Origin: an uncultured Oscillospiraceae bacterium
GTDB lineage: Bacteria; Bacillota; Clostridia; Oscillospirales; Oscillospiraceae
Reading direction: 5' to 3'
DNA length: 64,000 bases
Assembly (NCBI GenBank): GCA_934589705.1
Contig: CAKTOH010000002.1
Coordinates: forward strand, 138,309 to 202,308
In this document: one piece after another, positions 1 through 64,000 of the stretch
How the letters are laid out: every line of letters starts with the position of its first letter
Position numbering within the stretch: the first letter of the stretch is position 1
Notes under the pieces: model-generated
What the model was told of the DNA's origin: nothing
The model's database searches: none
What the model saw: only the letters and a program-made list of their open reading frames with translations
Made by a program: the position numbers and the translations under genes

Positions 1-1
1 G

Positions 2-829
2 TTGGTAAATCACAAATATGAAATTGAGGATTTCCTCACAGGCAAGCAAATCAATATTCCCAAAGAAGAGCAGTTCTCCCATGAGCGCCCCTCCTGGGCC
101 ATCATTGCCCCGGATACATTTCAAAAAACCCAGGAAATCATGGAATCCCGGCGCACCAAATACGATTCAGGAGAGCCCTTCAAGGAAGCCAGATACAGTT
201 CCAAGCACATTTTCTCCACCCTTATCAAATGTGCGCACTGCGGACGATCCTTTACCAGAAAAAGCTATACCTATGTGAACACACGTGTGTATTGGCGGTG
301 TGTTACCAACGATCAATATACTGCGGAAAAATGCGACAACCGAACCTGTCTGGACGAACCGGAACTGCTGAGAGAACTTCGGGAATACTTTGCATCTCTG
401 ATTGGGGATAAAGATGCCTTCATCGTAAGTATCCTGACCGGCTTGGATAAGCAGCTTCCCGCTTCTCAAAATCCGGAGTATATCAAGAAGGAGATTGAAG
501 CAAGGCGAAAAAAGCTGCTGTCCAAAAAGGACCGCTATCAGGAAATGTACGCAAATGACATTTTGAGCTTAGCCGAGTTGAAGGAAAAAATCACTGGTAT
601 AGCCGAGGAACTGAAAGCTCTGGATCTGGATTGGGAGCAGCTTGCGCTGAATAAGAAAGTAACCAATAACGCAGAAGAAATCATCCGCCGCTATACCCTA
701 GAGATTGAACGCTTCCTTGAACTGGAAACCGTAACCAATGTGGATATGCGCCGTATCCTCGACCACATTTCCGTAGATCGGGAGGGGCACGTCCACGTTG
801 TCCTGAAGAAATTTGAGGACATTGTATAG
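2..829 (+). CDS. Large serine recombinase, C-terminal part (5' end outside window)
   Basis: This is the C-terminal portion of a large serine recombinase, the enzyme family that integrates and excises phage-like or conjugative elements. The visible 275 residues begin in the recombinase domain, followed by a zinc-ribbon whose cysteines sit at about residues 77, 80, 100 and 111 (KCAHCGRSF ... WRC ... KC). A charged, coiled-coil-like stretch (about 155-215) follows, typical of the DNA-binding arm of these enzymes. The catalytic N-terminal resolvase domain lies upstream of the window, so the apparent TTG at base 2 is only the window edge. The gene ends about 75 bp before a truncated cysteine-rich gene, which fits a recombinase sitting at the end of its own element. 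Family assignment is firm; the element type is inferred. Confidence 0.88.
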   Translation: MVNHKYEIEDFLTGKQINIPKEEQFSHERPSWAIIAPDTFQKTQEIMESRRTKYDSGEPFKEARYSSKHIFSTLIKCAHCGRSFTRKSYTYVNTRVYWRCVTNDQYTAEKCDNRTCLDEPELLRELREYFASLIGDKDAFIVSILTGLDKQLPASQNPEYIKKEIEARRKKLLSKKDRYQEMYANDILSLAELKEKITGIAEELKALDLDWEQLALNKKVTNNAEEIIRRYTLEIERFLELETVTNVDMRRILDHISVDREGHVHVVLKKFEDIV

Positions 830-904
830 CAGAACTTTTAATCTCATAAACATTAACTTTTTCCAGATTTTTCTACATTATTACAACTATTTTTACCTAC
901 CTAA
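830..904. other. Probable right end of an integrated element / att junction
   Basis: These 75 bases are AT-rich, unlike the GC-rich gene that follows, and separate the recombinase stop codon from an open frame with no start of its own. An in-frame stop at 902-904 immediately precedes that frame. The composition change and interrupted gene suggest that the recombination junction lies close to 890-915. The exact core cannot be set without the other end of the element or an empty site. Confidence 0.45.
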
Positions 905-1285
905 TTGGTGTCAACAATAGAGGTTCTGGATCCCATGGTGCTGGGCTCCAAGATCAAGGAGGTCTGCGACTGCGCCGGCGAAGCGGTGACCGTTCAGATT
1001 CCGGAGGCCATCCGAGCCGCCTTTGACGAGGAGCTGGTGCTCACCGGCGGCCAGCGGCGGCTGTTCGTCACCCTGGGGCAGTTCTCCATTGTCCGGCTGG
1101 AGCGGGACGCCCAGCTGGTGATCCCGGTGCTGGACTACTCCATCCCGGTGAAGGAATGCTGCGAGTCCGGCGGCTGCTGCACCGAGGATCCCTGCGAAAT
1201 GTTCAGCCGGATCCCCTTCCCTGCTAAGCAGTTCTCCCCGGACAACTGCGACGGGTGTCCGGGCGACGGCTGCAACTGCGGCTGA
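905..1285 (+). pseudogene. Cysteine-rich hypothetical protein, 5'-truncated at element junction
   Basis: I do not recognise this family. The frame is open for 126 residues from a stop at 902-904. Its first possible start is TTG at 905 (GTG at 908, ATG at 938), and none has a convincing Shine-Dalgarno sequence. Codon use is GC-rich like the core genes downstream, unlike the AT-rich element upstream. The N-terminal three quarters look like a compact beta-rich domain (TVQIPEAIRAAFDEEL, LFVTLGQFSIVRLERD). The tail is very cysteine-rich (CCESGGCC, CDGCPGDGCNCG), suggesting metal binding or disulfides. The simplest reading is that the serine-recombinase element inserted into the 5' part of this gene, leaving this 3' portion. 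Re-initiation at Met12 could still give a near-complete product. A strong bidirectional hairpin follows the stop. Confidence 0.55.
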
Positions 1286-1300
1286 TTTCCGATACGTCGA

Positions 1301-1328
1301 AGGGGCTGGCGCATCTGCGTCAGCCCCT
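1301..1328. terminator. Bidirectional terminator hairpin
   Basis: A near-perfect 13-bp stem (AGGGGCTGGCGCA with TGCGTCAGCCCCT) lies between the converging cysteine-rich gene and the solute-binding protein gene. It is the only structure in the gap and probably ends transcription from both sides. Confidence 0.75.
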
Positions 1329-1333
1329 CAAGT

Positions 1334-2602
1334 TTATTCGACTGCGCTCAGGAAGTCCCGGGCGGCGGTCTCCGGGGAATCGTACTTCCCATTCATGTAG
1401 GCCCGGGTAACGCTGTACCACTTGGCCGTGATCTCCGGGGTGATGATGCCGGTGTTGACGACCCGGCCGGCCAGTGCCTCCGAAGACTCTACGTTCCGGT
1501 AAATGTCCGCCTGGACGGTATCCGCCGCCACCGAGGGCACGCCCTTTACCTTGCCCATGGTGTCGATCTCCTTCCCGGTGGCCAGGAACCGGAGAAACTC
1601 CATAGCATACTCAGGATTGGCCGCGTCCCGGTTCACCGCAAAGCCGAACCAGGGCTCCTGGTAAACGTAGTGTCCCCCTTCGCCGAAGGGCACATACACG
1701 AAGCTGTACGCGAAGGGCGATGTCTGGAAGGTCTGGGACTTGCTTTCCCGCTTCTTCATGCCGCTGACCTTCTCGCTGTCACAGATCCAGAAGGGGGTCT
1801 TCCCCTCGAAAAAGCTCAGAATGGCCCCGTCATAGTTGTCCTCAGGCAGGGATGCGTTCACTTCCTCGTCGGTGTAGCCGTTGTCCCGGATGATATCCAG
1901 AAACCCGAACACCGAAGCCAGCCGATCAACGGCCATCTGGCCGCCGGCTCTGGCACTTTCCAGAAACTCCATATCCGTACACAGGGCGGCGTTCAGTCCG
2001 CTCCGGGTCAGCTCGGCGTAAACCTTATTGGCAGGCCCCTGGATGGGGGTATAGCCCTTTTCCTTCAGGGTAGCCAGAACAGCAAGGAATTCCTGGGTAT
2101 TCGTCGGAACGCTCAGGCCTTCCTTCTCCAGCAGGGTGTTGTTGACCACCATGCCGGTAACCAGCTGAGCCATTGGAATGGCTCTGAGAACCCCGTCAAT
2201 GTTGTAGGTCTTCAGCATCTGCTCGTCGATGGCACTCACGTCCAGACGCGTCAGATCCCGGCACCGGGCAGGCAGCGTGGCATTTCTGGCGTTCATAAAT
2301 TCCGCGCTGACCATCATAATATCCACCCCGGGATTCAGATCCAGATAGGCCTCCAGATCCCTTCCGCCCACCTGCCCGTAGGAGAAGGTGACGTTGGGAT
2401 AGTACCGGTTGAAGTCGTTGGTCACCTGATCCAGAGCCTCGAAGTTCCCGAAAAAGCCCAGAACACGCAGTTGAACGGACGCACAGGTATCCAGGCCGGG
2501 CTTAAAATCCCCCTTGCCGCTTTCCTGCTTCCCGGCACAGCCGGACAGCAGCACCGCCGCCAGCACCGCCGCCAGAAGGCGATAGGCTCTCCGCTTTTTC
2601 AT
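1334..2602 (-). CDS. Extracellular solute-binding lipoprotein (ABC family 1 type)
   Basis: This 422-residue lipoprotein has a signal peptide ending in the lipobox LLSGC, so it should be anchored on the outer face of the membrane through Cys22. The body resembles family 1 (sugar-type) solute-binding proteins: an early NDFNRYYPNVTFSY segment, a two-lobe length, and a C-terminal region with PWFGFAVNRDAANPEYAMEF. No ABC permease or ATPase gene is adjacent. Instead its start lies 23 bp after the stop of a hybrid histidine kinase on the same strand, so the two are very likely co-transcribed. This suggests a binding protein that presents a ligand to the kinase, or one that serves transporters encoded elsewhere. 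The ligand cannot be predicted. Confidence 0.85.
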   Translation of the reverse strand: MKKRRAYRLLAAVLAAVLLSGCAGKQESGKGDFKPGLDTCASVQLRVLGFFGNFEALDQVTNDFNRYYPNVTFSYGQVGGRDLEAYLDLNPGVDIMMVSAEFMNARNATLPARCRDLTRLDVSAIDEQMLKTYNIDGVLRAIPMAQLVTGMVVNNTLLEKEGLSVPTNTQEFLAVLATLKEKGYTPIQGPANKVYAELTRSGLNAALCTDMEFLESARAGGQMAVDRLASVFGFLDIIRDNGYTDEEVNASLPEDNYDGAILSFFEGKTPFWICDSEKVSGMKKRESKSQTFQTSPFAYSFVYVPFGEGGHYVYQEPWFGFAVNRDAANPEYAMEFLRFLATGKEIDTMGKVKGVPSVAADTVQADIYRNVESSEALAGRVVNTGIITPEITAKWYSVTRAYMNGKYDSPETAARDFLSAVE

Positions 2603-2625
2603 ATAAAATCCCCCCTATTTTCGTT

Positions 2626-4806
2626 TTACAGGGTATGATTCTTGATCTTTTGCAGATATTGCCGCAGCTTGCTCACATCCACGGGCTTGGCAATGTGTCC
2701 GTTCATGCCGCTGGCAAGACAGGCCTGCACATCCTCGGCAAAGGCATCCGCCGTCATGGCGACGATGGGAACAGTGCCGTTCTTCCCGGCAGGCAGAGCC
2801 CGAATGCGCCGGGCAGCCTCCAGGCCGGTCATCTCCGGCATCTGCACATCCATCAGGATGGCGTCATAGGTACCGGGCAGCGCGTTGGAGATCACGTCCA
2901 GACAAATCCGGCCGTTCTCTGCCCGCTCGCAGGTATCGCCGCACTCGGCCAGAAGAATCTGAATGATCTCCCAGTTCATGTCGTTGTCCTCGGCCACCAG
3001 CAGGCGCAGACCGCTCACGTCCGCTTCCTGGCTTCCCGTCTCGCCGGTTCGGGTATCCGCCTGCCGGACAATGGGCAGGGACAGCTCCACCGTGAAGGTG
3101 GTTCCCTTGTTCACCTGGCTTTCGCAGTCGATGGTGCCATCCATCAGCTCTACCATCTGCCGGACAATGGACAGTCCCAGGCCGGAGCCCTGGGTCCGGT
3201 TGACCTGAGTGCTCACCTCCCGGGCAAAGGACTGGTACATATGCTTCTGAAACTCCGGGCTCATGCCAATGCCTGTGTCCGAAACCCGGAAGGTCAGGCG
3301 TACCCGGTTTTCGTCCAGCTGCTCTTCCCGGAAGGACATATGGATGCTGCCGCCGGGCGGGGTATATTTGACGGCATTGGACAGCAGATTGATGTAAATC
3401 TGATTCAGCCGGATGGCATCGGCGCTGACCTGGGGACAGGCAAACTCCGGCACGTCATAGGTAAATTTCTGCTCCTTGTCCCGGGCTTGGGGGGTGATGA
3501 TCTCCAGAAGCCCGGAAACCAGCTCCGGCAGGGAGATATCCGTGGGGGTCAGCACAAATTTCCCGCTCTCGATTTTCGAAATATCCAGAACATCGTTGAT
3601 AAGGGTCAGCAGCTGGCGGCCGGCATTGGCGGCCTTATTCAGGCACTGGGCAGCGTACTCCGGGTCATCCAGATTCCGCTGGGCAATGGCCGTCATGCTC
3701 AGCACCGCGTTCATGGGCGTGCGGATGTCGTGGGACATGGCGGACAGGAAATTGGTCTTTGCCTCGCTGGCCTGTCTTGCCAGCCGGGCCGTCTCCCGCA
3801 GCTGCCGGTTGACCCACAGCAGATGCCAGCCGTCCAGAAGCACCAGCACCGTCAGGCTGCCGCAGATGACCAGCACCAGAACCCAGGCACTGTCCTCGGT
3901 CACCAGCTCCGCCTCGGGAAGGAAGCCCACGATATCCAGCATGGAGTCTTCGCCAAAGGAAGAAAAATACCAAAAGCAGTTCTCGCCCCGGAAGTTTTTG
4001 TAATGCAGAGCGCCCAGCTCGCTCCCGTTCAGCTCCTCGGCAAAGTCGTACATCTTATTATAGTTATCCTGGAAATTATAGGCACGGATGTAATTCAGGA
4101 AATTCTCGGATCGCATGGAGGGCGACTGCACCACATATTCCCCCGATCGGGTGATGATGCCCACCTCCGCCGACTGGTACTCTGCCGGGAATACCCAGCT
4201 TTTTTGCAGGGAGTCCGTAGGGATGGCCCGCAGAAGCAGATAGTCTTTGGTGCCGTTCTCCGTCCGGAGGGTCACACGGGCACCTACGCTCACCGCGTTG
4301 GACAGGTTCTCCGAAAGCCGGTATTTGCCCACTACGCTGAATTGAGCCGCGGTGCCGTCGAAAATCTCCCGCATACTGCCGTTCAAGCGCCGCGCATAGT
4401 CGGAGGCATTGTCGGAAAACTTGCCGTAGGTGTCGATCTCCTCCTGCCCCGCCGGATAGTAGGCCGACCAGGCCCGCAGGGTATCCAGATCCACAATGTG
4501 GGCGTAGCGGTTGGGGTTGGTATTGAGCTGCCGCAGAAATTCCAACGCCTGGGGCAGATCCATCTGGTTTTTTGTAATGTAAGCACTCCAGTTTTCCACA
4601 TAGCCCCGCTCACCGTCCAGATAATTCTGGGCAACGGACTTCATGGATTCCACCGTGGCGATGAACTCGTCCCGCTTGTTATTCATCTGCTCCTGGTGGA
4701 GCCGGCTGGCGCAGACCACAGACACCGCCACCGTGAACAGGATCACCAGCAGATTGCAGAGCACCAGCGTGATTTTTCTCTTTCTTCCCATAAAATCGCT
4801 GTGCAA
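2626..4806 (-). CDS. Hybrid sensor histidine kinase with C-terminal receiver
   Basis: This 726-residue membrane kinase senses an extracellular signal and starts a phosphorelay. A first membrane segment (about 12-33) is followed by a roughly 270-residue extracytoplasmic sensor region and a second membrane segment (about 306-326). The HisKA H-box [12 protein letters not shown] places the phospho-accepting His at about 359. The ATPase domain has an N-box ([10 protein letters not shown], about 473-482), a G1 box (SDTGIGM, about 509-515) and a G2 box (GSGLGLSIV, about 540-548). A receiver domain follows with acidic residues in AEDND, the acceptor Asp in ILMDVQMP (about 653) and the conserved Lys at about 707. 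No HPt domain or DNA-binding output is fused, so a partner elsewhere must complete the relay. The solute-binding lipoprotein gene follows in the same operon. Domain calls are firm; the signal is unknown. Confidence 0.93.
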
Positions 4807-4920
4807 TCCTCTTCACCTCCGGTTTCGGCCTGCCGAAAATATAACAGGGCCTTTCACATGATGTTCATTATAGCAGGAATTCTTTTCTTTGTCCACCGGG
4901 GGACGGTTTTTTCCCCTTTT

Positions 4921-5081
4921 GGAACCTCTGAATAAATCGTCTGCGGCTGGATAGCGGATCTTTTTCTCTATCCGTGCAGCTTCAAAAGTGGGCAATACAC
5001 AAAGTATTCCTCCACTTTTGAACCCTTCGGCTAGCGAAAAATCTCTCGCTCCCAGCTCTTGCCGATTTAATCAGAGGTTCC
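4921..5081. repeat. 161-bp structured repeat, copy 1
   Basis: This element has imperfect 19-bp inverted ends (GGAACCTCTGA.TAAATCG against its reverse complement with one mismatch). Inside are three further hairpins: a GGATAG/CTATCC stem closed by CTGC/GCAG, a long CAAAAGTGG/CCACTTTTG stem with an inner AATAC/GTATT stem, and an AGCGA/TCGCT stem. The fold would be a four-way junction. A second copy at 56270-56430 has exactly the same length and 11 substitutions by hand alignment, including a compensatory C-G to G-C swap at positions 5 and 157 of the closing stem. On the plus strand the last stem is followed by six T residues. It encodes no protein. Confidence 0.9.
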
Positions 5082-5085
5082 TTTT

Positions 5086-5637
5086 TTATTCGATCAAAGA
5101 AATTCCGCGGCGTAAGGTATCTTCGTCAATGGCGCCGGTGGCGTAGGTAATGGCGTGACCCTGTCCGTCGATGAAGTAGGTGCTGGGCAGTGCGTTGACC
5201 CCATAGGCCCGGGCAGCGCTGAATTCGGTGTCATAGAACACCGGCAGGGTGTAGCCCGTCTTTTCGAGGAACGCATCCGCCTTTTCCCGGGTTTCCTGCA
5301 TTCCGTCGGTCATGTTCACCATCAGAAACTGGACGTTCTCCCCCATTTCATTGAAAACCCGCTGAAAATCCGGCAGCTCCTGTTTGCAGGGGCCGCACCA
5401 GCTGGCCCAGAAATTCAGCACCACCGGCTTTCCCAGGTAGTCCGAGAGCTTCACCGGATTTCCGTTTCCGTCGTACACCGTAAAATCCGGGGCGGTCACA
5501 TAGTCGCCGGTGGTCTCCTGCGCCAGCTGCTCCGGTGCCGGCTGGTTCCCCCGCAGGCGGCCATAGAGCACCGAGGCCCCGGCCAGAAGTCCCGCCAGCA
5601 AAACCGCCGCAAGCAGCCAAGTCCATTTCCGCTTCAT
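5086..5637 (-). CDS. TlpA-like membrane-anchored thiol-disulfide oxidoreductase
   Basis: This 183-residue protein is a thioredoxin-fold reductase facing the outside of the cell. It has an N-terminal membrane anchor (WLLAAVLLAGLLAGASVLYG, about 6-25), then a TlpA/ResA-type fold with the redox-active WCGPC motif at about 80-84 and the cis-proline region in NALPSTYFID. Its start codon overlaps the stop of ccdA (ATGA), so both are translated from one message. CcdA would pass electrons across the membrane and this protein would use them to reduce disulfides in exported proteins. A cytochrome c maturation role is less likely because no cytochrome genes are nearby. Confidence 0.9.
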   Translation of the reverse strand: MKRKWTWLLAAVLLAGLLAGASVLYGRLRGNQPAPEQLAQETTGDYVTAPDFTVYDGNGNPVKLSDYLGKPVVLNFWASWCGPCKQELPDFQRVFNEMGENVQFLMVNMTDGMQETREKADAFLEKTGYTLPVFYDTEFSAARAYGVNALPSTYFIDGQGHAITYATGAIDEDTLRRGISLIE

Positions 5638-6311
5638 CCAATCCCTCCCGATTGCAGCAGTCCCAGCAAACGGCCCAGGGTTCCCGTGGCCATCATCACG
5701 CCCACAAGGATCAGAAAGCAGCCGCTGAGACAGTTAATGATTCGATAATGCCGTTTGACCCAGTCAAAGGCGGTTTTCAGTCCATCGATGAGCACCGCGC
5801 TGACTAAGAACGGGATGCCAAGCCCTAAGGAATAGGCCAGGAGCATTCCCATGCCCTCCAGCGCATGGCCCCGCTGGGAGGCAAGCAAAAGTGCCGAGCC
5901 CAGGAAAGCGCCTACGCAGGGTGTCCAGCCCAGGGAGAATACCACGCCGAACAGAAAGGCCGAGAAAACCGACAGTCTGGGGGTATCCAGCATCCGGCTG
6001 CCCCCCTGGAACAGATTCCAGCGGAACAGGCCCAGATAGTTCAGGCCGAAAACGATCACCACAATGCCGCTGAGCAGCTCCAGAGGCCGCCGATAGGCGG
6101 TGAGCAGCCCGCCGATGGTACCGGCCAGGGCTCCCATGGCCATGAACACGGCGGTGAACCCCGCCACAAAGCCCAGGCCGCAGCCCAAAGTTCTTCCGGT
6201 GCTCCGCTCTCCCCCACCGGCAAAATAGGACACGTAGATGGGCAGCATGGGCAGCAGGCACGGCGACAGGAAGGTGACGACTCCTTCCAGAAAGGAAATC
6301 AAATACTGCAT
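5634..6311 (-). CDS. ccdA: CcdA-type transmembrane electron carrier
   Basis: This 225-residue polytopic protein carries reducing equivalents from cytoplasmic thioredoxin to thiol enzymes outside the membrane. Six or so membrane segments are visible, with the family signatures FLSPCLLPMLPIY near the N-terminus and LGWTPCVGAFLG in the middle, each supplying one redox Cys. I chose the ATG at 6311 rather than the upstream TTG at 6329 because GAGG sits five bases before it. The gene overlaps tlpA by four bases, giving a transport/acceptor pair. The cytoplasmic donor could be the thioredoxin at 34336. Confidence 0.92.
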   Translation of the reverse strand: MQYLISFLEGVVTFLSPCLLPMLPIYVSYFAGGGERSTGRTLGCGLGFVAGFTAVFMAMGALAGTIGGLLTAYRRPLELLSGIVVIVFGLNYLGLFRWNLFQGGSRMLDTPRLSVFSAFLFGVVFSLGWTPCVGAFLGSALLLASQRGHALEGMGMLLAYSLGLGIPFLVSAVLIDGLKTAFDWVKRHYRIINCLSGCFLILVGVMMATGTLGRLLGLLQSGGIG

Positions 6312-6570
6312 AATGACCTCGCTTTGCAAATTTTCCGTTTTTCAGGCAGTCCGCGCGTCCGCAGGCGGGTCTGCCCTCACAGGGAATTATACCACAAATT
6401 CCCATATTTTCCAGGGTGCTTTTTCCTTTTTTCCGTCAAAGATGTTCGTCCTTAGTATGCCCGGATTTCCCGGGAATCTCCAGGCTGCATCGTGATTTCC
6501 GCCGGTTTTGCGCCGCAAGTATTCGAAAAGCCTTCGAGTCCGATTCGCAAATATACATCCTGCGGCGTAT

Positions 6571-6608
6571 AAAAATCTCCCGGTAACGGAAGTGAAATTA
6601 CCGGGAGA
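6571..6608 (-). terminator. Second terminator downstream of tRNA-Arg
   Basis: An 11-bp perfect stem TCTCCCGGTAA/TTACCGGGAGA is followed on the minus strand by five T residues. It lies directly after the first tRNA terminator, so the tRNA has two in tandem, separating it from ccdA-tlpA. Confidence 0.7.
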
Positions 6609-6617
6609 AGGAGGAAC

Positions 6618-6656
6618 AAAAAAACGCTGCAAACCCCGAAAAAAGGCTTGCAGCGG
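6618..6656 (-). terminator. tRNA-Arg terminator
   Basis: On the minus strand the stem CGCTGCAA...TTTGCAGCG is followed by seven T residues, eight bases beyond the CCA end of the tRNA. Confidence 0.8.
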
Positions 6657-6663
6657 TGCTTTC

Positions 6664-6740
6664 TGGCGTCCCAGAGAGGATTTGAACCTCCGACCCCACG
6701 CTTAGGAGGCGTGTGCTCTATCCAGCTGAGCTACTGGGAC
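6664..6740 (-). tRNA. tRNA-Arg (CCT)
   Basis: The 77-base cloverleaf has the acceptor stem GTCCCAG/CTGGGAC, an anticodon stem CACGC/GCGTG around the loop CTCCTAA (anticodon CCT, reading AGG), a TTCAAAT T-loop and an encoded CCA end. Confidence 0.96.
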
Positions 6741-6815
6741 TTATGTCTTTGACCCGACTATTTTACCCGAGAGACGGGGGAATGTCAAGCAAAAACAGTA
6801 CGTTTTCTCCGGGCG

Positions 6816-6861
6816 ACCTCATCCGCCCTCCGGGCACCTTCCCCTCTCAGGGGAAGGCTTT
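6816..6861. repeat. Short CTCATCC/CTTCCCC hairpin repeat
   Basis: One of at least five copies in this window of a short palindromic repeat: CTCATCC, a small variable hairpin, then CACCTTCCCC and its complement GGGGAAGG. Other copies are near 19249, 21612, 21756 and 30106. Here it immediately follows the stop of the deacetylase gene and may act as its terminator. Confidence 0.65.
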
Positions 6862-8310
6862 TTAGTTGTTCAAATCATGGTGGAAGGCCGGGCTGGACAT
6901 ATCCAGAGCCAGGAACCGGTAGCCGTTCTGGGTTCCGAATTTCAGGATGGTCTCCACCGCGTCCACGCTGTAGCGGTGGATATCGTGCTGAAGCACCAGA
7001 GATACGGGCTGCTCCTGAATGCCCTGGATCACGTTCCGCGCTACCTGGGCGGTGTCCGTAGTGGAGCCGGCATCGCCGGAGTAGACGTTCCAGTCGAAAT
7101 ACTGGAAGCCCGCCGCCTGGACAGCGCCGGTCAGGTAGGTCATGATTCCCACGCAGGTACGGCGGCTGACCTCGTTGGAGCTGCCCCCGGGAAAGCGCAT
7201 GAGCCAGGACTGAACGCCGGTATTGTCGTAAATGGCTTTCTGAGTGGCCCAAAGGTCATCGAAATAGGCATCGGGATCGGCATAGACCTGGGCGTAATTG
7301 TGGGTGATGGAATGGGAGCCGATGCTGTGACCCCGGCGGACAATCTCCCGCATGGTTTCCCCGTCTTTGGTACCGATGACAAAGAAGGTAGCCTTGGCAT
7401 TGTACTTGTCCAGCACGTCCAGAAGCCGAGGGGTGTAGGCACTGGGGCCGTCGTCAAAGGTCAGGTAAATCACCTTTCCCTCAGGATACACCGTGTCCGG
7501 GGGCTGGTGGGCGGCCACCTCCACGCTCCTTATGACCTGCGTCTCGTTGCCCCGGGAGTCGGAAACGGTATAGGTGATGGGATACACGCCCAGATTGCGC
7601 CAGTCCACTTCTCCGGACACCGCCACCTGGGCGGTCAGGTCGCCGTCGTCGTTGTCCAGAGCGGAGAAGCCCGGCTCAGAATAGGGTCTTCCCAGGTATA
7701 TGCGGTAGTTTTCCCCGCCGGACAGGGTGATTTCCGGCGGAATGGAGTCCCAGTAGGGAATTTTTCGCTCTGCCTCGGCGGGATTTCCCGAAGAATCCAC
7801 CACGGCATAGGTTACAAGCTCCGGGGTTTCCTGCCGGATGACCTTGTCCGTAATATCCCCGTCGTAATTGTCCCAGGCCTGAAAGCCCGCCTCGGTATAG
7901 GGGGCATCCTCGGTAAGGGTTTCCGGGTCATCCGGAGTCAGGGTGATCACCGGCGGCTGAGTATCCACCACCTGCACCCGGCGGGTCACTTCCCCGGAAG
8001 CAAACAGAGAACTGGCGCAATAGGTGATTTTATAGCAGCCCAGTTTGTCCTCAACCAAGTCAGAACGGGTATCATAGCGAATGTCTCCGGGAACAAATCC
8101 CTTTCGGAAAAAACGGCTTCCCCGGACAAGGGCAGTGACTCCGGGCTCCTGATAGTGCTCCCCGTATTCCAAGGTAGTCTTCGGCTCCCCTGCCAGGGTC
8201 ATTTCCATGGAGAACCGGTTGAACCGGAACAAAAGGAACCAGGCTGCCAAGGCCAGAACCAGCGCCAGACCCAGAATCCAAAGTCCCAGCAGCCACTTAT
8301 TCTTTTTCAT
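6862..8310 (-). CDS. Membrane-anchored polysaccharide deacetylase with Ig-like repeats
   Basis: This 482-residue protein probably deacetylates a cell-wall or extracellular polysaccharide. An N-terminal anchor (LLGLWILGLALVLALAAWF) is followed by three bacterial Ig-like modules of DUF5011 type, recognisable from repeated EPG, DNYDGDIT/DNDDGDLT and ITYTVSDSRGN motifs. The NodB domain starts at about residue 280: TFDDGPS (motif 1, Asp base and metal Asp), SHSITH (motif 2, metal histidines), RFPGGSS (motif 3), then FDWN and LVLQHD. All catalytic motifs are present. I placed the start at the ATG that overlaps the pyridoxamine kinase stop, preceded by GGAAGGGAAG. The pairing with two small-molecule kinases in one operon is unexplained. 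Confidence 0.93.
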   Translation of the reverse strand: MKKNKWLLGLWILGLALVLALAAWFLLFRFNRFSMEMTLAGEPKTTLEYGEHYQEPGVTALVRGSRFFRKGFVPGDIRYDTRSDLVEDKLGCYKITYCASSLFASGEVTRRVQVVDTQPPVITLTPDDPETLTEDAPYTEAGFQAWDNYDGDITDKVIRQETPELVTYAVVDSSGNPAEAERKIPYWDSIPPEITLSGGENYRIYLGRPYSEPGFSALDNDDGDLTAQVAVSGEVDWRNLGVYPITYTVSDSRGNETQVIRSVEVAAHQPPDTVYPEGKVIYLTFDDGPSAYTPRLLDVLDKYNAKATFFVIGTKDGETMREIVRRGHSIGSHSITHNYAQVYADPDAYFDDLWATQKAIYDNTGVQSWLMRFPGGSSNEVSRRTCVGIMTYLTGAVQAAGFQYFDWNVYSGDAGSTTDTAQVARNVIQGIQEQPVSLVLQHDIHRYSVDAVETILKFGTQNGYRFLALDMSSPAFHHDLNN

Positions 8311-9137
8311 GCTTCTGCTTCCCTTCCGCACATTGCCATCAGCTCCGGCAGCACCGGCTCAAATTGAAGGCCGTACCAGTGGGTACGGTGAGCGGCAGTC
8401 CGGGCGATGGCCTTGCAGGTAAAGTTTGCCGCGCAAACCCCGGATTCATACACGTCTTTTCCGGAAGCAAGCAGACCGGTAAAGGCGGCGGCGAACAGGT
8501 CGCCGGTACCGCTGAAGTTGCCGGACAGCCGGGGATGGGAATAGGCACGGAAGCGCTCCCCATCCTTCAGAAGAAAGCCGCTGGTCTGCTCCCCTACCCC
8601 GGTCAGCAGCACCCGAGGAAAATTCAGCCGTTTTAGAAGAAATTCCCCATAATCCGCATCGGTTCTGTCCTCCCAGGGAAGCCCCGCCAGCAGGGCGGCC
8701 TCGGTCAGGTTGGGCAGGACAAAGTCCGCCTGGGCGCAAAGACCCTTCATTTTCTCCACATACGCTTCGTCAAAGCCGGAATAGAGCCTGCCGTTGTCCG
8801 CCATGGCAGGATCCACAATGGCAAGGCCGCCGGGGGCAAGCATGGTCTTTAAGACGGTTTCCGCCGTCTCGATTGCCGCCGGGCTTCCCAGGTAGCCCGT
8901 GAGAACGGCATCGAAGGTGATTTGGTTTTCCTTCCAGTGGGCGATGATCGGTGCCAGGCGGTCGGAAAAGCGGACAATTTCCGGCCTTCCGAAGCCGCCG
9001 GTATGGGTGGAAAGGAGCATGGTTGGCAGCACACAGGTTTCGTGTCCGCAGGCAGACAGCACCGGCAGCGCCACGGTCATAGAGCACTGACCCAGGCAGG
9101 ACACGTCCTGGATGGTCAGAATTCGCAGTTGTCTCAT
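8307..9137 (-). CDS. Pyridoxamine/pyridoxal kinase
   Basis: This 276-residue protein of the ribokinase-fold PdxY/PdxK group should phosphorylate vitamin B6 vitamers to feed pyridoxal phosphate. It shows the N-terminal TIQDVSCLGQCS segment, the lid-region STHTGGFGRPE, the substrate region DPAMADNGRLY, and the anion-hole motif FSGTGDLFAAAF with its catalytic Asp. The start is the ATG overlapping the PfkB kinase stop (ATGA), not the long upstream extension. The gene lies between a PfkB kinase and a polysaccharide deacetylase, all translationally coupled. ThiD-like activity on hydroxymethylpyrimidine is a possible alternative. Confidence 0.9.
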   Translation of the reverse strand: MRQLRILTIQDVSCLGQCSMTVALPVLSACGHETCVLPTMLLSTHTGGFGRPEIVRFSDRLAPIIAHWKENQITFDAVLTGYLGSPAAIETAETVLKTMLAPGGLAIVDPAMADNGRLYSGFDEAYVEKMKGLCAQADFVLPNLTEAALLAGLPWEDRTDADYGEFLLKRLNFPRVLLTGVGEQTSGFLLKDGERFRAYSHPRLSGNFSGTGDLFAAAFTGLLASGKDVYESGVCAANFTCKAIARTAAHRTHWYGLQFEPVLPELMAMCGREAEA

Positions 9138-10072
9138 AGGCACTCCACCGGATCCATATCCAGTCCCAGCTCCCGGGGCAGGAATCGGGGACAGACCGCC
9201 TCCGTGGTGACGATGACGGAGGAAGCCAGCATGGCTCCGATCTGGCAGGCCTGCTTCATGCCTTTTCCGTAGGTCAGGCCGATGGCCGCCCCGGCACAGA
9301 AGGAATCCCCCGCGCCGGTGGTATCCACCACATCCACCTTCCGGGCAGGGCACCAGCCCTTCTCTCCGGTAAGGCCGGCGTACACCGCTCCCTCGCCGCC
9401 CATGGTGACGATCATGCCGGGAATCTGGGCTGCCCGGGTCTTGTCAGCCAGAATATCCGCCATTTCCACCGGCGTTTTTCCGGAATAATCCTCGCAGAAC
9501 AGCAGTCCCGCCTCCTGGACGTTGCACACCAGGCAGTCGGTGTTTTTCAGGAAATCCCGCCGTTCCAGGGCAACGCTCATGTTGCCCACCACGGCGTAGA
9601 CCTTTTTCCCATGCTTCTGAGCCAGACGGAAGACCCGCTTGATGATCTCCTTGTCCAGGTCAATTTCCACAATGACGCTGTCGGCACTAGCAAACATCTC
9701 GTCCCCCTGGGTATCCAGGGTGTCAATGAGGGGCAGCATGTCCGGCCGGTTAGAAATGGAGGCCGCCACGTCCCCGGAATTGTCGAATACCGCCAGCCAG
9801 GTGCCCAGGCCGTTGGGGGTCGTCCGGATATAGTCGGTGTTGACCTTATGGGCCCGGAGCTTGCGCAGCACATCCCGGCTGTCGCCGCTGTCATCCACCA
9901 GGCTCAGGAAGGTGGGGCGCAGCTCGCAATTGGCGATATCCTCCGCCACGTTCCGGCCGACCCCGCCGTGGACGCGCTCCACCCGTCCCACATTTCGGCC
10001 TGTGGGGATAAACGCCGCCTCCGGAAAGCCCTTGATGTCTACAAAAATCATGCCGATGACCAAAATGCCCAT
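9134..10072 (-). CDS. PfkB-family carbohydrate/nucleoside kinase
   Basis: This 312-residue kinase phosphorylates a sugar or nucleoside that cannot be named from sequence. The N-terminal GGVGRNVAEDIA matches PfkB signature 1, and DTTGAGDSFCAGAA is signature 2 with the catalytic Asp. The start ATG at 10072 has AGGGAGG nine bases upstream; the track's longer frame lacks a ribosome site. It is the first gene of a three-gene operon. Ribokinase-like or pseudouridine-kinase-like roles are plausible but no partner gene such as psuG is near. Confidence 0.88.
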   Translation of the reverse strand: MGILVIGMIFVDIKGFPEAAFIPTGRNVGRVERVHGGVGRNVAEDIANCELRPTFLSLVDDSGDSRDVLRKLRAHKVNTDYIRTTPNGLGTWLAVFDNSGDVAASISNRPDMLPLIDTLDTQGDEMFASADSVIVEIDLDKEIIKRVFRLAQKHGKKVYAVVGNMSVALERRDFLKNTDCLVCNVQEAGLLFCEDYSGKTPVEMADILADKTRAAQIPGMIVTMGGEGAVYAGLTGEKGWCPARKVDVVDTTGAGDSFCAGAAIGLTYGKGMKQACQIGAMLASSVIVTTEAVCPRFLPRELGLDMDPVECL

Positions 10073-10116
10073 ATGCTCTGCCTCCCTGTGATTCTGGTAG
10101 TAGTATAATGCGTACT

Positions 10117-10352
10117 GAACAACGCAAAACGCCTTGAACGTCAAGGCGTTCAGGCATTTTTTGCGTTGTTCTGGTGCAAGGGTTTTGCGCTAAAAAGTGC
10201 AAAACCCTTGCACCTGCCGAATTGCATGGAACGCCATGCAATTCGGATACGCATTGATTTCTGTCTGAATTCCATAAAAACGGTTTCAAAGAGCCGTTTT
10301 TATGGAATTGCGCACCTGACGGTGCGTGAATAAGCCGCAAAGCGGCTTATTC
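10117..10352. repeat. Array of six consecutive perfect hairpins (array 1)
   Basis: In 236 bases there are six back-to-back hairpins with unrelated sequences. They are: 10117-10171 (GAACAACGCAAAA arms with an inner GCCTTGA/TCAAGGC stem); 10173-10214 (16-bp GGTGCAAGGGTTTTGC stem); 10217-10246 (13-bp CCGAATTGCATGG stem); 10268-10309 (16-bp AATTCCATAAAAACGG stem); 10311-10326 (CGCACC/GGTGCG); and 10328-10352 (GAATAAGCCGC/GCGGCTTATTC). The array sits between divergent genes. It begins with TACTGAAC and ends with GACATTAGTAT, boundary motifs shared with the array at 26207-26370. Confidence 0.9.
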
Positions 10353-10526
10353 AGCAGACATTAGTATAGCATATTCCCGACAAAATGCAACCACAACCCC
10401 GTCCCTTCCCTTTTCTCCCGAAAAACAATTTCCAGACTGTCATTGCGCCGGAAGTTCCGTCCTGGCACTGCGCGTTTCGCATACGCAGGGAAGCGGCGCA
10501 TAGGCTAGAGGCAAAGGGGGAATTCC

Positions 10527-11099
10527 ATGCTGATGAGCTGGATCTGGACGGGAATGGTAGGTATCAGCATTCTGTGCGCCCTTTGGAACGGGCAAGGCGC
10601 CCAGCTTGCCGGGGCAGTATTTCAGGGTGCCCAGTCCGGAGTGAGCCTGGTCATCTCCATGGCCGGGGCGGTGTGTCTCTGGTCGGGCGTAGCCGCCGTT
10701 ATGGAGGCCGCAGGCATCATGGGAATGCTCTCCCGGCTTCTTCGTCCCCTGTTGCACCGGGTTTTCCCATCCACCCGCCGGGATTCTCAGCTGGCAGGCT
10801 GCCTCAGCGGTAATTTCTGCGCAAATCTGCTGGGGTTGGGCAACGCCGCCACGCCTATGGGCATTCAGGCCGCCCGGCGGCTGGCCTCCGGCTCCGCCGC
10901 CTCCGATGAGCTGTGCCGGCTGGTGGTTCTGAACACCGCCTCCATTCAGCTGATTCCGGCAAATGTGGCGGCAATACGCTCCGCGCTGGGATGCGCCTCC
11001 CCCTTCGACATTCTCCCGGCGGTGTGGTTCACCAGCCTTCTGTCCGCCGGGCTGGGAGTGGCCTGTGCCTGGGTGCTGGGAAAGGTCTGGAAGCCATGA
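10527..11099 (+). CDS. spmA: Spore maturation protein A
   Basis: This 190-residue membrane protein matches SpmA, which with SpmB is needed for proper dehydration of the spore core. It has several hydrophobic segments and the conserved GNFCANLLGLGNAATPMGI region in the middle, with TASIQLIPANVAAIR after it. The ATG at 10527 has AAAGGGGGA upstream. Its stop overlaps the spmB start (ATGA), the usual arrangement. It supports a spore-forming lineage, although some asporogenous relatives keep the pair. The hairpin array at 10117-10352 lies upstream. Confidence 0.92.
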   Translation: MLMSWIWTGMVGISILCALWNGQGAQLAGAVFQGAQSGVSLVISMAGAVCLWSGVAAVMEAAGIMGMLSRLLRPLLHRVFPSTRRDSQLAGCLSGNFCANLLGLGNAATPMGIQAARRLASGSAASDELCRLVVLNTASIQLIPANVAAIRSALGCASPFDILPAVWFTSLLSAGLGVACAWVLGKVWKP

Positions 11100-11608
11100 C
11101 GGATTATCTGGTGCCTCTGATCTTATTTTTCACCATGGCCCTGGCTCTGGGGAAGCGGGAGAACGCCTATGATTTGATGCTGGGTGGGGCAAAGCAAGGC
11201 CTTAAACTCATGGCCTCCATCGCTCCCTCCCTGATTTTGCTGCTGACGGCGGTAAAAATGATGCAGTCCTCCGGGGCGGCAGAGGCCGCGGGAGGACTGC
11301 TGAAACCGATATTTGCTTTTTTCGGCATTCCACCGGAAACGGCACTGCTGGTGCTGGTGCGGCCCTTCAGCGGAAGCGCGGCTCTGGCCGTGGGAGCGGA
11401 GCTGATGGCCCGGTACGGGGTGGATTCCCAGATTGGCCGAACGGCGGCGGTAATGCTGGGCTCCACGGAAACCACCTTCTACACCATCAGCGTCTATTTT
11501 GGAGCCGCCGGGATTCAAAAGACCCGCTACACCCTGCCCGCCGCCTTATTTGCGGACTTCATTGGCTTCTGGGCGGCCTCCCTCACCACCAGGCTTTTTT
11601 TCAGCTGA
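11096..11608 (+). CDS. spmB: Spore maturation protein B
   Basis: The 170-residue product is the partner of SpmA. It is hydrophobic throughout and carries the family segments VRPFSGSAALAVGAELM and MLGSTETTFYTISVYFGA. The start is the ATG at 11096, overlapping the spmA stop; upstream extension of the open frame is only spmA read out of frame. Its last eight bases overlap the 3' end of the signal peptidase gene on the other strand, so the two converging genes share terminal sequence and no separate terminator is visible. Confidence 0.92.
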   Translation: MTDYLVPLILFFTMALALGKRENAYDLMLGGAKQGLKLMASIAPSLILLLTAVKMMQSSGAAEAAGGLLKPIFAFFGIPPETALLVLVRPFSGSAALAVGAELMARYGVDSQIGRTAAVMLGSTETTFYTISVYFGAAGIQKTRYTLPAALFADFIGFWAASLTTRLFFS

Positions 11609-12137
11609 CGCTGACCTGAGGCAAAATCACCTTTCCCAGAATTTTCCCGGTGGCAATGGGCCCGTACTTTTCGCTGCGGCTGTCGGCGGAGTGGTTCCGG
11701 TTATCCCCCATGACAAACACCGTGCCCTCCGGCACCGTCAGGCTCACAACCGTCTGCCCGTCCCTCGGCTCCATGGGGTCAGGTTCTTCCGGATTCAGAT
11801 AGGGCTCGTCAATGGGGATTTCGTTGACCGTGACCGTATCGGTATCATAATCGATTTTCACCCGGTCGCCCTGGGTAGCGATCACCCGCTTGACGATGTA
11901 CGTCCGATCCAGGAGGCCGTCACCTGTATGAATCACCACCACATCCCCATGCCGGGGCTGGGAACCCACCCGGAGCACCAGCAGCAGCTGCCTGTCGTGA
12001 AGGGTGGGATACATAGACCGGCCGTCCACGATTGCCAGCTTCACCACAAAGGTGTTCAGCAGCACCAGGACGATCATCACCCCACAGAAAATGGTGAAGC
12101 CCCGGTCTTTCTTCTGGTTCTTCTTTTGTTCTTCCAT
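11601..12137 (-). CDS. lepB: Signal peptidase I
   Basis: This 178-residue, single-anchor Gram-positive type signal peptidase cleaves signal peptides from secreted proteins. A membrane segment (about 17-37) precedes the catalytic serine in DGRSMYPTL. The general-base lysine is in YIVKRVIATQGD, and MGDNRNHSADSR is the conserved C-terminal box. I chose the ATG at 12137, seven bases after a TAGGTG-like site, over an upstream GTG. It overlaps the end of spmB by eight bases in antiparallel orientation. A terminator separates it from the upstream acidic protein gene. Confidence 0.94.
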   Translation of the reverse strand: MEEQKKNQKKDRGFTIFCGVMIVLVLLNTFVVKLAIVDGRSMYPTLHDRQLLLVLRVGSQPRHGDVVVIHTGDGLLDRTYIVKRVIATQGDRVKIDYDTDTVTVNEIPIDEPYLNPEEPDPMEPRDGQTVVSLTVPEGTVFVMGDNRNHSADSRSEKYGPIATGKILGKVILPQVSVS

Positions 12138-12150
12138 GATACACACCTAC

Positions 12151-12187
12151 AAAAAGGAAGCCTGCCGCGGCAAAAGCCGCGGCAGGC
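12151..12187 (-). terminator. Terminator of the CD1247-type gene
   Basis: A perfect 12-bp GC-rich stem GCCTGCCGCGGC/GCCGCGGCAGGC with a four-base loop is followed on the minus strand by TTCC and five T residues. Confidence 0.85.
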
Positions 12188-12201
12188 ACTTGCTCTGCAA
12201 A

Positions 12202-12666
12202 TTACTCTTCTTCGTCGTCTTCCAGGGAGAACTCCAGGGTCTCGCCGCAGTTGGGGCAGACGATACTTCCCTTCTCCAGGGTCTCCTCGTCGAAGTCGAT
12301 GATCTCACCGCAGGCGCACTCCACCTCGTAGATGGTGGTGTCCTCGTCGCCGAACTCGAAGCCCTCTTCGGACTCCTCGTCGTCCAGCTCGTCGGTGTCG
12401 TCTTCCTCGTCCCAATCCTCGTCGTCCCAGTCCTCGTCATCCTCATCGTCGAGAATGTAGTCCTCGATGGCGTCCAGGTCTTCCTCGATTTCATCCAGCT
12501 CATCGGAGATGGCAATGGTGGTCTCCTCGATGTCGCCGACCCGCTTGGTCACGTCACCCAGCAAATCCACAATGGCGGCGATCATCTTGCCCTCGTTGGA
12601 CTCGGTGTTCAGCTTCAGGCCCTCCATCAGGCCCTTCAAATAGGCGGACTTTTCAGAAAGCGTCAT
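12202..12666 (-). CDS. CD1247-type acidic zinc-ribbon protein
   Basis: This 154-residue protein resembles the conserved clostridial CD1247 N-terminal-domain proteins, whose function is not established. The N-terminal helical part starts MTLSEKSAYLKGLMEG. The middle is an extreme acidic run of Asp/Glu/Trp, and the C-terminus has a zinc-ribbon-like pair CACG ... CPNCG. The ATG at 12666 has AAGGAG seven bases upstream. It follows efp by 27 bp and ends at a strong terminator, so it is the last gene of the yqeG-M24 peptidase-efp cluster. A role tied to transcription or translation is only a guess from context. Confidence 0.75.
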   Translation of the reverse strand: MTLSEKSAYLKGLMEGLKLNTESNEGKMIAAIVDLLGDVTKRVGDIEETTIAISDELDEIEEDLDAIEDYILDDEDDEDWDDEDWDEEDDTDELDDEESEEGFEFGDEDTTIYEVECACGEIIDFDEETLEKGSIVCPNCGETLEFSLEDDEEE

Positions 12667-12693
12667 AATCATTCTCCTTCAAGCGCGAATGGC

Positions 12694-13257
12694 TTAGGCC
12701 TTAGAGCGGCCCAGGTACTCGCCGGTACGAGTATCGATCTGAATCTTATCGCCCTCGTTGACAAACAGGGGCACCTTCACCTCGGCACCGGTCTCCACGG
12801 TAGCGGGCTTGGTGACGTTGGTAGCGGTGTTGCCGGCGAAGCCGGGCTCGGTCTTGGTGACCACCAGGTCTACAAAGTTGGGCACTTCCACGCCGAAGAC
12901 CTTGCCCTTGTAGCTCATGATGGTGCAGATGTCGTTCTCCTTGACGAACTTGAAGGAATCGTCCAGGACGGAACCGTCAATGGGCTCCAGCTCGTAGGTC
13001 TCCTGATCCATGAAGTAGTACAGGGAGCCGTCGTTGTAGGAGTACTCCATCTTCTTTCTCTCGATGTATGCGGTGGGGAACTTGGCAGAGGGGTTCAGGC
13101 TGGTCTCGGTCACGCCGCCGGTGATGACGTTCTTCATCTTGACGCGGACGAAAGCAGCACCCTTGCCGGGCTTGACATGCTGGAACTCGATGACCTGCAT
13201 CACCTTGCCGTCCAGCTCAAAGGTAATACCGTTGCGAATATCGCCTGCAGAAATCAT
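12694..13257 (-). CDS. efp: Elongation factor P
   Basis: This 187-residue protein is full length for EF-P, which relieves ribosome stalling at polyproline stretches. The first domain carries the tip loop [12 protein letters not shown], with Lys32 in the position modified in other bacteria. Two OB domains follow and the C-terminal signature [14 protein letters not shown] is intact. The ATG has AGGAGG upstream. It lies downstream of an M24 aminopeptidase gene, the same order as in many Firmicutes. A basal Lys-type tip suggests either an unmodified or 5-aminopentanol-type EF-P; no modification enzyme is in the window. Confidence 0.97.
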
Positions 13258-13373
13258 GTTTTTATCCTCCTAAGACTACCTCTCCGTTTTGGGAGGCGAT
13301 TTGTGTTCATAGCTTTAGCTCATATATTGTACCGCAAAAGCGGCGCTTATGCAAGAGGAAACCGAAAAAAATC

Positions 13374-14438
13374 TTAGACAATAATGAGATTTTTCGGGCT
13401 CTTTGTCATGTCGATTGTGCCATTTTCGGAAATCACGGTCACGTCTTCGATACGCACGCCGAATTTTCCGGGCAGATAGATTCCCGGCTCTGCCGAACAC
13501 ACCGCGCCGACCGGAATGGGCTTTTCATACCGGGGGCTCAGGTTGGGGCCTTCGTGGATTTCCAGTCCCAGGCCGTGGCCGTAGCTGTGGCCGAAAAAGC
13601 CGCCGTAGCCCGCCTTGGCAATGACATTTCGGGCAATGGCGTCAATTTCCGCGCCGGTGAGCCCCGCATGAGTTCCTTCGATGGCCGTCTGCTGCGCCTC
13701 CAGCACGATCTGGTACACATGACGCATTTCCGGGGTGACAGAACCCACCGCCACAGTGCGGGTCATGTCCGAACAGTAGCCCTGCCAGGCCGCCCCGAAG
13801 TCCATGGTGATAAAATCCCCCGGCTGGATCACCCGCTCCCCCGCTACTCCGTGGGGCAGGCTGGTGTTGGGGCCGGAGACCACAATGGGGTCAAAGGCCA
13901 GGCCGGTGGCGCCGTTTTTGTACAGGGCGTAAATCAGCTCCGCCTGAAGCGCCAGCTCCGTCATGCCGGGTCGGATTTTTGTCAGAATCTCCGCAAAGGC
14001 CTTGTCCGTGATTGCCTGGGCCTTTTTCATCCGCTCCAGCTCCCAGGGCTCCTTTACGTCCCGGAAGGCGTTGAGCTTTCCGCTGATGGGCAGAAGCGGG
14101 GCTTTCAGTGCCTCCTCAAAGCGCAGAAGCTCCTCCGCCGTCAGATATTTTTCCTCATAGCCCAGGCAGGTGATTCCGAAGTCGGAGATGGCCTCGTTGA
14201 TTCGCCGGACATAGCCCCGACCGGTGCCCACATCCAGCACGGTAAAATCCCGGATGTTTTTCCGGGCGGATTCCAGGTAGCGGCTGTCGGTAAAATAGCG
14301 GCAGCCGGACTTGGATACGACGGCCATGCCCTCGGCGATGTCAAATTCCGCGCAGTAATGGCGGCTGCAGCGGCTGGTCAGCAGCAGACCGTCTGCCTCA
14401 TCCCCCAGCAGAGACAGGTATTTTTCCAGATTTTTCAT
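13374..14438 (-). CDS. Xaa-Pro aminopeptidase (M24 family)
   Basis: This 354-residue metallopeptidase removes N-terminal residues preceding proline. It has a creatinase-type N-terminal domain (about 1-125) and the pita-bread catalytic domain. The dimetal ligands are visible in MDFGAAWQGYCSDMTR (two Asp), GHSYGHGLGLEIHEGP (His), SAEPGIYLPGKFGVRIEDV (two Glu). Its start overlaps the yqeG stop by four bases (ATGA), and efp follows 116 bp downstream, a common Firmicute neighbourhood linking proline peptide turnover with polyproline translation. Confidence 0.94.
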   Translation of the reverse strand: MKNLEKYLSLLGDEADGLLLTSRCSRHYCAEFDIAEGMAVVSKSGCRYFTDSRYLESARKNIRDFTVLDVGTGRGYVRRINEAISDFGITCLGYEEKYLTAEELLRFEEALKAPLLPISGKLNAFRDVKEPWELERMKKAQAITDKAFAEILTKIRPGMTELALQAELIYALYKNGATGLAFDPIVVSGPNTSLPHGVAGERVIQPGDFITMDFGAAWQGYCSDMTRTVAVGSVTPEMRHVYQIVLEAQQTAIEGTHAGLTGAEIDAIARNVIAKAGYGGFFGHSYGHGLGLEIHEGPNLSPRYEKPIPVGAVCSAEPGIYLPGKFGVRIEDVTVISENGTIDMTKSPKNLIIV

Positions 14439-14941
14439 TGGGAAAGCCTCCGATTTCCGGCCAAAAAGATAAAGGGCAGCTCCAGGACGTGCCGGGCTTT
14501 CAGCCAGAAGGTGTGATTGTCAATGGCCTTCACCAGGATGGAGGTCACGCCCATGCAGTTGGCTCCCAGGGTGTCGGTGTAAATCTGATCGCCTACCAGA
14601 GCCGCCTGACCTGCCGGGATTCCGTATTTTTCCAGGCACTGGCGGATGCCCCGGGAGAAGGGCTTTTTCGCGTGGGTGATGCAGTCCAAACCGTATTTTT
14701 CGCAGAAGGCGGGCACCCGGTCGTTGTGGCTGTTGGAGACGATGCACACCTGAATATCTTCCTGGGCATTCATGTTTTTCAGCCAGTGCTCCATGGCCTG
14801 TGTGGGAATGTCGGTGGTATAGGGCACAATGGTATTGTCAAAATCCAGCATCAGAAGGCGAATGTTCCGGCTTCTGAGCAGCTCCGGAGTGACATCCGTC
14901 AAAGCCTTCGTCATTCGCTTGGGAAGAAGAGAAAAGGGCAT
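14435..14941 (-). CDS. yqeG: YqeG-type HAD phosphatase
   Basis: This 168-residue protein belongs to the YqeG subfamily of HAD-IIIA phosphatases, which are widespread in Firmicutes but have uncertain substrates (phosphatidylglycerophosphate phosphatase activity is known for relatives). The nucleophile motif LMLDFDNTIVPY, motif II CIVSNSHND and the acidic motif VGDQIYTDTLGAN are all present. It is first in the cluster, coupled to the M24 peptidase gene, and diverges from the gene at 15005. Confidence 0.9.
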   Translation of the reverse strand: MPFSLLPKRMTKALTDVTPELLRSRNIRLLMLDFDNTIVPYTTDIPTQAMEHWLKNMNAQEDIQVCIVSNSHNDRVPAFCEKYGLDCITHAKKPFSRGIRQCLEKYGIPAGQAALVGDQIYTDTLGANCMGVTSILVKAIDNHTFWLKARHVLELPFIFLAGNRRLSQ

Positions 14942-15004
14942 ATTGTCCTCCGTATTTTCATAAATTACTTTCAGGAATTATATCACAGGGAGGGAGTTTT
15001 GTCC

Positions 15005-15718
15005 ATGGCCATGGAACCTTATCTTGCCATGACGGCAGGAGAAATCCGGGGTGCTTCGGTTCTTCCCCGGCGGACAGGGTGGCTTTCCTGTCATTTCTCC
15101 CCCTCCGGTGCCGGGCTTTCCAACCTGCCCGTTGCGCTGCCTCCCGGCTCTCTTCTGATTCTGGATGACAGCACGCCTATGGACGGCCATGACCCGGAGC
15201 AGATTGCCGGGCAGCTGGAAAGCTGCGCAAAGCGTCTGGACTGCGCCGGGGTTCTGCTGGATTTCCAGCGACCCGGCCTGGGGGATGTCCAAATGCTGGT
15301 TTCCCGGCTGGAACAGGCGGTTTCCGTTCCCCTGATCGTTTCCTCGGCCTACGCAAAAAATACCGGGTGCGCCGTTTTTCTCCCGCCGGTTCCGGCAGAT
15401 GTGCCTCTGGCGGAATATTTATCCCCCTGGCGTGGCCGGGAAATCTGGCTGGAGGCGGCCTTGGACGGTCTGGAAATCGCCCTGACAGAATCGGGGGCTG
15501 CTCCCACGCCCCTGCCCCGCTGGGAGCAGCCGGAGGCGGAGGGCTTCCGGGATTCCAGGCTTTCCTGCCATTATCGCTGTGAACTCCGGGAAAACGCGGC
15601 GGTTTTCACCCTCTGGCGCAGTCCGGAGGACTTAAAAGCGCTTCTTGACCAGGCCGAAAGCCTGGGTGTTGCCGCCGCCGTGGGGCTGTATCAGGAGTTA
15701 TTTCCCGCTTTCGGCTGA
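15005..15718 (+). CDS. Conserved hypothetical protein, possible TIM-barrel fold
   Basis: I do not recognise a named family. The 237-residue product starts at the ATG preceded by AGGGAGGGAG; the longer open frame is an antisense shadow of yqeG. It has no signal peptide or membrane segment. Alternating beta and alpha patterns with LLILDDSTPMDGHD, CAGVLLDFQRPG, VPLIVSSAYAK and GREIWLEAALDGLEI resemble strands of a barrel such as a glycosidase-like fold, where aspartates end strands. It stands alone between divergent yqeG and convergent folA, overlapping the 3' end of folA by 21 bases. Function unknown. Confidence 0.75.
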   Translation: MAMEPYLAMTAGEIRGASVLPRRTGWLSCHFSPSGAGLSNLPVALPPGSLLILDDSTPMDGHDPEQIAGQLESCAKRLDCAGVLLDFQRPGLGDVQMLVSRLEQAVSVPLIVSSAYAKNTGCAVFLPPVPADVPLAEYLSPWRGREIWLEAALDGLEIALTESGAAPTPLPRWEQPEAEGFRDSRLSCHYRCELRENAAVFTLWRSPEDLKALLDQAESLGVAAAVGLYQELFPAFG

Positions 15719-16195
15719 CCGGCGGCAATACAGCAGCATTTCATAAGCAATGCCGTTTTCCTCGCCGGATTGGAGGGTCTGGGAGAGAACCCAGTCCGGG
15801 TCTTTGTCCAGATTGGGGAAAAAGGTATCGGATTCCGGGGTAGTGTGCACCTTCGTCACATAGGCCCGGTCACAGTAAGGAAGCATCTGCCGATAGACGC
15901 TCCCCCCGCCGATGACAAAGGCTCTGGGGGCGTTCTTCACCTGCTTCAGCACCTCTTCCGGGCCGTGGCACACCGTAAAGCCGGGAATATCCCCTTCCGA
16001 ACGGCTCATGGCCAGATTCACCCGGCCGGGCAGGGGCTTTTTCCCCGGAAAATCCTCGATGGTGCGCCGACCGGCAACAACCGTGGCTCCCCGGGTGGTC
16101 TCCCGGAAGAATTTCCGGTCGGCAGACAGGGCGATGGGCTGGGTGCCATCCCGGCCGATGCCCCAGTCGTCATAAACCGCAACAATCAGTTCCAT
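15698..16195 (-). CDS. folA: Dihydrofolate reductase
   Basis: This 165-residue enzyme reduces dihydrofolate to tetrahydrofolate with NADPH. It starts MELIVAVYDDWGIGRDG and has the NADPH-binding ATVVAGRRTIEDFPGKKPLPGR segment, the VIGGGSVYRQMLP loop and a C-terminal beta strand pair. Its position nine bases after thyA in the same direction fits its job of recycling the dihydrofolate that ThyA makes. The 3' end overlaps the converging gene at 15005-15718. Confidence 0.95.
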   Translation of the reverse strand: MELIVAVYDDWGIGRDGTQPIALSADRKFFRETTRGATVVAGRRTIEDFPGKKPLPGRVNLAMSRSEGDIPGFTVCHGPEEVLKQVKNAPRAFVIGGGSVYRQMLPYCDRAYVTKVHTTPESDTFFPNLDKDPDWVLSQTLQSGEENGIAYEMLLYCRRSAESGK

Positions 16196-16204
16196 TGCTT
16201 CACC

Positions 16205-17035
16205 TCAGATGGCCATGGGAATTTCAAAATCAAAGGGATGATATCGGTAATTTTCCAGGGTGAAGGAATTCTTGGTAAAGGCGTAGAAATCCTTCACAGT
16301 CTCATCCACCCGGAAGGTGGGCGCCTCATAGCCATCCAGCTCCAGCATGGCCTTCACCGCCGGAATGTGCCGGTCGTAAATGTGGCAGTCGGCAATCACA
16401 TGCACCAGCTCCCCCACCTGAAGACCGGAAACCTGAGCCATCATGTGAGTCAGCACCGCGTACTGCACCACGTTCCAGTTGTTGGCGGTGAGCATATCCT
16501 GGGAACGCTGATTCAGAATGGCGTTGAGCTTGCTGCCCGTAACATTGAAGGTCATGGAATAGGCGCAGGGGTACAGGTTCATCTCGTGCAAATCCTGGAA
16601 ATTATAGATATTCGTCAGAATCCGCCGGGAGGCCGGGTTGTGCTTCAGATCATAGAGCACCCGGTCAACCTGGTCAAAGTCCCCTTCTTTGTAGTGGTGC
16701 TGAATGCCCAGCTGGTAGCCGTAGGCCTTGCCGATGGTACCGTCCTCCCCTGCCCACTCGTCCCAGACGTGACTGCCCAGATCGGCGATCCGGTTGGACT
16801 TTTTCTGCCAGATCCACAGAAGCTCATCCACTGCGCTTTTCCAGTAGGTGCGCCGCAGGGTCATAATGGGAAATTCCTTGGAAAGATCATATCGGTTCAC
16901 CACACCGAAGGTTTTGACGGTGTGGGCGGGAGTGCCGTCAGCCCAGTGGGGGCGCACCTCCATGCCTTCATCGGAATAACCCTCTTCCAGGATCTTCCGG
17001 CAGGTTGCCTTGTATACTTCATCCGCATAGCTCAT
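16205..17035 (-). CDS. thyA: Thymidylate synthase
   Basis: This 276-residue enzyme methylates dUMP to dTMP using methylene-tetrahydrofolate. Folate- and dUMP-binding segments are visible: RRTYWKSAVDELLWIWQ, the catalytic Cys157 in NLYPCAYSMTFNV, the RSQDML arginine motif, NNWNVVQYA and HIYDRHIPA. The residue after the catalytic Cys is Ala instead of the usual His, a variation that may mark a clostridial subgroup. It is the first gene of the thyA-folA pair and has CCTCC (AGGAGG on its strand) just before the ATG. Confidence 0.95.
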   Translation of the reverse strand: MSYADEVYKATCRKILEEGYSDEGMEVRPHWADGTPAHTVKTFGVVNRYDLSKEFPIMTLRRTYWKSAVDELLWIWQKKSNRIADLGSHVWDEWAGEDGTIGKAYGYQLGIQHHYKEGDFDQVDRVLYDLKHNPASRRILTNIYNFQDLHEMNLYPCAYSMTFNVTGSKLNAILNQRSQDMLTANNWNVVQYAVLTHMMAQVSGLQVGELVHVIADCHIYDRHIPAVKAMLELDGYEAPTFRVDETVKDFYAFTKNSFTLENYRYHPFDFEIPMAI

Positions 17036-17117
17036 TGGGTTTGCCTCCTAAAGTGTCTTTGGAACATCATACCACAGGCGGACGGAAAGCGCAATAAGAA
17101 AGCCTGCGGCAGTGGGC

Positions 17118-17151
17118 AAAAAGGCTCCCCTTGCCATTCAAGGGGAGCCTT
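17118..17151 (-). terminator. Terminator of the phosphohexomutase gene
   Basis: A 13-bp stem AAGGCTCCCCTTG/CAAGGGGAGCCTT with a five-base loop is followed on the minus strand by T residues. It lies 22 bp past the stop of the mutase gene. Confidence 0.85.
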
Positions 17152-17172
17152 TGCGTTTTGTCAATCGTTTGT

Positions 17173-18855
17173 TCAGGCCAGAATAGGCTTGAGGGCAGCG
17201 GCGAGGGTCTCCTTCTGAGCCTCCGCCTCGGCAAGGGTCTTGCCCAGGGTGGTGAAATAGGTCTTGATCTTGGGCTCCGTGCCGGAGGGACGGACAATCA
17301 CCGTAGCGCCGCCATCCAGGGCGTAGACCAGAACGTTGGCGGCAGGCAGACCGGTTTCGGCGGTATTCTGATAGTCCGTGACTTTCTCGACCTTGTAGCC
17401 GCCGATTTCCCTGGGGGGATTCTGCCGCAGGCCGGACATGATGCCCGCCATTTTATCCATGCCGCTCAGACCCGGGAACTCGAAGGAATCCACCTTGTTC
17501 AGGTACCGGCCATACTGGGCGTAGATTTCTTCCAGCCGCTCCTTGATGGAAGAACCGACGGAGCGGTAGTAGGCTGCCATTTCGCAAATCAGCATGGAGC
17601 CGACAATGGCATCCTTATCCCGGACATAGGAACCGGCCAGATAGCCGTAGGATTCCTCAAAGCCTAGGATAAACCGGTCAACCTCACCGGCTGCTTCCAG
17701 CCGGGCAATCTGATCGCCGATCCACTTGAAGCCCGTGAGGACGTTGCGCATTTCCACGCCGTAGTGGGCGGCAACCTTGTCGGCCAAGGGGGTAGATACC
17801 AGGGATTTGACGGCAACAGGATTCTTAGGCATAGTACCCTTCTCGATTCTGCCCTGGCAGATATAATCCAGCAGCAGAACGCCCACCTCGTTGCCGGAAA
17901 CCAGCTCATAGGTGCCGTCCGGGCAACGGATGGCAATGCCCACCCGGTCAGCGTCCGGGTCGGTAGCCAGCATCAGGTCGGCGCCGGACTTCTCGGCCAG
18001 TTCCAGACCCAGGCGCAGAGCCTCAAAAATCTCCGGGTTGGGATAGGGGCAGGTGGGGAAATTTCCGTCGGGATACTCCTGCTCGGGGACAATGGTAATG
18101 TCCGTAATGCCGATGTCGTGAAGTACCCGGGTGACAGGCACCAGACCGGAGCCATTCAGGGGAGAATACACCAGCTTCAGCCCCGCGGTTGCGCACAGGC
18201 CGGGACGGACAGAGCGGGACTTGATGGCATCGTACAGAGCTTCCTTGCAGTCCTCGCCCACATAGGCAATCAGCCCCTTGGCCTTCCCTTCCTCGAATGG
18301 CATCCAGGCGGCACCGGTGAGAATATCGGTTTTCTGAATCTGGGCGTACACCACCGCGGCGGCATCGTCCGTCATCTGGCAGCCATCGGGGCCGTAGGCC
18401 TTGTAGCCGTTGTATTTGGCAGGATTGTGGGAGGCGGTAATCATGATGCCGGCGTTGGCATGGTAATAGCGGGTGGCAAAGGACAGAGCGGGCACGGGCA
18501 TCAGCGCGTCATAAATGCGCACTTTGATGCCGTTGGCGGCCAGAACGCAGGCGGCCTCCCTGGCGAACACGTCGGAGTTGATCCGGCTGTCGTAGGAGAT
18601 GGCAACCAGCTGACTGCCCCCCTGGGTTTTGACCCAGTTGGCAAGGCCCTGGGTGGCCTGACGCACCACATAAATATTCATCCGGTTGGAGCCCGCGCCC
18701 AGGATTCCCCGGAGGCCCGCGGTGCCGAATTTCAGTGCCACGGCGAACCGCTCCTTGATCTGATCCTCCTGACCCGCAATTTCCTTCAGTTCCCTGGTCA
18801 GAGCGGGATCCTCCAGAGAAGCGGAGCACCAACGCTGATAATCCTCCATGTACAT
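17173..18855 (-). CDS. Phospho-sugar mutase (phosphoglucomutase type)
   Basis: This 560-residue alpha-D-phosphohexomutase interconverts hexose 1- and 6-phosphates, probably glucose, feeding nucleotide-sugar synthesis such as the dTDP-sugar genes at 56.5 kb. The FGTAGLRGILGAGSNRMN start, the phosphoserine loop ITASHNPAKYNGYK (Ser142), the metal loop ATDPDADRVG, the sugar loop GFEESYG and the phosphate loop RPSGTEPKIKTYF are all present. The ATG at 18855 has AAGGTG seven bases upstream. It is monocistronic with its own terminator. Confidence 0.95.
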   Translation of the reverse strand: MYMEDYQRWCSASLEDPALTRELKEIAGQEDQIKERFAVALKFGTAGLRGILGAGSNRMNIYVVRQATQGLANWVKTQGGSQLVAISYDSRINSDVFAREAACVLAANGIKVRIYDALMPVPALSFATRYYHANAGIMITASHNPAKYNGYKAYGPDGCQMTDDAAAVVYAQIQKTDILTGAAWMPFEEGKAKGLIAYVGEDCKEALYDAIKSRSVRPGLCATAGLKLVYSPLNGSGLVPVTRVLHDIGITDITIVPEQEYPDGNFPTCPYPNPEIFEALRLGLELAEKSGADLMLATDPDADRVGIAIRCPDGTYELVSGNEVGVLLLDYICQGRIEKGTMPKNPVAVKSLVSTPLADKVAAHYGVEMRNVLTGFKWIGDQIARLEAAGEVDRFILGFEESYGYLAGSYVRDKDAIVGSMLICEMAAYYRSVGSSIKERLEEIYAQYGRYLNKVDSFEFPGLSGMDKMAGIMSGLRQNPPREIGGYKVEKVTDYQNTAETGLPAANVLVYALDGGATVIVRPSGTEPKIKTYFTTLGKTLAEAEAQKETLAAALKPILA

Positions 18856-18982
18856 TACAAATCACCTTTCCCTTGTTGTATTCAATGGGTTTGTATCCTT
18901 TAGCTGCCTACAATATATACGATTTGCCGGGGCTTGTCAATATTCTGGAATAGCAGAAAAACAACGTACTCAAATAGAGCAC

Positions 18983-19056
18983 CTGTCATTGCGAACCAGC
19001 CCTGTTAGACGCATGTCATTGCGAACCAGCGCGCACGCTGGTGTGGCAATCCCCCG
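18983..19056. repeat. Two half-copies of the GTCATTGCGAACCAG repeat
   Basis: Two direct half-copies of the left arm of the 226-bp nested repeat family stand in tandem here: GTCATTGCGAACCAG twice, the second with its GCTGGTGTGGCAATCC fold-back. Full copies are at 36157 and 61652. Confidence 0.75.
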
Positions 19057-19087
19057 GTCATTCCAGAAGCCAACGTCGGAGCGCAAA

Positions 19088-19244
19088 GGCTCCCTTGTGT
19101 AAAGGGAGCTGGCAAAAATCTCTGATTTTTGACTGAGGGATTGTAAAACTGCGTCAATGAGAGTACACAAAAAGCTGGGGGTTCTGATCCCCTCAGCCCC
19201 AGTGTGCGCACTGGGGCAGCTCCCCTTGGTCAGCAAGGGGAGCC
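19088..19244. repeat. Inverted repeat element GGCTCCCTTG...CAAGGGGAGCC, copy 1
   Basis: This 157-bp element has outer inverted ends (GGCTCCCTTG/CAAGGGGAGCC) and nested stems (AAAATCTCTGATTTTT-type hairpin, CTGAGGGAT against ATCCCCTCAG, and CCCCAGTG/CACTGGGG). A second copy with the same order is at 23600-23765. It has no coding capacity and fits a MITE-like or palindromic intergenic repeat. With the repeats on both sides it fills the gap between the mutase and surface-protein genes. Confidence 0.8.
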
Positions 19245-19248
19245 TTGC

Positions 19249-19303
19249 CCTCATCCGTCACGGCTTCGCCGTGCCACCTTCCCCGTGGGGGAAGGCTTTG
19301 GGG
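19249..19303. repeat. Short CTCATCC/CTTCCCC hairpin repeat
   Basis: A copy of the short repeat also seen near 6816, 21612, 21756 and 30106: CCTCATCCGTC, a CACGGC/GCCGTG hairpin, then CACCTTCCCC with GGGGAAGG. Confidence 0.7.
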
Positions 19304-19310
19304 CGGACGA

Positions 19311-19340
19311 AATCCCCGGCAGCGGGTGCTGCCGGGGATT
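19311..19340 (-). terminator. Hairpin after the surface-protein gene
   Basis: A perfect 13-bp stem AATCCCCGGCAGC/GCTGCCGGGGATT lies 36 bp beyond the stop of the surface-protein gene. There is no clear T run, so it may work poorly as an intrinsic terminator. Confidence 0.5.
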
Positions 19341-19375
19341 GGGTTTCGATGCGCTTTCGTTCAGAACCGACCGAA

Positions 19376-21274
19376 TTACTTGGTACCGCGCTTCTTCTTG
19401 GTCAGGCAGTAGATACCGGCCAGAGCCGCGCCGGAGACTACCAGGATCGCCACAGCGGCCATGATGATATCACCGGTCTTGGGGTTGGTCTTGTCGGCGG
19501 TCTTGTTGTTATTGTTGTACTTGTTGGAATCGGTGCCCTTGTCGATGAGCATGATGTGCAGCTCCTGCAGGTCCTTGGTATCGGACACGTTCCACAACTC
19601 GTCACAGACGGTGGCAGCGGGCTTGCCGGTGCAGTAGTTCTTCCACTGGGCATCGGTGTACCAGCCGTAGGCCACATCCACGCCGTCGTCATACTTGGAG
19701 TAGTCGGGGAAGTACTTGTACAGGTTCAGGCTGTGCATATTGAAGGAGCCGGAGGCAGGGATGTCGTAGCAGCTGACCTTCTTGGCGTAGGTGCTGGTCT
19801 TGCCGTCCACGTGGAAGTACAGCTGGACAACCTTGGCCACTTCCCACTCGGCGATGAAGTGGTACGGATATCTGTCGGAGAAATCATCGTTATTGGTCAG
19901 GCTGGGATAGTATTCAGGATGCTTGGAAGTCTTTTTCAGATTCTCCCGGGTGGAAATGACAGTGTCATCGGCAACCCACTGGGTGAAGGTATAGCCGTCG
20001 GTCTCGTCGCTGTCCTCTGCCCAGGAAGCAGGTGCGGGCAGCTCACCGATCTTGGAGCCGATCTCCACGATGATGCTCTGCTTGGCCATGGTGTTCTTGG
20101 TGGGATGCTGGGCAATCAGCCAAACCTTGCGCTGCAGCTTAGGAACGATGATGACCTCGTTGCTGGAGTTGGCGTTGTCGGAGGTGATGGTGGAGGAACC
20201 GGCCTTGAACTCCTTACCGGTCTCCAGGAACTTCCAGCCCTTCAGGGTGTAGCCGCTAAGCGTCTCGTCCTTCAGCCAGTTAATCTCGGAATCGGTGGGG
20301 AAGGAGCCGGTGGAAGCACTCAGCTTGCTGTCGGCGGGGATAGACATGTTGTCGTACTTGGTGGTGCCGTTGACGGTGAACTCAGTCCAGTCGCCGTTCT
20401 CGAAATCGTACCAGCGGACGGAGACGGTCATACCGGTCTTCTTCCACTTGGCATAGGGTCTGGCGGAGGTGGACAGCACGGTCAGATCCTCGCCGGGATT
20501 CCCCTCGGCATCCACCAGGCAGCGCTCGGAGTGAGAGCTGTCTTCCTTGACGTACCAGCCGTTAAAGACATAGCCGCTGCGGGTGGGAGTGGGGAAATCT
20601 GCCACGGGGTAGTCGCCGTTCAGGGCAACCTGGATGGTGCCGCTGTCGCCGGGGGCAAACTTGCCGCTCTTGGGATCCAGCTTTACACCGGTGGTAGAGT
20701 CAACGTCCTCAAAGACGGCGTAGACTTCCATCTTGCCGATCTCATAGCCCTTGGAATCGGGACTCTCAATGCCGTCGTGGTCATCGAGCTGGAGATTCTC
20801 GCCGGCAACCTTCAGGCCGGAAGCGGAGATGGCTGCGCCATCCTCCTCAAAGCTCCAGTACTTGAAGGCCTTACCGGTGGAGGTGCCGTTAACCTTGGCG
20901 TAGTAAGCCAGGGCGTCCTTACCGGCGGGCAGGTTGGGGAAGCTGTCGCCGACCTTGGTGGAAACCTTCTTCATGACGCTGCCGTCCACATTGAAGTAGA
21001 TGTTGACGGTGTTCTTGCCCACTTCGTAGCCGTCGGGCAGGGCAAGCACGGAAATGCCGGCGTTGGAGTCGGTCTCGCTATCGACTACAGGCCGCGCCTC
21101 ATCGGCAGTCTGGGAAGTGGATGTATTTTTGTTGGTCGCGGGAGCCTCAAACTCCTCGTCGAAAACCATTTCGCCGTACGCATTGGTTGCGGCAAACGCC
21201 TGGAAAGGTGCTACGGAAAGCAGCATCATAACCGCAAGCGTAAGGCTCAGCAGCTTTTTCATAGCGTTCTTCAT
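19376..21274 (-). CDS. Secreted repeat protein with NPKTG-type sortase anchor
   Basis: This 632-residue protein should be exported and tethered to the wall. It has a signal peptide (MKKLLSLTLAVMMLLSVAPFQAFA) and beta-rich modules of the InlB B-repeat/Listeria-Bacteroides type, recognised from GYVFNGWYVKED, GYTLKGWKFLETGKEF and GYTFTQWVADD. The C-terminal sorting signal is NPKTG (597-601) with a hydrophobic segment and the tail KKKRGTK. NPKTG resembles motifs used by non-housekeeping clostridial sortases; no sortase is in the window. The AGGAGG site eight bases before the ATG and a consensus promoter upstream suggest strong expression. Adhesion is a plausible but unproven role. Confidence 0.85.
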   Translation of the reverse strand: MKNAMKKLLSLTLAVMMLLSVAPFQAFAATNAYGEMVFDEEFEAPATNKNTSTSQTADEARPVVDSETDSNAGISVLALPDGYEVGKNTVNIYFNVDGSVMKKVSTKVGDSFPNLPAGKDALAYYAKVNGTSTGKAFKYWSFEEDGAAISASGLKVAGENLQLDDHDGIESPDSKGYEIGKMEVYAVFEDVDSTTGVKLDPKSGKFAPGDSGTIQVALNGDYPVADFPTPTRSGYVFNGWYVKEDSSHSERCLVDAEGNPGEDLTVLSTSARPYAKWKKTGMTVSVRWYDFENGDWTEFTVNGTTKYDNMSIPADSKLSASTGSFPTDSEINWLKDETLSGYTLKGWKFLETGKEFKAGSSTITSDNANSSNEVIIVPKLQRKVWLIAQHPTKNTMAKQSIIVEIGSKIGELPAPASWAEDSDETDGYTFTQWVADDTVISTRENLKKTSKHPEYYPSLTNNDDFSDRYPYHFIAEWEVAKVVQLYFHVDGKTSTYAKKVSCYDIPASGSFNMHSLNLYKYFPDYSKYDDGVDVAYGWYTDAQWKNYCTGKPAATVCDELWNVSDTKDLQELHIMLIDKGTDSNKYNNNNKTADKTNPKTGDIIMAAVAILVVSGAALAGIYCLTKKKRGTK

Positions 21275-21379
21275 TGTTCAAACCTCCTAATGATTTGTCG
21301 TTCAGAAACAGGTGCCGGGGAATCCCCCTTCGGGAGATCGGCGGGTATGTCTCCGTCCGGCATTTCTTTTCTTACCCAG

Positions 21380-21408
21380 ATGATACCATAACCGGGAAAA
21401 GAAGTCAA
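21380..21408 (-). promoter_or_regulatory. Promoter of the surface-protein gene
   Basis: On the minus strand TTGACT (21408-21403) and TATCAT (21385-21380) are 17 bases apart, leaving a leader of roughly 100 bases that contains a GCCGG/CCGGC hairpin before the AGGAGG site. Confidence 0.7.
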
Positions 21409-21409
21409 T

Positions 21410-21940
21410 AGGAAAATTACAATAAATTACAAAATTATTTACATTTCTTAACATATCAAAACGATATTTTGCAATTTTTTGCAGGTTTCATCCTGTTTTG
21501 ATAGAATTTTCCTGCTTTTTCGGCCCGAATTGTTTACCGTTTTGTTAACACTCCGAAAAATCTTAAGAATTGGAGGGTGTAAATGATACCGTTTGGATGG
21601 TTTCAAAGCAACCTCATCCGGCTCTTCGAGCCACCTTCCCCTCCCAGGGGAAGGCAGGAGAACGGATTGCCACGTTGGTCTGCTTGCAATGATATCTCCT
21701 ATCCACGTCCTCATTTTGCATTCTGCATTTTATATATTAGCGTGCTGCAAGAAGCCCTCATCCGTCTCGCGCTTGCGGGGGACGCGCGAGCCACCTTCCC
21801 CGTGGGGGAAGGCTTTGGGTACGGATTGCCACACCAGCGTTGCGACGCCTCCTTGCAATGACAATTTCCTTCCACGTACTCATTTTGCATTTTGCATTCT
21901 GCATTTTACATTATATTATATAGTGTCTTCCGGGTGTGAA
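21410..21940. other. Gene-free stretch with repeats and inverted sequences
   Basis: I see no gene here. 21420-21590 is AT-rich and contains small inverted repeats such as ATATC/GATAT. Two short CTCATCC/CTTCCCC repeats (21612-21655 and 21756-21819) and solitary right-arm relics of the GTCATTGCGAACC family (ATTGCCAC...TTGCAATGA near 21665-21690 and 21827-21862) follow. Direct repeats of CATTTTGCATTCTGCATTT type occur near 21713 and 21886. Confidence 0.6.
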
Positions 21941-21946
21941 AATTTC

Positions 21947-21975
21947 TTGCTATTTTCTGTCGGATGGAGTAGAAT
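21947..21975 (+). promoter_or_regulatory. Promoter of the DUF1846 gene
   Basis: TTGCTA and TAGAAT are separated by 17 bases and lie about 35 bases before the AAAGAGG ribosome site and ATG at 22009. Confidence 0.55.
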
Positions 21976-22008
21976 AACGGGGTATGATTTGAGAAAGAGG
22001 CGAAGCAA

Positions 22009-23475
22009 ATGACGGCAGCAGCATTTGACAACGAGAAATACCTGCAAACCCAGTCCGAGCACATCCGCCAGCGGATCGCCCAGTTCGGCGGCAAGCTGTA
22101 CCTGGAGTTCGGCGGCAAGCTCTACGACGACAACCACGCTTCCCGGGTGCTCCCCGGCTTCCAGCCGGACAGCAAGCTGCGGATGCTCCTGCAATTAAAG
22201 GAGCAGGTGGAAATGGTCATCGCCATCAACGCCGATGACATTGAGAAAAACAAGGTTCGGGGCGACCTGGGCATTACCTACGACCGGGACGTAATTCGTC
22301 TGATCGACGTGTTCCGCAGCTTCGGGCTCTACGTTTCCAGCGTGGTGCTCACCCGGTTCCACGACCAGCCTCTGGCTCTGGCTTTCCAGTCCCGGCTGGA
22401 AGGGCTGGGCATCCGGGTCTACCATCACTACGGCATTCCCGGCTACCCCGCCAATACCTCTCTGATCGTAAGCGACGAGGGCTTCGGCAAGAACGACTAT
22501 ATTGAAACCTCCCGTTCCCTGGTGGTGGTTACCGCCCCCGGCCCCGGCAGCGGCAAGCTTGCCACCTGCCTGAGTCAGCTGTACCACGAGCACATCCGGG
22601 GCATCACCGCGGGCTACGCCAAATTCGAGACCTTCCCCATCTGGAATCTGCCCCTGAATCACCCGGTGAATCTGGCCTATGAGGCCGCCACCGCCGACCT
22701 GAACGACGTGAATATGATCGACCCCTTCCACCTGGAAGCCTACGGAGTTACCACCGTCAACTACAACCGGGATGTGGAAGCCTTCCCTGTTCTCGTGGCG
22801 ATTTTCGAGAAAATTCTGGGTCACTGCCCCTATAAGTCCCCCACGGACATGGGGGTCAACATGGCGGGCAACTGCATCGTGGATGACGAGGCCGTCTGCA
22901 AAGCCTCCCGTCAGGAGATCATCCGCCGGTACTACGAGGCCCTGTGCGACCAGAAGCGGGGCAAGCAGGTGGAGGACGCTCTGCGGAAGCTGGATCTGCT
23001 GATGAAGAAAGCCGGAGTCTCCCCTGCCGACCGGCGGGTTGTGGCTCCCGCACTGAAGCGGGCCGAGGAAACCGGCGCCCCTGCCGCCGCCATGGAGCTG
23101 CCCGACGGCACCATCGTCACCGGCAAAACCTCTGCCCTGCTAGGTGCCTCCTCCGCATTGCTTCTGAATGCCCTGAAGGCTCTGGGGGGAATGCACAGCG
23201 ATCTGCACCTGATCTCCCCTGCCGCCCTGGATCCCATTCAGCATCTGAAGGTAGCCCACCTAGGCAACCGGAATCCCCGGCTGCACACCGACGAGACCCT
23301 GATCGCCCTGTCCATCAGCGCCGCCACCAATCCCATGGCGGAATGTGCCATGGAGCAGCTGGACAAGCTCCGGGGCTGCGAAGTGCATTCCTCGGTGATT
23401 CTGTCCCCGGTGGACGAGCGAACCTTCCGCCGGCTGGGCGTGAATCTGACCTGCGAACCCCAGTATAAGGGCTGA
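22009..23475 (+). CDS. DUF1846 family protein
   Basis: This 488-residue cytoplasmic protein belongs to the DUF1846 family, common in Firmicutes and without an agreed function. Full length is retained: the N-terminal [21 protein letters not shown] segment, [43 protein letters not shown] (a phosphate-loop-like segment) and the C-terminal [14 protein letters not shown]. The ATG follows AAAGAGG. It is monocistronic, with a perfect hairpin just downstream and repeats on both sides. A nucleotide-binding enzyme is suggested by the GPGSGK motif, but I would not go further. Confidence 0.88.
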
Positions 23476-23485
23476 ATCCAATCGG

Positions 23486-23516
23486 CAAGGCGCGGTGCGA
23501 AAAGCACCGCGCCTTG
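23486..23516 (+). terminator. Hairpin after the DUF1846 gene
   Basis: A perfect 13-bp stem CAAGGCGCGGTGC/GCACCGCGCCTTG lies ten bases past the stop. The T run is missing, so termination efficiency is uncertain. Confidence 0.55.
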
Positions 23517-23599
23517 AAACTGTCAAAAAACGAGTATGGTACAATTTTCCGTTTCTTCTGAGAAACATCGATGAACGCACTGGTGCGGGAGCACCCAAC

Positions 23600-23765
23600 G
23601 GCTCCCTTGTGTAAAGGGAGCTGGCAAAAATCTTTGATTTTTGACTGAGGGATTGTCAAACCGCGCTTTATTGAGAGTACCCAGAAAAGTAGGAGTTCTG
23701 ATCCCCTCAGTCATGGCCTTGCGGGAGGCGGCCATGACAGCTCCCCTTGATCAGCAAGGGGAGCC
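23600..23765. repeat. Inverted repeat element GGCTCCCTTG...CAAGGGGAGCC, copy 2
   Basis: The second copy of the element at 19088-19244, with the same order of nested stems. Here the innermost stem is GTCATGGCC/GGCCATGAC in place of CCCCAGTG/CACTGGGG, so the tip hairpin has been exchanged while its pairing is kept. Confidence 0.8.
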
Positions 23766-23885
23766 TTTTGCCCCCCTTTACACAAGGGGGGCTTTGCGCC
23801 TCGCCGGGAAGTATTCTGTAACTTGGATGGGATTTCCACACCACTTAACCACCGGTTCGCAAAGGCAATGTGTTTTGCGGACTTT

Positions 23886-24593
23886 TTACAGCACCGTCAT
23901 CATATTATACATTTTCATCAGCCGGATGTCCTCCTTCATAACCTTGAGCTTCTGAATCAGGGCATCGTCCATATTCAGCCGTTTTTTGGAAAACAGCATT
24001 TTGATGGCCACAGGCATCATCGGCCGGACGGACAGGCCGGTGAACAGACCCCAGATGGTATCCTGGGTGGTCTGAGTGGCCAGAATCTGACAGAAGGCCC
24101 GCTCCATGGGGGTATCCTGGCTGGTCAGGGTGATGTTGGTGATGGCATCGTAGTGCTCCATGTAGCCCCAGCAGGCGGTTCCGCAGTTCTGATAGCTGTC
24201 AAAATCCGTAAAGTTCATATACATCATGATCTTGTACTGGTGATCCTCCGAAAGGAGCAGCACCTCAAACACCGCCGGAACAATCCGGTTCACCCGCCCA
24301 TCATAGTAATAGCCGTAAAACTGAGTCAGTCCGGTGAAAAAATTCGTTTGGACGCCGGTGGTCTGAATGGGGACCCGGTCGGGCGTACAGTAGAGAAGCT
24401 GCTCCACATGAATGCCCAAAGCCCGGGAAATATCGTACATTGTCTCAATATCCAGAACAATTTCCCCGGTTTCGTATTTTGACAGCGTGGACTTGTTCTT
24501 GCAGAGAATTCGAGCCATTTCCTCCAGGGTCATATGCCGGGATTTCCGGAAGGCCCGGATACGTTTTCCGATCTCGTGACTGATCTGTGCCAT
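23886..24593 (-). CDS. XRE-family transcriptional regulator
   Basis: This 235-residue regulator has an N-terminal helix-turn-helix (IGKRIRAFRKSRHMTLEEMA ... NKSTLSKYETGEIVLDIETM, about 8-60). A long C-terminal domain of unknown type, rich in Tyr and Met, follows and may sense a ligand. The ATG at 24593 is preceded by GGAGGG, better than the upstream start at 24623. It diverges from brnQ across about 210 bp containing two palindromes, which suggests control of brnQ and of itself. The ligand might be a branched-chain amino acid, by analogy only. Confidence 0.85.
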   Translation of the reverse strand: MAQISHEIGKRIRAFRKSRHMTLEEMARILCKNKSTLSKYETGEIVLDIETMYDISRALGIHVEQLLYCTPDRVPIQTTGVQTNFFTGLTQFYGYYYDGRVNRIVPAVFEVLLLSEDHQYKIMMYMNFTDFDSYQNCGTACWGYMEHYDAITNITLTSQDTPMERAFCQILATQTTQDTIWGLFTGLSVRPMMPVAIKMLFSKKRLNMDDALIQKLKVMKEDIRLMKMYNMMTVL

Positions 24594-24699
24594 AGCTCCC
24601 TCCAAAAGTTTCTTAATAATCAACTTTTCATCGGATTCCGTCGGTTTTCCCGCCGCTTTTCCTATCTTATCACATTTTTCCGGTTTTGTCTATTATCGA

Positions 24700-24784
24700 G
24701 AAACTTTTTGATGGAAAAGTTTCCTGAAAGGAAATCTCATCCCATTTGCAAATTTCCTTCCCATCCGATAAGATAACAGTTATC
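24700..24784. promoter_or_regulatory. Divergent regulatory region with two palindromes and brnQ promoter
   Basis: GAAACTTTT (24700-24708) and AAAAGTTTC (24715-24723) form an inverted repeat between the two divergent promoters. The brnQ promoter reads TTGCAA (24746-24751), 17 bases, TAAGAT (24769-24774). A second palindrome GATAAC-A-GTTATC (24772-24784) overlaps the -10. For the regulator, a minus-strand TAGACA-17-TAAGAT is present near 24665-24694. Both palindromes are candidate operators for the XRE protein. Confidence 0.55.
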
Positions 24785-24803
24785 AAGAAGTGGAGGGGAT
24801 TCT

Positions 24804-26150
24804 ATGAAGCGAGATTTGACGCTGAAGGAAACTGTTGTGATCACCAGTATGCTGTTCGGCATGTTTTTCGGAGCCGGAAATCTGATTTTTCCGGCGAAGG
24901 TGGGTCTGGACGCGGGAAGCAATATGTGGAGCGCCTTTGCCGGTGTGTTCGTCACCGCCGTGGGCATTCCCATGCTGGCGGTGGTGGGCCTGGGTCTCAG
25001 CCGCAGCGAGGGCGTGGTGGAGCTGTCCCAGCGGGTGTCCCGGAAGTACAGCCTGTTTTTCTGCACCCTGCTGTACCTGACCATCGGGCCTCTGTTCGCC
25101 ATTCCCCGGTGCGCCAGCACCGCTTTCTCCGTGGGGGCGGTAAACCTGCTGCCCCAGGAGGGGGAGCGGCTGTATCTGGCTCTGTTCTCCCTGGTCTTCT
25201 TTGCCGTGGTGCTCTATTTCTCCCTGAAGCCCGGCGGAATCATGACCTGGATCGGAAAATGGCTGAATCCGGTGTTCCTGGTATTTCTGGCCGTGCTGGT
25301 CATTGCCGCCCTGGCAAAGCCCGTCAGCTCCATTTCCGCGGTGGCTCCGGCAGAAAGCTACGCTTCCTCCGGTTCCGCCTTCTTCCGGGGCTTCCTGGAG
25401 GGCTACAACACCCTGGATGCCCTGGCCGGGCTGGCCTTCGGCATCGTGGTCATTGATGTCGTCCGGAAAAACGGCATTTCCCAACCGGAACGGGTGGCGG
25501 TGAACACCGCCAAGGCGGGCATTTTCAGCTGTCTGTTCATGGGGCTCATTTACCTGTTCATCACCCTGATCTGCGCCCAGAGCGCCCCTGTCTGCGCCGG
25601 TGCGGACAACGGCGGCACGGTGCTGGGCACCATCGCAAACCACTATTTCCGCTCCGCGGGCTCGGTGCTCATGACCCTGATCGTCACCTTCGCCTGCCTG
25701 AAAACTGCCATCGGTCTTGTTACCAGCTGCTCCAAGGCCTTTGTGGATATGTTCCCCAAGGGGCCGGGGTATACCGTCTGGGCAGTGGTGTTCAGTCTGA
25801 TGTCCTTCGGCATTGCCAATTTCGGCCTGACCACCATCGTGTCCTGGTGCGTGCCGGTGCTGATGTTCCTGTATCCTCTGGCCATCACCCTGATTCTGCT
25901 GTCCCTGTCCGGAAAGTTCATCGGCGCCAATCCCACCGTCTATCGCACCACCACCGCCTTTACCCTGATTGCCGCGGTGTTCGATATGATCGGCACTGTT
26001 TCCGGCATGGTGCCGGGAAGCCGGGTGCTTGCCGGACTGAAAGCCTTCGCCGGGAACATCCTGCCCCTGTACGATCTGGGTCTGGGCTGGATTCTCCCTG
26101 CCGCCATCGGCTTCCTGGTGGGACTCTTCCTGACGAAGCGGAAAAAGTAA
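24804..26150 (+). CDS. brnQ: Branched-chain amino acid carrier BrnQ
   Basis: This 448-residue, about 12-segment membrane protein is a LIVCS-family cation symporter that imports leucine, isoleucine and valine. The opening MLFGMFFGAGNLIFPAKVG, the FLEGYNTLDALAGLAFGIV segment and GLVTSCSKAFVDM are family hallmarks. Length matches the family. It is preceded by a promoter with an overlapping palindrome and is followed by a terminator, so it is a single-gene unit, probably under the divergent XRE regulator. Confidence 0.95.
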   Translation: MKRDLTLKETVVITSMLFGMFFGAGNLIFPAKVGLDAGSNMWSAFAGVFVTAVGIPMLAVVGLGLSRSEGVVELSQRVSRKYSLFFCTLLYLTIGPLFAIPRCASTAFSVGAVNLLPQEGERLYLALFSLVFFAVVLYFSLKPGGIMTWIGKWLNPVFLVFLAVLVIAALAKPVSSISAVAPAESYASSGSAFFRGFLEGYNTLDALAGLAFGIVVIDVVRKNGISQPERVAVNTAKAGIFSCLFMGLIYLFITLICAQSAPVCAGADNGGTVLGTIANHYFRSAGSVLMTLIVTFACLKTAIGLVTSCSKAFVDMFPKGPGYTVWAVVFSLMSFGIANFGLTTIVSWCVPVLMFLYPLAITLILLSLSGKFIGANPTVYRTTTAFTLIAAVFDMIGTVSGMVPGSRVLAGLKAFAGNILPLYDLGLGWILPAAIGFLVGLFLTKRKK

Positions 26151-26168
26151 ATTACAAACGAAGCAAAT

Positions 26169-26200
26169 GCCGCCCTCGGTCTGACCCGAGGGCGGCGTTT
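26169..26200 (+). terminator. brnQ terminator
   Basis: An 11-bp stem GCCGCCCTCGG/CCGAGGGCGGC is followed by GTTTTCC, 18 bp past the brnQ stop. Confidence 0.8.
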
Positions 26201-26206
26201 TCCTTA

Positions 26207-26370
26207 CTCATACTGAACTCCAATTAAAATCTTTAGAAAAGATTTTAATTGCCCGAAGGGCAAGGAGTTCATATGAGACTTGTTTTGTGATTTCTTTCCT
26301 TATAAATCACAAAACTGGCAGCGCCATTAGGCGATGCCGTCCTGATTAAAATCAAAGATTTTAATCAGGA
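26207..26370. repeat. Array of consecutive hairpins (array 2)
   Basis: A closing stem (CTCATACTGAACTCC at 26207-26221 with GGAGTTCATATGAG at 26264-26277) holds two inner hairpins (AATTAAAATC/GATTTTAATT and GCCC/GGGC). Three more hairpins follow: GTTTTGTGATTT/AAATCACAAAAC (26282-26315), GGCAGCGCC/GGCGATGCC (26317-26338) and a perfect 14-bp TCCTGATTAAAATC stem (26340-26370). The stems differ in sequence from array 1 at 10117, but the TACTGAAC start and the GACATAGTAT after the last stem are shared. It lies between convergent genes. Confidence 0.88.
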
Positions 26371-26377
26371 CATAGTA

Positions 26378-28312
26378 TCAGGGCTTATAATAGTCCACAT
26401 CCAGGATCCGGTTGTTGATCCGGACGAACTTCTGCACCCGCTGGCTCACAGCCTTCTGGGCTTCCTCGCTGAGGGCGACGGGCTTACCGGTGGCGGAGAA
26501 CAGTTTCTTCTCCTTGGCATCCCAGGCCGCGTCCCCGTAGATCCAGGAGCCATCGGAGAAGGGCACGAAGCCGTCATACCGGTCGTCAAAGGCGTCGCTT
26601 CCCAGGTAGCTGTAGGGGCTTTCCACTCCCAGCAGGTTCAGAACCGTGGGCAGCAGATCGCTGGTGTTGAGCACCTTGTCCACCTTCCGGGCCTGCAAAT
26701 CCGCGCTCCAGATGAAGCAGGGTGTCCGCTCCAGAAGAAGCGTCTCGTCCACTCCGGACAGTTCCAGCAGTGCCTTTTCGTTCTTGTAGCCGTAGGTGTA
26801 GTGGTCGGTAATGCCGATGATGACGGTGTTTTCCAGCTCCCCGTGGGCCTCCAGCTCCTCCAGCATCCGGGCAAACATGTCGTCCACCAGCTTGGCCTTC
26901 AGCAGGGCGCAGTTGGTTTCCTCATTGTCCGTCAGGGTTCTGAACTCGGGATACTTTTTCAGGCCCCAGTTGCTGAGCACTTCATTATATTTATAGCTTA
27001 AATGGGCGGAGCGGGTGATGATGTAATTCAGCCGCTTTCCTTCCCGGAAGAACACGCTGTTCAGCTCACCATTGTCAAAGAGCAGCTGATCATCATACAA
27101 CAGATCCTTGGTTTCCTTCTCGGACAGACCCGCCAAATAGTCGGCATAGCAGACATATCCCTCGTAGCCCATGGCCTGGCTGAACACGCCTCGGCTGTAG
27201 AAATTGGGGTCGTTGTAGTGGAACTCCTTGGTGCTGTAGCCCTGTTCTTCCAGCAAAGAGGCCAGGGACTGGCGGTAATCATTGGTGATGTAGTCAAAGG
27301 CGTAGCCCCCCTGGCTGCTCAGGAAAGAGCCGGTATTGGAGCAGAACTCCGTGTTGAAGGTGCGGATGCCGCCGTAGCCCGGCGTGTAGAATCGGGTGAA
27401 GTCAATGCCCTCGTCCATGAGCCGGTTCAGAGTTGGGGTGTACTCCCCCAGCATCCAGTCGTCCATGGACTCCATCAGCACCATGATGACGTTTTTGTCT
27501 TTCAGGATGCCCGTCATTTCATTTTCCTGAGGCTTGTCCTTTTCCTCGAAATAGGCGTCGATCTCCTCACGCCCTGCCTCATGCTCCCGGACATAGGCCG
27601 GGGTCAGGGGATAAATGCCGTGGGCATAAATGTCCTTCCACAGGGTCTGATACAGACCGCAGACCTGGTAGAGCCGGTGGGTATTGAAGAGATTCTCGTA
27701 GGCCGCCTCCAGAGACTGCATCCGTCCGTAGTCCGAACGGGCGTACTTCACATCCTTGTCCTGGGAAAACTGGTCGTAGGGCAGTCGGTAGGCATAATTT
27801 CCCGCCAGGGCAAACAGGACAATGGCTGCCACCGTCTGCTTCCAGTTGTACTTTCCTCTGGGGAAGAGCCGGACTGCCGCCACCCCCAGGCCGATCAGCA
27901 CCAGGATTCCCAGCCACCAATGAATCGGATAGCTGAGCAGCACGGAAAAATAGTCCGAGCCTTCCGAGGCATACCGGAAATCCGACAGCCACATCATTTC
28001 CTTGAAGAGAATATAGTAGCCAGTCTCCACCACGGCGTAAATGGCGCACAGCCCATACACCAGGCCGAAAACGATCCGTCCGGCCTTGGCCGGAATTCCC
28101 AGCACTGTCCCGGACAACATCACCGCCCACAGAAGGCCAAATACCAACGGCCACTTGGTTCCGGTGCTGCCCCGCAGGAAGGCCCAGCCAAACACTTCCA
28201 CGGCGAAAAAGGCCAATGGAATCAGGCCAAGCCCAATGTACTTTTTATAGTCCGGTGCCGCTTTCACCGCCGCCGGGGCGGCTTTGCCGCTTTGCTTTTT
28301 CTTTTTCCCCAC
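26378..28312 (-). CDS. LTA-synthase-like membrane sulfatase-fold protein
   Basis: This 644-residue protein resembles lipoteichoic acid synthases and related phosphoglycerol transferases. About five N-terminal membrane segments (25-175) precede a large extracellular alkaline-phosphatase-fold domain. Metal-site and nucleophile motifs are visible: VLMESMDDWM (Glu281), the candidate catalytic Thr318 in GGIRTFNTEFCSNTG, and ITDHYTYGY near the C-terminus. It would act on the outer membrane face, adding glycerol-phosphate or another phospho-group to a glycolipid or glycan. It is monocistronic. The exact acceptor cannot be told; a phosphoethanolamine transferase is less likely given the LtaS-like nucleophile context. 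Confidence 0.88.
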   Translation of the reverse strand: MGKKKKQSGKAAPAAVKAAPDYKKYIGLGLIPLAFFAVEVFGWAFLRGSTGTKWPLVFGLLWAVMLSGTVLGIPAKAGRIVFGLVYGLCAIYAVVETGYYILFKEMMWLSDFRYASEGSDYFSVLLSYPIHWWLGILVLIGLGVAAVRLFPRGKYNWKQTVAAIVLFALAGNYAYRLPYDQFSQDKDVKYARSDYGRMQSLEAAYENLFNTHRLYQVCGLYQTLWKDIYAHGIYPLTPAYVREHEAGREEIDAYFEEKDKPQENEMTGILKDKNVIMVLMESMDDWMLGEYTPTLNRLMDEGIDFTRFYTPGYGGIRTFNTEFCSNTGSFLSSQGGYAFDYITNDYRQSLASLLEEQGYSTKEFHYNDPNFYSRGVFSQAMGYEGYVCYADYLAGLSEKETKDLLYDDQLLFDNGELNSVFFREGKRLNYIITRSAHLSYKYNEVLSNWGLKKYPEFRTLTDNEETNCALLKAKLVDDMFARMLEELEAHGELENTVIIGITDHYTYGYKNEKALLELSGVDETLLLERTPCFIWSADLQARKVDKVLNTSDLLPTVLNLLGVESPYSYLGSDAFDDRYDGFVPFSDGSWIYGDAAWDAKEKKLFSATGKPVALSEEAQKAVSQRVQKFVRINNRILDVDYYKP

Positions 28313-28423
28313 CTGGGTTCACTCCTTTGTGAAATCTTGCCCTATTGTAGCATAAAAAACGACAGTTGTACACTTAAGATTTTCTTTTCTCCTGACATTT
28401 TTCATAAAAAACGCAATTCCCTC

Positions 28424-28452
28424 TTGTAAATTCTCCCAAATTGACGTATACT
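28424..28452 (+). promoter_or_regulatory. asnS promoter
   Basis: TTGTAA and TATACT are 17 bases apart, 32 bases before the asnS start. No T-box leader is visible in the short 5' region. Confidence 0.65.
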
Positions 28453-28483
28453 AACCTATATTTTCAAGGAAAGAGGAACCCAA

Positions 28484-29875
28484 ATGGAACTGATTACCCT
28501 TCGTGAATTGTTCAAGAACATCGACAAATACGCCGGTCAGGAAATTACCGTCGGCGGCTGGGTCCGCAATAAGCGTCCCAGTAAGCAGTTTGGCTTTATC
28601 GTCCTGAATGACGGCAGCTATTTCACCCCCGTTCAGGTGGTTTATAATGATACCCTGGCCAATTTCCAGGAAATTTCCAAGATCAATATCAGCGCGGCGC
28701 TGATTGTCCGGGGCACTGTGGAATTGACGCCGGATGCCAAGCAGCCCTTTGAGATTCAGGCTTCCTCCATCACCGTGGAGGGTCCCTCCACCGGCGACTA
28801 CCCCTTGCAGCCCAAGAAGCACTCCATGGAGTATCTGCGCACCATCACCCACCTGCGGCCCCGGGCCAATACCTTCCAGGCGGTGTTCCGCATCCGCTCT
28901 CTTGCCGCCATGGCCATTCACCAGTTCTTCCAGGATCGGGACTTCGTGTATGTCCACACCCCGCTGATCACCGGCTCCGACTGCGAGGGTGCCGGCGAAA
29001 TGTTCCAGGTCACCACCATGGATTTGAACAATGTGCCCAAAACTGAGGACGGCAAGGTGGACTTCGCCCAGGACTTCTTCGGCAAGCCCACCAACCTGAC
29101 GGTTTCCGGTCAGCTGAACGCCGAAACCTTCGCCATGGCCTTCCGGAATGTCTATACCTTCGGCCCCACCTTCCGGGCGGAGAACTCCAACACCACCCGT
29201 CACGCTGCCGAGTTCTGGATGATCGAGCCGGAAATCGCCTTTGCCGACCTGGACGACAATATGCGTCTGGCCGAGGACATGATCAAGTACATCATCTCCT
29301 ATGTGCTGGAGCACGCCCCGGAGGAAATGGCCTTCTGCAACCAGTTCCTGGACAAGGGGCTGCTGGATCGGCTCCACAACGTGCTGCACAATGACTTCGG
29401 CCGGATTACCTACACCGAAGCCGTGGCTCTGCTGGAGCAGCACAACGATCAGTTCGAGTATCCCGTCCACTGGGGCACGGACTTGCAGACCGAGCACGAG
29501 CGGTATCTGACTGAGGTGGTCTTCAAGAAGCCCGTCTTCGTCACCGACTACCCCAAGGAAATCAAGGCCTTCTACATGAAGCTGAACCCCGACGGCAAGA
29601 CCGTGGCGGCCATGGACTGCCTGGTGCCCGGCATCGGAGAGATCATCGGCGGTTCCCAGCGTGAGGACAACTACGAGCTGCTGAAAGCCCGGATCGAGGA
29701 GCTGGGTATGCGCGAAGAGGACTACGGCTTCTACATGGACTTGCGCAAGTACGGCTCCACCCGGCACGCGGGCTTCGGCCTGGGCTTCGAGCGGTGCGTC
29801 ATGTACCTGACCGGCATCGGCAACATCCGGGACGCCATCCCCTTCCCCAGAACCGTGGGCAACTGCGACCTGTAA
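28484..29875 (+). CDS. asnS: Asparaginyl-tRNA synthetase
   Basis: This 463-residue class IIb synthetase charges tRNA-Asn. The N-terminal OB-fold anticodon-binding domain ([17 protein letters not shown]...) occupies about 1-110. Motif 2 reads [20 protein letters not shown] and motif 3 [20 protein letters not shown]; the AsnRS-typical Asn/His pattern in motif 2 separates it from AspRS. Upstream is AGGAAAGAGGAACCC just before the ATG. It is a single-gene unit with its own promoter and terminator. Confidence 0.97.
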
Positions 29876-29886
29876 TTCAAATCGGC

Positions 29887-29916
29887 AAAGCACCCGGGCA
29901 TTGCCCGGGTGCTTTT
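29887..29916 (+). terminator. asnS terminator
   Basis: A perfect 13-bp stem AAAGCACCCGGGC/GCCCGGGTGCTTT with a short loop ends in TTTT. Confidence 0.88.
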
Positions 29917-29952
29917 GAATTTGAGAAATAGCGCACTCCCTTAATAGAAGGT

Positions 29953-30202
29953 GTCATTGCGAACCAGTGACCGATGTCACTGGTGTGGCAATCCGTTTCC
30001 CCCTTGGCTCCCACTCTGGGGGAGCTGTCACGAAGTGACTGAGAGGGCAAAAAAACCCTCTCCGCCCCTTCCAGGGGCACCTCTCCCATAGGGAGAGGCA
30101 AGTGGCCCCCATCCGTCACGGCTGCGCCGTGCCACCTTCTCCGGAGGGGAAGGCCTTGGTTTGCGGATTGCCACGCCAGTGTGAGCACTGGCTCGCAATG
30201 AC
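29953..30202. repeat. Composite repeat: GTCATTGCGAACC arms enclosing other repeats
   Basis: The outer arms (GTCATTGCGAACCAGTG at 29953 and CACTGGCTCGCAATGAC ending at 30202) are those of the inner part of the 226-bp family. The centre is different: a GGCTCCCACTC.../GGGGGAGC unit, a CTCTCCCATAGGGAGAG hairpin and, from 30106, a CTCATCC/CTTCCC hairpin repeat. It looks like one repeat inserted into another and fills the whole asnS-folC gap. Confidence 0.8.
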
Positions 30203-30257
30203 ATGCGTAATACGAAGTACTCAAAATACCGTAACGTACAACCCCTTTTCACATCAA

Positions 30258-30285
30258 TAAGGCCGCGCTGGGAAGCGCGGCCTTA
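30258..30285 (-). terminator. folC terminator
   Basis: A 12-bp stem TAAGGCCGCGCT/AGCGCGGCCTTA lies 12 bp after the folC stop. The T run on the minus strand is weak. Confidence 0.6.
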
Positions 30286-30296
30286 ACTTCACTATT

Positions 30297-31577
30297 TTAT
30301 TCAATGACACCCAGGTCTTTCAGGGCATCCCGGATGCCGCCGATGGAATAGAGGGAACCGAAGCACAGCACCACGCCGTCCTCCCCGGCCAGCTCCATGG
30401 CCTTTTTCACGCCGTCCAAGATACTCCCGCTGGCCTGAGCCTGTGCTCCTGCCTGCTGAAGATACTGAGCAAGCTGAGCTGCCTCCAGCTTTCTGGGGTT
30501 GGGCGGGGTGATGCAGACGAACCGGTCAACCAGGGGCATCACAGGCTTGTACATATCCGCATAGTCCTTGTCCGCCAGCACACCGGTGAGGGCAATGACC
30601 TTCTTCCCTGCCAGATAGTCCCGGATGTTCTTGACCAGCGCCTCGATGCACTGGGGGTTATGACCGCCGTCGATGATGAACAGAGGCTTCCGGCAGACAA
30701 TGTCGAACCGTCCCGGCCAGCGCACGTCCCGGATGCCGTCGTAAATGTTCTGCTCAGAAATCTTCCAGCCCTCCCCGATCAGAGTGTCCGCAATGGACAG
30801 CACCACGGAAGCGTTGTGGAGCTGATGATCGCCCAGCAGAGGCAGCACCAGGTTCTTTCGGCTTCCGCAGTCGAAAACCTGCCCCTCCAGGGTATGGGCT
30901 TTCAGAACCAGGCCGTCAAAATCCGCCTTCCGGAGGGACACGTCCCGCTCGGCGCAGACCCGCTCATACACCGCCTCCACGGAAGGGGTGCTCCGATAGA
31001 CCACCGCGTGGCCGTGAGGCTTGAAAATACCGGACTTGGTTTCCGCGATTTTCTCCACGGTGTCCCCCAGATACTCGGTGTGATCCAGACCGATGTTGGT
31101 GATCACCGCCACCTCGGGCACCTCGATGACATTGGTAGCGTCCCAGGCGCCGCCCATGCCCACCTCCAGCACCACAATATCGCATTTCTTCCGATAAAAA
31201 TACTCGAAGGCGATACAGCAGACCAGCTCGAATTCCGTGGGAGACTGGGCCATGGAGTCAGCCAAGGGCTTCACATATTCCGTAATTTCCGTCAGATCCT
31301 CATCGGAAATCTCCACCCCGTCCACCTGAATCCGCTCATGGAAGCGGTAAATATAGGGAGAAGTGTACAGCCCCGTCCGGTAGCCCGCTTTACTCAAAAT
31401 GGAGGCGGTCATGGCGGCGGTGCTGCCCTTGCCGTTGGTACCGGCAATGTGGACGAATTTCAGCTTTTTCTCCGGATTTCCCATTTTCTCCAGAAGCTCC
31501 TGGGTGCGCCCCAGTCCGGGGATGCTGCCCTTCCAGCAGACGGAATGGATGTAGGCAATGGCTTGCTCGGCGTTCAT
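30297..31577 (-). CDS. folC: Folylpolyglutamate / dihydrofolate synthase
   Basis: This 426-residue Mur-ligase-type enzyme adds glutamate to folates, keeping them in the cell. The P-loop IAGTNGKGSTAAMTASIL, the omega loop YTSPYIYRFHERI, the metal-binding NIGLDHTEYLGDTVEKIA and the C-terminal DGGHNPQCIEAL are all intact. It lies 59 bp after folT in one operon whose leader carries a tetrahydrofolate riboswitch. Import and retention of folate would thus be shut down together when reduced folate is plentiful. Confidence 0.95.
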   Translation of the reverse strand: MNAEQAIAYIHSVCWKGSIPGLGRTQELLEKMGNPEKKLKFVHIAGTNGKGSTAAMTASILSKAGYRTGLYTSPYIYRFHERIQVDGVEISDEDLTEITEYVKPLADSMAQSPTEFELVCCIAFEYFYRKKCDIVVLEVGMGGAWDATNVIEVPEVAVITNIGLDHTEYLGDTVEKIAETKSGIFKPHGHAVVYRSTPSVEAVYERVCAERDVSLRKADFDGLVLKAHTLEGQVFDCGSRKNLVLPLLGDHQLHNASVVLSIADTLIGEGWKISEQNIYDGIRDVRWPGRFDIVCRKPLFIIDGGHNPQCIEALVKNIRDYLAGKKVIALTGVLADKDYADMYKPVMPLVDRFVCITPPNPRKLEAAQLAQYLQQAGAQAQASGSILDGVKKAMELAGEDGVVLCFGSLYSIGGIRDALKDLGVIE

Positions 31578-31636
31578 ATCGGATTCTTCCTTTCAGCAGG
31601 CGGCACCACGCAATCGCATGGTGCCGCTTATCTCAA

Positions 31637-32224
31637 TTACTTATCCTTCTCAGGGGTCTGCCACAGACCCATTCGGTCAAACACTCTGCTCTTCATCAGC
31701 AGGTAGATAATCAGCGCATCCAGCACCAGCGTCACGGCGAACTGGACGGTACGGGTGCTGAGGAAATACACAAGGCTTGCCTGGAAGCTGCCCTTGCTGT
31801 TATACACATAGGACAGCGCTGCGCTCTGCCACAGGATGGAGCCCAGAACCACCGGGGGCAGGAAGCTCACCGCCAGCCGGGGCAGGCTGGGCTTTCCCAT
31901 CAGCCACCGGCGCAGCAGACCGCCGAATACACCGTACAGAATGGGCGGCAGACAGAACAGGGGGTTGTAGCCGTAGCCGGAGAACAGGCAGCCCACCAGA
32001 TCGGCGCTGAAGCCCACCAAGGCTCCCGCCATGGGGCCGAAGAGCATACCGGCCAGGTAAATGGGCACCGCCTCAATGGAGAACCGGGTGGTCACATTGG
32101 GCATGGGGATGATGAGCCGTGCCAGCACCACACTCAGGGCGGCAAGCAGGGCGCAGTAGGCCAGGGTCTTGGTGGTCATGGTACGCTTGGAAGCTGGGGC
32201 GGTTGCTGTGGTTGGATTGTTCAT
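31637..32224 (-). CDS. folT: Folate ECF transporter S component
   Basis: This 195-residue protein is the substrate-binding S component of an energy-coupling-factor transporter for folate. It has about six membrane segments and the typical opening KTLAYCALLAALSVVLARL, which contains the AxxxA-type helix-packing face, and IPMPNVTTRFSIEAVPIYLAG followed by GPMAGALVGFSADLVGCLF. Specificity for folate is supported by the riboswitch upstream and folC downstream, not by binding residues I can name. The shared EcfT/A/A' module must be encoded elsewhere. Confidence 0.92.
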   Translation of the reverse strand: MNNPTTATAPASKRTMTTKTLAYCALLAALSVVLARLIIPMPNVTTRFSIEAVPIYLAGMLFGPMAGALVGFSADLVGCLFSGYGYNPLFCLPPILYGVFGGLLRRWLMGKPSLPRLAVSFLPPVVLGSILWQSAALSYVYNSKGSFQASLVYFLSTRTVQFAVTLVLDALIIYLLMKSRVFDRMGLWQTPEKDK

Positions 32225-32304
32225 GGAAAATTCCTCCTTTTATTGTTGCGGCGGGTAAACCGGCTGCTGCCCCCAAACGACCCAAAAGCCCGGCGGCAAT
32301 GCCG

Positions 32305-32340
32305 CAAAAAAGCTCCCCGACGCTTTTGCGTCAGGGAGCT
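32305..32340 (-). terminator. Riboswitch-controlled intrinsic terminator
   Basis: On the minus strand AGCTCCCTGACGC pairs with GCGTCGGGGAGCT around an AAAA loop and is followed by six T residues, 80 bp before folT. It is the likely expression platform of the THF riboswitch, although about 145 nt separate it from the aptamer. Confidence 0.85.
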
Positions 32341-32485
32341 GTACAGACTTAGGGTCACTCGTGGGGAAAGGCAGCAGCGAAAGGGCACGCAGAGGAAACG
32401 CCAAATCAGAGCTTCCTCAAGTCCCTCAGCCGAACCCTCCGCCCGACCGAGTATCGTTGCTGCAATCAAGGAGAATATCCCATAT

Positions 32486-32590
32486 GCAACAGCGGGTGCG
32501 GTGACCCCATCGTGGAATGCGTATCCTTCGTCCTCCGGGCAACTCCCCGTCCCGGTGGCACTTAACGCGAGGTCTCCTACTCTGTTCGCC
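32486..32590 (-). promoter_or_regulatory. Tetrahydrofolate (THF) riboswitch aptamer
   Basis: The minus strand shows the class signatures AGAGTAG, CGCGTTAAGTG, GGACGAAGG and CACCGCACCCGCTG in the right order. GACCTC pairs with GGGGTC as P2 and AACAG with CTGTT as P1. It lies directly after the promoter and upstream of folT-folC, the usual targets. Binding of reduced folate should favour the terminator at 32305-32340. Confidence 0.85.
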
Positions 32591-32594
32591 TGAT

Positions 32595-32623
32595 ACTATA
32601 CAGGATTCTTTTCCAAATGTAAA
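32595..32623 (-). promoter_or_regulatory. folT-folC promoter
   Basis: On the minus strand TTTACA (32623-32618), 17 bases, TATAGT (32600-32595). Transcription would start close to the first base of the aptamer. Confidence 0.75.
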
Positions 32624-32697
32624 GAGCTTTTTCAAAATTACCACAATACCATAATAATATTTCTATTTTTTCGGCATCCGTTATAACCTAAAAAGTA

Positions 32698-32726
32698 TTT
32701 ACATTCCCAGTTTCCTTTGCTATAAT
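32698..32726 (+). promoter_or_regulatory. Promoter of the GGDEF gene
   Basis: TTTACA, 17 bases, consensus TATAAT; the start codon is 31 bases downstream with AAAGGATG as ribosome site. Confidence 0.75.
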
Positions 32727-32757
32727 GAAGTAAATGCGCTGAAAGGATGAGCCGGGC

Positions 32758-33924
32758 ATGGTAAATATGGGCGAGGTTCTGATCGTCAACGGCATCGGCG
32801 TTTTTCTGTTGCTGCGGCTCCTGTTCACCCGGGCGGCGGGTAAGGAGGGTCATTTCCGCTGGGAGCAACTGTTCACCGCCATGATTCTGCTGACCATTCT
32901 GGGGCTTACATCGGAGGCAATGAGCTTTCTGATAGACGGTGCTCGATTCCCCGGAAGCCGGGTTCTGAATATTCTTCTGAACACCCTGTGCTTTCTCAGC
33001 TCCTCCACCCTGGGTTATCTGTGGTGCCTGTTTGCGGAGTTTCGCATCTTCAACAACCTCCAGCGGGTGCGGAAAACCGCCTTTCGGCTCCTCCCTATCC
33101 TGCTTCTGGTGTACATTCTGTGTCTGGTCAACCTAAAAAACGGCATTTTCTTTACCGTTTCCCCTGACAACGTATACCAGCGGGGCAGGCTGTTTATGAT
33201 TCCCTATCTGGTGGTATTCTTCGACTATTTCTATACTCTGTGCCTGAACGATATTTCCAGGAAAAGCGGTCTGCACCTGCGCACCATGTCTCCCCTGGCC
33301 TTTGTGGGGCCCTGCATTGTCGGCACGGTGCTTCAGGGCATGTTCTACGGCATTACCCTGGGCTGGACCAGCGCGGCCATTGCCCTGGTTCATATTTATC
33401 AGCAGACCCAATTCCTGAATTTCTACACCGATTCCCTGTCCGCGCTCTACAACCGCCGATATCTGGAGCGGGTGCTGGAACGGATCGCCCGGAATCAGAC
33501 CGCCGGTGTTTACGGCATCATGATCGACGTGAACGACTTCAAGCACATCAACGATGCCTACGGCCATGTCGCCGGGGACCGGGCCGTCCGGCATATCGCC
33601 CGGATTCTGTCCCAATCCATTTCCGCGGAGTCCTTGGCCGTCCGGTACGCCGGGGACGAGTTTGTACTGCTCCTGCGGTCGGCAGAGCCTACCTCTATCC
33701 TCGCCTTGATTCGCCAGGTAGAGCAGAATGTGGCGTCTTGGAACGAAAGCAAGCAGGAGCCCTTTACCCTGTCCTTTGCCATGGGCTACAGCTGCTTTGA
33801 CCCGGCACGGATGACCCCGGAGGAATTCCTGGCGGATATGGATCGGCACATGTACGAAAACAAGCGTCAGCATTACCAGAGCCACGAGCGAATGGGCCTG
33901 CGGGAGACAGATACCACAGGCTAA
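32758..33924 (+). CDS. Membrane-bound GGDEF-domain protein (diguanylate cyclase-like)
   Basis: This 388-residue protein has about six or seven membrane segments in its first 215 residues (GVFLLLRLLF, FTAMILLTILGL, LLPILLLVYILCLV, MIPYLVVFFDYFYTL, ...). A GGDEF domain follows: DSLSALYNRRYLE, IMIDVNDFKHINDAYGHVAGD and the signature RYAGDEFVLLL. The first Gly of GGDEF is Ala (AGDEF), a variation seen in active cyclases, and the metal-binding Asp/Glu remain. No RxxD inhibitory site precedes the signature. It probably makes cyclic di-GMP in response to a membrane signal. No EAL or HD-GYP protein, or c-di-GMP riboswitch, is visible nearby. Confidence 0.9.
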   Translation: MVNMGEVLIVNGIGVFLLLRLLFTRAAGKEGHFRWEQLFTAMILLTILGLTSEAMSFLIDGARFPGSRVLNILLNTLCFLSSSTLGYLWCLFAEFRIFNNLQRVRKTAFRLLPILLLVYILCLVNLKNGIFFTVSPDNVYQRGRLFMIPYLVVFFDYFYTLCLNDISRKSGLHLRTMSPLAFVGPCIVGTVLQGMFYGITLGWTSAAIALVHIYQQTQFLNFYTDSLSALYNRRYLERVLERIARNQTAGVYGIMIDVNDFKHINDAYGHVAGDRAVRHIARILSQSISAESLAVRYAGDEFVLLLRSAEPTSILALIRQVEQNVASWNESKQEPFTLSFAMGYSCFDPARMTPEEFLADMDRHMYENKRQHYQSHERMGLRETDTTG

Positions 33925-33957
33925 GGAAACAGAAGAGAAAAAAAACGGATTTAGCCC

Positions 33958-33986
33958 TTTACAAAAGGGAAAATCCATGCTATAAT
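33958..33986 (+). promoter_or_regulatory. tRNA-Asp promoter
   Basis: TTTACA, 17 bases, TATAAT, 13 bases before the mature tRNA 5' end. Confidence 0.75.
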
Positions 33987-33998
33987 CTTTCCTGTTCT

Positions 33999-34075
33999 GG
34001 CCCGGTGGTGCAGTCGGTTAGCACGCCAGCCTGTCACGCTGGAGGTCGACGGTTCGAGTCCGTTCCGGGTCGCCA
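33999..34075 (+). tRNA. tRNA-Asp (GTC)
   Basis: The 77-base cloverleaf has the acceptor GGCCCGG/CCGGGTC, an anticodon arm CCAGC-CTGTCAC-GCTGG with anticodon GTC, a GTTCGAGTC T-loop and encoded CCA. Confidence 0.97.
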
Positions 34076-34113
34076 AAAAAGAGGAACCATCCTGTGGATG
34101 GTTCCTCTTTTTT
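34076..34113 (+). terminator. tRNA-Asp terminator
   Basis: A perfect 12-bp stem GAGGAACCATCC/GGATGGTTCCTC flanked by A and T runs of six, directly after the tRNA CCA. Confidence 0.92.
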
Positions 34114-34220
34114 GGGCAAATCGGGGCGGACTCGAAAGATTAAATCCACCCCTCCTGTGGAGGGGTGGGCAGCGGGTAAGGGCCCCGCTGCCTCCTTACG
34201 GGCTGCCATGCAGCCCGCAG

Positions 34221-34240
34221 CGAGTCCCTTCCGGGTCGCC
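34221..34240 (+). repeat. Duplicated 3' end of tRNA-Asp
   Basis: These 20 bases match the tRNA-Asp 3' part at 34055-34074 with one mismatch and lie 166 bases downstream. A tRNA 3' end repeated downstream is the footprint left by tRNA-targeting integrative elements. Only about 145 bp lie between the copies: the terminator, a CCACCCCTCC/GGAGGGGTGG hairpin and filler, with no gene. Confidence 0.7.
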
Positions 34241-34291
34241 TTGCCTGCTCATCCAGCAAAACGTATACAATCATAGGGAGCGAAATACAAC

Positions 34292-34321
34292 CAGGGCACA
34301 CCGCAAACACGGTATGCCCTG
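34292..34321 (-). terminator. Thioredoxin gene terminator
   Basis: On the minus strand CAGGGCATACCG and CGGTGTGCCCTG form an 11-of-12 stem 15 bp after the thioredoxin stop; the T run is short. Confidence 0.55.
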
Positions 34322-34335
34322 ATTCTTCTTACCGT

Positions 34336-34641
34336 TTACAGCAGCTCCAGAATTTCCTTCTTGGGACTTGCGCCAATGGACTTTTTCACCACCTGGCCGT
34401 TCTGGAAGACCAGCAGCGTGGGAATGCTGGCAATCCGATAGGAAACGGCAAGCTCCACTTCCTCGTCCACGTTGACCTTGCCCACCACAATGTCCTCTCG
34501 CTCCTGGGCGATTTCCTCCACAATGGGGCCTACCATCCGGCAGGGGCCGCACCAGGGTGCCCAGAAGTCCAGCAGCACCTTCTGCCTGGCCTTCAGCACC
34601 ACTTCCTCAAAATTATCCTTGGTAACGGTAATCACAGACAT
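34336..34641 (-). CDS. trxA: Thioredoxin
   Basis: The 101-residue protein is a standard cytoplasmic thioredoxin: the active site FWAPWCGPCRMVGP, the buried Asp in VLLDFWA, the cis-proline in ASIPTLLVF and the C-terminal helix. It reduces protein disulfides and could supply electrons to CcdA-TlpA at 5.1-6.3 kb. The ATG follows AGGAGGAACGATAT. No thioredoxin reductase gene is in the window. Confidence 0.96.
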   Translation of the reverse strand: MSVITVTKDNFEEVVLKARQKVLLDFWAPWCGPCRMVGPIVEEIAQEREDIVVGKVNVDEEVELAVSYRIASIPTLLVFQNGQVVKKSIGASPKKEILELL

Positions 34642-34722
34642 ATATCGTTCCTCCTTGGTATTTCTTTGCCTTTATTATACCCCGCCCGTCAAGAAGTGAC
34701 CAGGGTGAAATCACGGAATACT

Positions 34723-34751
34723 TTGACTTTTGACGAAAAATCTGCTACCAT
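34723..34751 (+). promoter_or_regulatory. Promoter of the RNA methyltransferase-YbaK pair
   Basis: TTGACT, 17 bases, TACCAT, 27 bases before the ATG at 34779, which has AAGGTG upstream. Confidence 0.55.
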
Positions 34752-34778
34752 AGGGAAAACTATCAGGAAGGTGAAAGA

Positions 34779-35591
34779 ATGTCCCCTGTTGTGGAAATTA
34801 CGTCTCTGGATGCTCCGGAGCTGGACGTGTATGCCCGGCTGACCGAGGCACAGCTGCTGAACCGATTTGAACCGGCCAAGGGCATGTTTATTGCGGAAAG
34901 CCCCAAGGTCATTCACCGGGCTCTGGATGCCGGCTGCCAGCCGGTGAGCCTGCTCATGGAGCGCAAGGACATTGACGGCTCCGCCCGGGAGATTCTGGCT
35001 CGATGCCCGGAAATTCCCGTGTACACCGCCGATGAGAGCGTCCTGTGCCGGCTGACAGGCTACCACCTGACCCGTGGGGTACTGTGCGCCATGCGCCGCC
35101 CGGCTCTGCCCACATTGGAGACGGTCTGCGAAAACGCCCGCCGGGTGGTGATTCTGGAAAACGTTCAGAATCCCACAAATGTGGGAGCCATTTTCCGTTC
35201 CGCCGCGGCTCTGGGCATGGACGCGGTGCTGCTGACTCCCGGATGCAGCAACCCCCTTTACCGCCGCAGCGCCCGGGTGAGCATGGGCACGGTGTTTCAG
35301 ATTCCCTGGGCATATACCGGGGATTGGCCGGAGACCGGCATGGAGCAGCTGAAAGCCCTGGGTTTCAAAACCGCCGCCCTGGCTCTCAGCGACAACTCCG
35401 TGTCCATTGACGACCCGACCCTCATGGGGGAGGAAAAGCTGGCCTTGCTCCTGGGCAGCGAAGGGGACGGCCTTACCGCCGAAACCATCGCCCACTGCGA
35501 TTATACCGTGAAAATCCCCATGTTCCATGGGGTGGATTCTTTGAATGTGGCCGCTGCCAGCGCCGTTGCCTTCTGGCAGCTGAGAAAGTGA
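34779..35591 (+). CDS. TrmH/SpoU-family RNA 2'-O-methyltransferase
   Basis: This 270-residue SPOUT methyltransferase should methylate ribose in tRNA or rRNA. An N-terminal substrate-binding domain (about 1-100) includes RFEPAKGMFIAESPKVI. The knotted catalytic domain shows motif 1 ENVQNPTNVGAIFRSAAAL, motif 2 LLLGSEGDGL and motif 3 IPMFHGVDSLNVAAASAV, all intact. The gene is followed after ten bases by a YbaK-type deacylase gene. The precise RNA target cannot be read from sequence. Confidence 0.93.
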   Translation: MSPVVEITSLDAPELDVYARLTEAQLLNRFEPAKGMFIAESPKVIHRALDAGCQPVSLLMERKDIDGSAREILARCPEIPVYTADESVLCRLTGYHLTRGVLCAMRRPALPTLETVCENARRVVILENVQNPTNVGAIFRSAAALGMDAVLLTPGCSNPLYRRSARVSMGTVFQIPWAYTGDWPETGMEQLKALGFKTAALALSDNSVSIDDPTLMGEEKLALLLGSEGDGLTAETIAHCDYTVKIPMFHGVDSLNVAAASAVAFWQLRK

Positions 35592-35601
35592 GGAAATGAT
35601 T

Positions 35602-36147
35602 ATGATGGAACTGCAAAACGGCCGTCCTGCCGACTGCGCCGGACGGCTGCCGAAAGAAGTCCGCTGCTACGATTTTCTGGACAGATTGGGAATTGCCTAT
35701 CAGCGCATTGACCACGCGCCGGCGGAGACAATGGAGGCCTGCGAGGAAATCGACCGGGCGCTGGACGCGGTGATCTGCAAGAATCTGCTGCTGTGCAACC
35801 GGCAGAAAACCGCCTTTTACCTGCTGATGCTCCCCGGAGACAAGCATTTCAAGACCAGCGTGCTGTCCAAGGAGATTGGATCCTCCCGGCTGAGCTTTGC
35901 CACTGCGGAGGATATGGAGCGGCTGCTGGACATTACCCCCGGCTCCGTCAGCGTCCTGGGGCTGATGAACGACCACGATCACCAGGTGCGGCTGCTGATG
36001 GATGCCGATGTGGTCAAGGGAGCCTATTTTGGCTGTCACCCCTGCATCAACACCTCCTCTCTGCGGCTGAAAATGTCCGACCTGCTGGAAAAAATCCTGC
36101 CGGAAATGGGGTATACTCCCCGGTTTGTCACTTTAGAGGAACCGTAA
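35602..36147 (+). CDS. YbaK/ProX-type aminoacyl-tRNA deacylase
   Basis: This 181-residue single-domain protein resembles the prolyl-tRNA editing family (ProX/YbaK), which hydrolyses mischarged Ala-tRNA-Pro or Cys-tRNA-Pro. The core is recognisable from DRLGIAYQRIDHAPAETMEAC, the conserved lysine in AVICKNLLLCN, DKHFKTSVLSKEIG and the GSVSVLGLMND loop. Three ATGs lie at 35596, 35602 and 35605; I prefer 35602 because AGGA is seven bases upstream. It is coupled to the methyltransferase gene. The 226-bp nested repeat begins ten bases after its stop. Confidence 0.9.
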   Translation: MMELQNGRPADCAGRLPKEVRCYDFLDRLGIAYQRIDHAPAETMEACEEIDRALDAVICKNLLLCNRQKTAFYLLMLPGDKHFKTSVLSKEIGSSRLSFATAEDMERLLDITPGSVSVLGLMNDHDHQVRLLMDADVVKGAYFGCHPCINTSSLRLKMSDLLEKILPEMGYTPRFVTLEEP

Positions 36148-36156
36148 AAAGAAAAA

Positions 36157-36382
36157 GGGGTTGTCTCGTTAAGAGCCCCTATGGGTCAACATAGCCAAAA
36201 TATACAATGTCATTGCGAACCAGTGACCGATGTCACTGGTGTGGCAATCCCCCGGATAGGCGTAAAATCCAAGATTTCCTAACGTAGATGTTTGAAAATC
36301 GGGGGGATTGCCACGCCAGTGTGAGCACTGGCTCGCAATGACTTTGTTCTATTTGGGCACTTTGCTATTTTGAGACAGCTCC
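36157..36382. repeat. 226-bp nested inverted-repeat element, copy 1
   Basis: The outer ends are GGGGTTGTCTC and GAGACAGCTCC (two mismatches as inverted repeats). About 50 bases in, a second pair of arms begins with GTCATTGCGAACCAGTG and ends with CACTGGCTCGCAATGAC. A copy of identical length is at 61652-61877, with the shared motif CTATTTGGGCACTTTG near the right end of both. It carries no gene. It begins ten bases after the YbaK-type gene. Confidence 0.9.
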
Positions 36383-36396
36383 GTCGTTTCCTTGTA

Positions 36397-36425
36397 TTGA
36401 CTTCCTCTGTCCCGGATGCTAAAAT
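36397..36425 (+). promoter_or_regulatory. Promoter of the GH3 gene
   Basis: TTGACT, 17 bases, TAAAAT, 33 bases before the ATG at 36459, just outside the end of the 226-bp repeat. Confidence 0.65.
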
Positions 36426-36458
36426 GAGAAAAAACAACCAAAAGAACAGGAGAATACT

Positions 36459-38840
36459 ATGGCTCTGAAACAAAAAATACTCAACTCCGCTCTGTGGCTG
36501 TCCGGCATGATGAGCCAGCCTCAGCAGCACCACAATCCCCAAAAGGAGGTCAATCCCGCCATGCCGGCGCTTCTGCGGGAGGCGGCGGCGCAAGGCGCAG
36601 TGCTGCTGGAAAACCGGGTGCTGCCCTATGCCAAGGGGACGAGAATTTCCCTCTTTGGCCGGGTGCAGCAGGACTATTTCTTCACCGGCTACGGCTCCGG
36701 CGGCGATGTGAACTTCCCCTACAGCGTAAATCTCTTGGAGGGTCTGCGGGGCTGCGAGGACTTACAGCTCAATGAGAATCTGGCAGCGGTCTACGCCGAC
36801 TGGATTCAGACCCATCCTCAGGCAAAGGAGGCCTGGGGTACCTGGCCCCGGTTCCACCCGGAAATGCCGGTGACCGAGGCGCTGGTTCGCCAGGCACGGG
36901 AGGAATCCGATCAGGCGGTGATCGTCCTGGGTCGAGCCAGCGGTGAGGATCGGGAGAACGTTCTGAAGCCCGGAAGCTACTACCTGACCGAAGAGGAAAA
37001 GGCGCTGCTGGCAGCCGTTACCGCCCAATTCCCGGACGCGGTGCTGCTGCTGAACATCGGCACCCTCATCGACCTGAGCTTTGTGAAGGACTATTCTTTC
37101 GGTGCGGTGATGATTCTCTGGCAGGGAGGCATGGAAAGCGGCAACGCCGCCGCTGACCTTCTCTGCGGCAAGGTGACCCCCTGCGGCCATCTGACGGACA
37201 CCGCTGCCGGTTGCTATGAGGCCTATCCCAGCGCAAGCTGCTTCGGGAATCCCAAGGCCAACGAATACCGGGAGGATATCTATGTGGGCTACCGGTGGTT
37301 CGAGACCTTCCACCAGGAACAGGTGCTCTATCCATTCGGCTACGGCCTGAGCTATACAAGCTTCACTGTCACCGGCACCCACACCGACCCTCTGGGCTTC
37401 CAGGCAGAGGTCACCAATACCGGAAAGCACCCGGGCAAGGCGGTGGTCATGCTCTTTGTGGAGAAGCCCTGTGGTGCTCTGGGCAATCCGGCCCGGGAGC
37501 TGGTAGCCTTCGGCAAGACCCGGCTGTTAAGCCCCGGGCAGAGCCAGAGCCTGTCCTTCTCCGTCACCGAGTACCAGCTGTCCTCCTATGATGACAGCGG
37601 CATTACCAGCCACAAATCCTGCTATGTACTCCAACAGGGAGCCTACCGCTTCTACTGCGGCGAAAACGTCCGGGATACCCAGTTTATCGGGGACTACATG
37701 ATTCCGGAAACCCGGGTAGTGCGCAGCCAGACCGAGGCCTGCGCACCGGAGAAGTCCTTCCCCATCTGGGCCAACCAGGACGGCACTCCCGTTCGGCGGG
37801 AGGCCTCTGCCCGCACCGTCGATCTGCGGCAGCGGATTCTGGAACATCTGCCTAAGGCCGTTTCCCAGACCGGAGACAAGGGAATCCAGCTTTCGGACGT
37901 GAAGGAAGGAAAAGCCAGCCTGGAAGACTTTGTGGCGCAGCTGAGCCTTGAGGAGCTGGAAGCCATCAGCCGGGGAGCCTACAATATGAATTCGCCTCTG
38001 GGTGCCCGTGGCAACGCCGGCGTTTTCGGCGGCGTGACCCAGTCTCTTCGGGATAAGGGTGTCAGCCCCGTGACTACCACCGACGGCCCTTCGGGCATCC
38101 GGCTGTACGATTCCTGCTCCCTGCTTCCCATGGGCACGCTCCTTGCCAGCACCTTCGATTTGGAGCTGGTGGAGAACCTTTACCGGGCCGTGGGTGCGGA
38201 AATGCGCTGGCGGGGCAGTGACGTGCTGCTGGCGCCCGGCATGAACATCCACCGGAATCCCTTGTGCGGCCGGAATTTCGAGTATTTCTCCGAGGATCCC
38301 TATCTCACCGGCCGGATTGCCGGGGCGGTGGTCAAGGGCCTTCAGTCCCAGGGGGTCAGTGCCTGTGTCAAGCATTTTGCCTGCAACAACCAGGAACTGA
38401 ACCGGAACCGGTGTGATTCCATTGTTTCCGAGCGGGCCCTGCGGGAAATCTACCTCAAGGGCTTTGAGATCTGCCTGAAGCAGGCCAAGCCTCTGACCCT
38501 GATGACCAGCTACAACCGGGTCAACGGCGTCTGGAGCCACTACAACTACGATCTGGTGCAGACCATCGCCCGGGAGGAATGGGGCTACGAGGGCATGGTC
38601 ATGACCGACTGGTGGATGCAGTACGCACCCAGTCCTGAATTTCCCAAGGTCACGGGCAACGGCTACCGGGTTCGGGGGCGGGTGAATGTGCTCATGCCCG
38701 GCAGCCGGAATCTGCTCGATCGCAGTGACAAACCGGACAAAACCCTTCTGGCAACCTACGGCAAGAAAAACGGCATCACCCTGGGCGAGCTCCAGGAAAA
38801 CGCAAAATATGTTTTACAGTGCGTGATGAAGCTGAAATAA
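36459..38840 (+). CDS. Glycoside hydrolase family 3, domain-swapped type
   Basis: This 793-residue cytoplasmic enzyme hydrolyses a beta-linked glucoside or xyloside. The domain order is reversed relative to classical GH3. The alpha/beta sandwich comes first (GAVLLENRVLPY, VIVLGRASGEDREN, NIGTLIDLSF, ILWQGGMESGNA, about 1-270). A fibronectin-III-like domain starts after the YPFGYGLSYTSF hinge (about 290-410). The TIM barrel is last (TTDGPSGIRLYDS, GMNIHRNPLCGRNFEYFSED, CVKHFACNNQE), with the nucleophile Asp717 in VMTDWWM. The same order is known from Butyrivibrio and Ruminococcus beta-glucosidases. There is no signal peptide, so the substrate is imported. It is a single-gene unit. Confidence 0.93.
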   Translation: MALKQKILNSALWLSGMMSQPQQHHNPQKEVNPAMPALLREAAAQGAVLLENRVLPYAKGTRISLFGRVQQDYFFTGYGSGGDVNFPYSVNLLEGLRGCEDLQLNENLAAVYADWIQTHPQAKEAWGTWPRFHPEMPVTEALVRQAREESDQAVIVLGRASGEDRENVLKPGSYYLTEEEKALLAAVTAQFPDAVLLLNIGTLIDLSFVKDYSFGAVMILWQGGMESGNAAADLLCGKVTPCGHLTDTAAGCYEAYPSASCFGNPKANEYREDIYVGYRWFETFHQEQVLYPFGYGLSYTSFTVTGTHTDPLGFQAEVTNTGKHPGKAVVMLFVEKPCGALGNPARELVAFGKTRLLSPGQSQSLSFSVTEYQLSSYDDSGITSHKSCYVLQQGAYRFYCGENVRDTQFIGDYMIPETRVVRSQTEACAPEKSFPIWANQDGTPVRREASARTVDLRQRILEHLPKAVSQTGDKGIQLSDVKEGKASLEDFVAQLSLEELEAISRGAYNMNSPLGARGNAGVFGGVTQSLRDKGVSPVTTTDGPSGIRLYDSCSLLPMGTLLASTFDLELVENLYRAVGAEMRWRGSDVLLAPGMNIHRNPLCGRNFEYFSEDPYLTGRIAGAVVKGLQSQGVSACVKHFACNNQELNRNRCDSIVSERALREIYLKGFEICLKQAKPLTLMTSYNRVNGVWSHYNYDLVQTIAREEWGYEGMVMTDWWMQYAPSPEFPKVTGNGYRVRGRVNVLMPGSRNLLDRSDKPDKTLLATYGKKNGITLGELQENAKYVLQCVMKLK

Positions 38841-38877
38841 TCCAAAGGGGCAGGTGCTTTGCACCTGCCCCTTTGGA
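38841..38877 (+). terminator. GH3 gene terminator
   Basis: A perfect 17-bp stem TCCAAAGGGGCAGGTGC/GCACCTGCCCCTTTGGA with a three-base loop begins at the stop codon. Confidence 0.8.
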
Positions 38878-39189
38878 GTTAATAGGAGAAATTATTCCGA
38901 AATAGCAGCCCTGGCAATCCGAAACATTCCTCTGTGCTTCTGGCGATGCGGCCGGGGGATTCTTAAGGGGGCGGCTTTTCGGCAGCGCCCCTTAAGCCGG
39001 CTTCTTATCAATTTTCTTGCCGGGACAAGAAAATTGCCTCCGGAGGATCCAGCGCCGAAACATTTATAGAGAGTCGGAATATACACATAGGACTTCGTCT
39101 CGGGACGATGAGGGCATCGTCCTCTACAAATTCGCCGAGAAAATCCAAAGACGCAGGTGCACTCCGCACCTGCGCCTAATTTATGTAGT
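38878..39189. other. Gene-free, hairpin-rich stretch
   Basis: No gene is seen. Several separated palindromes occur: CTTAAGGGGGCG/CGCCCCTTAAG (38962-38996), CAATTTTCTTG/CAAGAAAATTG (39009-39036), GGACGATG/CATCGTCC (39103-39122) and CGCAGGTGC/GCACCTGCG (39152-39174). The last lies just after the C39/SleB gene and is likely its terminator on the minus strand. The pattern recalls the hairpin arrays at 10117 and 26207, but the boundary motifs are absent. Confidence 0.65.
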
Positions 39190-40359
39190 TTAGCCGTAGC
39201 AGAAGATATGCCCGCCGATTTTGCCCCAGATCCTTCCGTTTTCCGGATATGTAGCAAAATAATAAACATTCATCGGCAAAATATTAGGCCCTGTGAGGGC
39301 GTCGTCGATGGCGTCATACTGGGCTTGCCAGGCGTCCGCGTCTTTTAAGAAAGGCGTCGTTCGGAACTGGCCCTCGCCGTAAATCACATCGTGAATGGAA
39401 TCGCCGAATTTGCCGGACACCAGCCGGTTGAGGATGATCTCGGCAATGGCCTGCTGACCCTCTTTGGACTCGCCTCGAGCCTCCAGCCAGATGATCTTGG
39501 CCATCAGCTGCTGCTCGTCCCAGGTCAGTTCCACGTCGGGATACCGGGGCTCACAGTCTGGCTTCTCCTCGGTGTAGATGAATGGCTCCTCGGGCATTTC
39601 GCTGACATCAAAGTACCAGCCGCCGTTGTAGCCCAGTAGCAGATCTTTCTCGGAAAAGCCCTCTTCAAAGCCTCGCTTCAGATCCCATTTTTCGTAGTTG
39701 GGAGCGTAGGAGTCGGCTACCATGTATTTTCCGTCCTTGGTCACGCCGTTCAGGACAATAAAATGCTGGGTCTCCGTGAAGATGGACAAGTGATTCATCA
39801 GAAGAATGGCGATGTTGCCCTCCTTCATGGCAGAGAAAATCTGCCGGATGTTATCCGCCTTATGGATGGGCAGCCGCATCTGCTTGGCGCCGTATTCCAT
39901 ACGCTGGACATTATTTTCGCCGTAGCCGCCGAAGTAGCCCGCCAGCTCGTCGGGCAGGTAGGTGTGGCCGGTGAGATAGGTGGCTACCATGGCCAGGGAG
40001 GTAATGCCGCAGCCGCTGGTGGCCACGGTGCCGGAGCCGAACCGCTTATTGGGGTAGTCCAGCTGGTTATACAGGGGGAAGCCGTTGACGGTCTTCACCT
40101 TCGCAGGCGAGGCAGAGGACTGCGACGAATCGCTATCCTCGGCTTCCGTAGCCTCAGGCTCCGTCGCCTCGGTGGTTTCGGTGGTTTCGGTAGGCTCGGT
40201 AGTTTCTTCGATGGTCTCCGGCTCCTCAGTGGAATCTGTGGTCTCCGTATAGGCTTCCGTGGTATCTTCGGGATTTTCTTCGGCGCAGACGGGAAGCAGG
40301 CAGCTGCACAGGAGGGAGACTACGCAAGCAAGTGCAAGCAGCTTCTTACAAAAGGACAT
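39190..40359 (-). CDS. Secreted C39-like peptidase / SleB-type cell-wall hydrolase fusion
   Basis: This 389-residue exported protein joins two enzymes. After a signal peptide (LLALACVVSLLCSCLLPVCA) comes a Thr/Glu/Pro-rich linker (about 29-85). A C39-like cysteine peptidase domain follows, with the full set YNQLDYP (Gln), TSGCGITSLAM (Cys117), TQHFIVLNG (His199) and VADSYAP (Asp216). The C-terminal domain is Hydrolase_2/SleB type (IIWLEARGESKEGQQAIAEI, NRLVSG, YYFATYPENGRIWGKIGGHIF), known in spore-cortex lytic enzymes. The ATG at 40359 is preferred over a GTG at 40395, with AAAGGGGG upstream. A role in wall or spore-cortex turnover is likely; which substrate the peptidase cuts is unknown. 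Confidence 0.9.
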   Translation of the reverse strand: MSFCKKLLALACVVSLLCSCLLPVCAEENPEDTTEAYTETTDSTEEPETIEETTEPTETTETTEATEPEATEAEDSDSSQSSASPAKVKTVNGFPLYNQLDYPNKRFGSGTVATSGCGITSLAMVATYLTGHTYLPDELAGYFGGYGENNVQRMEYGAKQMRLPIHKADNIRQIFSAMKEGNIAILLMNHLSIFTETQHFIVLNGVTKDGKYMVADSYAPNYEKWDLKRGFEEGFSEKDLLLGYNGGWYFDVSEMPEEPFIYTEEKPDCEPRYPDVELTWDEQQLMAKIIWLEARGESKEGQQAIAEIILNRLVSGKFGDSIHDVIYGEGQFRTTPFLKDADAWQAQYDAIDDALTGPNILPMNVYYFATYPENGRIWGKIGGHIFCYG

Positions 40360-40613
40360 CTTCGCTGTTATCCCCCTTTCCGCGTCAGGACGCACTTGTC
40401 AACATGAATGCACATAGTATAGCATAAATGTGTCTTTTTGGCTATCCCCAAATTCTTAAATTTTCATGTTAATTTCTTAAATTTCACCAGGCCGGTTGCT
40501 CCGGCAGACAATGCGCGTGCAAGCTGGGCAGTGCTTGTATCACCAAGGAGCATCGGCCCGGTATCGTTTTCGTTTTTCGTCGGCGTGCAATTGTTCGTGC
40601 CCGGGAAAACGTA
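40360..40613. other. Promoter region and unassigned sequence
   Basis: The part up to about 40490 is AT-rich and probably holds the promoter of the C39/SleB gene. From 40485 to 40610 the sequence is GC-richer with protein-like codons on the minus strand (see rejected items), but no supported gene. Confidence 0.4.
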
Positions 40614-40652
40614 TAAAGAAAGAAAGAGCAGATACTTTCGTATCTGCTCTTT
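40614..40652 (-). terminator. tRNA-Gly terminator
   Basis: On the minus strand AAAGAGCAGATAC and GTATCTGCTCTTT form a perfect 13-bp stem followed by CTTTC, touching the tRNA CCA end. Confidence 0.8.
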
Positions 40653-40727
40653 GGAGCGGGCGACGAGGCTCGAACTCGCTACCTCCACCTTGGCAAGGTG
40701 GCGCTCTACCAGATGAGCTACGCCCGC
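40652..40727 (-). tRNA. tRNA-Gly (GCC)
   Basis: The 76-base cloverleaf has the acceptor GCGGGCG/CGCCCGC, an anticodon arm CACCTTGCCAAGGTG with anticodon GCC, the T-loop GTTCGAGCC and encoded CCA. Confidence 0.97.
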
Positions 40728-40788
40728 AACGGACATGGCTTATTATAGCGAATTTTCTCGATTTGTCAAGCCCTAATTTTTATTTTTT

Positions 40789-41883
40789 TCAAGTTTCTGT
40801 AGGCACCGGGATTTCGGTTCTCCCGCCGCCGGGATAGACGGAATAATCCCAGACGTAGCCCTCCATTTCTTCCTCCGTGCGCTGGGTGTACTTTCCCTCC
40901 TCGCTGCACCGCAGAAGATCCACATGGTAGTAGGTATCCCCGTCCAGCACCAGATTCCAGGTCCAGGGTTCTCCCGCCCGGGTACCCGTGACGCACAGGC
41001 AGGTCAGCTCCGCGTCCCGGCACATGGCGGCATAGACCTGGGCAAAAGCCCGGCTGTCTCCGATGCCATGGCGCAGCAGGCTGTAAGCGGGGGTGATGGA
41101 GGTCTCCTGCTTATAGTCAAAGCGTTCCATCAGGAAGGCGTAGAGCTGGGAAAACTTCTGATAGTCGTCCCCGTCTCCGCTGACGTACAGCTTGGCCGAC
41201 TCGAAAATGGGCTTCACCTGAGCCTGCATCCGGCGCAGAGAATCCCGGCTGGTCTGATAGGAGAAAATCAGCTCCACCAGCCGGCTGGTGCCGTTGCCGT
41301 AAACCGCCTCGGTGACTTGCGGGGTCTCCATAACGCTTTCCGGGTGGTCGCTGGCGTAGTCCTGGACGTACTGGATAAAGTCCGCCTTGGTATATTCCCC
41401 GATGAGAATCACGATTCCCGCCTCGTACCCCTCCAGAGCATTGGCAATGATTCGCTTGGCCTGCTCCGTGTCCGCCGCCCGGCGAATCCGCTGAAGCTCC
41501 GTGGTATTGCGCTTATAGGTAATGGCCACGGACACCGCCGGCAGGCCGCTGCTGGCACCGATCTCATAATCGATGTTCTCCACGGCGTAGGCACCGATGG
41601 GGTCATTGAGCATGGCGCTGCGCACCGCCCGGGCCACCCCGGCCTCCAGATTTTTCGCCGGATAGTCTTCCACATGGATGGCGGCCACCTCCGTGCCGGA
41701 GGCGATGAGCTGCTTTAAGGCCGCCAGGAACTCCCGATAATTGGAAGCCGTCACCGTGTCGGTGTGGCCGCTCTGCCGGGGCACCTGATGGGGCTCCACG
41801 GAAACAAAGCTGCCGTTCATCCAGCCGCAGCCACTTAAAAGAACGCTCAGCGTCAACACCAGCGTCAGAAGCTTTGCTTTCAC
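40789..41883 (-). CDS. Lipoprotein with degenerate transglutaminase-like domain
   Basis: This 364-residue lipoprotein starts at a GTG with GGGGGAG five bases upstream and has the lipobox LLSGC, so it is exported and lipid-anchored. The C-terminal 110 residues resemble a transglutaminase-like core, YSLLRHGIGDSRAFAQVYAAM then PWTWNLVLDGDTYYHVDL. The usual catalytic Cys (in the G-x-C-x-G-x-A context) is Ser here, and the usual catalytic His before WN is Thr, so it is probably inactive and may bind rather than cut peptides. It follows the YitT gene by 13 bp and is the last gene of the topoisomerase operon. The N-terminal 240 residues match nothing I know. Confidence 0.75.
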   Translation of the reverse strand: MKAKLLTLVLTLSVLLSGCGWMNGSFVSVEPHQVPRQSGHTDTVTASNYREFLAALKQLIASGTEVAAIHVEDYPAKNLEAGVARAVRSAMLNDPIGAYAVENIDYEIGASSGLPAVSVAITYKRNTTELQRIRRAADTEQAKRIIANALEGYEAGIVILIGEYTKADFIQYVQDYASDHPESVMETPQVTEAVYGNGTSRLVELIFSYQTSRDSLRRMQAQVKPIFESAKLYVSGDGDDYQKFSQLYAFLMERFDYKQETSITPAYSLLRHGIGDSRAFAQVYAAMCRDAELTCLCVTGTRAGEPWTWNLVLDGDTYYHVDLLRCSEEGKYTQRTEEEMEGYVWDYSVYPGGGRTEIPVPTET

Positions 41884-41896
41884 GGTTTCTCCCCCT

Positions 41897-42760
41897 TTAT
41901 AGTGCATCCCGCCGATACCGGCGGAAGCCGTCGCCCAGCACCTGGTGAGCCTCCTGCACGATCACAAAGGCATCCGGGTCGATCTCCATGACCAGCTCTT
42001 TCAGCTCCGTAATCTGCTGCCGCTTGACGGCGGTGAGCACCACCTTCATTTCCCGGTGGGTAAAGCTGCCCTCTCCGTTCAGGAAGGTGGCTCCCCTGTC
42101 CAGCCGGGCGGAAATGGCCTCCGCCACCTGCTGGTGCTCCTTGGTGATAATCAGAGCCACCTTGGAGTAGTCGAAGCGGTAAATTACCGCGTCCATGACC
42201 TTGCCGCACAGAAACACCGTAATGCCGGTGTACAGGGCCTTATTCAGATCCCGGAATACCAGGCCCGTAATTACCGCCACCACCGCGTCAAAGCACATGG
42301 AAATCTGGCCGATTGGAATGTCCCGCCAGCGCAGCTTCAAAAGCCGCACCACAATGTCCGAGCCGCCGGTGGAAGCACCGGAAGAAAAAACCATTCCCAG
42401 TCCCAGGCCGCACAATGTGCCGCCGTACAGGGCCCCCACCAGCGTCTCCATATGGGGCATGGGCACTCCGGCGAACAGGTCAATGAGGGCAGAGCTGACC
42501 AGCATTCCCAGGAGCGACCCCAGGAAAAACCGCCGCCCCACCTTCAGTCCGGCCAGGCCAAACAGAGGCAGGTTGATGAAAATCGACACGGCGCCCACGC
42601 TGCCGAAGCCCAGAAGCTCCACTAAGATCAGCGCCACACCGGAAATGCCGCCGGTGCTGATCTCGTTGGGAAGCAAAAAGCAGGAAAAGCCCAGGGCGAA
42701 CAGGGCGCTTCCCAGCACGGTTCCCGCAATCAGATTTGCGCTGCTTCGCAATGCTTTCAT
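41897..42760 (-). CDS. YitT-family membrane protein
   Basis: This 287-residue protein has five to six N-terminal membrane segments (NLIAGTVLGSALFALGFSCFLLP, GGISGVALILVELL, GMVFSSGASTGGSDIVVRLL) and a C-terminal soluble DUF2179 domain (VALIITKEHQQVAEAISARLDRGATFLNGEG) typical of YitT-type proteins. The physiological role of the family is not settled; a transporter is suspected. It begins three bases after the topoisomerase A stop and is followed by the lipoprotein gene in the same operon. Confidence 0.92.
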   Translation of the reverse strand: MKALRSSANLIAGTVLGSALFALGFSCFLLPNEISTGGISGVALILVELLGFGSVGAVSIFINLPLFGLAGLKVGRRFFLGSLLGMLVSSALIDLFAGVPMPHMETLVGALYGGTLCGLGLGMVFSSGASTGGSDIVVRLLKLRWRDIPIGQISMCFDAVVAVITGLVFRDLNKALYTGITVFLCGKVMDAVIYRFDYSKVALIITKEHQQVAEAISARLDRGATFLNGEGSFTHREMKVVLTAVKRQQITELKELVMEIDPDAFVIVQEAHQVLGDGFRRYRRDAL

Positions 42761-42763
42761 GGC

Positions 42764-45007
42764 TCAAACCTCAAAGGACTGCTGCTTATCCGCAGAGTCC
42801 TCTTCTTTCAGGAGCATTCCCGCGGAAGGGATGGTCTTCGTCCGGTAGCGGCCGGGGTTTGCAATGCCGCTTTCCTCCAGCAGCCGGGCATCCTGCAAAA
42901 CCGCCTTCTTTTTCAGGGTCATCACCGCCACGCCCTGGGTGTTGCGGGTCGTCTTGGGCAGCAGCTGGGCGGTGGAGAAGACGGCGGCTCTGCCGTCGGA
43001 AGAATACAGAGCAATCTGGGCATCCTCCTCCAGCACCATGGCCGCAGCCAGAGGGCTCTTGTCCGAGTAGGCGCCGGTGAGCTTCTTCCGGTTGGTTTTC
43101 GTCTCGTAGGCGGACAGAGGAACCTTAGCCGCCTTGCCGTTTTCGAAGAAGAAGAGCACAAAGCCCTTGTAATCCCCGCAGAATTGGAGGGACACCAGGT
43201 TCTCTCCCGGCTCAAAGCCCAGCTTCTGGGGCAGGTAGTCGCCCAGGAGCGAGGCCTTGCCGTCGTCAAAGTCGGATAGTCTTGACTTGTAGCACTGGAA
43301 CTTATCGGTAAATACCAGGAATTCCGCCCGGTTGGTAGTCTCCCGGGTGAAGGACAGGCTGTCGCCCTCCTTGAACTTCTGCTCGCCGCTCATCCGCAGG
43401 GACTGGGCGGTGATTTTCTTGAGATACCCTTCCTTGGACACAAACACCGTCACCGGGTAATCCGGCACCGGCTCCTCCTCGTCCTCGGGGGCCGTCTCGG
43501 AAACGTTGTAGAGAATTTCCGTTTTCCGGGGCTGGCCGTACTTCTTGGAGACCTCCTGAAGCTCGGAAATAATCACGTTTTTCAGCTTCCGGGAGCTTTC
43601 CAGCGTGGCGCGCATGTCGGCGATCTCCTGCTCCAGCTGAGAAATGGCCTTGGTCTGCTTGAGAATGTATTCCTTGTTGATGTTGCGCAGCTTGATTTCC
43701 GCCACGAAATTGGCCTGAATCTCATCGATGCCGAACTCGATCATCAGGTTCGGCACCACCTCGCTGTCCATTTCCGTCTCCCGGATGACCCGGATGGCCT
43801 TGTCAATGTCCAGCAAAATCCGTTCCAGACCCTTGAGCAGGTGGAGCTTTTCCTCCTTCTTGCCGATCTGGAAGAAGAGCCGCCGCTTGATGCAGTCGGT
43901 GCGCCAGGCCGTCCACTCGTCGAGAATTTCTCCCACGCCCATGACCCGGGGCATTCCCGCAATCAGGATATTGAAGTTGCAGGGGAAGGAATCCTGAAGG
44001 GTGGTCATCCGGAAGAGCTTCTGCATCAGCTTGTCCGGGTCAACGCCCCGTTTCAGATCAATGGTCAGCTTCAGACCGCCCAGGTCGGTCTCGTCCCGCA
44101 TGTCGGCGATTTCCCGGATTTTTCCCGCCTTGATCAGCTCCGCCACCTTGTCCATAATGACCTCGGTGGCCGTGGTGTAGGGAATCTCCGTGATTTCAAT
44201 GAGGTTTCCTTCCTTGACATAGCGCCACTTGGCCCGGAGCCTGAAGCTGCCCCGGCCGGTGGAATAGATTTCCCGGGTGGCCGTCTCGTCAAAGAGCAGC
44301 TCCCCGCCGGTGGAAAAATCCGGGCCGGGCAGGGTCTCCAGAATGTCGTGGTCAGGGTTTTTCATCAGGGCAATGGCGGTATCGCAGACCTCCTTCAGAT
44401 TGAAGGAGCAGATGTTGGAGGCCATGCCCACGGCGATGCCCTGATTGGCAGACACCAGCACATTGGGGAAGGTGGTGGGAAGCAGACTGGGCTCTTTCAT
44501 GGTAGCGTCGTAGTTATCCACCATGTCCACAGTGTCGCTGTCGATGTCCTTGAAAATTTCCCCGCAGATGCCGTCCAGCTTGGCCTCCGTGTACCGGGAG
44601 GCGGCGTAGGCCATATCCCGGGAATAGACCTTGCCGAAGTTGCCCTTGGAGTCCACGAAGGGGTGCAGCAGCGTCTCGTTGCCCCGGGCAAGGCGCACCA
44701 TGGTCTCATAAATGGCCGCGTCGCCGTGGGGGTTCAGCCGCATGGTCTGACCCACAATATTGGCCGATTTGGTTCTGCCGCCGTTCAGAAGCCCCATTTT
44801 GTACATGGTGTACAGAAGCTTCCGATGGGAGGGCTTGAAGCCGTCGATTTCCGGAATGGCCCGGGAGACGATGACGGACATGGCATAGGGCATATAGTTG
44901 ATTTCCAGCGTCTCGGAAATCGCCTGCTCAACGGTGGAGCCGTGAAGCCCCATAATTCCGTCGGTATTCACTTTTTTCTTTTCGGGTTCCTTGTTTTTTC
45001 TTGCCAT
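42764..45007 (-). CDS. Type IIA topoisomerase subunit A (ParC/GyrA-like)
   Basis: This 747-residue protein is the DNA-breaking subunit of a type IIA topoisomerase. The winged-helix region includes RAIPEIDGFKPSHRKLLYTMY and NPHGDAAIYETMVRLA. The catalytic tyrosine is in AASRYTEAKL, followed by the tower and coiled-coil gate and beta-pinwheel repeats towards the C-terminus. No GyrA-box-like QRRGGRG motif is evident, so it is more like topoisomerase IV or the second clostridial topoisomerase than gyrase. It is 11 bp downstream of its B subunit, the first gene of a four-gene operon with yitT and the lipoprotein. In the quinolone-resistance region it reads HGDAAIYE, where Ala replaces the usual Ser/Thr. 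Confidence 0.92.
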   Translation of the reverse strand: MARKNKEPEKKKVNTDGIMGLHGSTVEQAISETLEINYMPYAMSVIVSRAIPEIDGFKPSHRKLLYTMYKMGLLNGGRTKSANIVGQTMRLNPHGDAAIYETMVRLARGNETLLHPFVDSKGNFGKVYSRDMAYAASRYTEAKLDGICGEIFKDIDSDTVDMVDNYDATMKEPSLLPTTFPNVLVSANQGIAVGMASNICSFNLKEVCDTAIALMKNPDHDILETLPGPDFSTGGELLFDETATREIYSTGRGSFRLRAKWRYVKEGNLIEITEIPYTTATEVIMDKVAELIKAGKIREIADMRDETDLGGLKLTIDLKRGVDPDKLMQKLFRMTTLQDSFPCNFNILIAGMPRVMGVGEILDEWTAWRTDCIKRRLFFQIGKKEEKLHLLKGLERILLDIDKAIRVIRETEMDSEVVPNLMIEFGIDEIQANFVAEIKLRNINKEYILKQTKAISQLEQEIADMRATLESSRKLKNVIISELQEVSKKYGQPRKTEILYNVSETAPEDEEEPVPDYPVTVFVSKEGYLKKITAQSLRMSGEQKFKEGDSLSFTRETTNRAEFLVFTDKFQCYKSRLSDFDDGKASLLGDYLPQKLGFEPGENLVSLQFCGDYKGFVLFFFENGKAAKVPLSAYETKTNRKKLTGAYSDKSPLAAAMVLEEDAQIALYSSDGRAAVFSTAQLLPKTTRNTQGVAVMTLKKKAVLQDARLLEESGIANPGRYRTKTIPSAGMLLKEEDSADKQQSFEV

Positions 45008-45018
45008 ATTCCGCTCCT

Positions 45019-46998
45019 TTAGGAAATATCTGCCAGTTCCAGGTAACGGGCACCGTTTTCCGCGATGAAATTCTTCCGCTCCTGGAGCGCGTCCCCCAAC
45101 AGCACGTCAAAATAGTGGGCGGTGCGCTCGGCATCCTCTGGCATGACCTTGATGAGCCGCCGGGTCTCCGGGTTCATGGTGGTCATCCACATCATCTCCG
45201 GGTCGTTTTCGCCAAGACCCTTGGAGCGCTGGATGGTCACCTTCTTGCCCTCCAGGTCCTTGAGAATTTTCACCTTTTCCTGCTCGTTGTAGGCAAACCA
45301 GGTCTTGTCCTTGCAGGTGATTTCAAACAGCGGGGATTCCGCGATATACACATAGCCGTCCCGGATCAAGGTGGGGCACAGCCGGTAGAGCATGGTCAGA
45401 ATCAGGGTGCGGATCTGGAAGCCGTCCACGTCCGCATCGGTACAGATGACCACCTTATTCCAGCGCAGGGCGGACAGATCGAAGCTCGAAAGCTCCTTGG
45501 CCTTCTTGCCCTGAACCTCCACGCCGCAGCCCAGAACCTTCATCAGGTCCGTGATAATGGGGCTTCCGAAGATTTTGCCGTAGTCCGCTTTCAGGCAGTT
45601 GAGGATCTTGCCCCGGACAGGCATAATGCCCTGGAACTCCGCGTCCCGGCTCATTTTCACGCTGCCCAGAGCGGAATCGCCCTCCACGATATACAGCTCC
45701 CGCGCAGCCGCGTCCTTACTGCGGCAGTCCACGAACTTCTGCACCCGATTGGAAATATCGATGGAGCCGGACAGCTTTTTCTTAACGCTGGTCTTGGTCT
45801 TCTCCGCGGACTCCCGGGCCCGCTTGTTGACCAAAATCTGCTCCGCGGCCTTGGCGGCCTCCTGGGCGTTCTCAATAAACCAGACCTGGAGCTGCTCCTT
45901 GAAAAAGGCCGTCATGGCCTCCTGGGTGAACTTGGAGTTGACGCTCTTTTTGGTCTGGTTTTCAAAGCAGCCGATGGTGGAAAAGCAGTTGGTCACCAGC
46001 ACCAGAGAGTCCTGGATGTCCTGGAAAATGATCTTGTTCTCGCTTTTCGTATACTTATTGTTGTCCCGGAGGTACTTGTCAAAGGCCGCGGTGAAGCCGC
46101 TGCGCACCGCCTTGTCCGGGCTTCCGCCGTACTCCAGCCAGGAGGAATTGTGGTAATACTCAATGTGGCTCAGCTGCTTACTGAAGCAGAAGGAGGCGGT
46201 GATTTTCAGCTTCATTTCCGGCCGGTTCTCCGCGTCCCGACCCCGGCGCTCGGTCTCCCAGTATACGGGCATGGTGAAGGCATTGTCCCCCACCAGCTCC
46301 TCGATATACTCCCGGATGCCGCCCATGTAGCAGTATTCCTCTTCCTCAAAGGTCTTGCCCACCTGGTTGCGGAATTTGAAGCGAACCCCCTGGTTCACCA
46401 CCGCCTGACGGCGGAGCACATCCCGGTAGTACTCCACGGGGATGTTGATGTCCGTGAAGACCTCCCTGTCTGGCTTCCAGCGGAAGCAGGAGCCGGTTTT
46501 CTTCCGGTCGGCAGGGCTTTTTTTCAGGCCGCCGATGTTTCTGCCCTTTTCAAAATGCAGATCGTAGCGGAAGCCGTCTCTGCGGATGGTGGCATCGAAA
46601 TACTCCGAGGCATACTGGGTAGCGCAGGAGCCAAGGCCGTTCAGCCCCAGGGAATACTCGTAATTTTCTCCGTTTTCGCCGTACTTGCCGCCGGCGTACA
46701 TTTCGCAGAACACCAGTTCCCAGTTGTACCGCTTTTCCTTCTCGTTGTAGTCCACCGGGCAGCCCCGGCCGAAGTCCTCCACCTCCACGCTCAAGTCTTC
46801 GTAGCGGGTGACGATGATGGTATCGCCGTGGCCTTCCCTGGCCTCGTCGATGGCGTTGGAGAGGATTTCAAACACCGCGTGCTTGCAGCCCTCCAGGTCA
46901 TCGGAGCCGAAGATAACCGCGGGACGCTTGCGCACCCGATCCTCGCCCTTGAGCATGGAGATGCTGGAATTTCCGTACTGTTCCTGTTTTTTTGCCAT
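45019..46998 (-). CDS. Type IIA topoisomerase subunit B (ParE/GyrB-like)
   Basis: This 659-residue ATPase subunit drives strand passage. The GHKL ATP site is visible in ILSNAIDEAREGHGD, VEDFGRGCPVDY and LNGLGSCATQYASEYF. The transducer has VNQGVRFKF and the TOPRIM domain LYIVEGDSALGSVK, then VICTDADVDGFQIRTLIL and the C-terminal MWMTTMNPETRRLIKV. In the first TOPRIM motif it reads EGDSA as in other type IIA enzymes, while the DADVDG motif has Ala-Asp-Val in place of the common D-x-D-x-D form DADVDG/DPDVDG. The family is divergent from canonical GyrB and typical of Clostridia. It is followed by subunit A. Confidence 0.92.
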   Translation of the reverse strand: MAKKQEQYGNSSISMLKGEDRVRKRPAVIFGSDDLEGCKHAVFEILSNAIDEAREGHGDTIIVTRYEDLSVEVEDFGRGCPVDYNEKEKRYNWELVFCEMYAGGKYGENGENYEYSLGLNGLGSCATQYASEYFDATIRRDGFRYDLHFEKGRNIGGLKKSPADRKKTGSCFRWKPDREVFTDINIPVEYYRDVLRRQAVVNQGVRFKFRNQVGKTFEEEEYCYMGGIREYIEELVGDNAFTMPVYWETERRGRDAENRPEMKLKITASFCFSKQLSHIEYYHNSSWLEYGGSPDKAVRSGFTAAFDKYLRDNNKYTKSENKIIFQDIQDSLVLVTNCFSTIGCFENQTKKSVNSKFTQEAMTAFFKEQLQVWFIENAQEAAKAAEQILVNKRARESAEKTKTSVKKKLSGSIDISNRVQKFVDCRSKDAAARELYIVEGDSALGSVKMSRDAEFQGIMPVRGKILNCLKADYGKIFGSPIITDLMKVLGCGVEVQGKKAKELSSFDLSALRWNKVVICTDADVDGFQIRTLILTMLYRLCPTLIRDGYVYIAESPLFEITCKDKTWFAYNEQEKVKILKDLEGKKVTIQRSKGLGENDPEMMWMTTMNPETRRLIKVMPEDAERTAHYFDVLLGDALQERKNFIAENGARYLELADIS

Positions 46999-47106
46999 AA
47001 TTTCATAACCTGCCTAAGCATTCCATAATAAATCCAGTATATTATACGCAAAAAGAAGCGGAAAGTCAAGAAATCCCACCGGCACGGGAAAAACCGCAAT
47101 TGCCTC

Positions 47107-47135
47107 TTGTTTTTTTCGGCACGAACGGTTATAAT
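47107..47135 (+). promoter_or_regulatory. Promoter of the DUF1858 gene
   Basis: TTGTTT, 17 bases, consensus TATAAT, 29 bases before the ATG, which has AAAGGAGG upstream. Confidence 0.7.
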
Positions 47136-47164
47136 ATGCGCAGAAATAAAAGGAGGTCATTTTC

Positions 47165-47398
47165 ATGGCTGTTAAGATTGAGAAAAATACCATTATCGGC
47201 GACGTTCTGGACATTGCGCCCCAGGCCGCTCCCCTGTTCTTTGCCATCGGTATGCACTGCCTGGGCTGCCCCTCTTCCCGGGGCGAGACCGTGGAGGAAG
47301 CCTGCATGGTGCACGGCGTGGACTGCGAGCCCTTCCTGGCTCAGCTGAACCAGTTCCTGGAGGCCTACGAGGCTGCCGAGGCCGAGAAAAAGGTTTAA
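47165..47398 (+). CDS. DUF1858 redox-disulfide protein
   Basis: This 77-residue protein belongs to DUF1858, the hybrid-cluster-protein-associated redox disulfide family. Its key feature is the cysteine pair in GMHCLGCPSSRGE, in a compact helical domain. It likely acts as a small thiol or metal-handling protein in anaerobic metabolism, but no hybrid-cluster protein gene is near. It has a strong promoter, AAAGGAGG ribosome site and its own terminator, suggesting abundant expression. Confidence 0.92.
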   Translation: MAVKIEKNTIIGDVLDIAPQAAPLFFAIGMHCLGCPSSRGETVEEACMVHGVDCEPFLAQLNQFLEAYEAAEAEKKV

Positions 47399-47410
47399 GT
47401 GAATTCTTGG

Positions 47411-47440
47411 ACGGGAGCGGCTGAGCCGCTCCCGTTTTTT
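47411..47440 (+). terminator. DUF1858 gene terminator
   Basis: A perfect 11-bp stem ACGGGAGCGGC/GCCGCTCCCGT followed by six T residues. Confidence 0.92.
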
Positions 47441-47451
47441 CGGAGGAAATT

Positions 47452-48111
47452 ATGACGAACGTCCCCTTATCTTCCCGGCTTTTGGCCTGCGCCGCCTTCG
47501 TCCGACCCGGCGAGCGGGTGGCGGACGTAGGCTGTGACCACGGCTATCTGAGCCTCCATCTGCTCCAATCCGGTGTGGCCGGGCACGTCTACGCCTCCGA
47601 TGTCCGGGAAGGGCCTCTGGGCAGTGCCCGGCGGAACGCTGCCCACTTCGGTGTGTCCGAAAAAATCGACTTTTTCCTGTGCGACGGAGTTCAGGGGCTT
47701 CCACGGGATTTTGACGTGCTCATCTGCGCGGGCATGGGAGCGGATACCATGATCTCCATCCTGGAAGCCGCCCCCTGGCTTCAGGGCGGCGCCTACCGGC
47801 TGATTCTCCAATGCCAGAGCAAAACCCCTAGCCTTCGGCGATACTTAAGCGATATCGGTTGGGAAATCGCTCAGGAGACTGCCCTCCGGGACGGGCGGTT
47901 TCTCTACACGGTGATGGAGGTGCTGTGGGATCCGGCGGCTCCAAAGCTCACCGCCGGGCAGTGTCACTTCTCCCCGGCTCTGGCCCGCTGCACCGCCCCG
48001 GAGGCGGCGGAATACCGCCGGTGGGTGCTGGATTTGCTGCGGCTTGCGGCTGAGCACCGGCCGGAGGACGAAATTTGTCAGGCTCTTACGGAATTGGAGG
48101 AAAACACATGA
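47452..48111 (+). CDS. trmK: tRNA (adenine-22-N1)-methyltransferase
   Basis: This 219-residue Rossmann-fold enzyme methylates N1 of A22 in tRNAs. The SAM-binding motif VADVGCDHGYLSLHLLQS, the ASDVREGPLGSARRNA acidic loop, DVLICAGMGADTMISILEAAP and LILQCQSKTPSLRRYL are typical of TrmK. Its stop overlaps the nif3 start (ATGA), the usual trmK-nif3 arrangement of Firmicutes. The ATG follows GGAGGAAATT just after the preceding terminator. Confidence 0.95.
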   Translation: MTNVPLSSRLLACAAFVRPGERVADVGCDHGYLSLHLLQSGVAGHVYASDVREGPLGSARRNAAHFGVSEKIDFFLCDGVQGLPRDFDVLICAGMGADTMISILEAAPWLQGGAYRLILQCQSKTPSLRRYLSDIGWEIAQETALRDGRFLYTVMEVLWDPAAPKLTAGQCHFSPALARCTAPEAAEYRRWVLDLLRLAAEHRPEDEICQALTELEENT

Positions 48112-48899
48112 CAACCGTCGGCGATATTCTGGACTATCTGGAAACCCTGGCTCCCCGCTCCATGAAGATGGACTGGGACAACGTAGGGCTGCTGTGCGGC
48201 GGAAAGAGCCGCCCGGTGACGAAGGTGCTGGTGGCTCTCGACCCCTTCGAGGGCGTTTGCCGGGAGGCAAAGGAATGGGGGGCGGAGCTGATTGTCACCC
48301 ATCATCCCCTGATTTTCAATCCTCTCAAGGCCGTCACCGATGAAACCGCCCTGGGCCGCTCCATCCAGCTGCTGTGCGCCAGCGGCATCAGCGTGATCAA
48401 CGCCCACACCAACTTAGACTGCGCCCCCGGCGGGGTCAACGACTGTCTGGCCGCCGCCTTGGGTTTGCGGGATGTCCGGGTCATTGACCCCCAGGGCACC
48501 GACGAACTAGGCCGGGAATGGGGGCTGCTTCGGATGGGCACGGTGGAGTGCCAGCCCCTTCCCGAATTTCTGCCCCGGGTAAAAAACGCCCTGCACTGCC
48601 AGGGTCTTCGCTATGTCGATGGCGGCAAGCCGGTGCACCGGGTGGCTGTGGGCGGCGGTGCCTGCGCCTCCGAGTGGCAGGACGCATTGCACGCCGGATG
48701 CGACACGCTTGTCACCGCCGACGCCAAATACAATCAGTTCTGGGATGCCCGGGATGCCGGGCTGACCCTCATCGACGCCGGGCATTTCCCCACGGAAAAT
48801 CCGGTGGTTTCCCTACTGGCGGAGAAAATCGGGGCGGCTTTTCCGGCTGTTACCGTAAAAATCTCCAAAACCCACGCCGACTGCATGAAATTCTTCTGA
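48108..48899 (+). CDS. Nif3-like dinuclear metal-centre protein
   Basis: This 263-residue protein of the Nif3/YqfO family forms toroidal hexamers with a two-metal centre; its cellular role is unsettled, though GTP cyclohydrolase I type 2 activity has been proposed for relatives. Metal ligands are visible in VTHHPLIFNP (two His), NAHTNLDCAPGGVND and the C-terminal DAGHFPTEN. The start at 48108 overlaps the trmK stop and has GGAGG upstream. Length is typical for the short form without the PII-like insert. Confidence 0.93.
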   Translation: MTTVGDILDYLETLAPRSMKMDWDNVGLLCGGKSRPVTKVLVALDPFEGVCREAKEWGAELIVTHHPLIFNPLKAVTDETALGRSIQLLCASGISVINAHTNLDCAPGGVNDCLAAALGLRDVRVIDPQGTDELGREWGLLRMGTVECQPLPEFLPRVKNALHCQGLRYVDGGKPVHRVAVGGGACASEWQDALHAGCDTLVTADAKYNQFWDARDAGLTLIDAGHFPTENPVVSLLAEKIGAAFPAVTVKISKTHADCMKFF

Positions 48900-48905
48900 A
48901 GTGGG

Positions 48906-48934
48906 TTGATTTTTTGCTTTTGTTCTGTTAAAAT
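48906..48934 (+). promoter_or_regulatory. yebC promoter
   Basis: TTGATT, 17 bases, TAAAAT, 44 bases before the yebC start. Confidence 0.6.
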
Positions 48935-48978
48935 AGGTAAGCTATTTTCATAAATTAACCAGAAAGGGTAGAGATACA

Positions 48979-49707
48979 ATGTCCGGACATTCCAAATGGC
49001 ATAACATTCAGAAAACCAAGGGCGCGCAGGATGCCAAGCGCGCGGCTGCCTTCACCAAGATCGCCAAGGAGCTGATCGTGGCGGTGAAGGAGGGCGGCAG
49101 CGCCGATCCCGCCTACAACTCCCGGCTGGCTACCGTCATCACCAAGGCCAAGGCCGCCAACATGCCCAACGACAACATCAAGCGGTGCCTGGAGAAGGCT
49201 GCCGGTGCCGGTGGGGACAACTACGAGACCATCACCTACGAAGGCTACGGCCCCGGCGGCGTGGCCGTCATCGTGGAGACCATGACCGACAACCGGAACC
49301 GAACCGCCGGTTCCATGCGTCATCACTTCGATAAGTTCGGCGGCAACCTGGGCGCCACCGGCTGCGTCAGCTGGTCCTTTGACAAGAAGGGCGTGCTGGT
49401 CATCGACAACTCCGAGGGCGAACTGGAAGAGGATGCCGTGATGATGGACGCCATGGACTGCGGCGCCGACGACTTTGAGGCCGAGGACGATATGTTCACC
49501 GTCTACACCGACCCCGACGACTTCAACGCCGTGGCCGATGCCCTGACCGCCAAGGGCTACACCTTCGTCTCCGCCCAGATCGAGATGGTTCCCCAGAACT
49601 ATCAGAAGCTGGAGTCCGAGGAGCAGATCTCCCAGATGGAGAAGCTGCTGGACATCATGGAGGACGACGACGACGTCCAGAACGTCTGGCATAACTGGGA
49701 AGAGTAA
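48979..49707 (+). CDS. yebC: YebC/PmpR-family protein
   Basis: This 242-residue protein starts MSGHSKWHNIQKTKGAQDAK, the strongly conserved YebC N-terminus, and has the NMPNDNIKRCLEKAAG and EGYGPGGVAVIVETMTDNRNR blocks. Family members were described as transcription regulators, and more recently as factors that help ribosomes through polyproline; with efp in the same window the second role fits, but this is inference. It has its own promoter and terminator. Confidence 0.95.
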   Translation: MSGHSKWHNIQKTKGAQDAKRAAAFTKIAKELIVAVKEGGSADPAYNSRLATVITKAKAANMPNDNIKRCLEKAAGAGGDNYETITYEGYGPGGVAVIVETMTDNRNRTAGSMRHHFDKFGGNLGATGCVSWSFDKKGVLVIDNSEGELEEDAVMMDAMDCGADDFEAEDDMFTVYTDPDDFNAVADALTAKGYTFVSAQIEMVPQNYQKLESEEQISQMEKLLDIMEDDDDVQNVWHNWEE

Positions 49708-49728
49708 GCTCATTTTCATAAATTACAA

Positions 49729-49768
49729 CCCCCGACCTACTGATTCGTAGTCAGTAGGTCGGGGGCTT
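49729..49768 (+). terminator. yebC terminator
   Basis: A perfect 15-bp stem CCCCCGACCTACTGA/TCAGTAGGTCGGGGG followed by CTTTC. It lies between convergent genes. Confidence 0.88.
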
Positions 49769-49781
49769 TCCTGTCAATTTA

Positions 49782-50213
49782 TCATTTCTCCTGATTATTG
49801 CTTTCTGTTTTTGCCGAAATGTCTTGCTTAATATCACTGAGAAGGTAGATAACAGAAACCATCAAGCGCAGATTGCAATATACTAAACCGGCAGGGAATG
49901 CAATTCCGAAAAATACCCAGAAATTTTCCGCATGCATTCCAATGAGCAAGCCGATGATTGCAGCACAAATAGTAAGAACCGAGAAAACTGATTCTATCAA
50001 GGCTGCAATCTCACGCTCGGGCAGGTTCCCGCTCTCCGTCTTTGACTTCATTTTCGATTCAGCTTGTGCTTTTCTAATACCGGAAATCACTCTACCCATC
50101 TCCTCTTCAATGCCGGAAAGGAGCGAAGTTTCTATCCCTGCACCGCATTCCTTACAGGCTTTCTTTTTCATTTCTTCCTGTGATAACAAATGACCACACT
50201 GTTTACAATTCAT
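49782..50213 (-). CDS. Zinc-ribbon membrane protein, function unknown
   Basis: This 143-residue protein begins with a zinc ribbon (MNCKQCGHLLSQ ... KACKECGAG, Cys at about 3, 6, 20 and 23). A charged helical stretch with Lys/Glu follows, then two membrane segments (about 77-95 and 99-123) and a polar tail. The ATG has GGAGA nine bases upstream. Base composition is AT-richer than its neighbours, which together with the adjacent XRE gene suggests a small acquired patch. I do not recognise a named family. Confidence 0.7.
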   Translation of the reverse strand: MNCKQCGHLLSQEEMKKKACKECGAGIETSLLSGIEEEMGRVISGIRKAQAESKMKSKTESGNLPEREIAALIESVFSVLTICAAIIGLLIGMHAENFWVFFGIAFPAGLVYCNLRLMVSVIYLLSDIKQDISAKTESNNQEK

Positions 50214-50682
50214 AAAACTATCTCCTTATTATGTTTTCATCTCACGATGCCTTTAATATCTGTTACCCGAACAGTAATATCCTGATATTAAAAGATCTGA
50301 TATCCTTGTGTTTATCAGAATCGATTCCGCCTGACAGTCCAGGATTGTCCACCAGGCACCACCTGCATTTATTAGTCTTACGGTTTTCGTTTGACTTCCA
50401 TAGAAGGCCCAGGGATATTTGAGGCCAACTTTATACTTTCAATTTCTGTTTTTTCTTCACTCCCTTCTCATACCCCGCTTCCGTCGTGGAAATATGGTTC
50501 AAACAAAGACAAATCCAATGACGCCATAGAGCCCCCTCCGTATACCGTTATAAAATGTCGTATTGCAATATTCCGACATCTCTGAAACTATAATAGCATT
50601 TTACAAAGTGCATGTCAACTACAATAACATTTTTATAACGGTTATTTGTCAAAAATATGGTCTATCCTATAGGAGAAGGGAG
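50214..50682. other. AT-rich gene-free stretch with inverted and direct repeats
   Basis: No convincing gene. CCGTTATAAAATGT (50542-50555) and ACATTTTTATAACGG (about 50625-50639) are inverted repeats. Between them are two direct repeats (ACTATAATAGCATTTT and ACTACAATAACATTTT) spaced about 32 bases. They lie just upstream of the XRE gene and are candidate operators. The part 50214-50530 shows short open frames only. Confidence 0.5.
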
Positions 50683-51000
50683 ATGGCTATCATGGATGCA
50701 GATTTTGTCCGGGAACGCATTACCCAGCTGCGGGTTCGCAAGGACGTTTCCGAATACAAGATGAGTTACGATCTGGGGCACAGCCGAGGGTACATAAACA
50801 ATATTTCTTCCGGGAAAACTCTGCCGTCTATGACGGAGTTTTTTGCTATCTGCGATTATTTCGGCATCTCACCGGCAGAATTTTTTGACAGCAAATGCGC
50901 CAATCCAAAGCTGTCCAGAGAGGTCACAGAGTTGATTTCAAAATTAAATGAAGAAGACCTCGCCCTGACGCTTTCAAACGTCAGGCGGCTGTTGAAATAA
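50683..51000 (+). CDS. Small XRE-type DNA-binding protein
   Basis: This 105-residue regulator has a Cro/CI helix-turn-helix: RERITQLRVRKDVSEYKMSYDLGHSRGYINNISSG is its span (about 7-42, positions only), followed by MTEFFAICDYFGISPAEFFD. The C-terminus is a short helical segment (SKLNEEDLALTLSNVRRLL). Two starts are possible, ATG at 50683 (GGAG eight bases upstream) and ATG at 50692 (AGGGAG nine bases upstream). It has no adjacent target in the same direction. Repeats upstream suggest autoregulation. Similar short XRE proteins are common in clostridial mobile elements and genomic patches. Confidence 0.85.
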   Translation: MAIMDADFVRERITQLRVRKDVSEYKMSYDLGHSRGYINNISSGKTLPSMTEFFAICDYFGISPAEFFDSKCANPKLSREVTELISKLNEEDLALTLSNVRRLLK

Positions 51001-51013
51001 TATTACCGCGCAC

Positions 51014-51054
51014 AAAAAAGCAGGCTGCTGCAACCAAGCGTTGCAGCAGCCCTT
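51014..51054. terminator. Bidirectional terminator
   Basis: The stem GGCTGCTGCAA/TTGCAGCAGCC has an A run on its left (T run on the minus strand) and TTTG on its right, between the XRE gene and the GtrII-like gene. Confidence 0.8.
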
Positions 51055-51072
51055 TGTTACTATTTCGTTGGA

Positions 51073-52626
51073 TTACGGCTCGCTGAGCTTGACGAACAGG
51101 GTTCCGTCGATGATGGCGGTGCAGCCCTGCGCCGGGTAGCAGGGCAGGGCCTGAACCCGGGGATCATCGGTCATTTTACCGCCGCCGGTGATTTTCGCCG
51201 GGTTCAGCAGAATGTACTTGAAATAGGCCGCCCAGTGGCCGGAATCCCCATAGTTCAGCACGTCCGTCATCCACATGCCGTTGGGCTTGCGGTAAGCCTC
51301 GAAACCGGGAATGGTGTCGTTCAGCTGCTGAGGAAGCCCCACCATCACCACCGGGGTTTCTCCGGGGATGTAGCCCTCCGTTTCCTCCATCCGGTAGACC
51401 ACCCGGGTCATGACGGACAGATAGGCGTCCTGCTCTAAATCCTTTTTCAGATACAGTACGTTCGCCACCTGCACCTGAGCGCAAATGAGCACAACGATGA
51501 GCCCGGCGCAAATGGGTTTGACCCAAGAAATGGGTTTTGCCAATTTTTCCCAGGGGAACCGGGGCAGGAGCAGCAGGGGCAGCAGATAAATCAGCCAATA
51601 GGAATAGACCATCAGCTCATGGTCGGCACTGCCCATGGTCACAAAGTGCATCAGATTGCCGCCGAAGGGCACGAGAGCCGCCAGAACCAGCACCAGCAGC
51701 TTTTCCGGCCAGCCCACTTTGGAGGACAGCACCTCCGCGATTAAGGCAAGGCCGCTGACCGCCAGGAGCGCCGCCGTTGCACCCTGGGTCACCGCCGGGA
51801 AGGGAGACAGCACCTGAATAATCCGCTCAAAATACTGCCGGTAGGTGGCCTTGAACACATAGCGGATGTCAAACCAGCTGGCCTCCAACAGCTTTGCGGG
51901 CCTGTCCAGGGAATTGTAGACGTTGGAGAGCATCTGAATGCCGCTGAGCCGCACCACCAGCTTCATGAGCACATAGTAGAGGATTCCGCCCAGCAGGAGC
52001 ATGGCACAGGCACGAAGACCCTTGAAAATCACGCTTTTCGCCTTCTCCCCGTCCAGAAGCTCCGTGATGCACACGAAGAGAATGAGCACGATGCTCACGC
52101 AGATGTAGCTCTGATACAGGCCCAGGGAAAGCATCACCAGCACCGCACCGGGAAGGAACCCCCACTTGCCCCGATTCCAGCAGTACACCGCCCCCACCGC
52201 TGTCAGAAGCGCCAGCATGTCACAGTCAAAATCGTGGAGGAAGGTAGCCGCCGTGGCGGAAACCGTCAGGTTGGCTGCCAGGAAGCCGGAAACCAGGATG
52301 GCCGCCGCCGGAGTTTTCAGCCGGAACAGGCGAAGAATCAGATAGGCCGAAAGGCCGATCCACAGCAATCCCAGAAGCCCCACCAGCCAGGGCAGGGTCA
52401 TATTCGTCCGGAAAATCCACCGGCACACAGGAGAGATAAACCGTCCGTTGCTGATGCGGATCCGGTTGCTCAGGCCGTCGCCGTTGAATTCCAGCAGAGA
52501 ATCGTGGGAAAAGCTGCTGTGCAGAAAGCCGTAGGCGTGGGCCATCAGACCCCAGGCAAATACGCAGGCCAGGCAGAAAAGCAGCTGCCGTTTCCGGTCT
52601 TCCATAGGCCGGGTCAATCCCTCCAT
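51073..52626 (-). CDS. GtrII-like polytopic glucosyltransferase-domain protein
   Basis: This 517-residue membrane protein resembles the Glucos_trans_II (GtrII) family, which transfers glucosyl groups from a lipid carrier to a surface glycan. It has about ten membrane segments and short extracellular loops, with the conserved early segment SSFSHDSLLEFNGDG and SNGRFISPV. The start lies in the end of the GtrB-like gene, overlapping it by 13 bases, and AGGAGG is seven bases upstream. GtrB would load bactoprenol with the sugar, and this protein would attach it. No GtrA flippase is visible. Confidence 0.85.
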   Translation of the reverse strand: MEGLTRPMEDRKRQLLFCLACVFAWGLMAHAYGFLHSSFSHDSLLEFNGDGLSNRIRISNGRFISPVCRWIFRTNMTLPWLVGLLGLLWIGLSAYLILRLFRLKTPAAAILVSGFLAANLTVSATAATFLHDFDCDMLALLTAVGAVYCWNRGKWGFLPGAVLVMLSLGLYQSYICVSIVLILFVCITELLDGEKAKSVIFKGLRACAMLLLGGILYYVLMKLVVRLSGIQMLSNVYNSLDRPAKLLEASWFDIRYVFKATYRQYFERIIQVLSPFPAVTQGATAALLAVSGLALIAEVLSSKVGWPEKLLVLVLAALVPFGGNLMHFVTMGSADHELMVYSYWLIYLLPLLLLPRFPWEKLAKPISWVKPICAGLIVVLICAQVQVANVLYLKKDLEQDAYLSVMTRVVYRMEETEGYIPGETPVVMVGLPQQLNDTIPGFEAYRKPNGMWMTDVLNYGDSGHWAAYFKYILLNPAKITGGGKMTDDPRVQALPCYPAQGCTAIIDGTLFVKLSEP

Positions 52627-53591
52627 CCGCCTTCCTCCTTCTTTGCTTTTTTCTCAATATTGGTCAGCCGGGTCAGGTAAATGGGCCGGTGCTTGGTTTC
52701 CAGGTAGGTTTTCGCCAGATACTGACCCACCACGCCGATGCCAAGCATCTGAATGCCGCTGAGCAGCAGCATGATGCACACCAGGGACGGCCAGCCGGAG
52801 GTAGGGTCGCCGAAGACCAGGGTCCGGACGATGACCACGATGATCATAATGAGGGCCAGCGCGCAGCACAGAATGCCAAACACGGAAGAGAGCACCAGGG
52901 GCATGGTGGAAAAGGCCACAATGCCCTCCAGAGCGTAGAGGAACAGCTTCCAGAAGCTCCACTTGGTCTCCCCTGCCGCCCGCTCGATGTTCTCATATTC
53001 CAGCCACTTCTTTTGGAAGCCGATCCAGCCGAAAATGCCCTTGGAGAACCGGTTGTACTCTCCCATGGACAGGATGGCCTCCACCACCTGCCGGTTCATC
53101 ATCTGAAAATCCCGGGCCCCGTCCACAATCTGGGCATCAGACATTTTGTTGATGATCCGGTAGAACATCCGGGCGAAGAAGGAACGGATGGGCGGTTCGC
53201 CCTTCCGGGTCACCCGCCGGGAGCCCACACAGTCGTAGCCCTCCTCCGTCACCGCCCGATACATTTCAGGAAGCAGGGCCGGGGGATCCTGCAAATCCGC
53301 GTCCATGATGACCACATAGTCCCCGGAGGCGTTTTCCAGACCTGCGTAAATTCCCGCTTCCTTGCCGAAATTCCGGGAGAAGGAAATGAATTTCACCCGG
53401 CTGTCCCGGTCGGAAAGTTCCAGAATTTTGGATAACGTCCCATCCCGGGAACCATCGTCGATGAACAGAAACTCAAATTCCGCCTGGGGCATCTTCGCCG
53501 CCACGGCAGTGATTTCCTTAAAGAACAGCTCCAGCACCGGCTCCTCATTATAGCAGGGAACCGCAACTGTGATTTTGTCCAACCGCCTCAC
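52614..53591 (-). CDS. GtrB-like bactoprenol glycosyltransferase
   Basis: This 325-residue GT2 enzyme should transfer a hexose from a nucleotide sugar to undecaprenyl phosphate. It starts with VAVPCYNEEPVLELFF, carries DADLQDPPALLPEM (the catalytic DxD-like motif), VGSRRVTRKGEPP and GFQKKWLEYENIERAAGETKW, and ends with two membrane segments (about 235-260 and 265-310). This architecture is that of GtrB/DPM1-like proteins. Translational overlap with the GtrII-like gene supports a common pathway of surface-glycan decoration. Confidence 0.94.
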   Translation of the reverse strand: MRRLDKITVAVPCYNEEPVLELFFKEITAVAAKMPQAEFEFLFIDDGSRDGTLSKILELSDRDSRVKFISFSRNFGKEAGIYAGLENASGDYVVIMDADLQDPPALLPEMYRAVTEEGYDCVGSRRVTRKGEPPIRSFFARMFYRIINKMSDAQIVDGARDFQMMNRQVVEAILSMGEYNRFSKGIFGWIGFQKKWLEYENIERAAGETKWSFWKLFLYALEGIVAFSTMPLVLSSVFGILCCALALIMIIVVIVRTLVFGDPTSGWPSLVCIMLLLSGIQMLGIGVVGQYLAKTYLETKHRPIYLTRLTNIEKKAKKEEGGWRD

Positions 53592-53650
53592 GTCCTTTCG
53601 CCCCTATTATACAGGAAGCGCCCCTTTTTGGCAACCGAAAAGTCCCTGAC

Positions 53651-53679
53651 TTGACAAAAAAAGACAAGTGTTATATCCT
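53651..53679 (+). promoter_or_regulatory. Promoter of the gene at 53709
   Basis: Consensus TTGACA, 17 bases, TATCCT, 29 bases before the ATG, in the divergent gap with the GtrB-like gene. Confidence 0.65.
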
Positions 53680-53708
53680 AAGAGGAACGAAACAAATCGG
53701 AGGCTTCC

Positions 53709-55211
53709 ATGAACGAAACACGAAAAAAGCTCTGCCATGGGCTGTTTTATCTGGCGATCTTCATTTTTCTATTTGTCTGGTTTACGAAAGTCCACGCCCT
53801 TGTGGTCTTCGATGCCGACGACTGGAGCTACTTAGCCTACGTCCGAGCTACCACCCCGGTCTGGGGGGAATGGAATCCGGCCAAGGTCTTCCCGGAAGTA
53901 ATCTTCCCCTTCTTTTCCACCGTCGCCGCCTACCTGGTCATGCCTCTGACCCATGACTACATCACCGCCCAGACCGTCATGCACGCTTTGGTCGTAAGCC
54001 TTTCCATCACCGGCTATCTGTGCTGCTTCTCCCGACTTCTTCGCCGGTGCTTCCCGGTGTCCCGGCTGACGGCCAGCGTGGTCACCTGCCTGTTTCTGCT
54101 GGTGCATTTTCTGGCTCTGCGCTCGGCGGATTCCGGCAATCAGTATCTTTTTTACTGCGTTGACCTGAATTGCTACTATAATTATCTGCTGCCCGCTCTG
54201 CTGAACGCCTCCCTCGTCATGAGCCTGATTCACAATCCGAGGATAGCGGATTTTCTGAAATCCGGCGCACCCGCTGCCCGGGGCTGCTTCTACATCGTAG
54301 TTTACTTCGCCATTTTCTCCAATCTGCCCGCCAGCGGCATTCTGGCCGCCTGGGCCGGAAGCGTGGTGCTGCTGAGCCTGATCGCCCACTGGAAAGCAAA
54401 GCAGTGGAAGAACATCGTGTCCGAGAACAGATTCCCCCTTCTGGTGCTGGCGGCTTGGCTCATCAGCGCAATCTTCGAGCTCAGCGGCGGTCGGGCGGCC
54501 TCGGCTGGGGGCAGTGCCTCGCTGTATCACCAGCTGTACCGCGCCTGCAAGTACCTGGCCCGGATTCTGCTTGATCTGAATCGGCTGTACCAGCTGACGC
54601 TGGCACTGATCCTGGTGTGCTTCGTTGTCTGTGTTCTGGCAGGTCGGAAGAAGGACAAGGCACTCCCCTGCCCGGGGCTGGGCGTTGTCCTGATTGCGGC
54701 GGCGGCCTTCGGGGTGTATCTGCTGATGCTGTCCAGCGCGGTGGGCCCCATCGCCATCCGGCGCAGTGAGAACCTCTTTGGTCTGTTCTTCTTCGCCGAT
54801 TTGTGCGCAATGCTCATGCTCACTGCCCTGGTCCGCCGGTATCCCAAGCTGATGCTGGCCCTGCCCCTAGTGACAGTGTTCCTGCTGTCCGGAGTGGATA
54901 CCCGGGAGAATACCTTCCTGGAATCCAATTTCGCCGACGTTCGCCCCTCGGTCTGCGCGGACATCAGCCGGAATCTCATTGAGCAGCTCCAGGCGGCAGA
55001 CACCCAGGGCCTGACGGAGATGGAGCTTCATGTGCCCCAGTATGTGTCCGACCCGGACACCAAGGACAACTGGCCCCATTCTCTGAAGCTTCTGGAGCGG
55101 CTGCCCGGAACCCTGTATGCCCACGGGCTCATCCGCCACCAGATGCACGTCACCCCCGTGGCCGACACACAAATGAACGTCAGATTTGGACTTTCCCTTC
55201 CCCAGAAATAA
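53709..55211 (+). CDS. Polytopic membrane protein, glycosyltransferase-C-like
   Basis: This 500-residue protein has about ten to eleven membrane segments. The first loop has the acidic pair VFDADDWSYLAYVRA, like the catalytic loop of GT-C enzymes that use lipid-linked sugars, and the protein resembles the DUF6056-type family. A hydrophilic C-terminal part of about 85 residues (DTRENTFLESNFADVRPSV...) would lie outside the membrane. It diverges from gtrB and converges on an acyltransferase gene, within the surface-glycan region. I infer a role in glycan assembly; there is no proof from motifs alone. Confidence 0.75.
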   Translation: MNETRKKLCHGLFYLAIFIFLFVWFTKVHALVVFDADDWSYLAYVRATTPVWGEWNPAKVFPEVIFPFFSTVAAYLVMPLTHDYITAQTVMHALVVSLSITGYLCCFSRLLRRCFPVSRLTASVVTCLFLLVHFLALRSADSGNQYLFYCVDLNCYYNYLLPALLNASLVMSLIHNPRIADFLKSGAPAARGCFYIVVYFAIFSNLPASGILAAWAGSVVLLSLIAHWKAKQWKNIVSENRFPLLVLAAWLISAIFELSGGRAASAGGSASLYHQLYRACKYLARILLDLNRLYQLTLALILVCFVVCVLAGRKKDKALPCPGLGVVLIAAAAFGVYLLMLSSAVGPIAIRRSENLFGLFFFADLCAMLMLTALVRRYPKLMLALPLVTVFLLSGVDTRENTFLESNFADVRPSVCADISRNLIEQLQAADTQGLTEMELHVPQYVSDPDTKDNWPHSLKLLERLPGTLYAHGLIRHQMHVTPVADTQMNVRFGLSLPQK

Positions 55212-55213
55212 GG

Positions 55214-55248
55214 AAAACTCCCGGTTCCTGCGAACCGGGAGTAGTTTT
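55214..55248. terminator. Bidirectional terminator
   Basis: An 11-bp perfect stem ACTCCCGGTTC/GAACCGGGAGT with AAAA on the left and AGTTTT on the right separates the convergent genes. Confidence 0.85.
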
Positions 55249-55753
55249 AATCAACCTGTCGGGCCGGAACGCCCACCAGGGTGGCTCCCGGGGTTTCGCA
55301 GCTTTTCACCACCACGGCACCGGCACCTACGCGGATATTATCCGCCAGCGTCACGCCGCCGATGATCTTCGCCCCCGCGCCGATGTCCACATTCTTCCCC
55401 AGCACCGGCGCAGCATCAGATGCCCCGTCGCTTCCGATACAGGCCTGACCGTGGATGGTGCAGTTCTCCCCTACTACCGCATCGCCGGAGATGATCACAG
55501 AGCCGTAATGCCAGATGTGAAGCCCCCGGGCGCAGGTTCCGGCATAAATCTGAAGCCCCAGTCGGCTGCCCAGGTTGTTTTTCTTCCGCCGCCAGAAGTA
55601 GGCGGTGAGCTTACATTTCGCGGCCTCCTCCCGGCGAAGAAAAGTCATATATTTCCAGATCAGATAGTTATCCTCATGGGTGACCATAGCGGTCAGATAG
55701 TCCTTTTTGCCGGTAAAATACAGCTTCTTCTCATAGGCAAGCACATCGTTCAT
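55247..55753 (-). CDS. Left-handed beta-helix acyltransferase (serine acetyltransferase-like)
   Basis: This 168-residue protein has hexapeptide repeats from about residue 85 (HIWHYGSVIISGDAVVGENCTIHGQACIG ... VDIGAGAKIIGGVTLADNIRVGAGAVVVKS, described by position only as about 85-158), which fold as a left-handed beta helix, and the catalytic His in TIHG. It resembles CysE and the O-acetyltransferases of polysaccharide loci. The ATG at 55753 has GTGAGGGAAAG upstream; a longer TTG-started frame is less likely. Given its neighbours a sugar O-acetyltransferase is favoured over cysteine synthesis. Confidence 0.8.
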   Translation of the reverse strand: MNDVLAYEKKLYFTGKKDYLTAMVTHEDNYLIWKYMTFLRREEAAKCKLTAYFWRRKKNNLGSRLGLQIYAGTCARGLHIWHYGSVIISGDAVVGENCTIHGQACIGSDGASDAAPVLGKNVDIGAGAKIIGGVTLADNIRVGAGAVVVKSCETPGATLVGVPARQVD

Positions 55754-55855
55754 GGGACTTTCCCTCACTTTCTTTTCCAATCATACCGCATTTTCTTCGC
55801 ATTTGCAAGGGAATCCCAGGATTTTCCCCAATTACGGAATTTTGAAAGAAATTGC

Positions 55856-55884
55856 TTGACAGCCCGGCTCATCGATGCTATAAT
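55856..55884 (+). promoter_or_regulatory. Promoter of the tRNA pair
   Basis: Consensus TTGACA, 17 bases, consensus TATAAT, the strongest promoter match in the window, 36 bases before the first tRNA. Confidence 0.85.
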
Positions 55885-55919
55885 ATCACCCGTGGTGACG
55901 AGTTCACCGTGATTTTCAC

Positions 55920-55996
55920 GGGCCTTTAGCTCAGTTGGTCAGAGCCTCCGGCTCATAACCGGATAGTCCCGGGTTCGAGTCCCTGAAGGCCCACCA
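55920..55996 (+). tRNA. tRNA with CAT anticodon (elongator Met or Ile2)
   Basis: The 77-base cloverleaf has the acceptor GGGCCTT/AAGGCCC, an anticodon arm CCGGCTCATAACCGG (anticodon CAT), the T-loop GTTCGAGTC and encoded CCA. Its D-arm and the CTCATAA loop resemble tRNA-Ile2, where C34 is changed to lysidine, as much as elongator tRNA-Met. Sequence alone does not settle this for me. Confidence 0.93.
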
Positions 55997-56029
55997 AGTG
56001 TTCAGGCCTTCGCCTTTGAATATAAATAT

Positions 56030-56105
<76 letters not shown>

Positions 56106-56106
56106 G

Positions 56107-56140
56107 ACCCACCGGATGAAATTCATCCGGTGGGTTTTTC
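56107..56140 (+). terminator. Terminator of the tRNA pair
   Basis: A perfect 14-bp stem ACCCACCGGATGAA/TTCATCCGGTGGGT followed by TTTTT, two bases after the tRNA-Trp CCA. Confidence 0.92.
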
Positions 56141-56145
56141 TTGCT

Positions 56146-56265
56146 TTATTTTTCTTCTGTCTCCGGCCCGTACTCCACGATTTCGCCCACCGCGCTCTGC
56201 GTCGGTACTGGGGGCAGGTTCCTGTTGCGAAGGAATTCCTTTCCGATTTGCTCTGCAACAGCATC
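56146..56265 (-). pseudogene. Possible 3' remnant of a gene cut by the 161-bp repeat
   Basis: On the minus strand 39 codons are open up to a TAA, reading VAEQIGKEFLRNRN then LPPVPTQSAVGEIVEYGPE. They look like real coding sequence, but have no start, and the frame is closed by a stop at the junction with the 161-bp repeat at 56270. It may be the C-terminal end of a lost gene. A chance open frame of this length is not rare, so confidence is low. Confidence 0.35.
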
Positions 56266-56269
56266 CTAA

Positions 56270-56430
56270 GGAAGCTCTGAATAAATCGTCTGCGGCTGGA
56301 TAGCGGATCTTTTTCCCTATCCGTGCAGCTTCAAAAGTGGGAAATACATACAGTATTCCTCCACTTTTGATCTCTTCGGCTAGAGAAAAAACTCTCGCTA
56401 CCAGCTCTTGCCGATTTAATCAGAGCTTCC
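56270..56430. repeat. 161-bp structured repeat, copy 2
   Basis: Same length and layout as 4921-5081. The closing stem reads GGAAGCTCTGA...TCAGAGCTTCC, where copy 1 has GGAACC...GGTTCC: both partners of one base pair have changed. The long CAAAAGTGG/CCACTTTTG stem is identical. In the third hairpin the pairing has shifted to GAGA/TCTC. It lies directly upstream of the rfbA promoter. Confidence 0.9.
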
Positions 56431-56449
56431 CTAATTTCGGAAATCACGG

Positions 56450-56478
56450 TTTACTTTCCCGTTTATTCATGGTAAAAT
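56450..56478 (+). promoter_or_regulatory. Promoter of the rfb gene cluster
   Basis: TTTACT, 17 bases, TAAAAT, about 50 bases before rfbA and 19 bases after the 161-bp repeat. Confidence 0.65.
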
Positions 56479-56529
56479 GACACAATAAAAGGGAGAGTGC
56501 GGTTACTCTTCCGGAAAAGGAGACTGCAT

Positions 56530-57435
56530 ATGAAGGGTATCATTCTGGCCGGTGGCTCCGGCACCCGGCTGTATCCGCTGACAAAGGTCACCTCCAAGCA
56601 ATTGCTCCCGGTTTACGACAAACCTATGATCTACTATCCCCTGTCCACACTGATGCTGGCGGGAATTCGGGACATTCTGATTATTTCCACCCCCACGGAC
56701 ACCCCCCGCTTCCGGGAGCTTCTGGGAGACGGCAGCCATTTCGGCATTCACCTGAGCTACGCCGTTCAGCCCAGCCCGGATGGTCTGGCTCAGGCCTTCC
56801 TCATCGGCGAGGAATTCATCGGCGATGAGCCCTGCGCCATGGTGTTGGGGGACAACATTTTCTACGGCAGCGGCTTCTCCGGCATTCTGCGCGATGCCCG
56901 GGCAAACGCGGAAAATGGCCGCGCTACCATCTTCGGCTACTATGTCCCCGACCCGGAACGGTTCGGCGTGGTGGAGTTTGACGAAAACAAGAAGGTCATC
57001 TCCCTGGAGGAAAAGCCCGCCCAGCCCAAGAGCAACTACGCCGTCACCGGTCTGTACTTCTACCCCTCCGGGGTCTCCGCAAAAGCCAAGGAAGTGAAGC
57101 CTTCCAAGCGGGGTGAGCTGGAAATCACCACACTCAACGGCATGTACCTGGAACAGGACATTCTGGATGTGAAGCTGCTGGGCCGGGGCTTTGCCTGGCT
57201 GGACACCGGCACCATGGAAAGCCTGCTGGAGGCGGCGGAGTTCGTCCACATGGTGGAAAAACGCCAGGGCGTGAAGATCTCCGCCCCGGAGGAAATCGCC
57301 TTCCGTTATGGCTGGATTTCCAAAGAGGAGCTGCTGGAATCCGCCCAGGCCTACGGCAAGTCTCCCTACGGGCACCATCTGCAGCAGGTCGCCAATGACA
57401 AGTTTATCAGCTTCCGGGAAAATCAAAAGAATTGA
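56530..57435 (+). CDS. rfbA: Glucose-1-phosphate thymidylyltransferase
   Basis: This 301-residue enzyme makes dTDP-glucose from glucose 1-phosphate and dTTP, the first step to dTDP-rhamnose. The nucleotide motif [48 protein letters not shown] and [18 protein letters not shown] are all present; length is typical. The ATG at 56530 has AAAAGGAGA nine bases upstream. It opens a five-gene operon rfbA-rfbB-GT61-rfbC-GT61 with small gaps. Confidence 0.97.
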
Positions 57436-57445
57436 GGAAACCAAT

Positions 57446-58465
57446 ATGACGATTATTGTAACCGGCGGTGCCGGATTTATCGGCTCCAACTTTATTTTCC
57501 ATATGCTGGGCAAATACCCGGATTACCGGATCATTTGCCTGGACAAACTGACCTACGCGGGGAATCTGTCCACCCTGGCTCCCGTGATGGAAAATCCCAA
57601 TTTCCGGTTCGTGAAGCTGGACATCTGCGACCGGGAGGGGGTTTGCAAGCTTTTTGCGGAAGAGCACCCGGATATGGTGGTGAACTTCGCGGCGGAAAGC
57701 CATGTAGACCGCTCCATCGAAAATCCCGAAGTATTCCTGCAAACGAACATTCTGGGCACTCAGGTGCTGATGGATGCCTGCCGGAAGTTCGGCATCACCC
57801 GGTATCACCAGGTTTCCACCGATGAAGTTTACGGCGATCTGCCTCTTGACCGGCCTGACCTGTTCTTCACCGAGGAGACTCCCATCCACACCAGCTCCCC
57901 CTACTCCGCCTCCAAGGCCGGCGCAGATCTGCTGGTGCTGGCCTATCACCGAACCTACGGACTGCCCGTGACCATTTCCCGGTGCTCCAACAACTATGGC
58001 CCCTATCACTTCCCGGAAAAGCTCATCCCCCTGATGATCGCCAATGCCCTGAACGACAAGCCCCTGCCGGTTTACGGCCAGGGACTGAACGTCCGGGACT
58101 GGCTGTATGTGGAAGATCACTGCAAGGCCATCGACCTGATTCTCCACAAGGGTCGGGTAGGCGAGGTTTACAACATCGGCGGCCACAACGAAATGCGCAA
58201 CATCGACATTGTGAAAATCATCTGCAAGGCGCTGGGCAAGCCGGAAAGCCTCATCACCTACGTCACCGACCGGAAGGGCCATGACATGCGTTACGCCATC
58301 GACCCGACGAAAATTCACAACGAGCTAGGCTGGCTGCCGGAGACCAAATTCGCCGACGGCATTCAGAAGACCATCGGGTGGTATCTGGACAACCGGGATT
58401 GGTGGGAAACCATTATTTCCGGAGAATATCAGAATTACTACGAGAAAATGTACGCAAATCGGTAA
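57446..58465 (+). CDS. rfbB: dTDP-glucose 4,6-dehydratase
   Basis: This 339-residue SDR enzyme converts dTDP-glucose to dTDP-4-keto-6-deoxyglucose. The NAD motif VTGGAGFIGSNF, the catalytic YSASKAG (Tyr-x3-Lys), the STDEVYGDLP segment (Thr, Asp, Glu of the active site) and the C-terminal YAIDPTKIHNELGW are intact. The start ATG at 57446 has TGAGGAAAC upstream, overlapping the rfbA stop. It is the second gene of the cluster. Confidence 0.97.
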   Translation: MTIIVTGGAGFIGSNFIFHMLGKYPDYRIICLDKLTYAGNLSTLAPVMENPNFRFVKLDICDREGVCKLFAEEHPDMVVNFAAESHVDRSIENPEVFLQTNILGTQVLMDACRKFGITRYHQVSTDEVYGDLPLDRPDLFFTEETPIHTSSPYSASKAGADLLVLAYHRTYGLPVTISRCSNNYGPYHFPEKLIPLMIANALNDKPLPVYGQGLNVRDWLYVEDHCKAIDLILHKGRVGEVYNIGGHNEMRNIDIVKIICKALGKPESLITYVTDRKGHDMRYAIDPTKIHNELGWLPETKFADGIQKTIGWYLDNRDWWETIISGEYQNYYEKMYANR

Positions 58466-58479
58466 AGGCAGGCGTTCCC

Positions 58480-59766
58480 ATGTATCAACTCAACGACAAC
58501 TATCTGCGCCCGAAAAAGGCTCAGTGGCTGCGCCGGATGTACGCTGCCCCCTTTGAAAAGCGGGAGAACCTGCGCGTCTGGCAGGGAGAACATGCCACGG
58601 TGCTGCCCCTGCGTCCCATCCCCGGAGAGGGCGTGCTCTTTGGCAGGGGCGGTGTCGTGGATAAGGACGGCCAATATGTGGAGCTGTCCGGCATCCCCAC
58701 CCGAATCTGGAACGGCTACTCCTTTGAAAAGCCGGAATATCGGGACGAAAAGGTGGTTTTCTGCGGATATCTGGTGAACCACTGGGGACACTTTCTGGTG
58801 GAGGCTGTCACCCGGCTGTGGTATTTTTTAGAAAAGAGTTCCCCTCTTGCGGACAAGTATGTTTTCTTTCTGAAGGAAGGAGAAAATCGGGAAATCGGCG
58901 GCAATTACCGGGAATTTCTGAAATTACTTGGCATCTGGGACAAGGTAGAAATTGTCACCGTACCCACCACTTATCGGGAAGTGATCGTGCCGGAAATCGC
59001 CTTCCGGTGCATGGAATTCTACAGCCCCAAGTTCCTGGATATTTTTGACGCCGTGGCCGCTCATGTTGCGCCGGAGCCGGACTGGAAGCCGGAAAGCAAG
59101 ATTTTCTTCACCCGCAGCAGCTTCTACAAGGGCAATCACTTTGAGTTCGGCGGCGAGGCTCTGGACAATTTCTTCGAACGAAACGGCTACGCGGTGCTCC
59201 ACCCGGAAAACCTCAGCCTTTCCCGGATGATTTACCTCATCCGGAATGCCGAAGTGGTGGCGACGCTCTCCGGCTCCGCTCAGCACAATATGCTCTTTGC
59301 CCAAAATGGTCAGAAGCATCTGATTCTGGAACGGTTTGTTATCAATGTGGACTATCAGGTGAGCATCAACCAGATGCGAAGCCTGGACGTGACTCTCATT
59401 GACGCCAACTTCCACCTGTACACCGTGGACACGGTGGGGCCGCTGATGCTGGGCTGCAACCACATTCTGGAAAAGTTTATTTCGGACAACGGCCTTCAGC
59501 CGCCGGACGAAATTTACCGGAGCAAGAAATACCGTGACCAGTGCTTCAAGGCCTACATGGCCTCCTACCAGGACAACTACCGCTATCGCTGGCACATGGA
59601 GCCCTGGTATCCCGTCATTGCCGATTCCCTGTACGAGGCCTACGAGGACAATTACCCCTACTTCAAGGAATATCTGGACGGGAACCGGCCTTTTTTGAAG
59701 GAGCACTATTTCCAGATTCACTACTGGAAGCAGTTTGTCAAGCGGCTGCTTCACTATCACGCATAA
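58480..59766 (+). CDS. GT61-family glycosyltransferase, first tandem copy
   Basis: This 428-residue protein resembles the GT61 (DUF563-like) glycosyltransferase family. Conserved blocks are YRDEKVVFCGYLVNHWGHFL, TRLWYFL, KIFFTRSSF, MIYLIRNAEVVATLSGSA (the usual C-terminal GSALxN-type motif) and QHNMLFA. There are no membrane segments. The ATG at 58480 follows AAAGGCAGG; the extended frame upstream is rfbB read out of frame. It shares most of its length with the gene at 60387, so the two arose by duplication on either side of rfbC. The donor could be a dTDP-deoxyhexose made by the neighbouring genes, which is inference. Confidence 0.87.
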   Translation: MYQLNDNYLRPKKAQWLRRMYAAPFEKRENLRVWQGEHATVLPLRPIPGEGVLFGRGGVVDKDGQYVELSGIPTRIWNGYSFEKPEYRDEKVVFCGYLVNHWGHFLVEAVTRLWYFLEKSSPLADKYVFFLKEGENREIGGNYREFLKLLGIWDKVEIVTVPTTYREVIVPEIAFRCMEFYSPKFLDIFDAVAAHVAPEPDWKPESKIFFTRSSFYKGNHFEFGGEALDNFFERNGYAVLHPENLSLSRMIYLIRNAEVVATLSGSAQHNMLFAQNGQKHLILERFVINVDYQVSINQMRSLDVTLIDANFHLYTVDTVGPLMLGCNHILEKFISDNGLQPPDEIYRSKKYRDQCFKAYMASYQDNYRYRWHMEPWYPVIADSLYEAYEDNYPYFKEYLDGNRPFLKEHYFQIHYWKQFVKRLLHYHA

Positions 59767-59781
59767 CGCGGAGGCGCAAAC

Positions 59782-60381
59782 ATGGGTCAAATCAAGGTGA
59801 CAAAAGCCCCCATTGAGGGACTGTATATCATTGAGCCCACCGTCCACGGGGACAGTCGGGGCTATTTTATGGAAACCTACAACCAGCAGGACATGACGGA
59901 AGCCGGTCTTCCCATGGTCTTCGTCCAGGACAACCAGAGCATGAGCACCAAGGGGGTGCTCCGGGGACTGCATACCCAGAAAAAGCACCCCCAGGGCAAG
60001 CTGGTGCGGGTCATCCGGGGGGCGGTGTACGATGTGGCCGTGGATGTCCGGGAAGGCTCCCCTACCTACGGTCAATGGTTCGGCATTGAACTGAGCGAGG
60101 AAAACAAAAAGCAGTTCTACGTCTCTCCGGGCTTCGCCCACGGCTTTCTGGTGCTCTCGGACACCGCGGAATTCTGCTACAAGGTGACGGATTTCTACCA
60201 TCCGGAGGATGAGCTGGGCTTTGCCTGGAATGACCCGGATATCGGCGTCCGCTGGCCCGGAGTGACAGGCATCTATTCCGGCACCGCCAGTGCCGAGGGC
60301 TACACCCTGCCGGACGGTGCGCCCCTGAAACTCAGCGACAAGGATCAGCGTCTGCTGCCTCTAAAGCAGACGAAAAGGTGA
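59782..60381 (+). CDS. rfbC: dTDP-4-dehydrorhamnose 3,5-epimerase
   Basis: This 199-residue cupin enzyme epimerises dTDP-4-keto-6-deoxyglucose at C3 and C5. The catalytic His is in KGVLRGLHTQKKHPQGKLV, the SPTYGQW and YVSPGFAHGFLVLSD segments are family hallmarks, and the C-terminus has PLKLSDKDQRLLPL. It lies 15 bp after the first GT61 gene and is followed by the second. The reductase RfbD, needed to finish dTDP-rhamnose, is not in the window. Confidence 0.96.
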   Translation: MGQIKVTKAPIEGLYIIEPTVHGDSRGYFMETYNQQDMTEAGLPMVFVQDNQSMSTKGVLRGLHTQKKHPQGKLVRVIRGAVYDVAVDVREGSPTYGQWFGIELSEENKKQFYVSPGFAHGFLVLSDTAEFCYKVTDFYHPEDELGFAWNDPDIGVRWPGVTGIYSGTASAEGYTLPDGAPLKLSDKDQRLLPLKQTKR

Positions 60382-60386
60382 GAAAC

Positions 60387-61688
60387 ATGGACATTTCCTA
60401 TCAGTATCTCCGGCCGGAAAAGGCCAAGGCTCTTCGAAAATGGGTCACGGATCCGGTGGAGGTTCGGGAAGAACCTGCCGTTCCGGCTCTGGAAAACGCC
60501 GTCATCTATCCTCTGCGCCGGGGCTTCGGGCTGCTCTTCGGCAAGGGCGGCGTTCTGGATGAAAATGGCAATTATGTTCCGGAATCCGGTATTCCCGGCC
60601 GGGTAGAAGGGGCTTACCCATTGGAAAACGTGGAATACCGGGATGAAAAGGTAGTCTACTGCGGGTATCTGGTGAACCACTGGGGGCATTTTCTCATTGA
60701 GGGCGTTACCCGGCTGTGGTATTTTCTGGAAAACGACCCAACCGTTGACAAATACGTCTACTTCGTGGACGAAAACGAGGAGCGGGAAATCAAAGGAAAT
60801 TTCCGCCGGTTTCTGGAGCTGCTGGGCATCTGGGACAAGCTGGAGATTCTTTCCAAGCCCGTTCGCTATCGGCAGGTGCTGATCCCGGAGCTGGGCATTC
60901 ACATGCGCAGTGCCTACACCCCGAAGCTATTGAAGGTTTTCGACACCGTGGCGGAAAATATCACGGTAAACCCGGACTGGAAGGCCGATGAGAAGATTTA
61001 TTTCAGCCGGAGCCGATTGAAAAAGGCCGGCTTTTTCGAGTGCGGCGGGGATTTGCTGGACGACTTTTTCGCAAGAAACGGTTATACCCTTCTCTACCCG
61101 GAGACGCTGCCATTGGATGAGATGATTTTCCGCATTCGCGGAGCAAACGTGGTGGCCTCCCTGTCCGGTTCCCTGCCCCACAACATGCTCTTTGCCAAAA
61201 GCGGACAGACTCTGGAAATTGTGGAGCGGCTGGTGCTGAACATCGACAATCAGGTGGACGTGAACCGGATTCGGGACTTGAACGTGACCTACATCGACGC
61301 TCACTACCCCATTTACCCGGTGGATTTCACCGGCCCCATCGTCATGGGCTACACCCCGGAGCTCACCCGGTTCGCTTCCGACCGGGGCTACCAGCCGCCG
61401 GATGGGAAATATCTGACGGACAAATACAAAAAGCAGTGCTTCGTCCACTATATGAAGGCATATTCCGACCTCTACCGGTACAACTGGTTCGAGGAGGACT
61501 GGTACGCTCCCTTCGCCGCCTCCCTCTATGAGGGCTTCCGGGCGGGGCACGCATTCTTCGGTGAATACCTGGATGGGAAACGTCCCTTCCGCTGGCACCA
61601 CTATCTGGAATTTCACTACTGGAAGCAGTTCGTCAAAAAGCTGCTAAAAAAGGGCTGTCTCACTAAGGACTCAGGTGGGTCAAAATAG
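60387..61688 (+). CDS. GT61-family glycosyltransferase, second tandem copy with repeat-derived C-terminus
   Basis: This 433-residue paralogue of the protein at 58480 keeps the same blocks: YRDEKVVYCGYLVNHWGHFL, TRLWYFLE, KIYFSRSRL, MIFRIRGANVVASLSGSL and HYWKQFVKKLL. The ATG at 60387 has AGGTGAG upstream. The first copy ends HYWKQFVKRLLHYHA. Here the final residues GCLTKDSGGSK and the stop are encoded by the left end of the 226-bp nested repeat that begins at 61652. The repeat insertion has therefore replaced the original last codons and adds a short tail. The core is complete, so activity should be kept. Confidence 0.87.
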   Translation: MDISYQYLRPEKAKALRKWVTDPVEVREEPAVPALENAVIYPLRRGFGLLFGKGGVLDENGNYVPESGIPGRVEGAYPLENVEYRDEKVVYCGYLVNHWGHFLIEGVTRLWYFLENDPTVDKYVYFVDENEEREIKGNFRRFLELLGIWDKLEILSKPVRYRQVLIPELGIHMRSAYTPKLLKVFDTVAENITVNPDWKADEKIYFSRSRLKKAGFFECGGDLLDDFFARNGYTLLYPETLPLDEMIFRIRGANVVASLSGSLPHNMLFAKSGQTLEIVERLVLNIDNQVDVNRIRDLNVTYIDAHYPIYPVDFTGPIVMGYTPELTRFASDRGYQPPDGKYLTDKYKKQCFVHYMKAYSDLYRYNWFEEDWYAPFAASLYEGFRAGHAFFGEYLDGKRPFRWHHYLEFHYWKQFVKKLLKKGCLTKDSGGSK

Positions 61689-61877
61689 TCAAAAAGAAGC
61701 TGTCATTGCGAACCAGTGACCGACGTCACTGGTGTGGCAATCTCCCGGATAGGAGTAAAACCCCCGATTTTTGGACGTAATTGTTCGGAAATCTATGGGG
61801 ATTGCCACACCACTTAAGCGGACTGGTTCGCAATGACAGTTCTTCTATTTGGGCACTTTGTCTTTTTGAGACAGCCC
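61652..61877. repeat. 226-bp nested inverted-repeat element, copy 2
   Basis: The outer ends are a perfect 10-bp inverted repeat (GGGCTGTCTC/GAGACAGCCC). The inner arms start with GTCATTGCGAACCAGTG and end with GGTTCGCAATGAC. It overlaps the last 12 codons of the GT61 gene (stop included) and ends six bases before the stop of the converging gene at 61884. Copy 1 is at 36157-36382. Confidence 0.9.
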
Positions 61878-61883
61878 CTTTCC

Positions 61884-62282
61884 TTAGTATTTCTTTTGCA
61901 GCACCAGGTAGGAAATCCAGTAGAGCACCATCATGCCGCAGACGCTGAAGGCCGCGGCCTGACACAAAAGGTCATGCCCCAAAAGCTTCAGGACAATGGA
62001 GGCCACCGCCGCGATCATCACATACAGATACCCCGCCCAGGCCCAGGCCTTGTTGGCCAGAAACCGGTTGCGCTCGTCCTTGGCTGCCATGTCCACTTTC
62101 TCCCGGTACTCCGCCGAGCGCAGATATCGGACGCTTCGGAAAATTTGCACCCCGCCGATGACCACAAACGCCACGCCCATGCTGCCCCAATATTCCTCCA
62201 CCAGACCCGCCGCCCGGCATCCGACCAGCACAGCACCCAGCAGAACCCAGAAAAAGCTCAAAAGAAAACTGCGGTTTTTCAT
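61884..62282 (-). CDS. Small membrane protein paired with XRE regulator
   Basis: This 132-residue protein has four membrane segments in two pairs (about 6-26, 33-48, 77-97, 103-125) joined by a charged cytoplasmic loop with KVDMAAKDERNRFLANKAW. This layout is that of the DUF2178-like membrane proteins often encoded with a small HTH regulator. Its start overlaps the regulator's stop (ATGA), so the two are made together. Function is unknown; a signal-sensing partner of the regulator is a fair guess. Confidence 0.8.
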   Translation of the reverse strand: MKNRSFLLSFFWVLLGAVLVGCRAAGLVEEYWGSMGVAFVVIGGVQIFRSVRYLRSAEYREKVDMAAKDERNRFLANKAWAWAGYLYVMIAAVASIVLKLLGHDLLCQAAAFSVCGMMVLYWISYLVLQKKY

Positions 62283-62485
62283 TTTTCTTCCTCCTCGTCA
62301 AACAGAAAAACTTCCTCAATGGTCATTCCGAAATACACAGCGATTTTGTGCGCCAGGAAAATCGACGGATTATAGCGGCCGGTCTCCAGGGAGCTGATGG
62401 TCTGCCGGGAGACTCCCAGAGCCTTGGCAAATTCCTCCTGACGGATTCCCCTGCTCTTACGGATTTCCTCGATTCGATTCTTCAA
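62279..62485 (-). CDS. Short XRE-type regulator
   Basis: This 68-residue protein is a single Cro/CI helix-turn-helix: RIEEIRKSRGIRQEEFAKAL, then VSRQTISSLETGRYNPSIF, ending in an acidic tail (FDEEEEK). It resembles the small YozG-type regulators that pair with a membrane protein. The promoter region upstream carries an inverted repeat that could be its operator. It is coupled to the membrane protein gene. Confidence 0.92.
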   Translation of the reverse strand: MKNRIEEIRKSRGIRQEEFAKALGVSRQTISSLETGRYNPSIFLAHKIAVYFGMTIEEVFLFDEEEEK

Positions 62486-62515
62486 AGCATCACGTCCTTT
62501 GTTTTGTAAAGCTAG

Positions 62516-62554
62516 CTTGACATTATAGTAGCACTGTCCGGCAGAAATGTCAAG
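62516..62554 (-). promoter_or_regulatory. Promoter and candidate operator of the XRE-membrane pair
   Basis: CTTGACATT (62516-62524) and AATGTCAAG (62546-62554) are a perfect inverted repeat. On the minus strand the right one contains the -35 TTGACA, and TACTAT lies 17 bases on, followed by an overlapping TATAAT. A dimeric repressor bound to both arms would cover the whole promoter, suggesting autoregulation. Confidence 0.6.
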
Positions 62555-62582
62555 CGTGTTTTACATTTTTCATGAAAAGAAA

Positions 62583-62746
62583 GCTGTCATTGAGAGCCAG
62601 TAGGGTTTCACAGTGGTGTGGAACTCCATCCAAAAAAGAGACGGATTGCCACACCAGTGCTGCGCTACACTAAGGTATGACTGCCACTGGCAGTCATGAT
62701 AATCTTAGATTCGCTGCGCGGAGCACCACTGGTTCGCAATGACAGC
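62583..62746. repeat. Degenerate GCTGTCATTG...CAATGACAGC element
   Basis: This 164-bp diverged relative of the inner part of the 226-bp family has ends GCTGTCATTG and CAATGACAGC. A second palindrome (TGACTGCCA/TGGCAGTCA near 62679-62696) sits inside its right arm, as if another small repeat had inserted there. Confidence 0.7.
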
Positions 62747-62764
62747 GGTATTATGCTTCCGGAT

Positions 62765-63742
62765 TTACTCCTGCCGGGAGGCGGCTCTTCTGCGGCGGCG
62801 GCGACGGGGTCTGGCTTCTTCAGGCTCCGCCTTCTCCGCCCGGCGGGCGTAGGCCTCCGCCGCCTCGGAGGTGGCCTCATAGGTCAGGCGGCTGACACGG
62901 ATGGTTCCGTCCTCCTGGGCGGACAGCCGAACCCGAATCAGGAATTTTCCGTGCTCCGGGCAGGCGGCCAGATCCATATACCGGTGTCCGGGCTGGGCAA
63001 ACCATCGGGAACCCAGCATCCGGCTTCCGCAGACCGGGCACAGGTTTTCCTCCCCTGCCATGGCTCCTAACGCCGCATACTTATCCGGATAATCGTAAAA
63101 CACCTTCCGGGCAATGCAGCCGGGAAGCTCAGCGCCGTGAAAGCCGTTTTCGTGGCTTTTCAGAGCCTGGTCATATTCCCGCATCCCCTTTTGCAGATCC
63201 AGCCGGGCGCAGATCAACGCCGTGTGGTAGGCATCTCCCAGGGCATCGTGGGCAGGCCGGGTGGCCTCAATGTCCAGCATTTCCATGGCGGTTTTCAACG
63301 CCTTCTGAGAATTGGAGCCGTCGGTCTGGGCATTGAAAATCATCTGGGCGTTATACCACCGCTGGGTAAAGCCTGTATCCAGATCAAACAGCTGAAGATT
63401 CTCCCGGAGAATACCGATGTCGTCAAAGCCCCAGGTCAGAAACACAATGTTCTCTCCGCACCAGGCACGAAACCGCTCCATGGCCTCCGGGAAGGGCACG
63501 CCCTCGTCCCGAAGGCGATTCTCCTTGATGCCTGTCAGCTTGCTCACCCGACGGTTCAGGTGCCGATAGAACTTTGGGCGCACCATAATCTGGAATTCGT
63601 CGGCTACCTCTTCGTCCTCCGTCACCCGGACGGCGCCGATCTGGATAATTTCTCCCCGAATCTGGACGGGAAGCACCTTCTTCGAGGAGGGAGAACCGGG
63701 CCAGGGCTGGTTCCACTCCATATCCAAAACGATATAATCCAT
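62765..63742 (-). CDS. DEDDh 3'-5' exonuclease with zinc-binding and basic tail
   Basis: This 325-residue protein has an N-terminal DnaQ-like exonuclease domain (about 1-190): YIVLDMEWNQPWPG (Asp, Glu), FLTWGFDDIGILRENL (Asp), and RPAHDALGDAYHTALI (His and Asp), so all DEDDh residues are visible. A four-Cys/His segment (NLCPVCGSRM ... ACPEHG, about 230-265) and an Arg-rich tail (RPRRRRRRRAA) follow and may bind nucleic acid. It resembles the KapD-like exonucleases of Firmicutes. The ATG at 63742 has AGAGG upstream; its promoter is at 63773-63801. Confidence 0.88.
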   Translation of the reverse strand: MDYIVLDMEWNQPWPGSPSSKKVLPVQIRGEIIQIGAVRVTEDEEVADEFQIMVRPKFYRHLNRRVSKLTGIKENRLRDEGVPFPEAMERFRAWCGENIVFLTWGFDDIGILRENLQLFDLDTGFTQRWYNAQMIFNAQTDGSNSQKALKTAMEMLDIEATRPAHDALGDAYHTALICARLDLQKGMREYDQALKSHENGFHGAELPGCIARKVFYDYPDKYAALGAMAGEENLCPVCGSRMLGSRWFAQPGHRYMDLAACPEHGKFLIRVRLSAQEDGTIRVSRLTYEATSEAAEAYARRAEKAEPEEARPRRRRRRRAASRQE

Positions 63743-63772
63743 GAAAAAACCTCTGTAACGCGTATTTTTTCT

Positions 63773-63801
63773 ATCATACCACACCGGGCGGCTTCTGTAA
63801 A
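63773..63801 (-). promoter_or_regulatory. Promoter of the exonuclease gene
   Basis: On the minus strand TTTACA (63801-63796), 17 bases, TATGAT (63778-63773), about 30 bases before the ATG. Confidence 0.7.
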
Positions 63802-63864
63802 CAGGAAAAACGCCCGGAGAATGAGGTCGGGGGTCATAAGAAAGTAATATCGTATTTTCTCAGG

Positions 63865-63891
63865 AACGGCGTGGCTTCGGTCACGCCGTTT
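63865..63891. terminator. Hairpin at the end of the right-hand recombinase gene
   Basis: AACGGCGTG and CACGCCGTT form a perfect 9-bp stem overlapping the recombinase stop codon; no T run follows on the minus strand, so termination is only possible. Confidence 0.45.
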
Positions 63892-64000
63892 CCTGTTTCA
63901 GCAGTTCTTCCACGGGGATAAAGCCCACAAGGTCATAGGAAATGCGGATGCCCTGATGCCGCTTGCCGCTGGACTTGTCCGGGGCTTCAATGTAGATCGC
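63881..64000 (-). CDS. Serine recombinase, C-terminal end (rest outside window)
   Basis: The last 39 codons of a gene running out of the window read AIYIEAPDKSSGKRHQGIR, then ISYDLVGFIPVEELL and a stop at 63881-63883. This is the typical C-terminus of Tn4451/TndX-like large serine recombinases with a DUF4368 tail, where the segment before the end reads like xIxIYYxFVG. It is therefore likely the end gene of a second integrated element whose boundary lies between this stop and the exonuclease promoter (63802-63880). No catalytic part is visible, so the call is moderate. Confidence 0.65.
   Translation of the reverse strand, partial: AIYIEAPDKSSGKRHQGIRISYDLVGFIPVEELLKQETA

Follow-up and report, generated by a model that had tools for sequence, protein, structure and literature searches.

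ERIC and bcr1 appear to be the closest known kinds of element to the hairpin family described here. ERIC, as described in PMC2267715 and PMC10969869, forms a single long stem-loop and has effects at the RNA level on neighboring genes. By description, ERIC/IRU elements are set apart from the present family by their hosts (Enterobacteriaceae and Vibrionaceae) and their length; the present family has ends and a target that match those of IS5-family insertion sequences (ISs), carries two kinds of ends on related cores, and keeps its fold across an order. The bcr1-bcr3 repeats of the Bacillus cereus group are described as MITE-like and often located in UTRs; copies of all 18 bcr families taken together were found in transcripts in 84 of 165 and 62 of 155 cases in two strains, bcr10 and bcr18 are conserved in structure, and, among the B. 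cereus repeats that the source discusses, only bcr3 correlated with mRNA decay (PMC3446304). Repeats bcr1-bcr18 differ from the present family in genus. We know of no IS5 ends that the bcr repeats and the present family have in common. Correia/NEMIS elements of Neisseria are likewise small and mobile, and RNase III cuts their transcripts, as summarized in PMC10969869. There the cut falls at the terminal repeats, whereas the covarying part of the present family is the core. IS5-family MITEs have IS5-like ends, a 4-bp duplication of the YTAR type, and a transposase supplied in trans, as the present family seems to have. In the account of PMC10969869, MITEs are mostly viewed as remnants of one IS. 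The present family differs from IS5-family MITEs in that its interior has no clear similarity to the ISs compared (six) and is conserved apart from its ends. Searches of the open-licence literature found no paper on this hairpin family, and the apparent novelty lies in a fold that is retained throughout an order and on more than one kind of terminal repeat.

We analyzed a 64,000-nucleotide stretch of DNA from an uncultured Oscillospiraceae bacterium (the window). The original prediction had pointed to two 161-bp copies of a structured repeat that differ by 11 substitutions and no indels. Our alignment agrees: the copies align over 161 bp with 0 gaps, 11 differences, and 93.168% identity, and a repeat search of the window recovered them as a two-copy 161-nt direct repeat. 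The imperfect inverted repeats that had been described at the ends were seen in both copies. The features of the two copies are as follows.

4921..5081, minus strand: copy 1, 161 bp (the strand is the one with the more stable fold)
56270..56430, minus strand: copy 2, 161 bp, 93.2% identical to copy 1
4917..4920, no strand: left target-site duplication of copy 1, TTTT (low complexity, weak alone)
5082..5085, no strand: right target-site duplication of copy 1, TTTT
56266..56269, no strand: left target-site duplication of copy 2, CTAA (YTAR)
56431..56434, no strand: right target-site duplication of copy 2, CTAA
4921..4938, plus strand: left terminal repeat of copy 1, GGAACCTCTGAATAAATC; its outer 17 bases equal the right end of a 1217-bp IS5-family element (L267)
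5060..5081, minus strand: right terminal repeat of copy 1, GGAACCTCTGATTAAATCGG on the minus strand; 20 of 22 bases equal the left end of the same IS (L267)
56270..56287, plus strand: left terminal repeat of copy 2
56411..56430, minus strand: right terminal repeat of copy 2
4954..5048, minus strand: structured core of copy 1, with covarying stems, fixed internal loops, and an apical hairpin (limits approximate)
56303..56397, minus strand: structured core of copy 2 (limits approximate)

The window holds other dispersed repeats. One, TGTCATTGCGAACCAGTG...GTGGCAATCC, lies in both orientations at 29943-29994, 36199-36250, 61692-61743, and 62576-62627, where it is 67 to 92% alike to the reference over 52 nt, and further places are at 19009-19052, 30165-30202, and 36305-36342. 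A repeat block with GGCTCCCTTGTGTAAAGGGAGC followed by a CAGCTCCCCTTG hairpin lies at 19084-19246 and 23596-23767 (80 to 97% alike by segment).

The original prediction had described a closing stem with three separate hairpins. The minimum-energy fold is instead a single long interrupted hairpin that spans the whole element, in both copies and on both strands. Free energies were -74.3 and -76.7 kcal/mol on the plus strand and -86.3 and -89.1 kcal/mol on the minus strand, with z values from -9.7 to -12.0, and in each case 0 of 200 shuffled sequences were equally stable. Covariation in a wider alignment, an Rfam search, a covariance-model search of Oscillospirales, and a search for target-site duplications and empty sites had been proposed as checks, and all were carried out.

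A scan of contigs with 20 set bases of the left end gave at least 120 stretches, and the family consists of dispersed elements of ~160 bp in Oscillospiraceae and relatives. The hosts of the listed stretches, mostly metagenome-assembled genomes (MAGs), are Faecousia, Pseudoflavonifractor, and other Oscillospiraceae, Clostridia, or Eubacteriales. Each of eight genomes searched by BLAST had 13 to 45 matches; these genomes had been chosen as carriers of the element, partial matches were counted, and at most 40 candidates were scored. Within the family of genome G001, 17 of 150 genomes had DNA matches. The covariance model, R1, matched in 67 of 295 genomes of the order, a count in which some places are listed on both strands and in which partial matches in G253, G295, and G370 may represent other hairpins. 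In each of these three genomes several places match only at model positions ~25 to 137, and these may be either copies of some unrelated repeat or cores that lack IS5 ends. Copy 2 had no match in phage and plasmid collections, so carriage by phages or plasmids was rejected within the collections queried; two viral contigs that bear the short pattern were taken as chance.

Lengths are tightly grouped: of 137 unique sequences found between paired ends and containing at least one core motif, 109 are 157 to 162 bp, and the remainder comprises deletion forms, a few longer sequences, and some cases in which the ends were spuriously paired. Distant members from the order-wide search (26 loci) are 149 to 162 nt, and in L228, L231, L235, and L237 nearly all of the end sequence has changed while the pairing is retained. 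Several genomes contain 78-bp short forms that keep the ends and outer stem and have lost the inner hairpin (L060:7697-7774, L082:3834-3911, L113:6465-6542, L166:1403-1480, and L179:2575-2652); no exact 4-bp duplication borders any of these five. Three further forms were observed: a 71-bp element with a GATTTA-type end of the type I IS, a simpler MITE beside a full element (L108:2227-2297); a 219-bp member with additional hairpin-like sequence in the apical region (L021:3319-3537); and a 157-nt hairpin that differs in its ends and in most of its sequence but retains the apical CATACATACAGTATGGCTGC motif (L062:6881-7037).

An exact 4-bp duplication borders 70 of the 101 copies that have both flanks, among 105 copies extracted by BLAST, and 1,000 re-pairings of the flanks gave a mean of 16.6 and a largest value of 27. 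None of the duplications in the 101 copies reaches 5 bp. The sequence is CTAA in 33, TTAG in 9, and TTAA in 7, and CTAA, TTAG, TTAA, and CTAG account for 51 of the 70. YTAR is the 4-bp target of IS5; the TTTT duplication of window copy 1 departs from it. For the distant members, exact duplications were found in 5 of 26, and a later search found 11 of 22. Joined flanks (137 queries) compared with the fetched loci gave eight spanning matches, two of which are clear empty sites. In the first, L035 and L104 align at 94% over 481 bp; in the second, L129 has two elements where L089 has one, and the two loci align at 98% over 506 bp. The spanning match of L165 to L101 gave no clean empty-site alignment and was left uncounted. 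With the flanks of window copy 1, 26 of 136 genomes matched, nearly all on the right flank only, and none across the junction. From the target duplications and the two empty sites, we conclude that the family is mobile. Hairpin elements of the IS200/IS605 type transpose as single strands without target duplication, and the duplications in 70 of 101 copies do not fit such an element. The element had been presented as something other than a decaying MITE. The family nonetheless behaves as a MITE: it has terminal repeats in common with autonomous IS5-family elements, 4-bp duplications of the YTAR type, empty sites, and amplified copies.

Protein searches identified three ISs with the same (type I) ends as the hairpin, at loci L266, L267, and L268. 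Each is exactly 1217 bp, and two of the three have exact duplications. The ends of the L267 IS are GGAACCTCTGATTTAATCCGC and GGAACCTCTGAATAAATG, and those of L266 and L268 are similar. The L266 and L267 transposases score 313 and 300 bits against the NCBIfam IS5-family (IS5_4) model NF033581 (cut-off 140), and the L268 transposase, outside that scoring, is a 47% match to the query transposase. The two ends of the hairpin differ from each other as the two IS ends do (GAATAAAT versus GATT), a difference that would account for the A-A mismatch seen at pair 12 in 67 of 105 copies. Searches with the protein families DDE_Tnp_1 and DUF772 did not find an IS with type I ends. They found IS5-family elements of 1133 to 1150 bp with ends GGCANYACCGCACA and duplications CTAA and TTAG (L154 and L191); the L154 transposase scores 331 bits against the IS5_4 model. 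When 300 genomes were searched with the transposase of this other-ended IS, 49 had matches.

Similarity between hairpin and IS is concentrated at the ends. The best matches of 63 representative hairpins to six ISs lie at the ends (best E, 5.9e-6) and are limited to the outer ~25 bp (17 to 25 bp); the best interior match in the same comparison was 20 bp, with an E value of 0.003 in a tiny database. A remnant of its IS left by internal deletion was considered and set aside, and the core has no clear origin in those ISs. The type I ISs are in genomes G613, G562, and G594, where the covariance model matched at no place, one place, and no place, respectively, and DDE_Tnp_1 had no match in the element-rich genomes G001, G002, and G005. 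MAGs often lose multicopy insertion sequences. The assignment of the type I partner is therefore drawn from matching ends and target, not from co-occurrence. The second-kind IS at L191 is in a genome (G202) that also contains both kinds of element, and five of the six second-kind elements listed there have exact duplications. Genome G004 holds the second-kind IS at L154, and no second-kind element was noticed there incidentally. Judging from the matching ends and target, the family is almost certainly mobilized by an IS5 transposase, and it seems to use such transposases in trans.

Two kinds of ends, GGAANCTCTGAATAAATC and GGCANNACCGCACAA, are found on related cores in the same contigs, and each matches a different autonomous IS, the second terminal repeat, GGCANNACCGCACAA, corresponding to a different IS5 insertion sequence. 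Second-kind elements share contigs with full first-kind elements at L053, L094, L062, L034, and L124, and at L113 a second-kind element lies beside a 78-bp short form. All six second-kind elements of these loci have exact duplications; L053:3161-3310 and L212 have none, and L212, which is cut by the contig end, was excluded from the type II count. In a tree of cores, second-kind elements fall into six separate groups. Nodes that unite second-kind and first-kind cores have support of 0.956, 0.921, and 0.891, and 0.25 to 0.76 elsewhere. Cores that are 87 to 89% identical can carry ends that are only 55% identical. The ends may have been exchanged by recombination, or they may have changed in step. 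Two 164-nt members, beginning at position 1501 of L294 and L298, have ends of another sequence, AGAAGCTGTATTCA, and the L298 member lies inside a TATA/TATA duplication; there may thus be a third kind of ends in genome G590.

To analyze the core, we aligned 63 representatives that are <95% identical (alignment A2), drawn from 110 unique elements of 154 to 165 bp; only forms within that length range were used, and the alignment was made on sequence alone (MAFFT). The consensus structure has 61 pairs, of which 41 have changes on both sides. Of the cells at these pairs, 92.9% pair, compared with 34.4 to 48.6% after the partner is shifted by one to three columns, and 423 cells are changed on both sides, compared with 56 to 116 for shifted partners. 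As a null of our own making, distinct from R-scape, we simulated columns independently on a FastTree tree 300 times. The observed covariation sum is 7.25, against a null mean of 0.46 and a maximum of 0.84. All simulations were exceeded by 19 of the 61 pairs (score >0.05); among the 22 pairs with 5 or more changes in each column, 17 did so. A shorter consensus fold from the same alignment has 28 pairs, 25 with compensatory changes. A single hairpin loop is predicted for 60 of 63 representatives on the plus strand and 62 of 63 on the minus strand, and for 21 and 25, respectively, of the 26 distant members. Covariation lies mostly within the core, about 30 to 80 bp from the ends. The pairing and the covariation above the tree-based null support the claim of selection on structure in the original prediction, and the core is very probably selected for its fold.

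The evidence first offered for that claim does not carry it. The swap of C5-G157 for G5-C157 is present between the window copies, and pair 5-157 had been put forward as a compensatory change. Over 105 copies, the pair is A-C in 37, C-C in 18, C-T in 15, and Watson-Crick in only 23, so the swap is no evidence for selected pairing. Position 5 is the sole free position of the terminal repeat. That pair 5-157 is free and that the outer pairs vary little would suit an ordinary decaying MITE, in which the ends pair as terminal repeats and the remaining sequence has drifted from a single ancestral palindrome; such a MITE would also have the terminal repeats, target duplications, and empty sites seen here. 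We nevertheless consider this explanation very improbable: the covariation sum of the core exceeds every tree simulation, distant members with largely different sequence still form one hairpin, and lengths stay within narrow limits.

Complementary arms could also arise without selection if replication or repair copied one arm onto the other. Such quasi-palindrome correction is known in palindromes and would generate paired swaps. Some facing columns that are unpaired in the model do pair above expectation, as arm copying would predict: in the middle stem, four of them, two of which count as paired on the minus strand, pair somewhat more often (0.35 to 0.49 versus 0.17 to 0.41), and individual values include 0.43 versus 0.25 for 50-117, 0.35 versus 0.17 for 53-114, and 0.47 versus 0.35 for 54-113. 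However, T-T, C-C, T-C, and C-T oppositions persist uncorrected at set positions between good stems. Column pair 5-161, which is free to vary on both sides, pairs in 0.29 of rows versus 0.19 expected; the mean for 21 variable paired columns is 0.85 versus 0.48 expected. Because the fixed mismatches persist, arm-to-arm copying is a poor explanation, and we regard it as improbable; selection on a fold whose internal loops are set remains the better fit.

No Rfam covariance model matched at the element in the window, where the best E value was 0.2, around copy 2, at a permissive threshold, and across 20 further loci the only match was a tRNA away from the element. A known Rfam RNA family was therefore rejected, in line with the earlier remark that no named family with this sequence was known. 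Elsewhere in the window, a THF riboswitch (RF01831, 89 bits) lies at 32488-32586 on the minus strand.

Coding offers another possible basis for selection, with the element encoding a small peptide or an in-frame insert in proteins. At least one frame is open over 53 codons in 46 of 63 representatives, and 161 plus 4 bp is a multiple of 3, but any single frame is open in at most 33 of 63, variability shows no clear 3-base periodicity (44 members of 161 bp), and distant members have other lengths. We rejected a coding function, which we find scarcely credible.

The minus strand, opposite to the orientation first described, is the more stable in 63 of 63 representatives and 26 of 26 distant members, by about 16 kcal/mol on average. 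With DNA parameters the minus strand is likewise more stable, in 62 of 63 and 26 of 26, and stability alone thus does not indicate RNA. On the tree, A-C mismatches on the plus strand (wobble pairs on the minus strand) arose 125 times, G-T 68 times, and others 152 times, the list of pairs being a union that includes pairs predicted only on the minus strand. The A-C excess is mainly in the middle stem (45 versus 5 G-T) and is reversed in the outer stem (23 versus 31 G-T). The core might be selected as DNA, for instance as an extruded hairpin that serves transposition, replication, or tolerance by the host. No single-strand wobble preference extends across all stems, copies lie in all orientations to genes, and DNA parameters reproduce the strand difference, all of which agree with selection on DNA. 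On the other side, internal-deletion forms of 121 to 139 bp have exact duplications, so the whole core may be dispensable for insertion; this argument is weak, as the deletions may postdate insertion. We consider selection at the DNA level unlikely. With modest confidence, we place the function of the core at the RNA level, and we lean toward the RNA rather than the DNA reading.

The genes beside the window copies are as follows.

2626..4806, minus strand: hybrid sensor histidine kinase gene by copy 1 (NCBIfam matches listed are below cut-offs)
5086..5637, minus strand: ResA/TlpA-like thiol-disulfide oxidoreductase gene by copy 1 (NCBIfam matches below cut-offs)
56530..57435, plus strand: rfbA, glucose-1-phosphate thymidylyltransferase, by copy 2 (TIGR01207, 470 bits, above cut-off; frame from 56497)

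Copy 1 sits between the stop codon of the oxidoreductase-like gene, which abuts its target duplication, and the histidine kinase gene; copy 2 is ~100 bp upstream of the rfbA ATG. Promoter-like sites, as matches to the consensus only, start 25 bp past copy 1 and 19 bp past copy 2 on the side of the downstream gene. The original prediction had placed the copies upstream of surface- or signal-related genes. Family-wide, this does not hold: among 192 neighbors of 96 intergenic elements, called with a hexamer-scored home-made gene caller, 113 face the element with their 3′ end and 79 with their 5′ end. Enough flank was available for 116 elements, of which 19 overlap a predicted gene, 1 has no neighbor on one side, and 96 were counted; an earlier, cruder caller had placed 44 of 102 elements over open reading frames and was superseded. 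The 96 comprise 38 between tandem genes that run along the plus strand, 17 between tandem genes along the minus strand, 29 between converging genes, and 12 between diverging genes, compared with 171 tandem, 61 converging, and 60 diverging among background gaps that measure 60 bp or more and come from the same loci. The element tends to be scarce in promoter-to-promoter gaps. Between tandem genes, the genes read the plus (less stable) strand in 38 of 55 cases (two-sided P = 0.006). This bias fits either purifying selection against a stable hairpin in messages or a function of the plus strand.

We favor, and consider likely, a non-autonomous IS5-type element (MITE) with two separable parts and a core selected for its fold, perhaps as RNA. 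The outer ~20 bp would be terminal repeats for an IS5-family transposase acting in trans, which would insert the element at YTAR-like 4-bp targets, and the inner ~100 bp would form the structured core. The core, produced by read-through from a neighboring promoter, would be selected as a folded RNA and would act on the transcript that carries it as a hairpin that is protected, processed, or bound by protein; such action would make insertions tolerated or useful. A bolder reading, which we hold tentatively and think rather doubtful, is that the fold itself is the conserved entity: a parasite of transposons resembling a structured RNA gene, which would switch its terminal repeats among IS5-family transposases and have, across the order, a selected RNA function of its own that benefits either the host or the spread of the core.

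The usual view of small mobile hairpins is that they are IS debris. The ends of this element act like transposase sites, with sequence kept and pairing unneeded at column pair 5-161, and the core of the same element acts like a structural RNA, with pairing kept, sequence free, and related cores carrying different ends. If the core is functional, the family would represent a route by which transposition spreads bacterial regulatory RNA. Some genomes carry tens of copies, and at that number the family could shape transcripts in gut bacteria for which there is little genetics.
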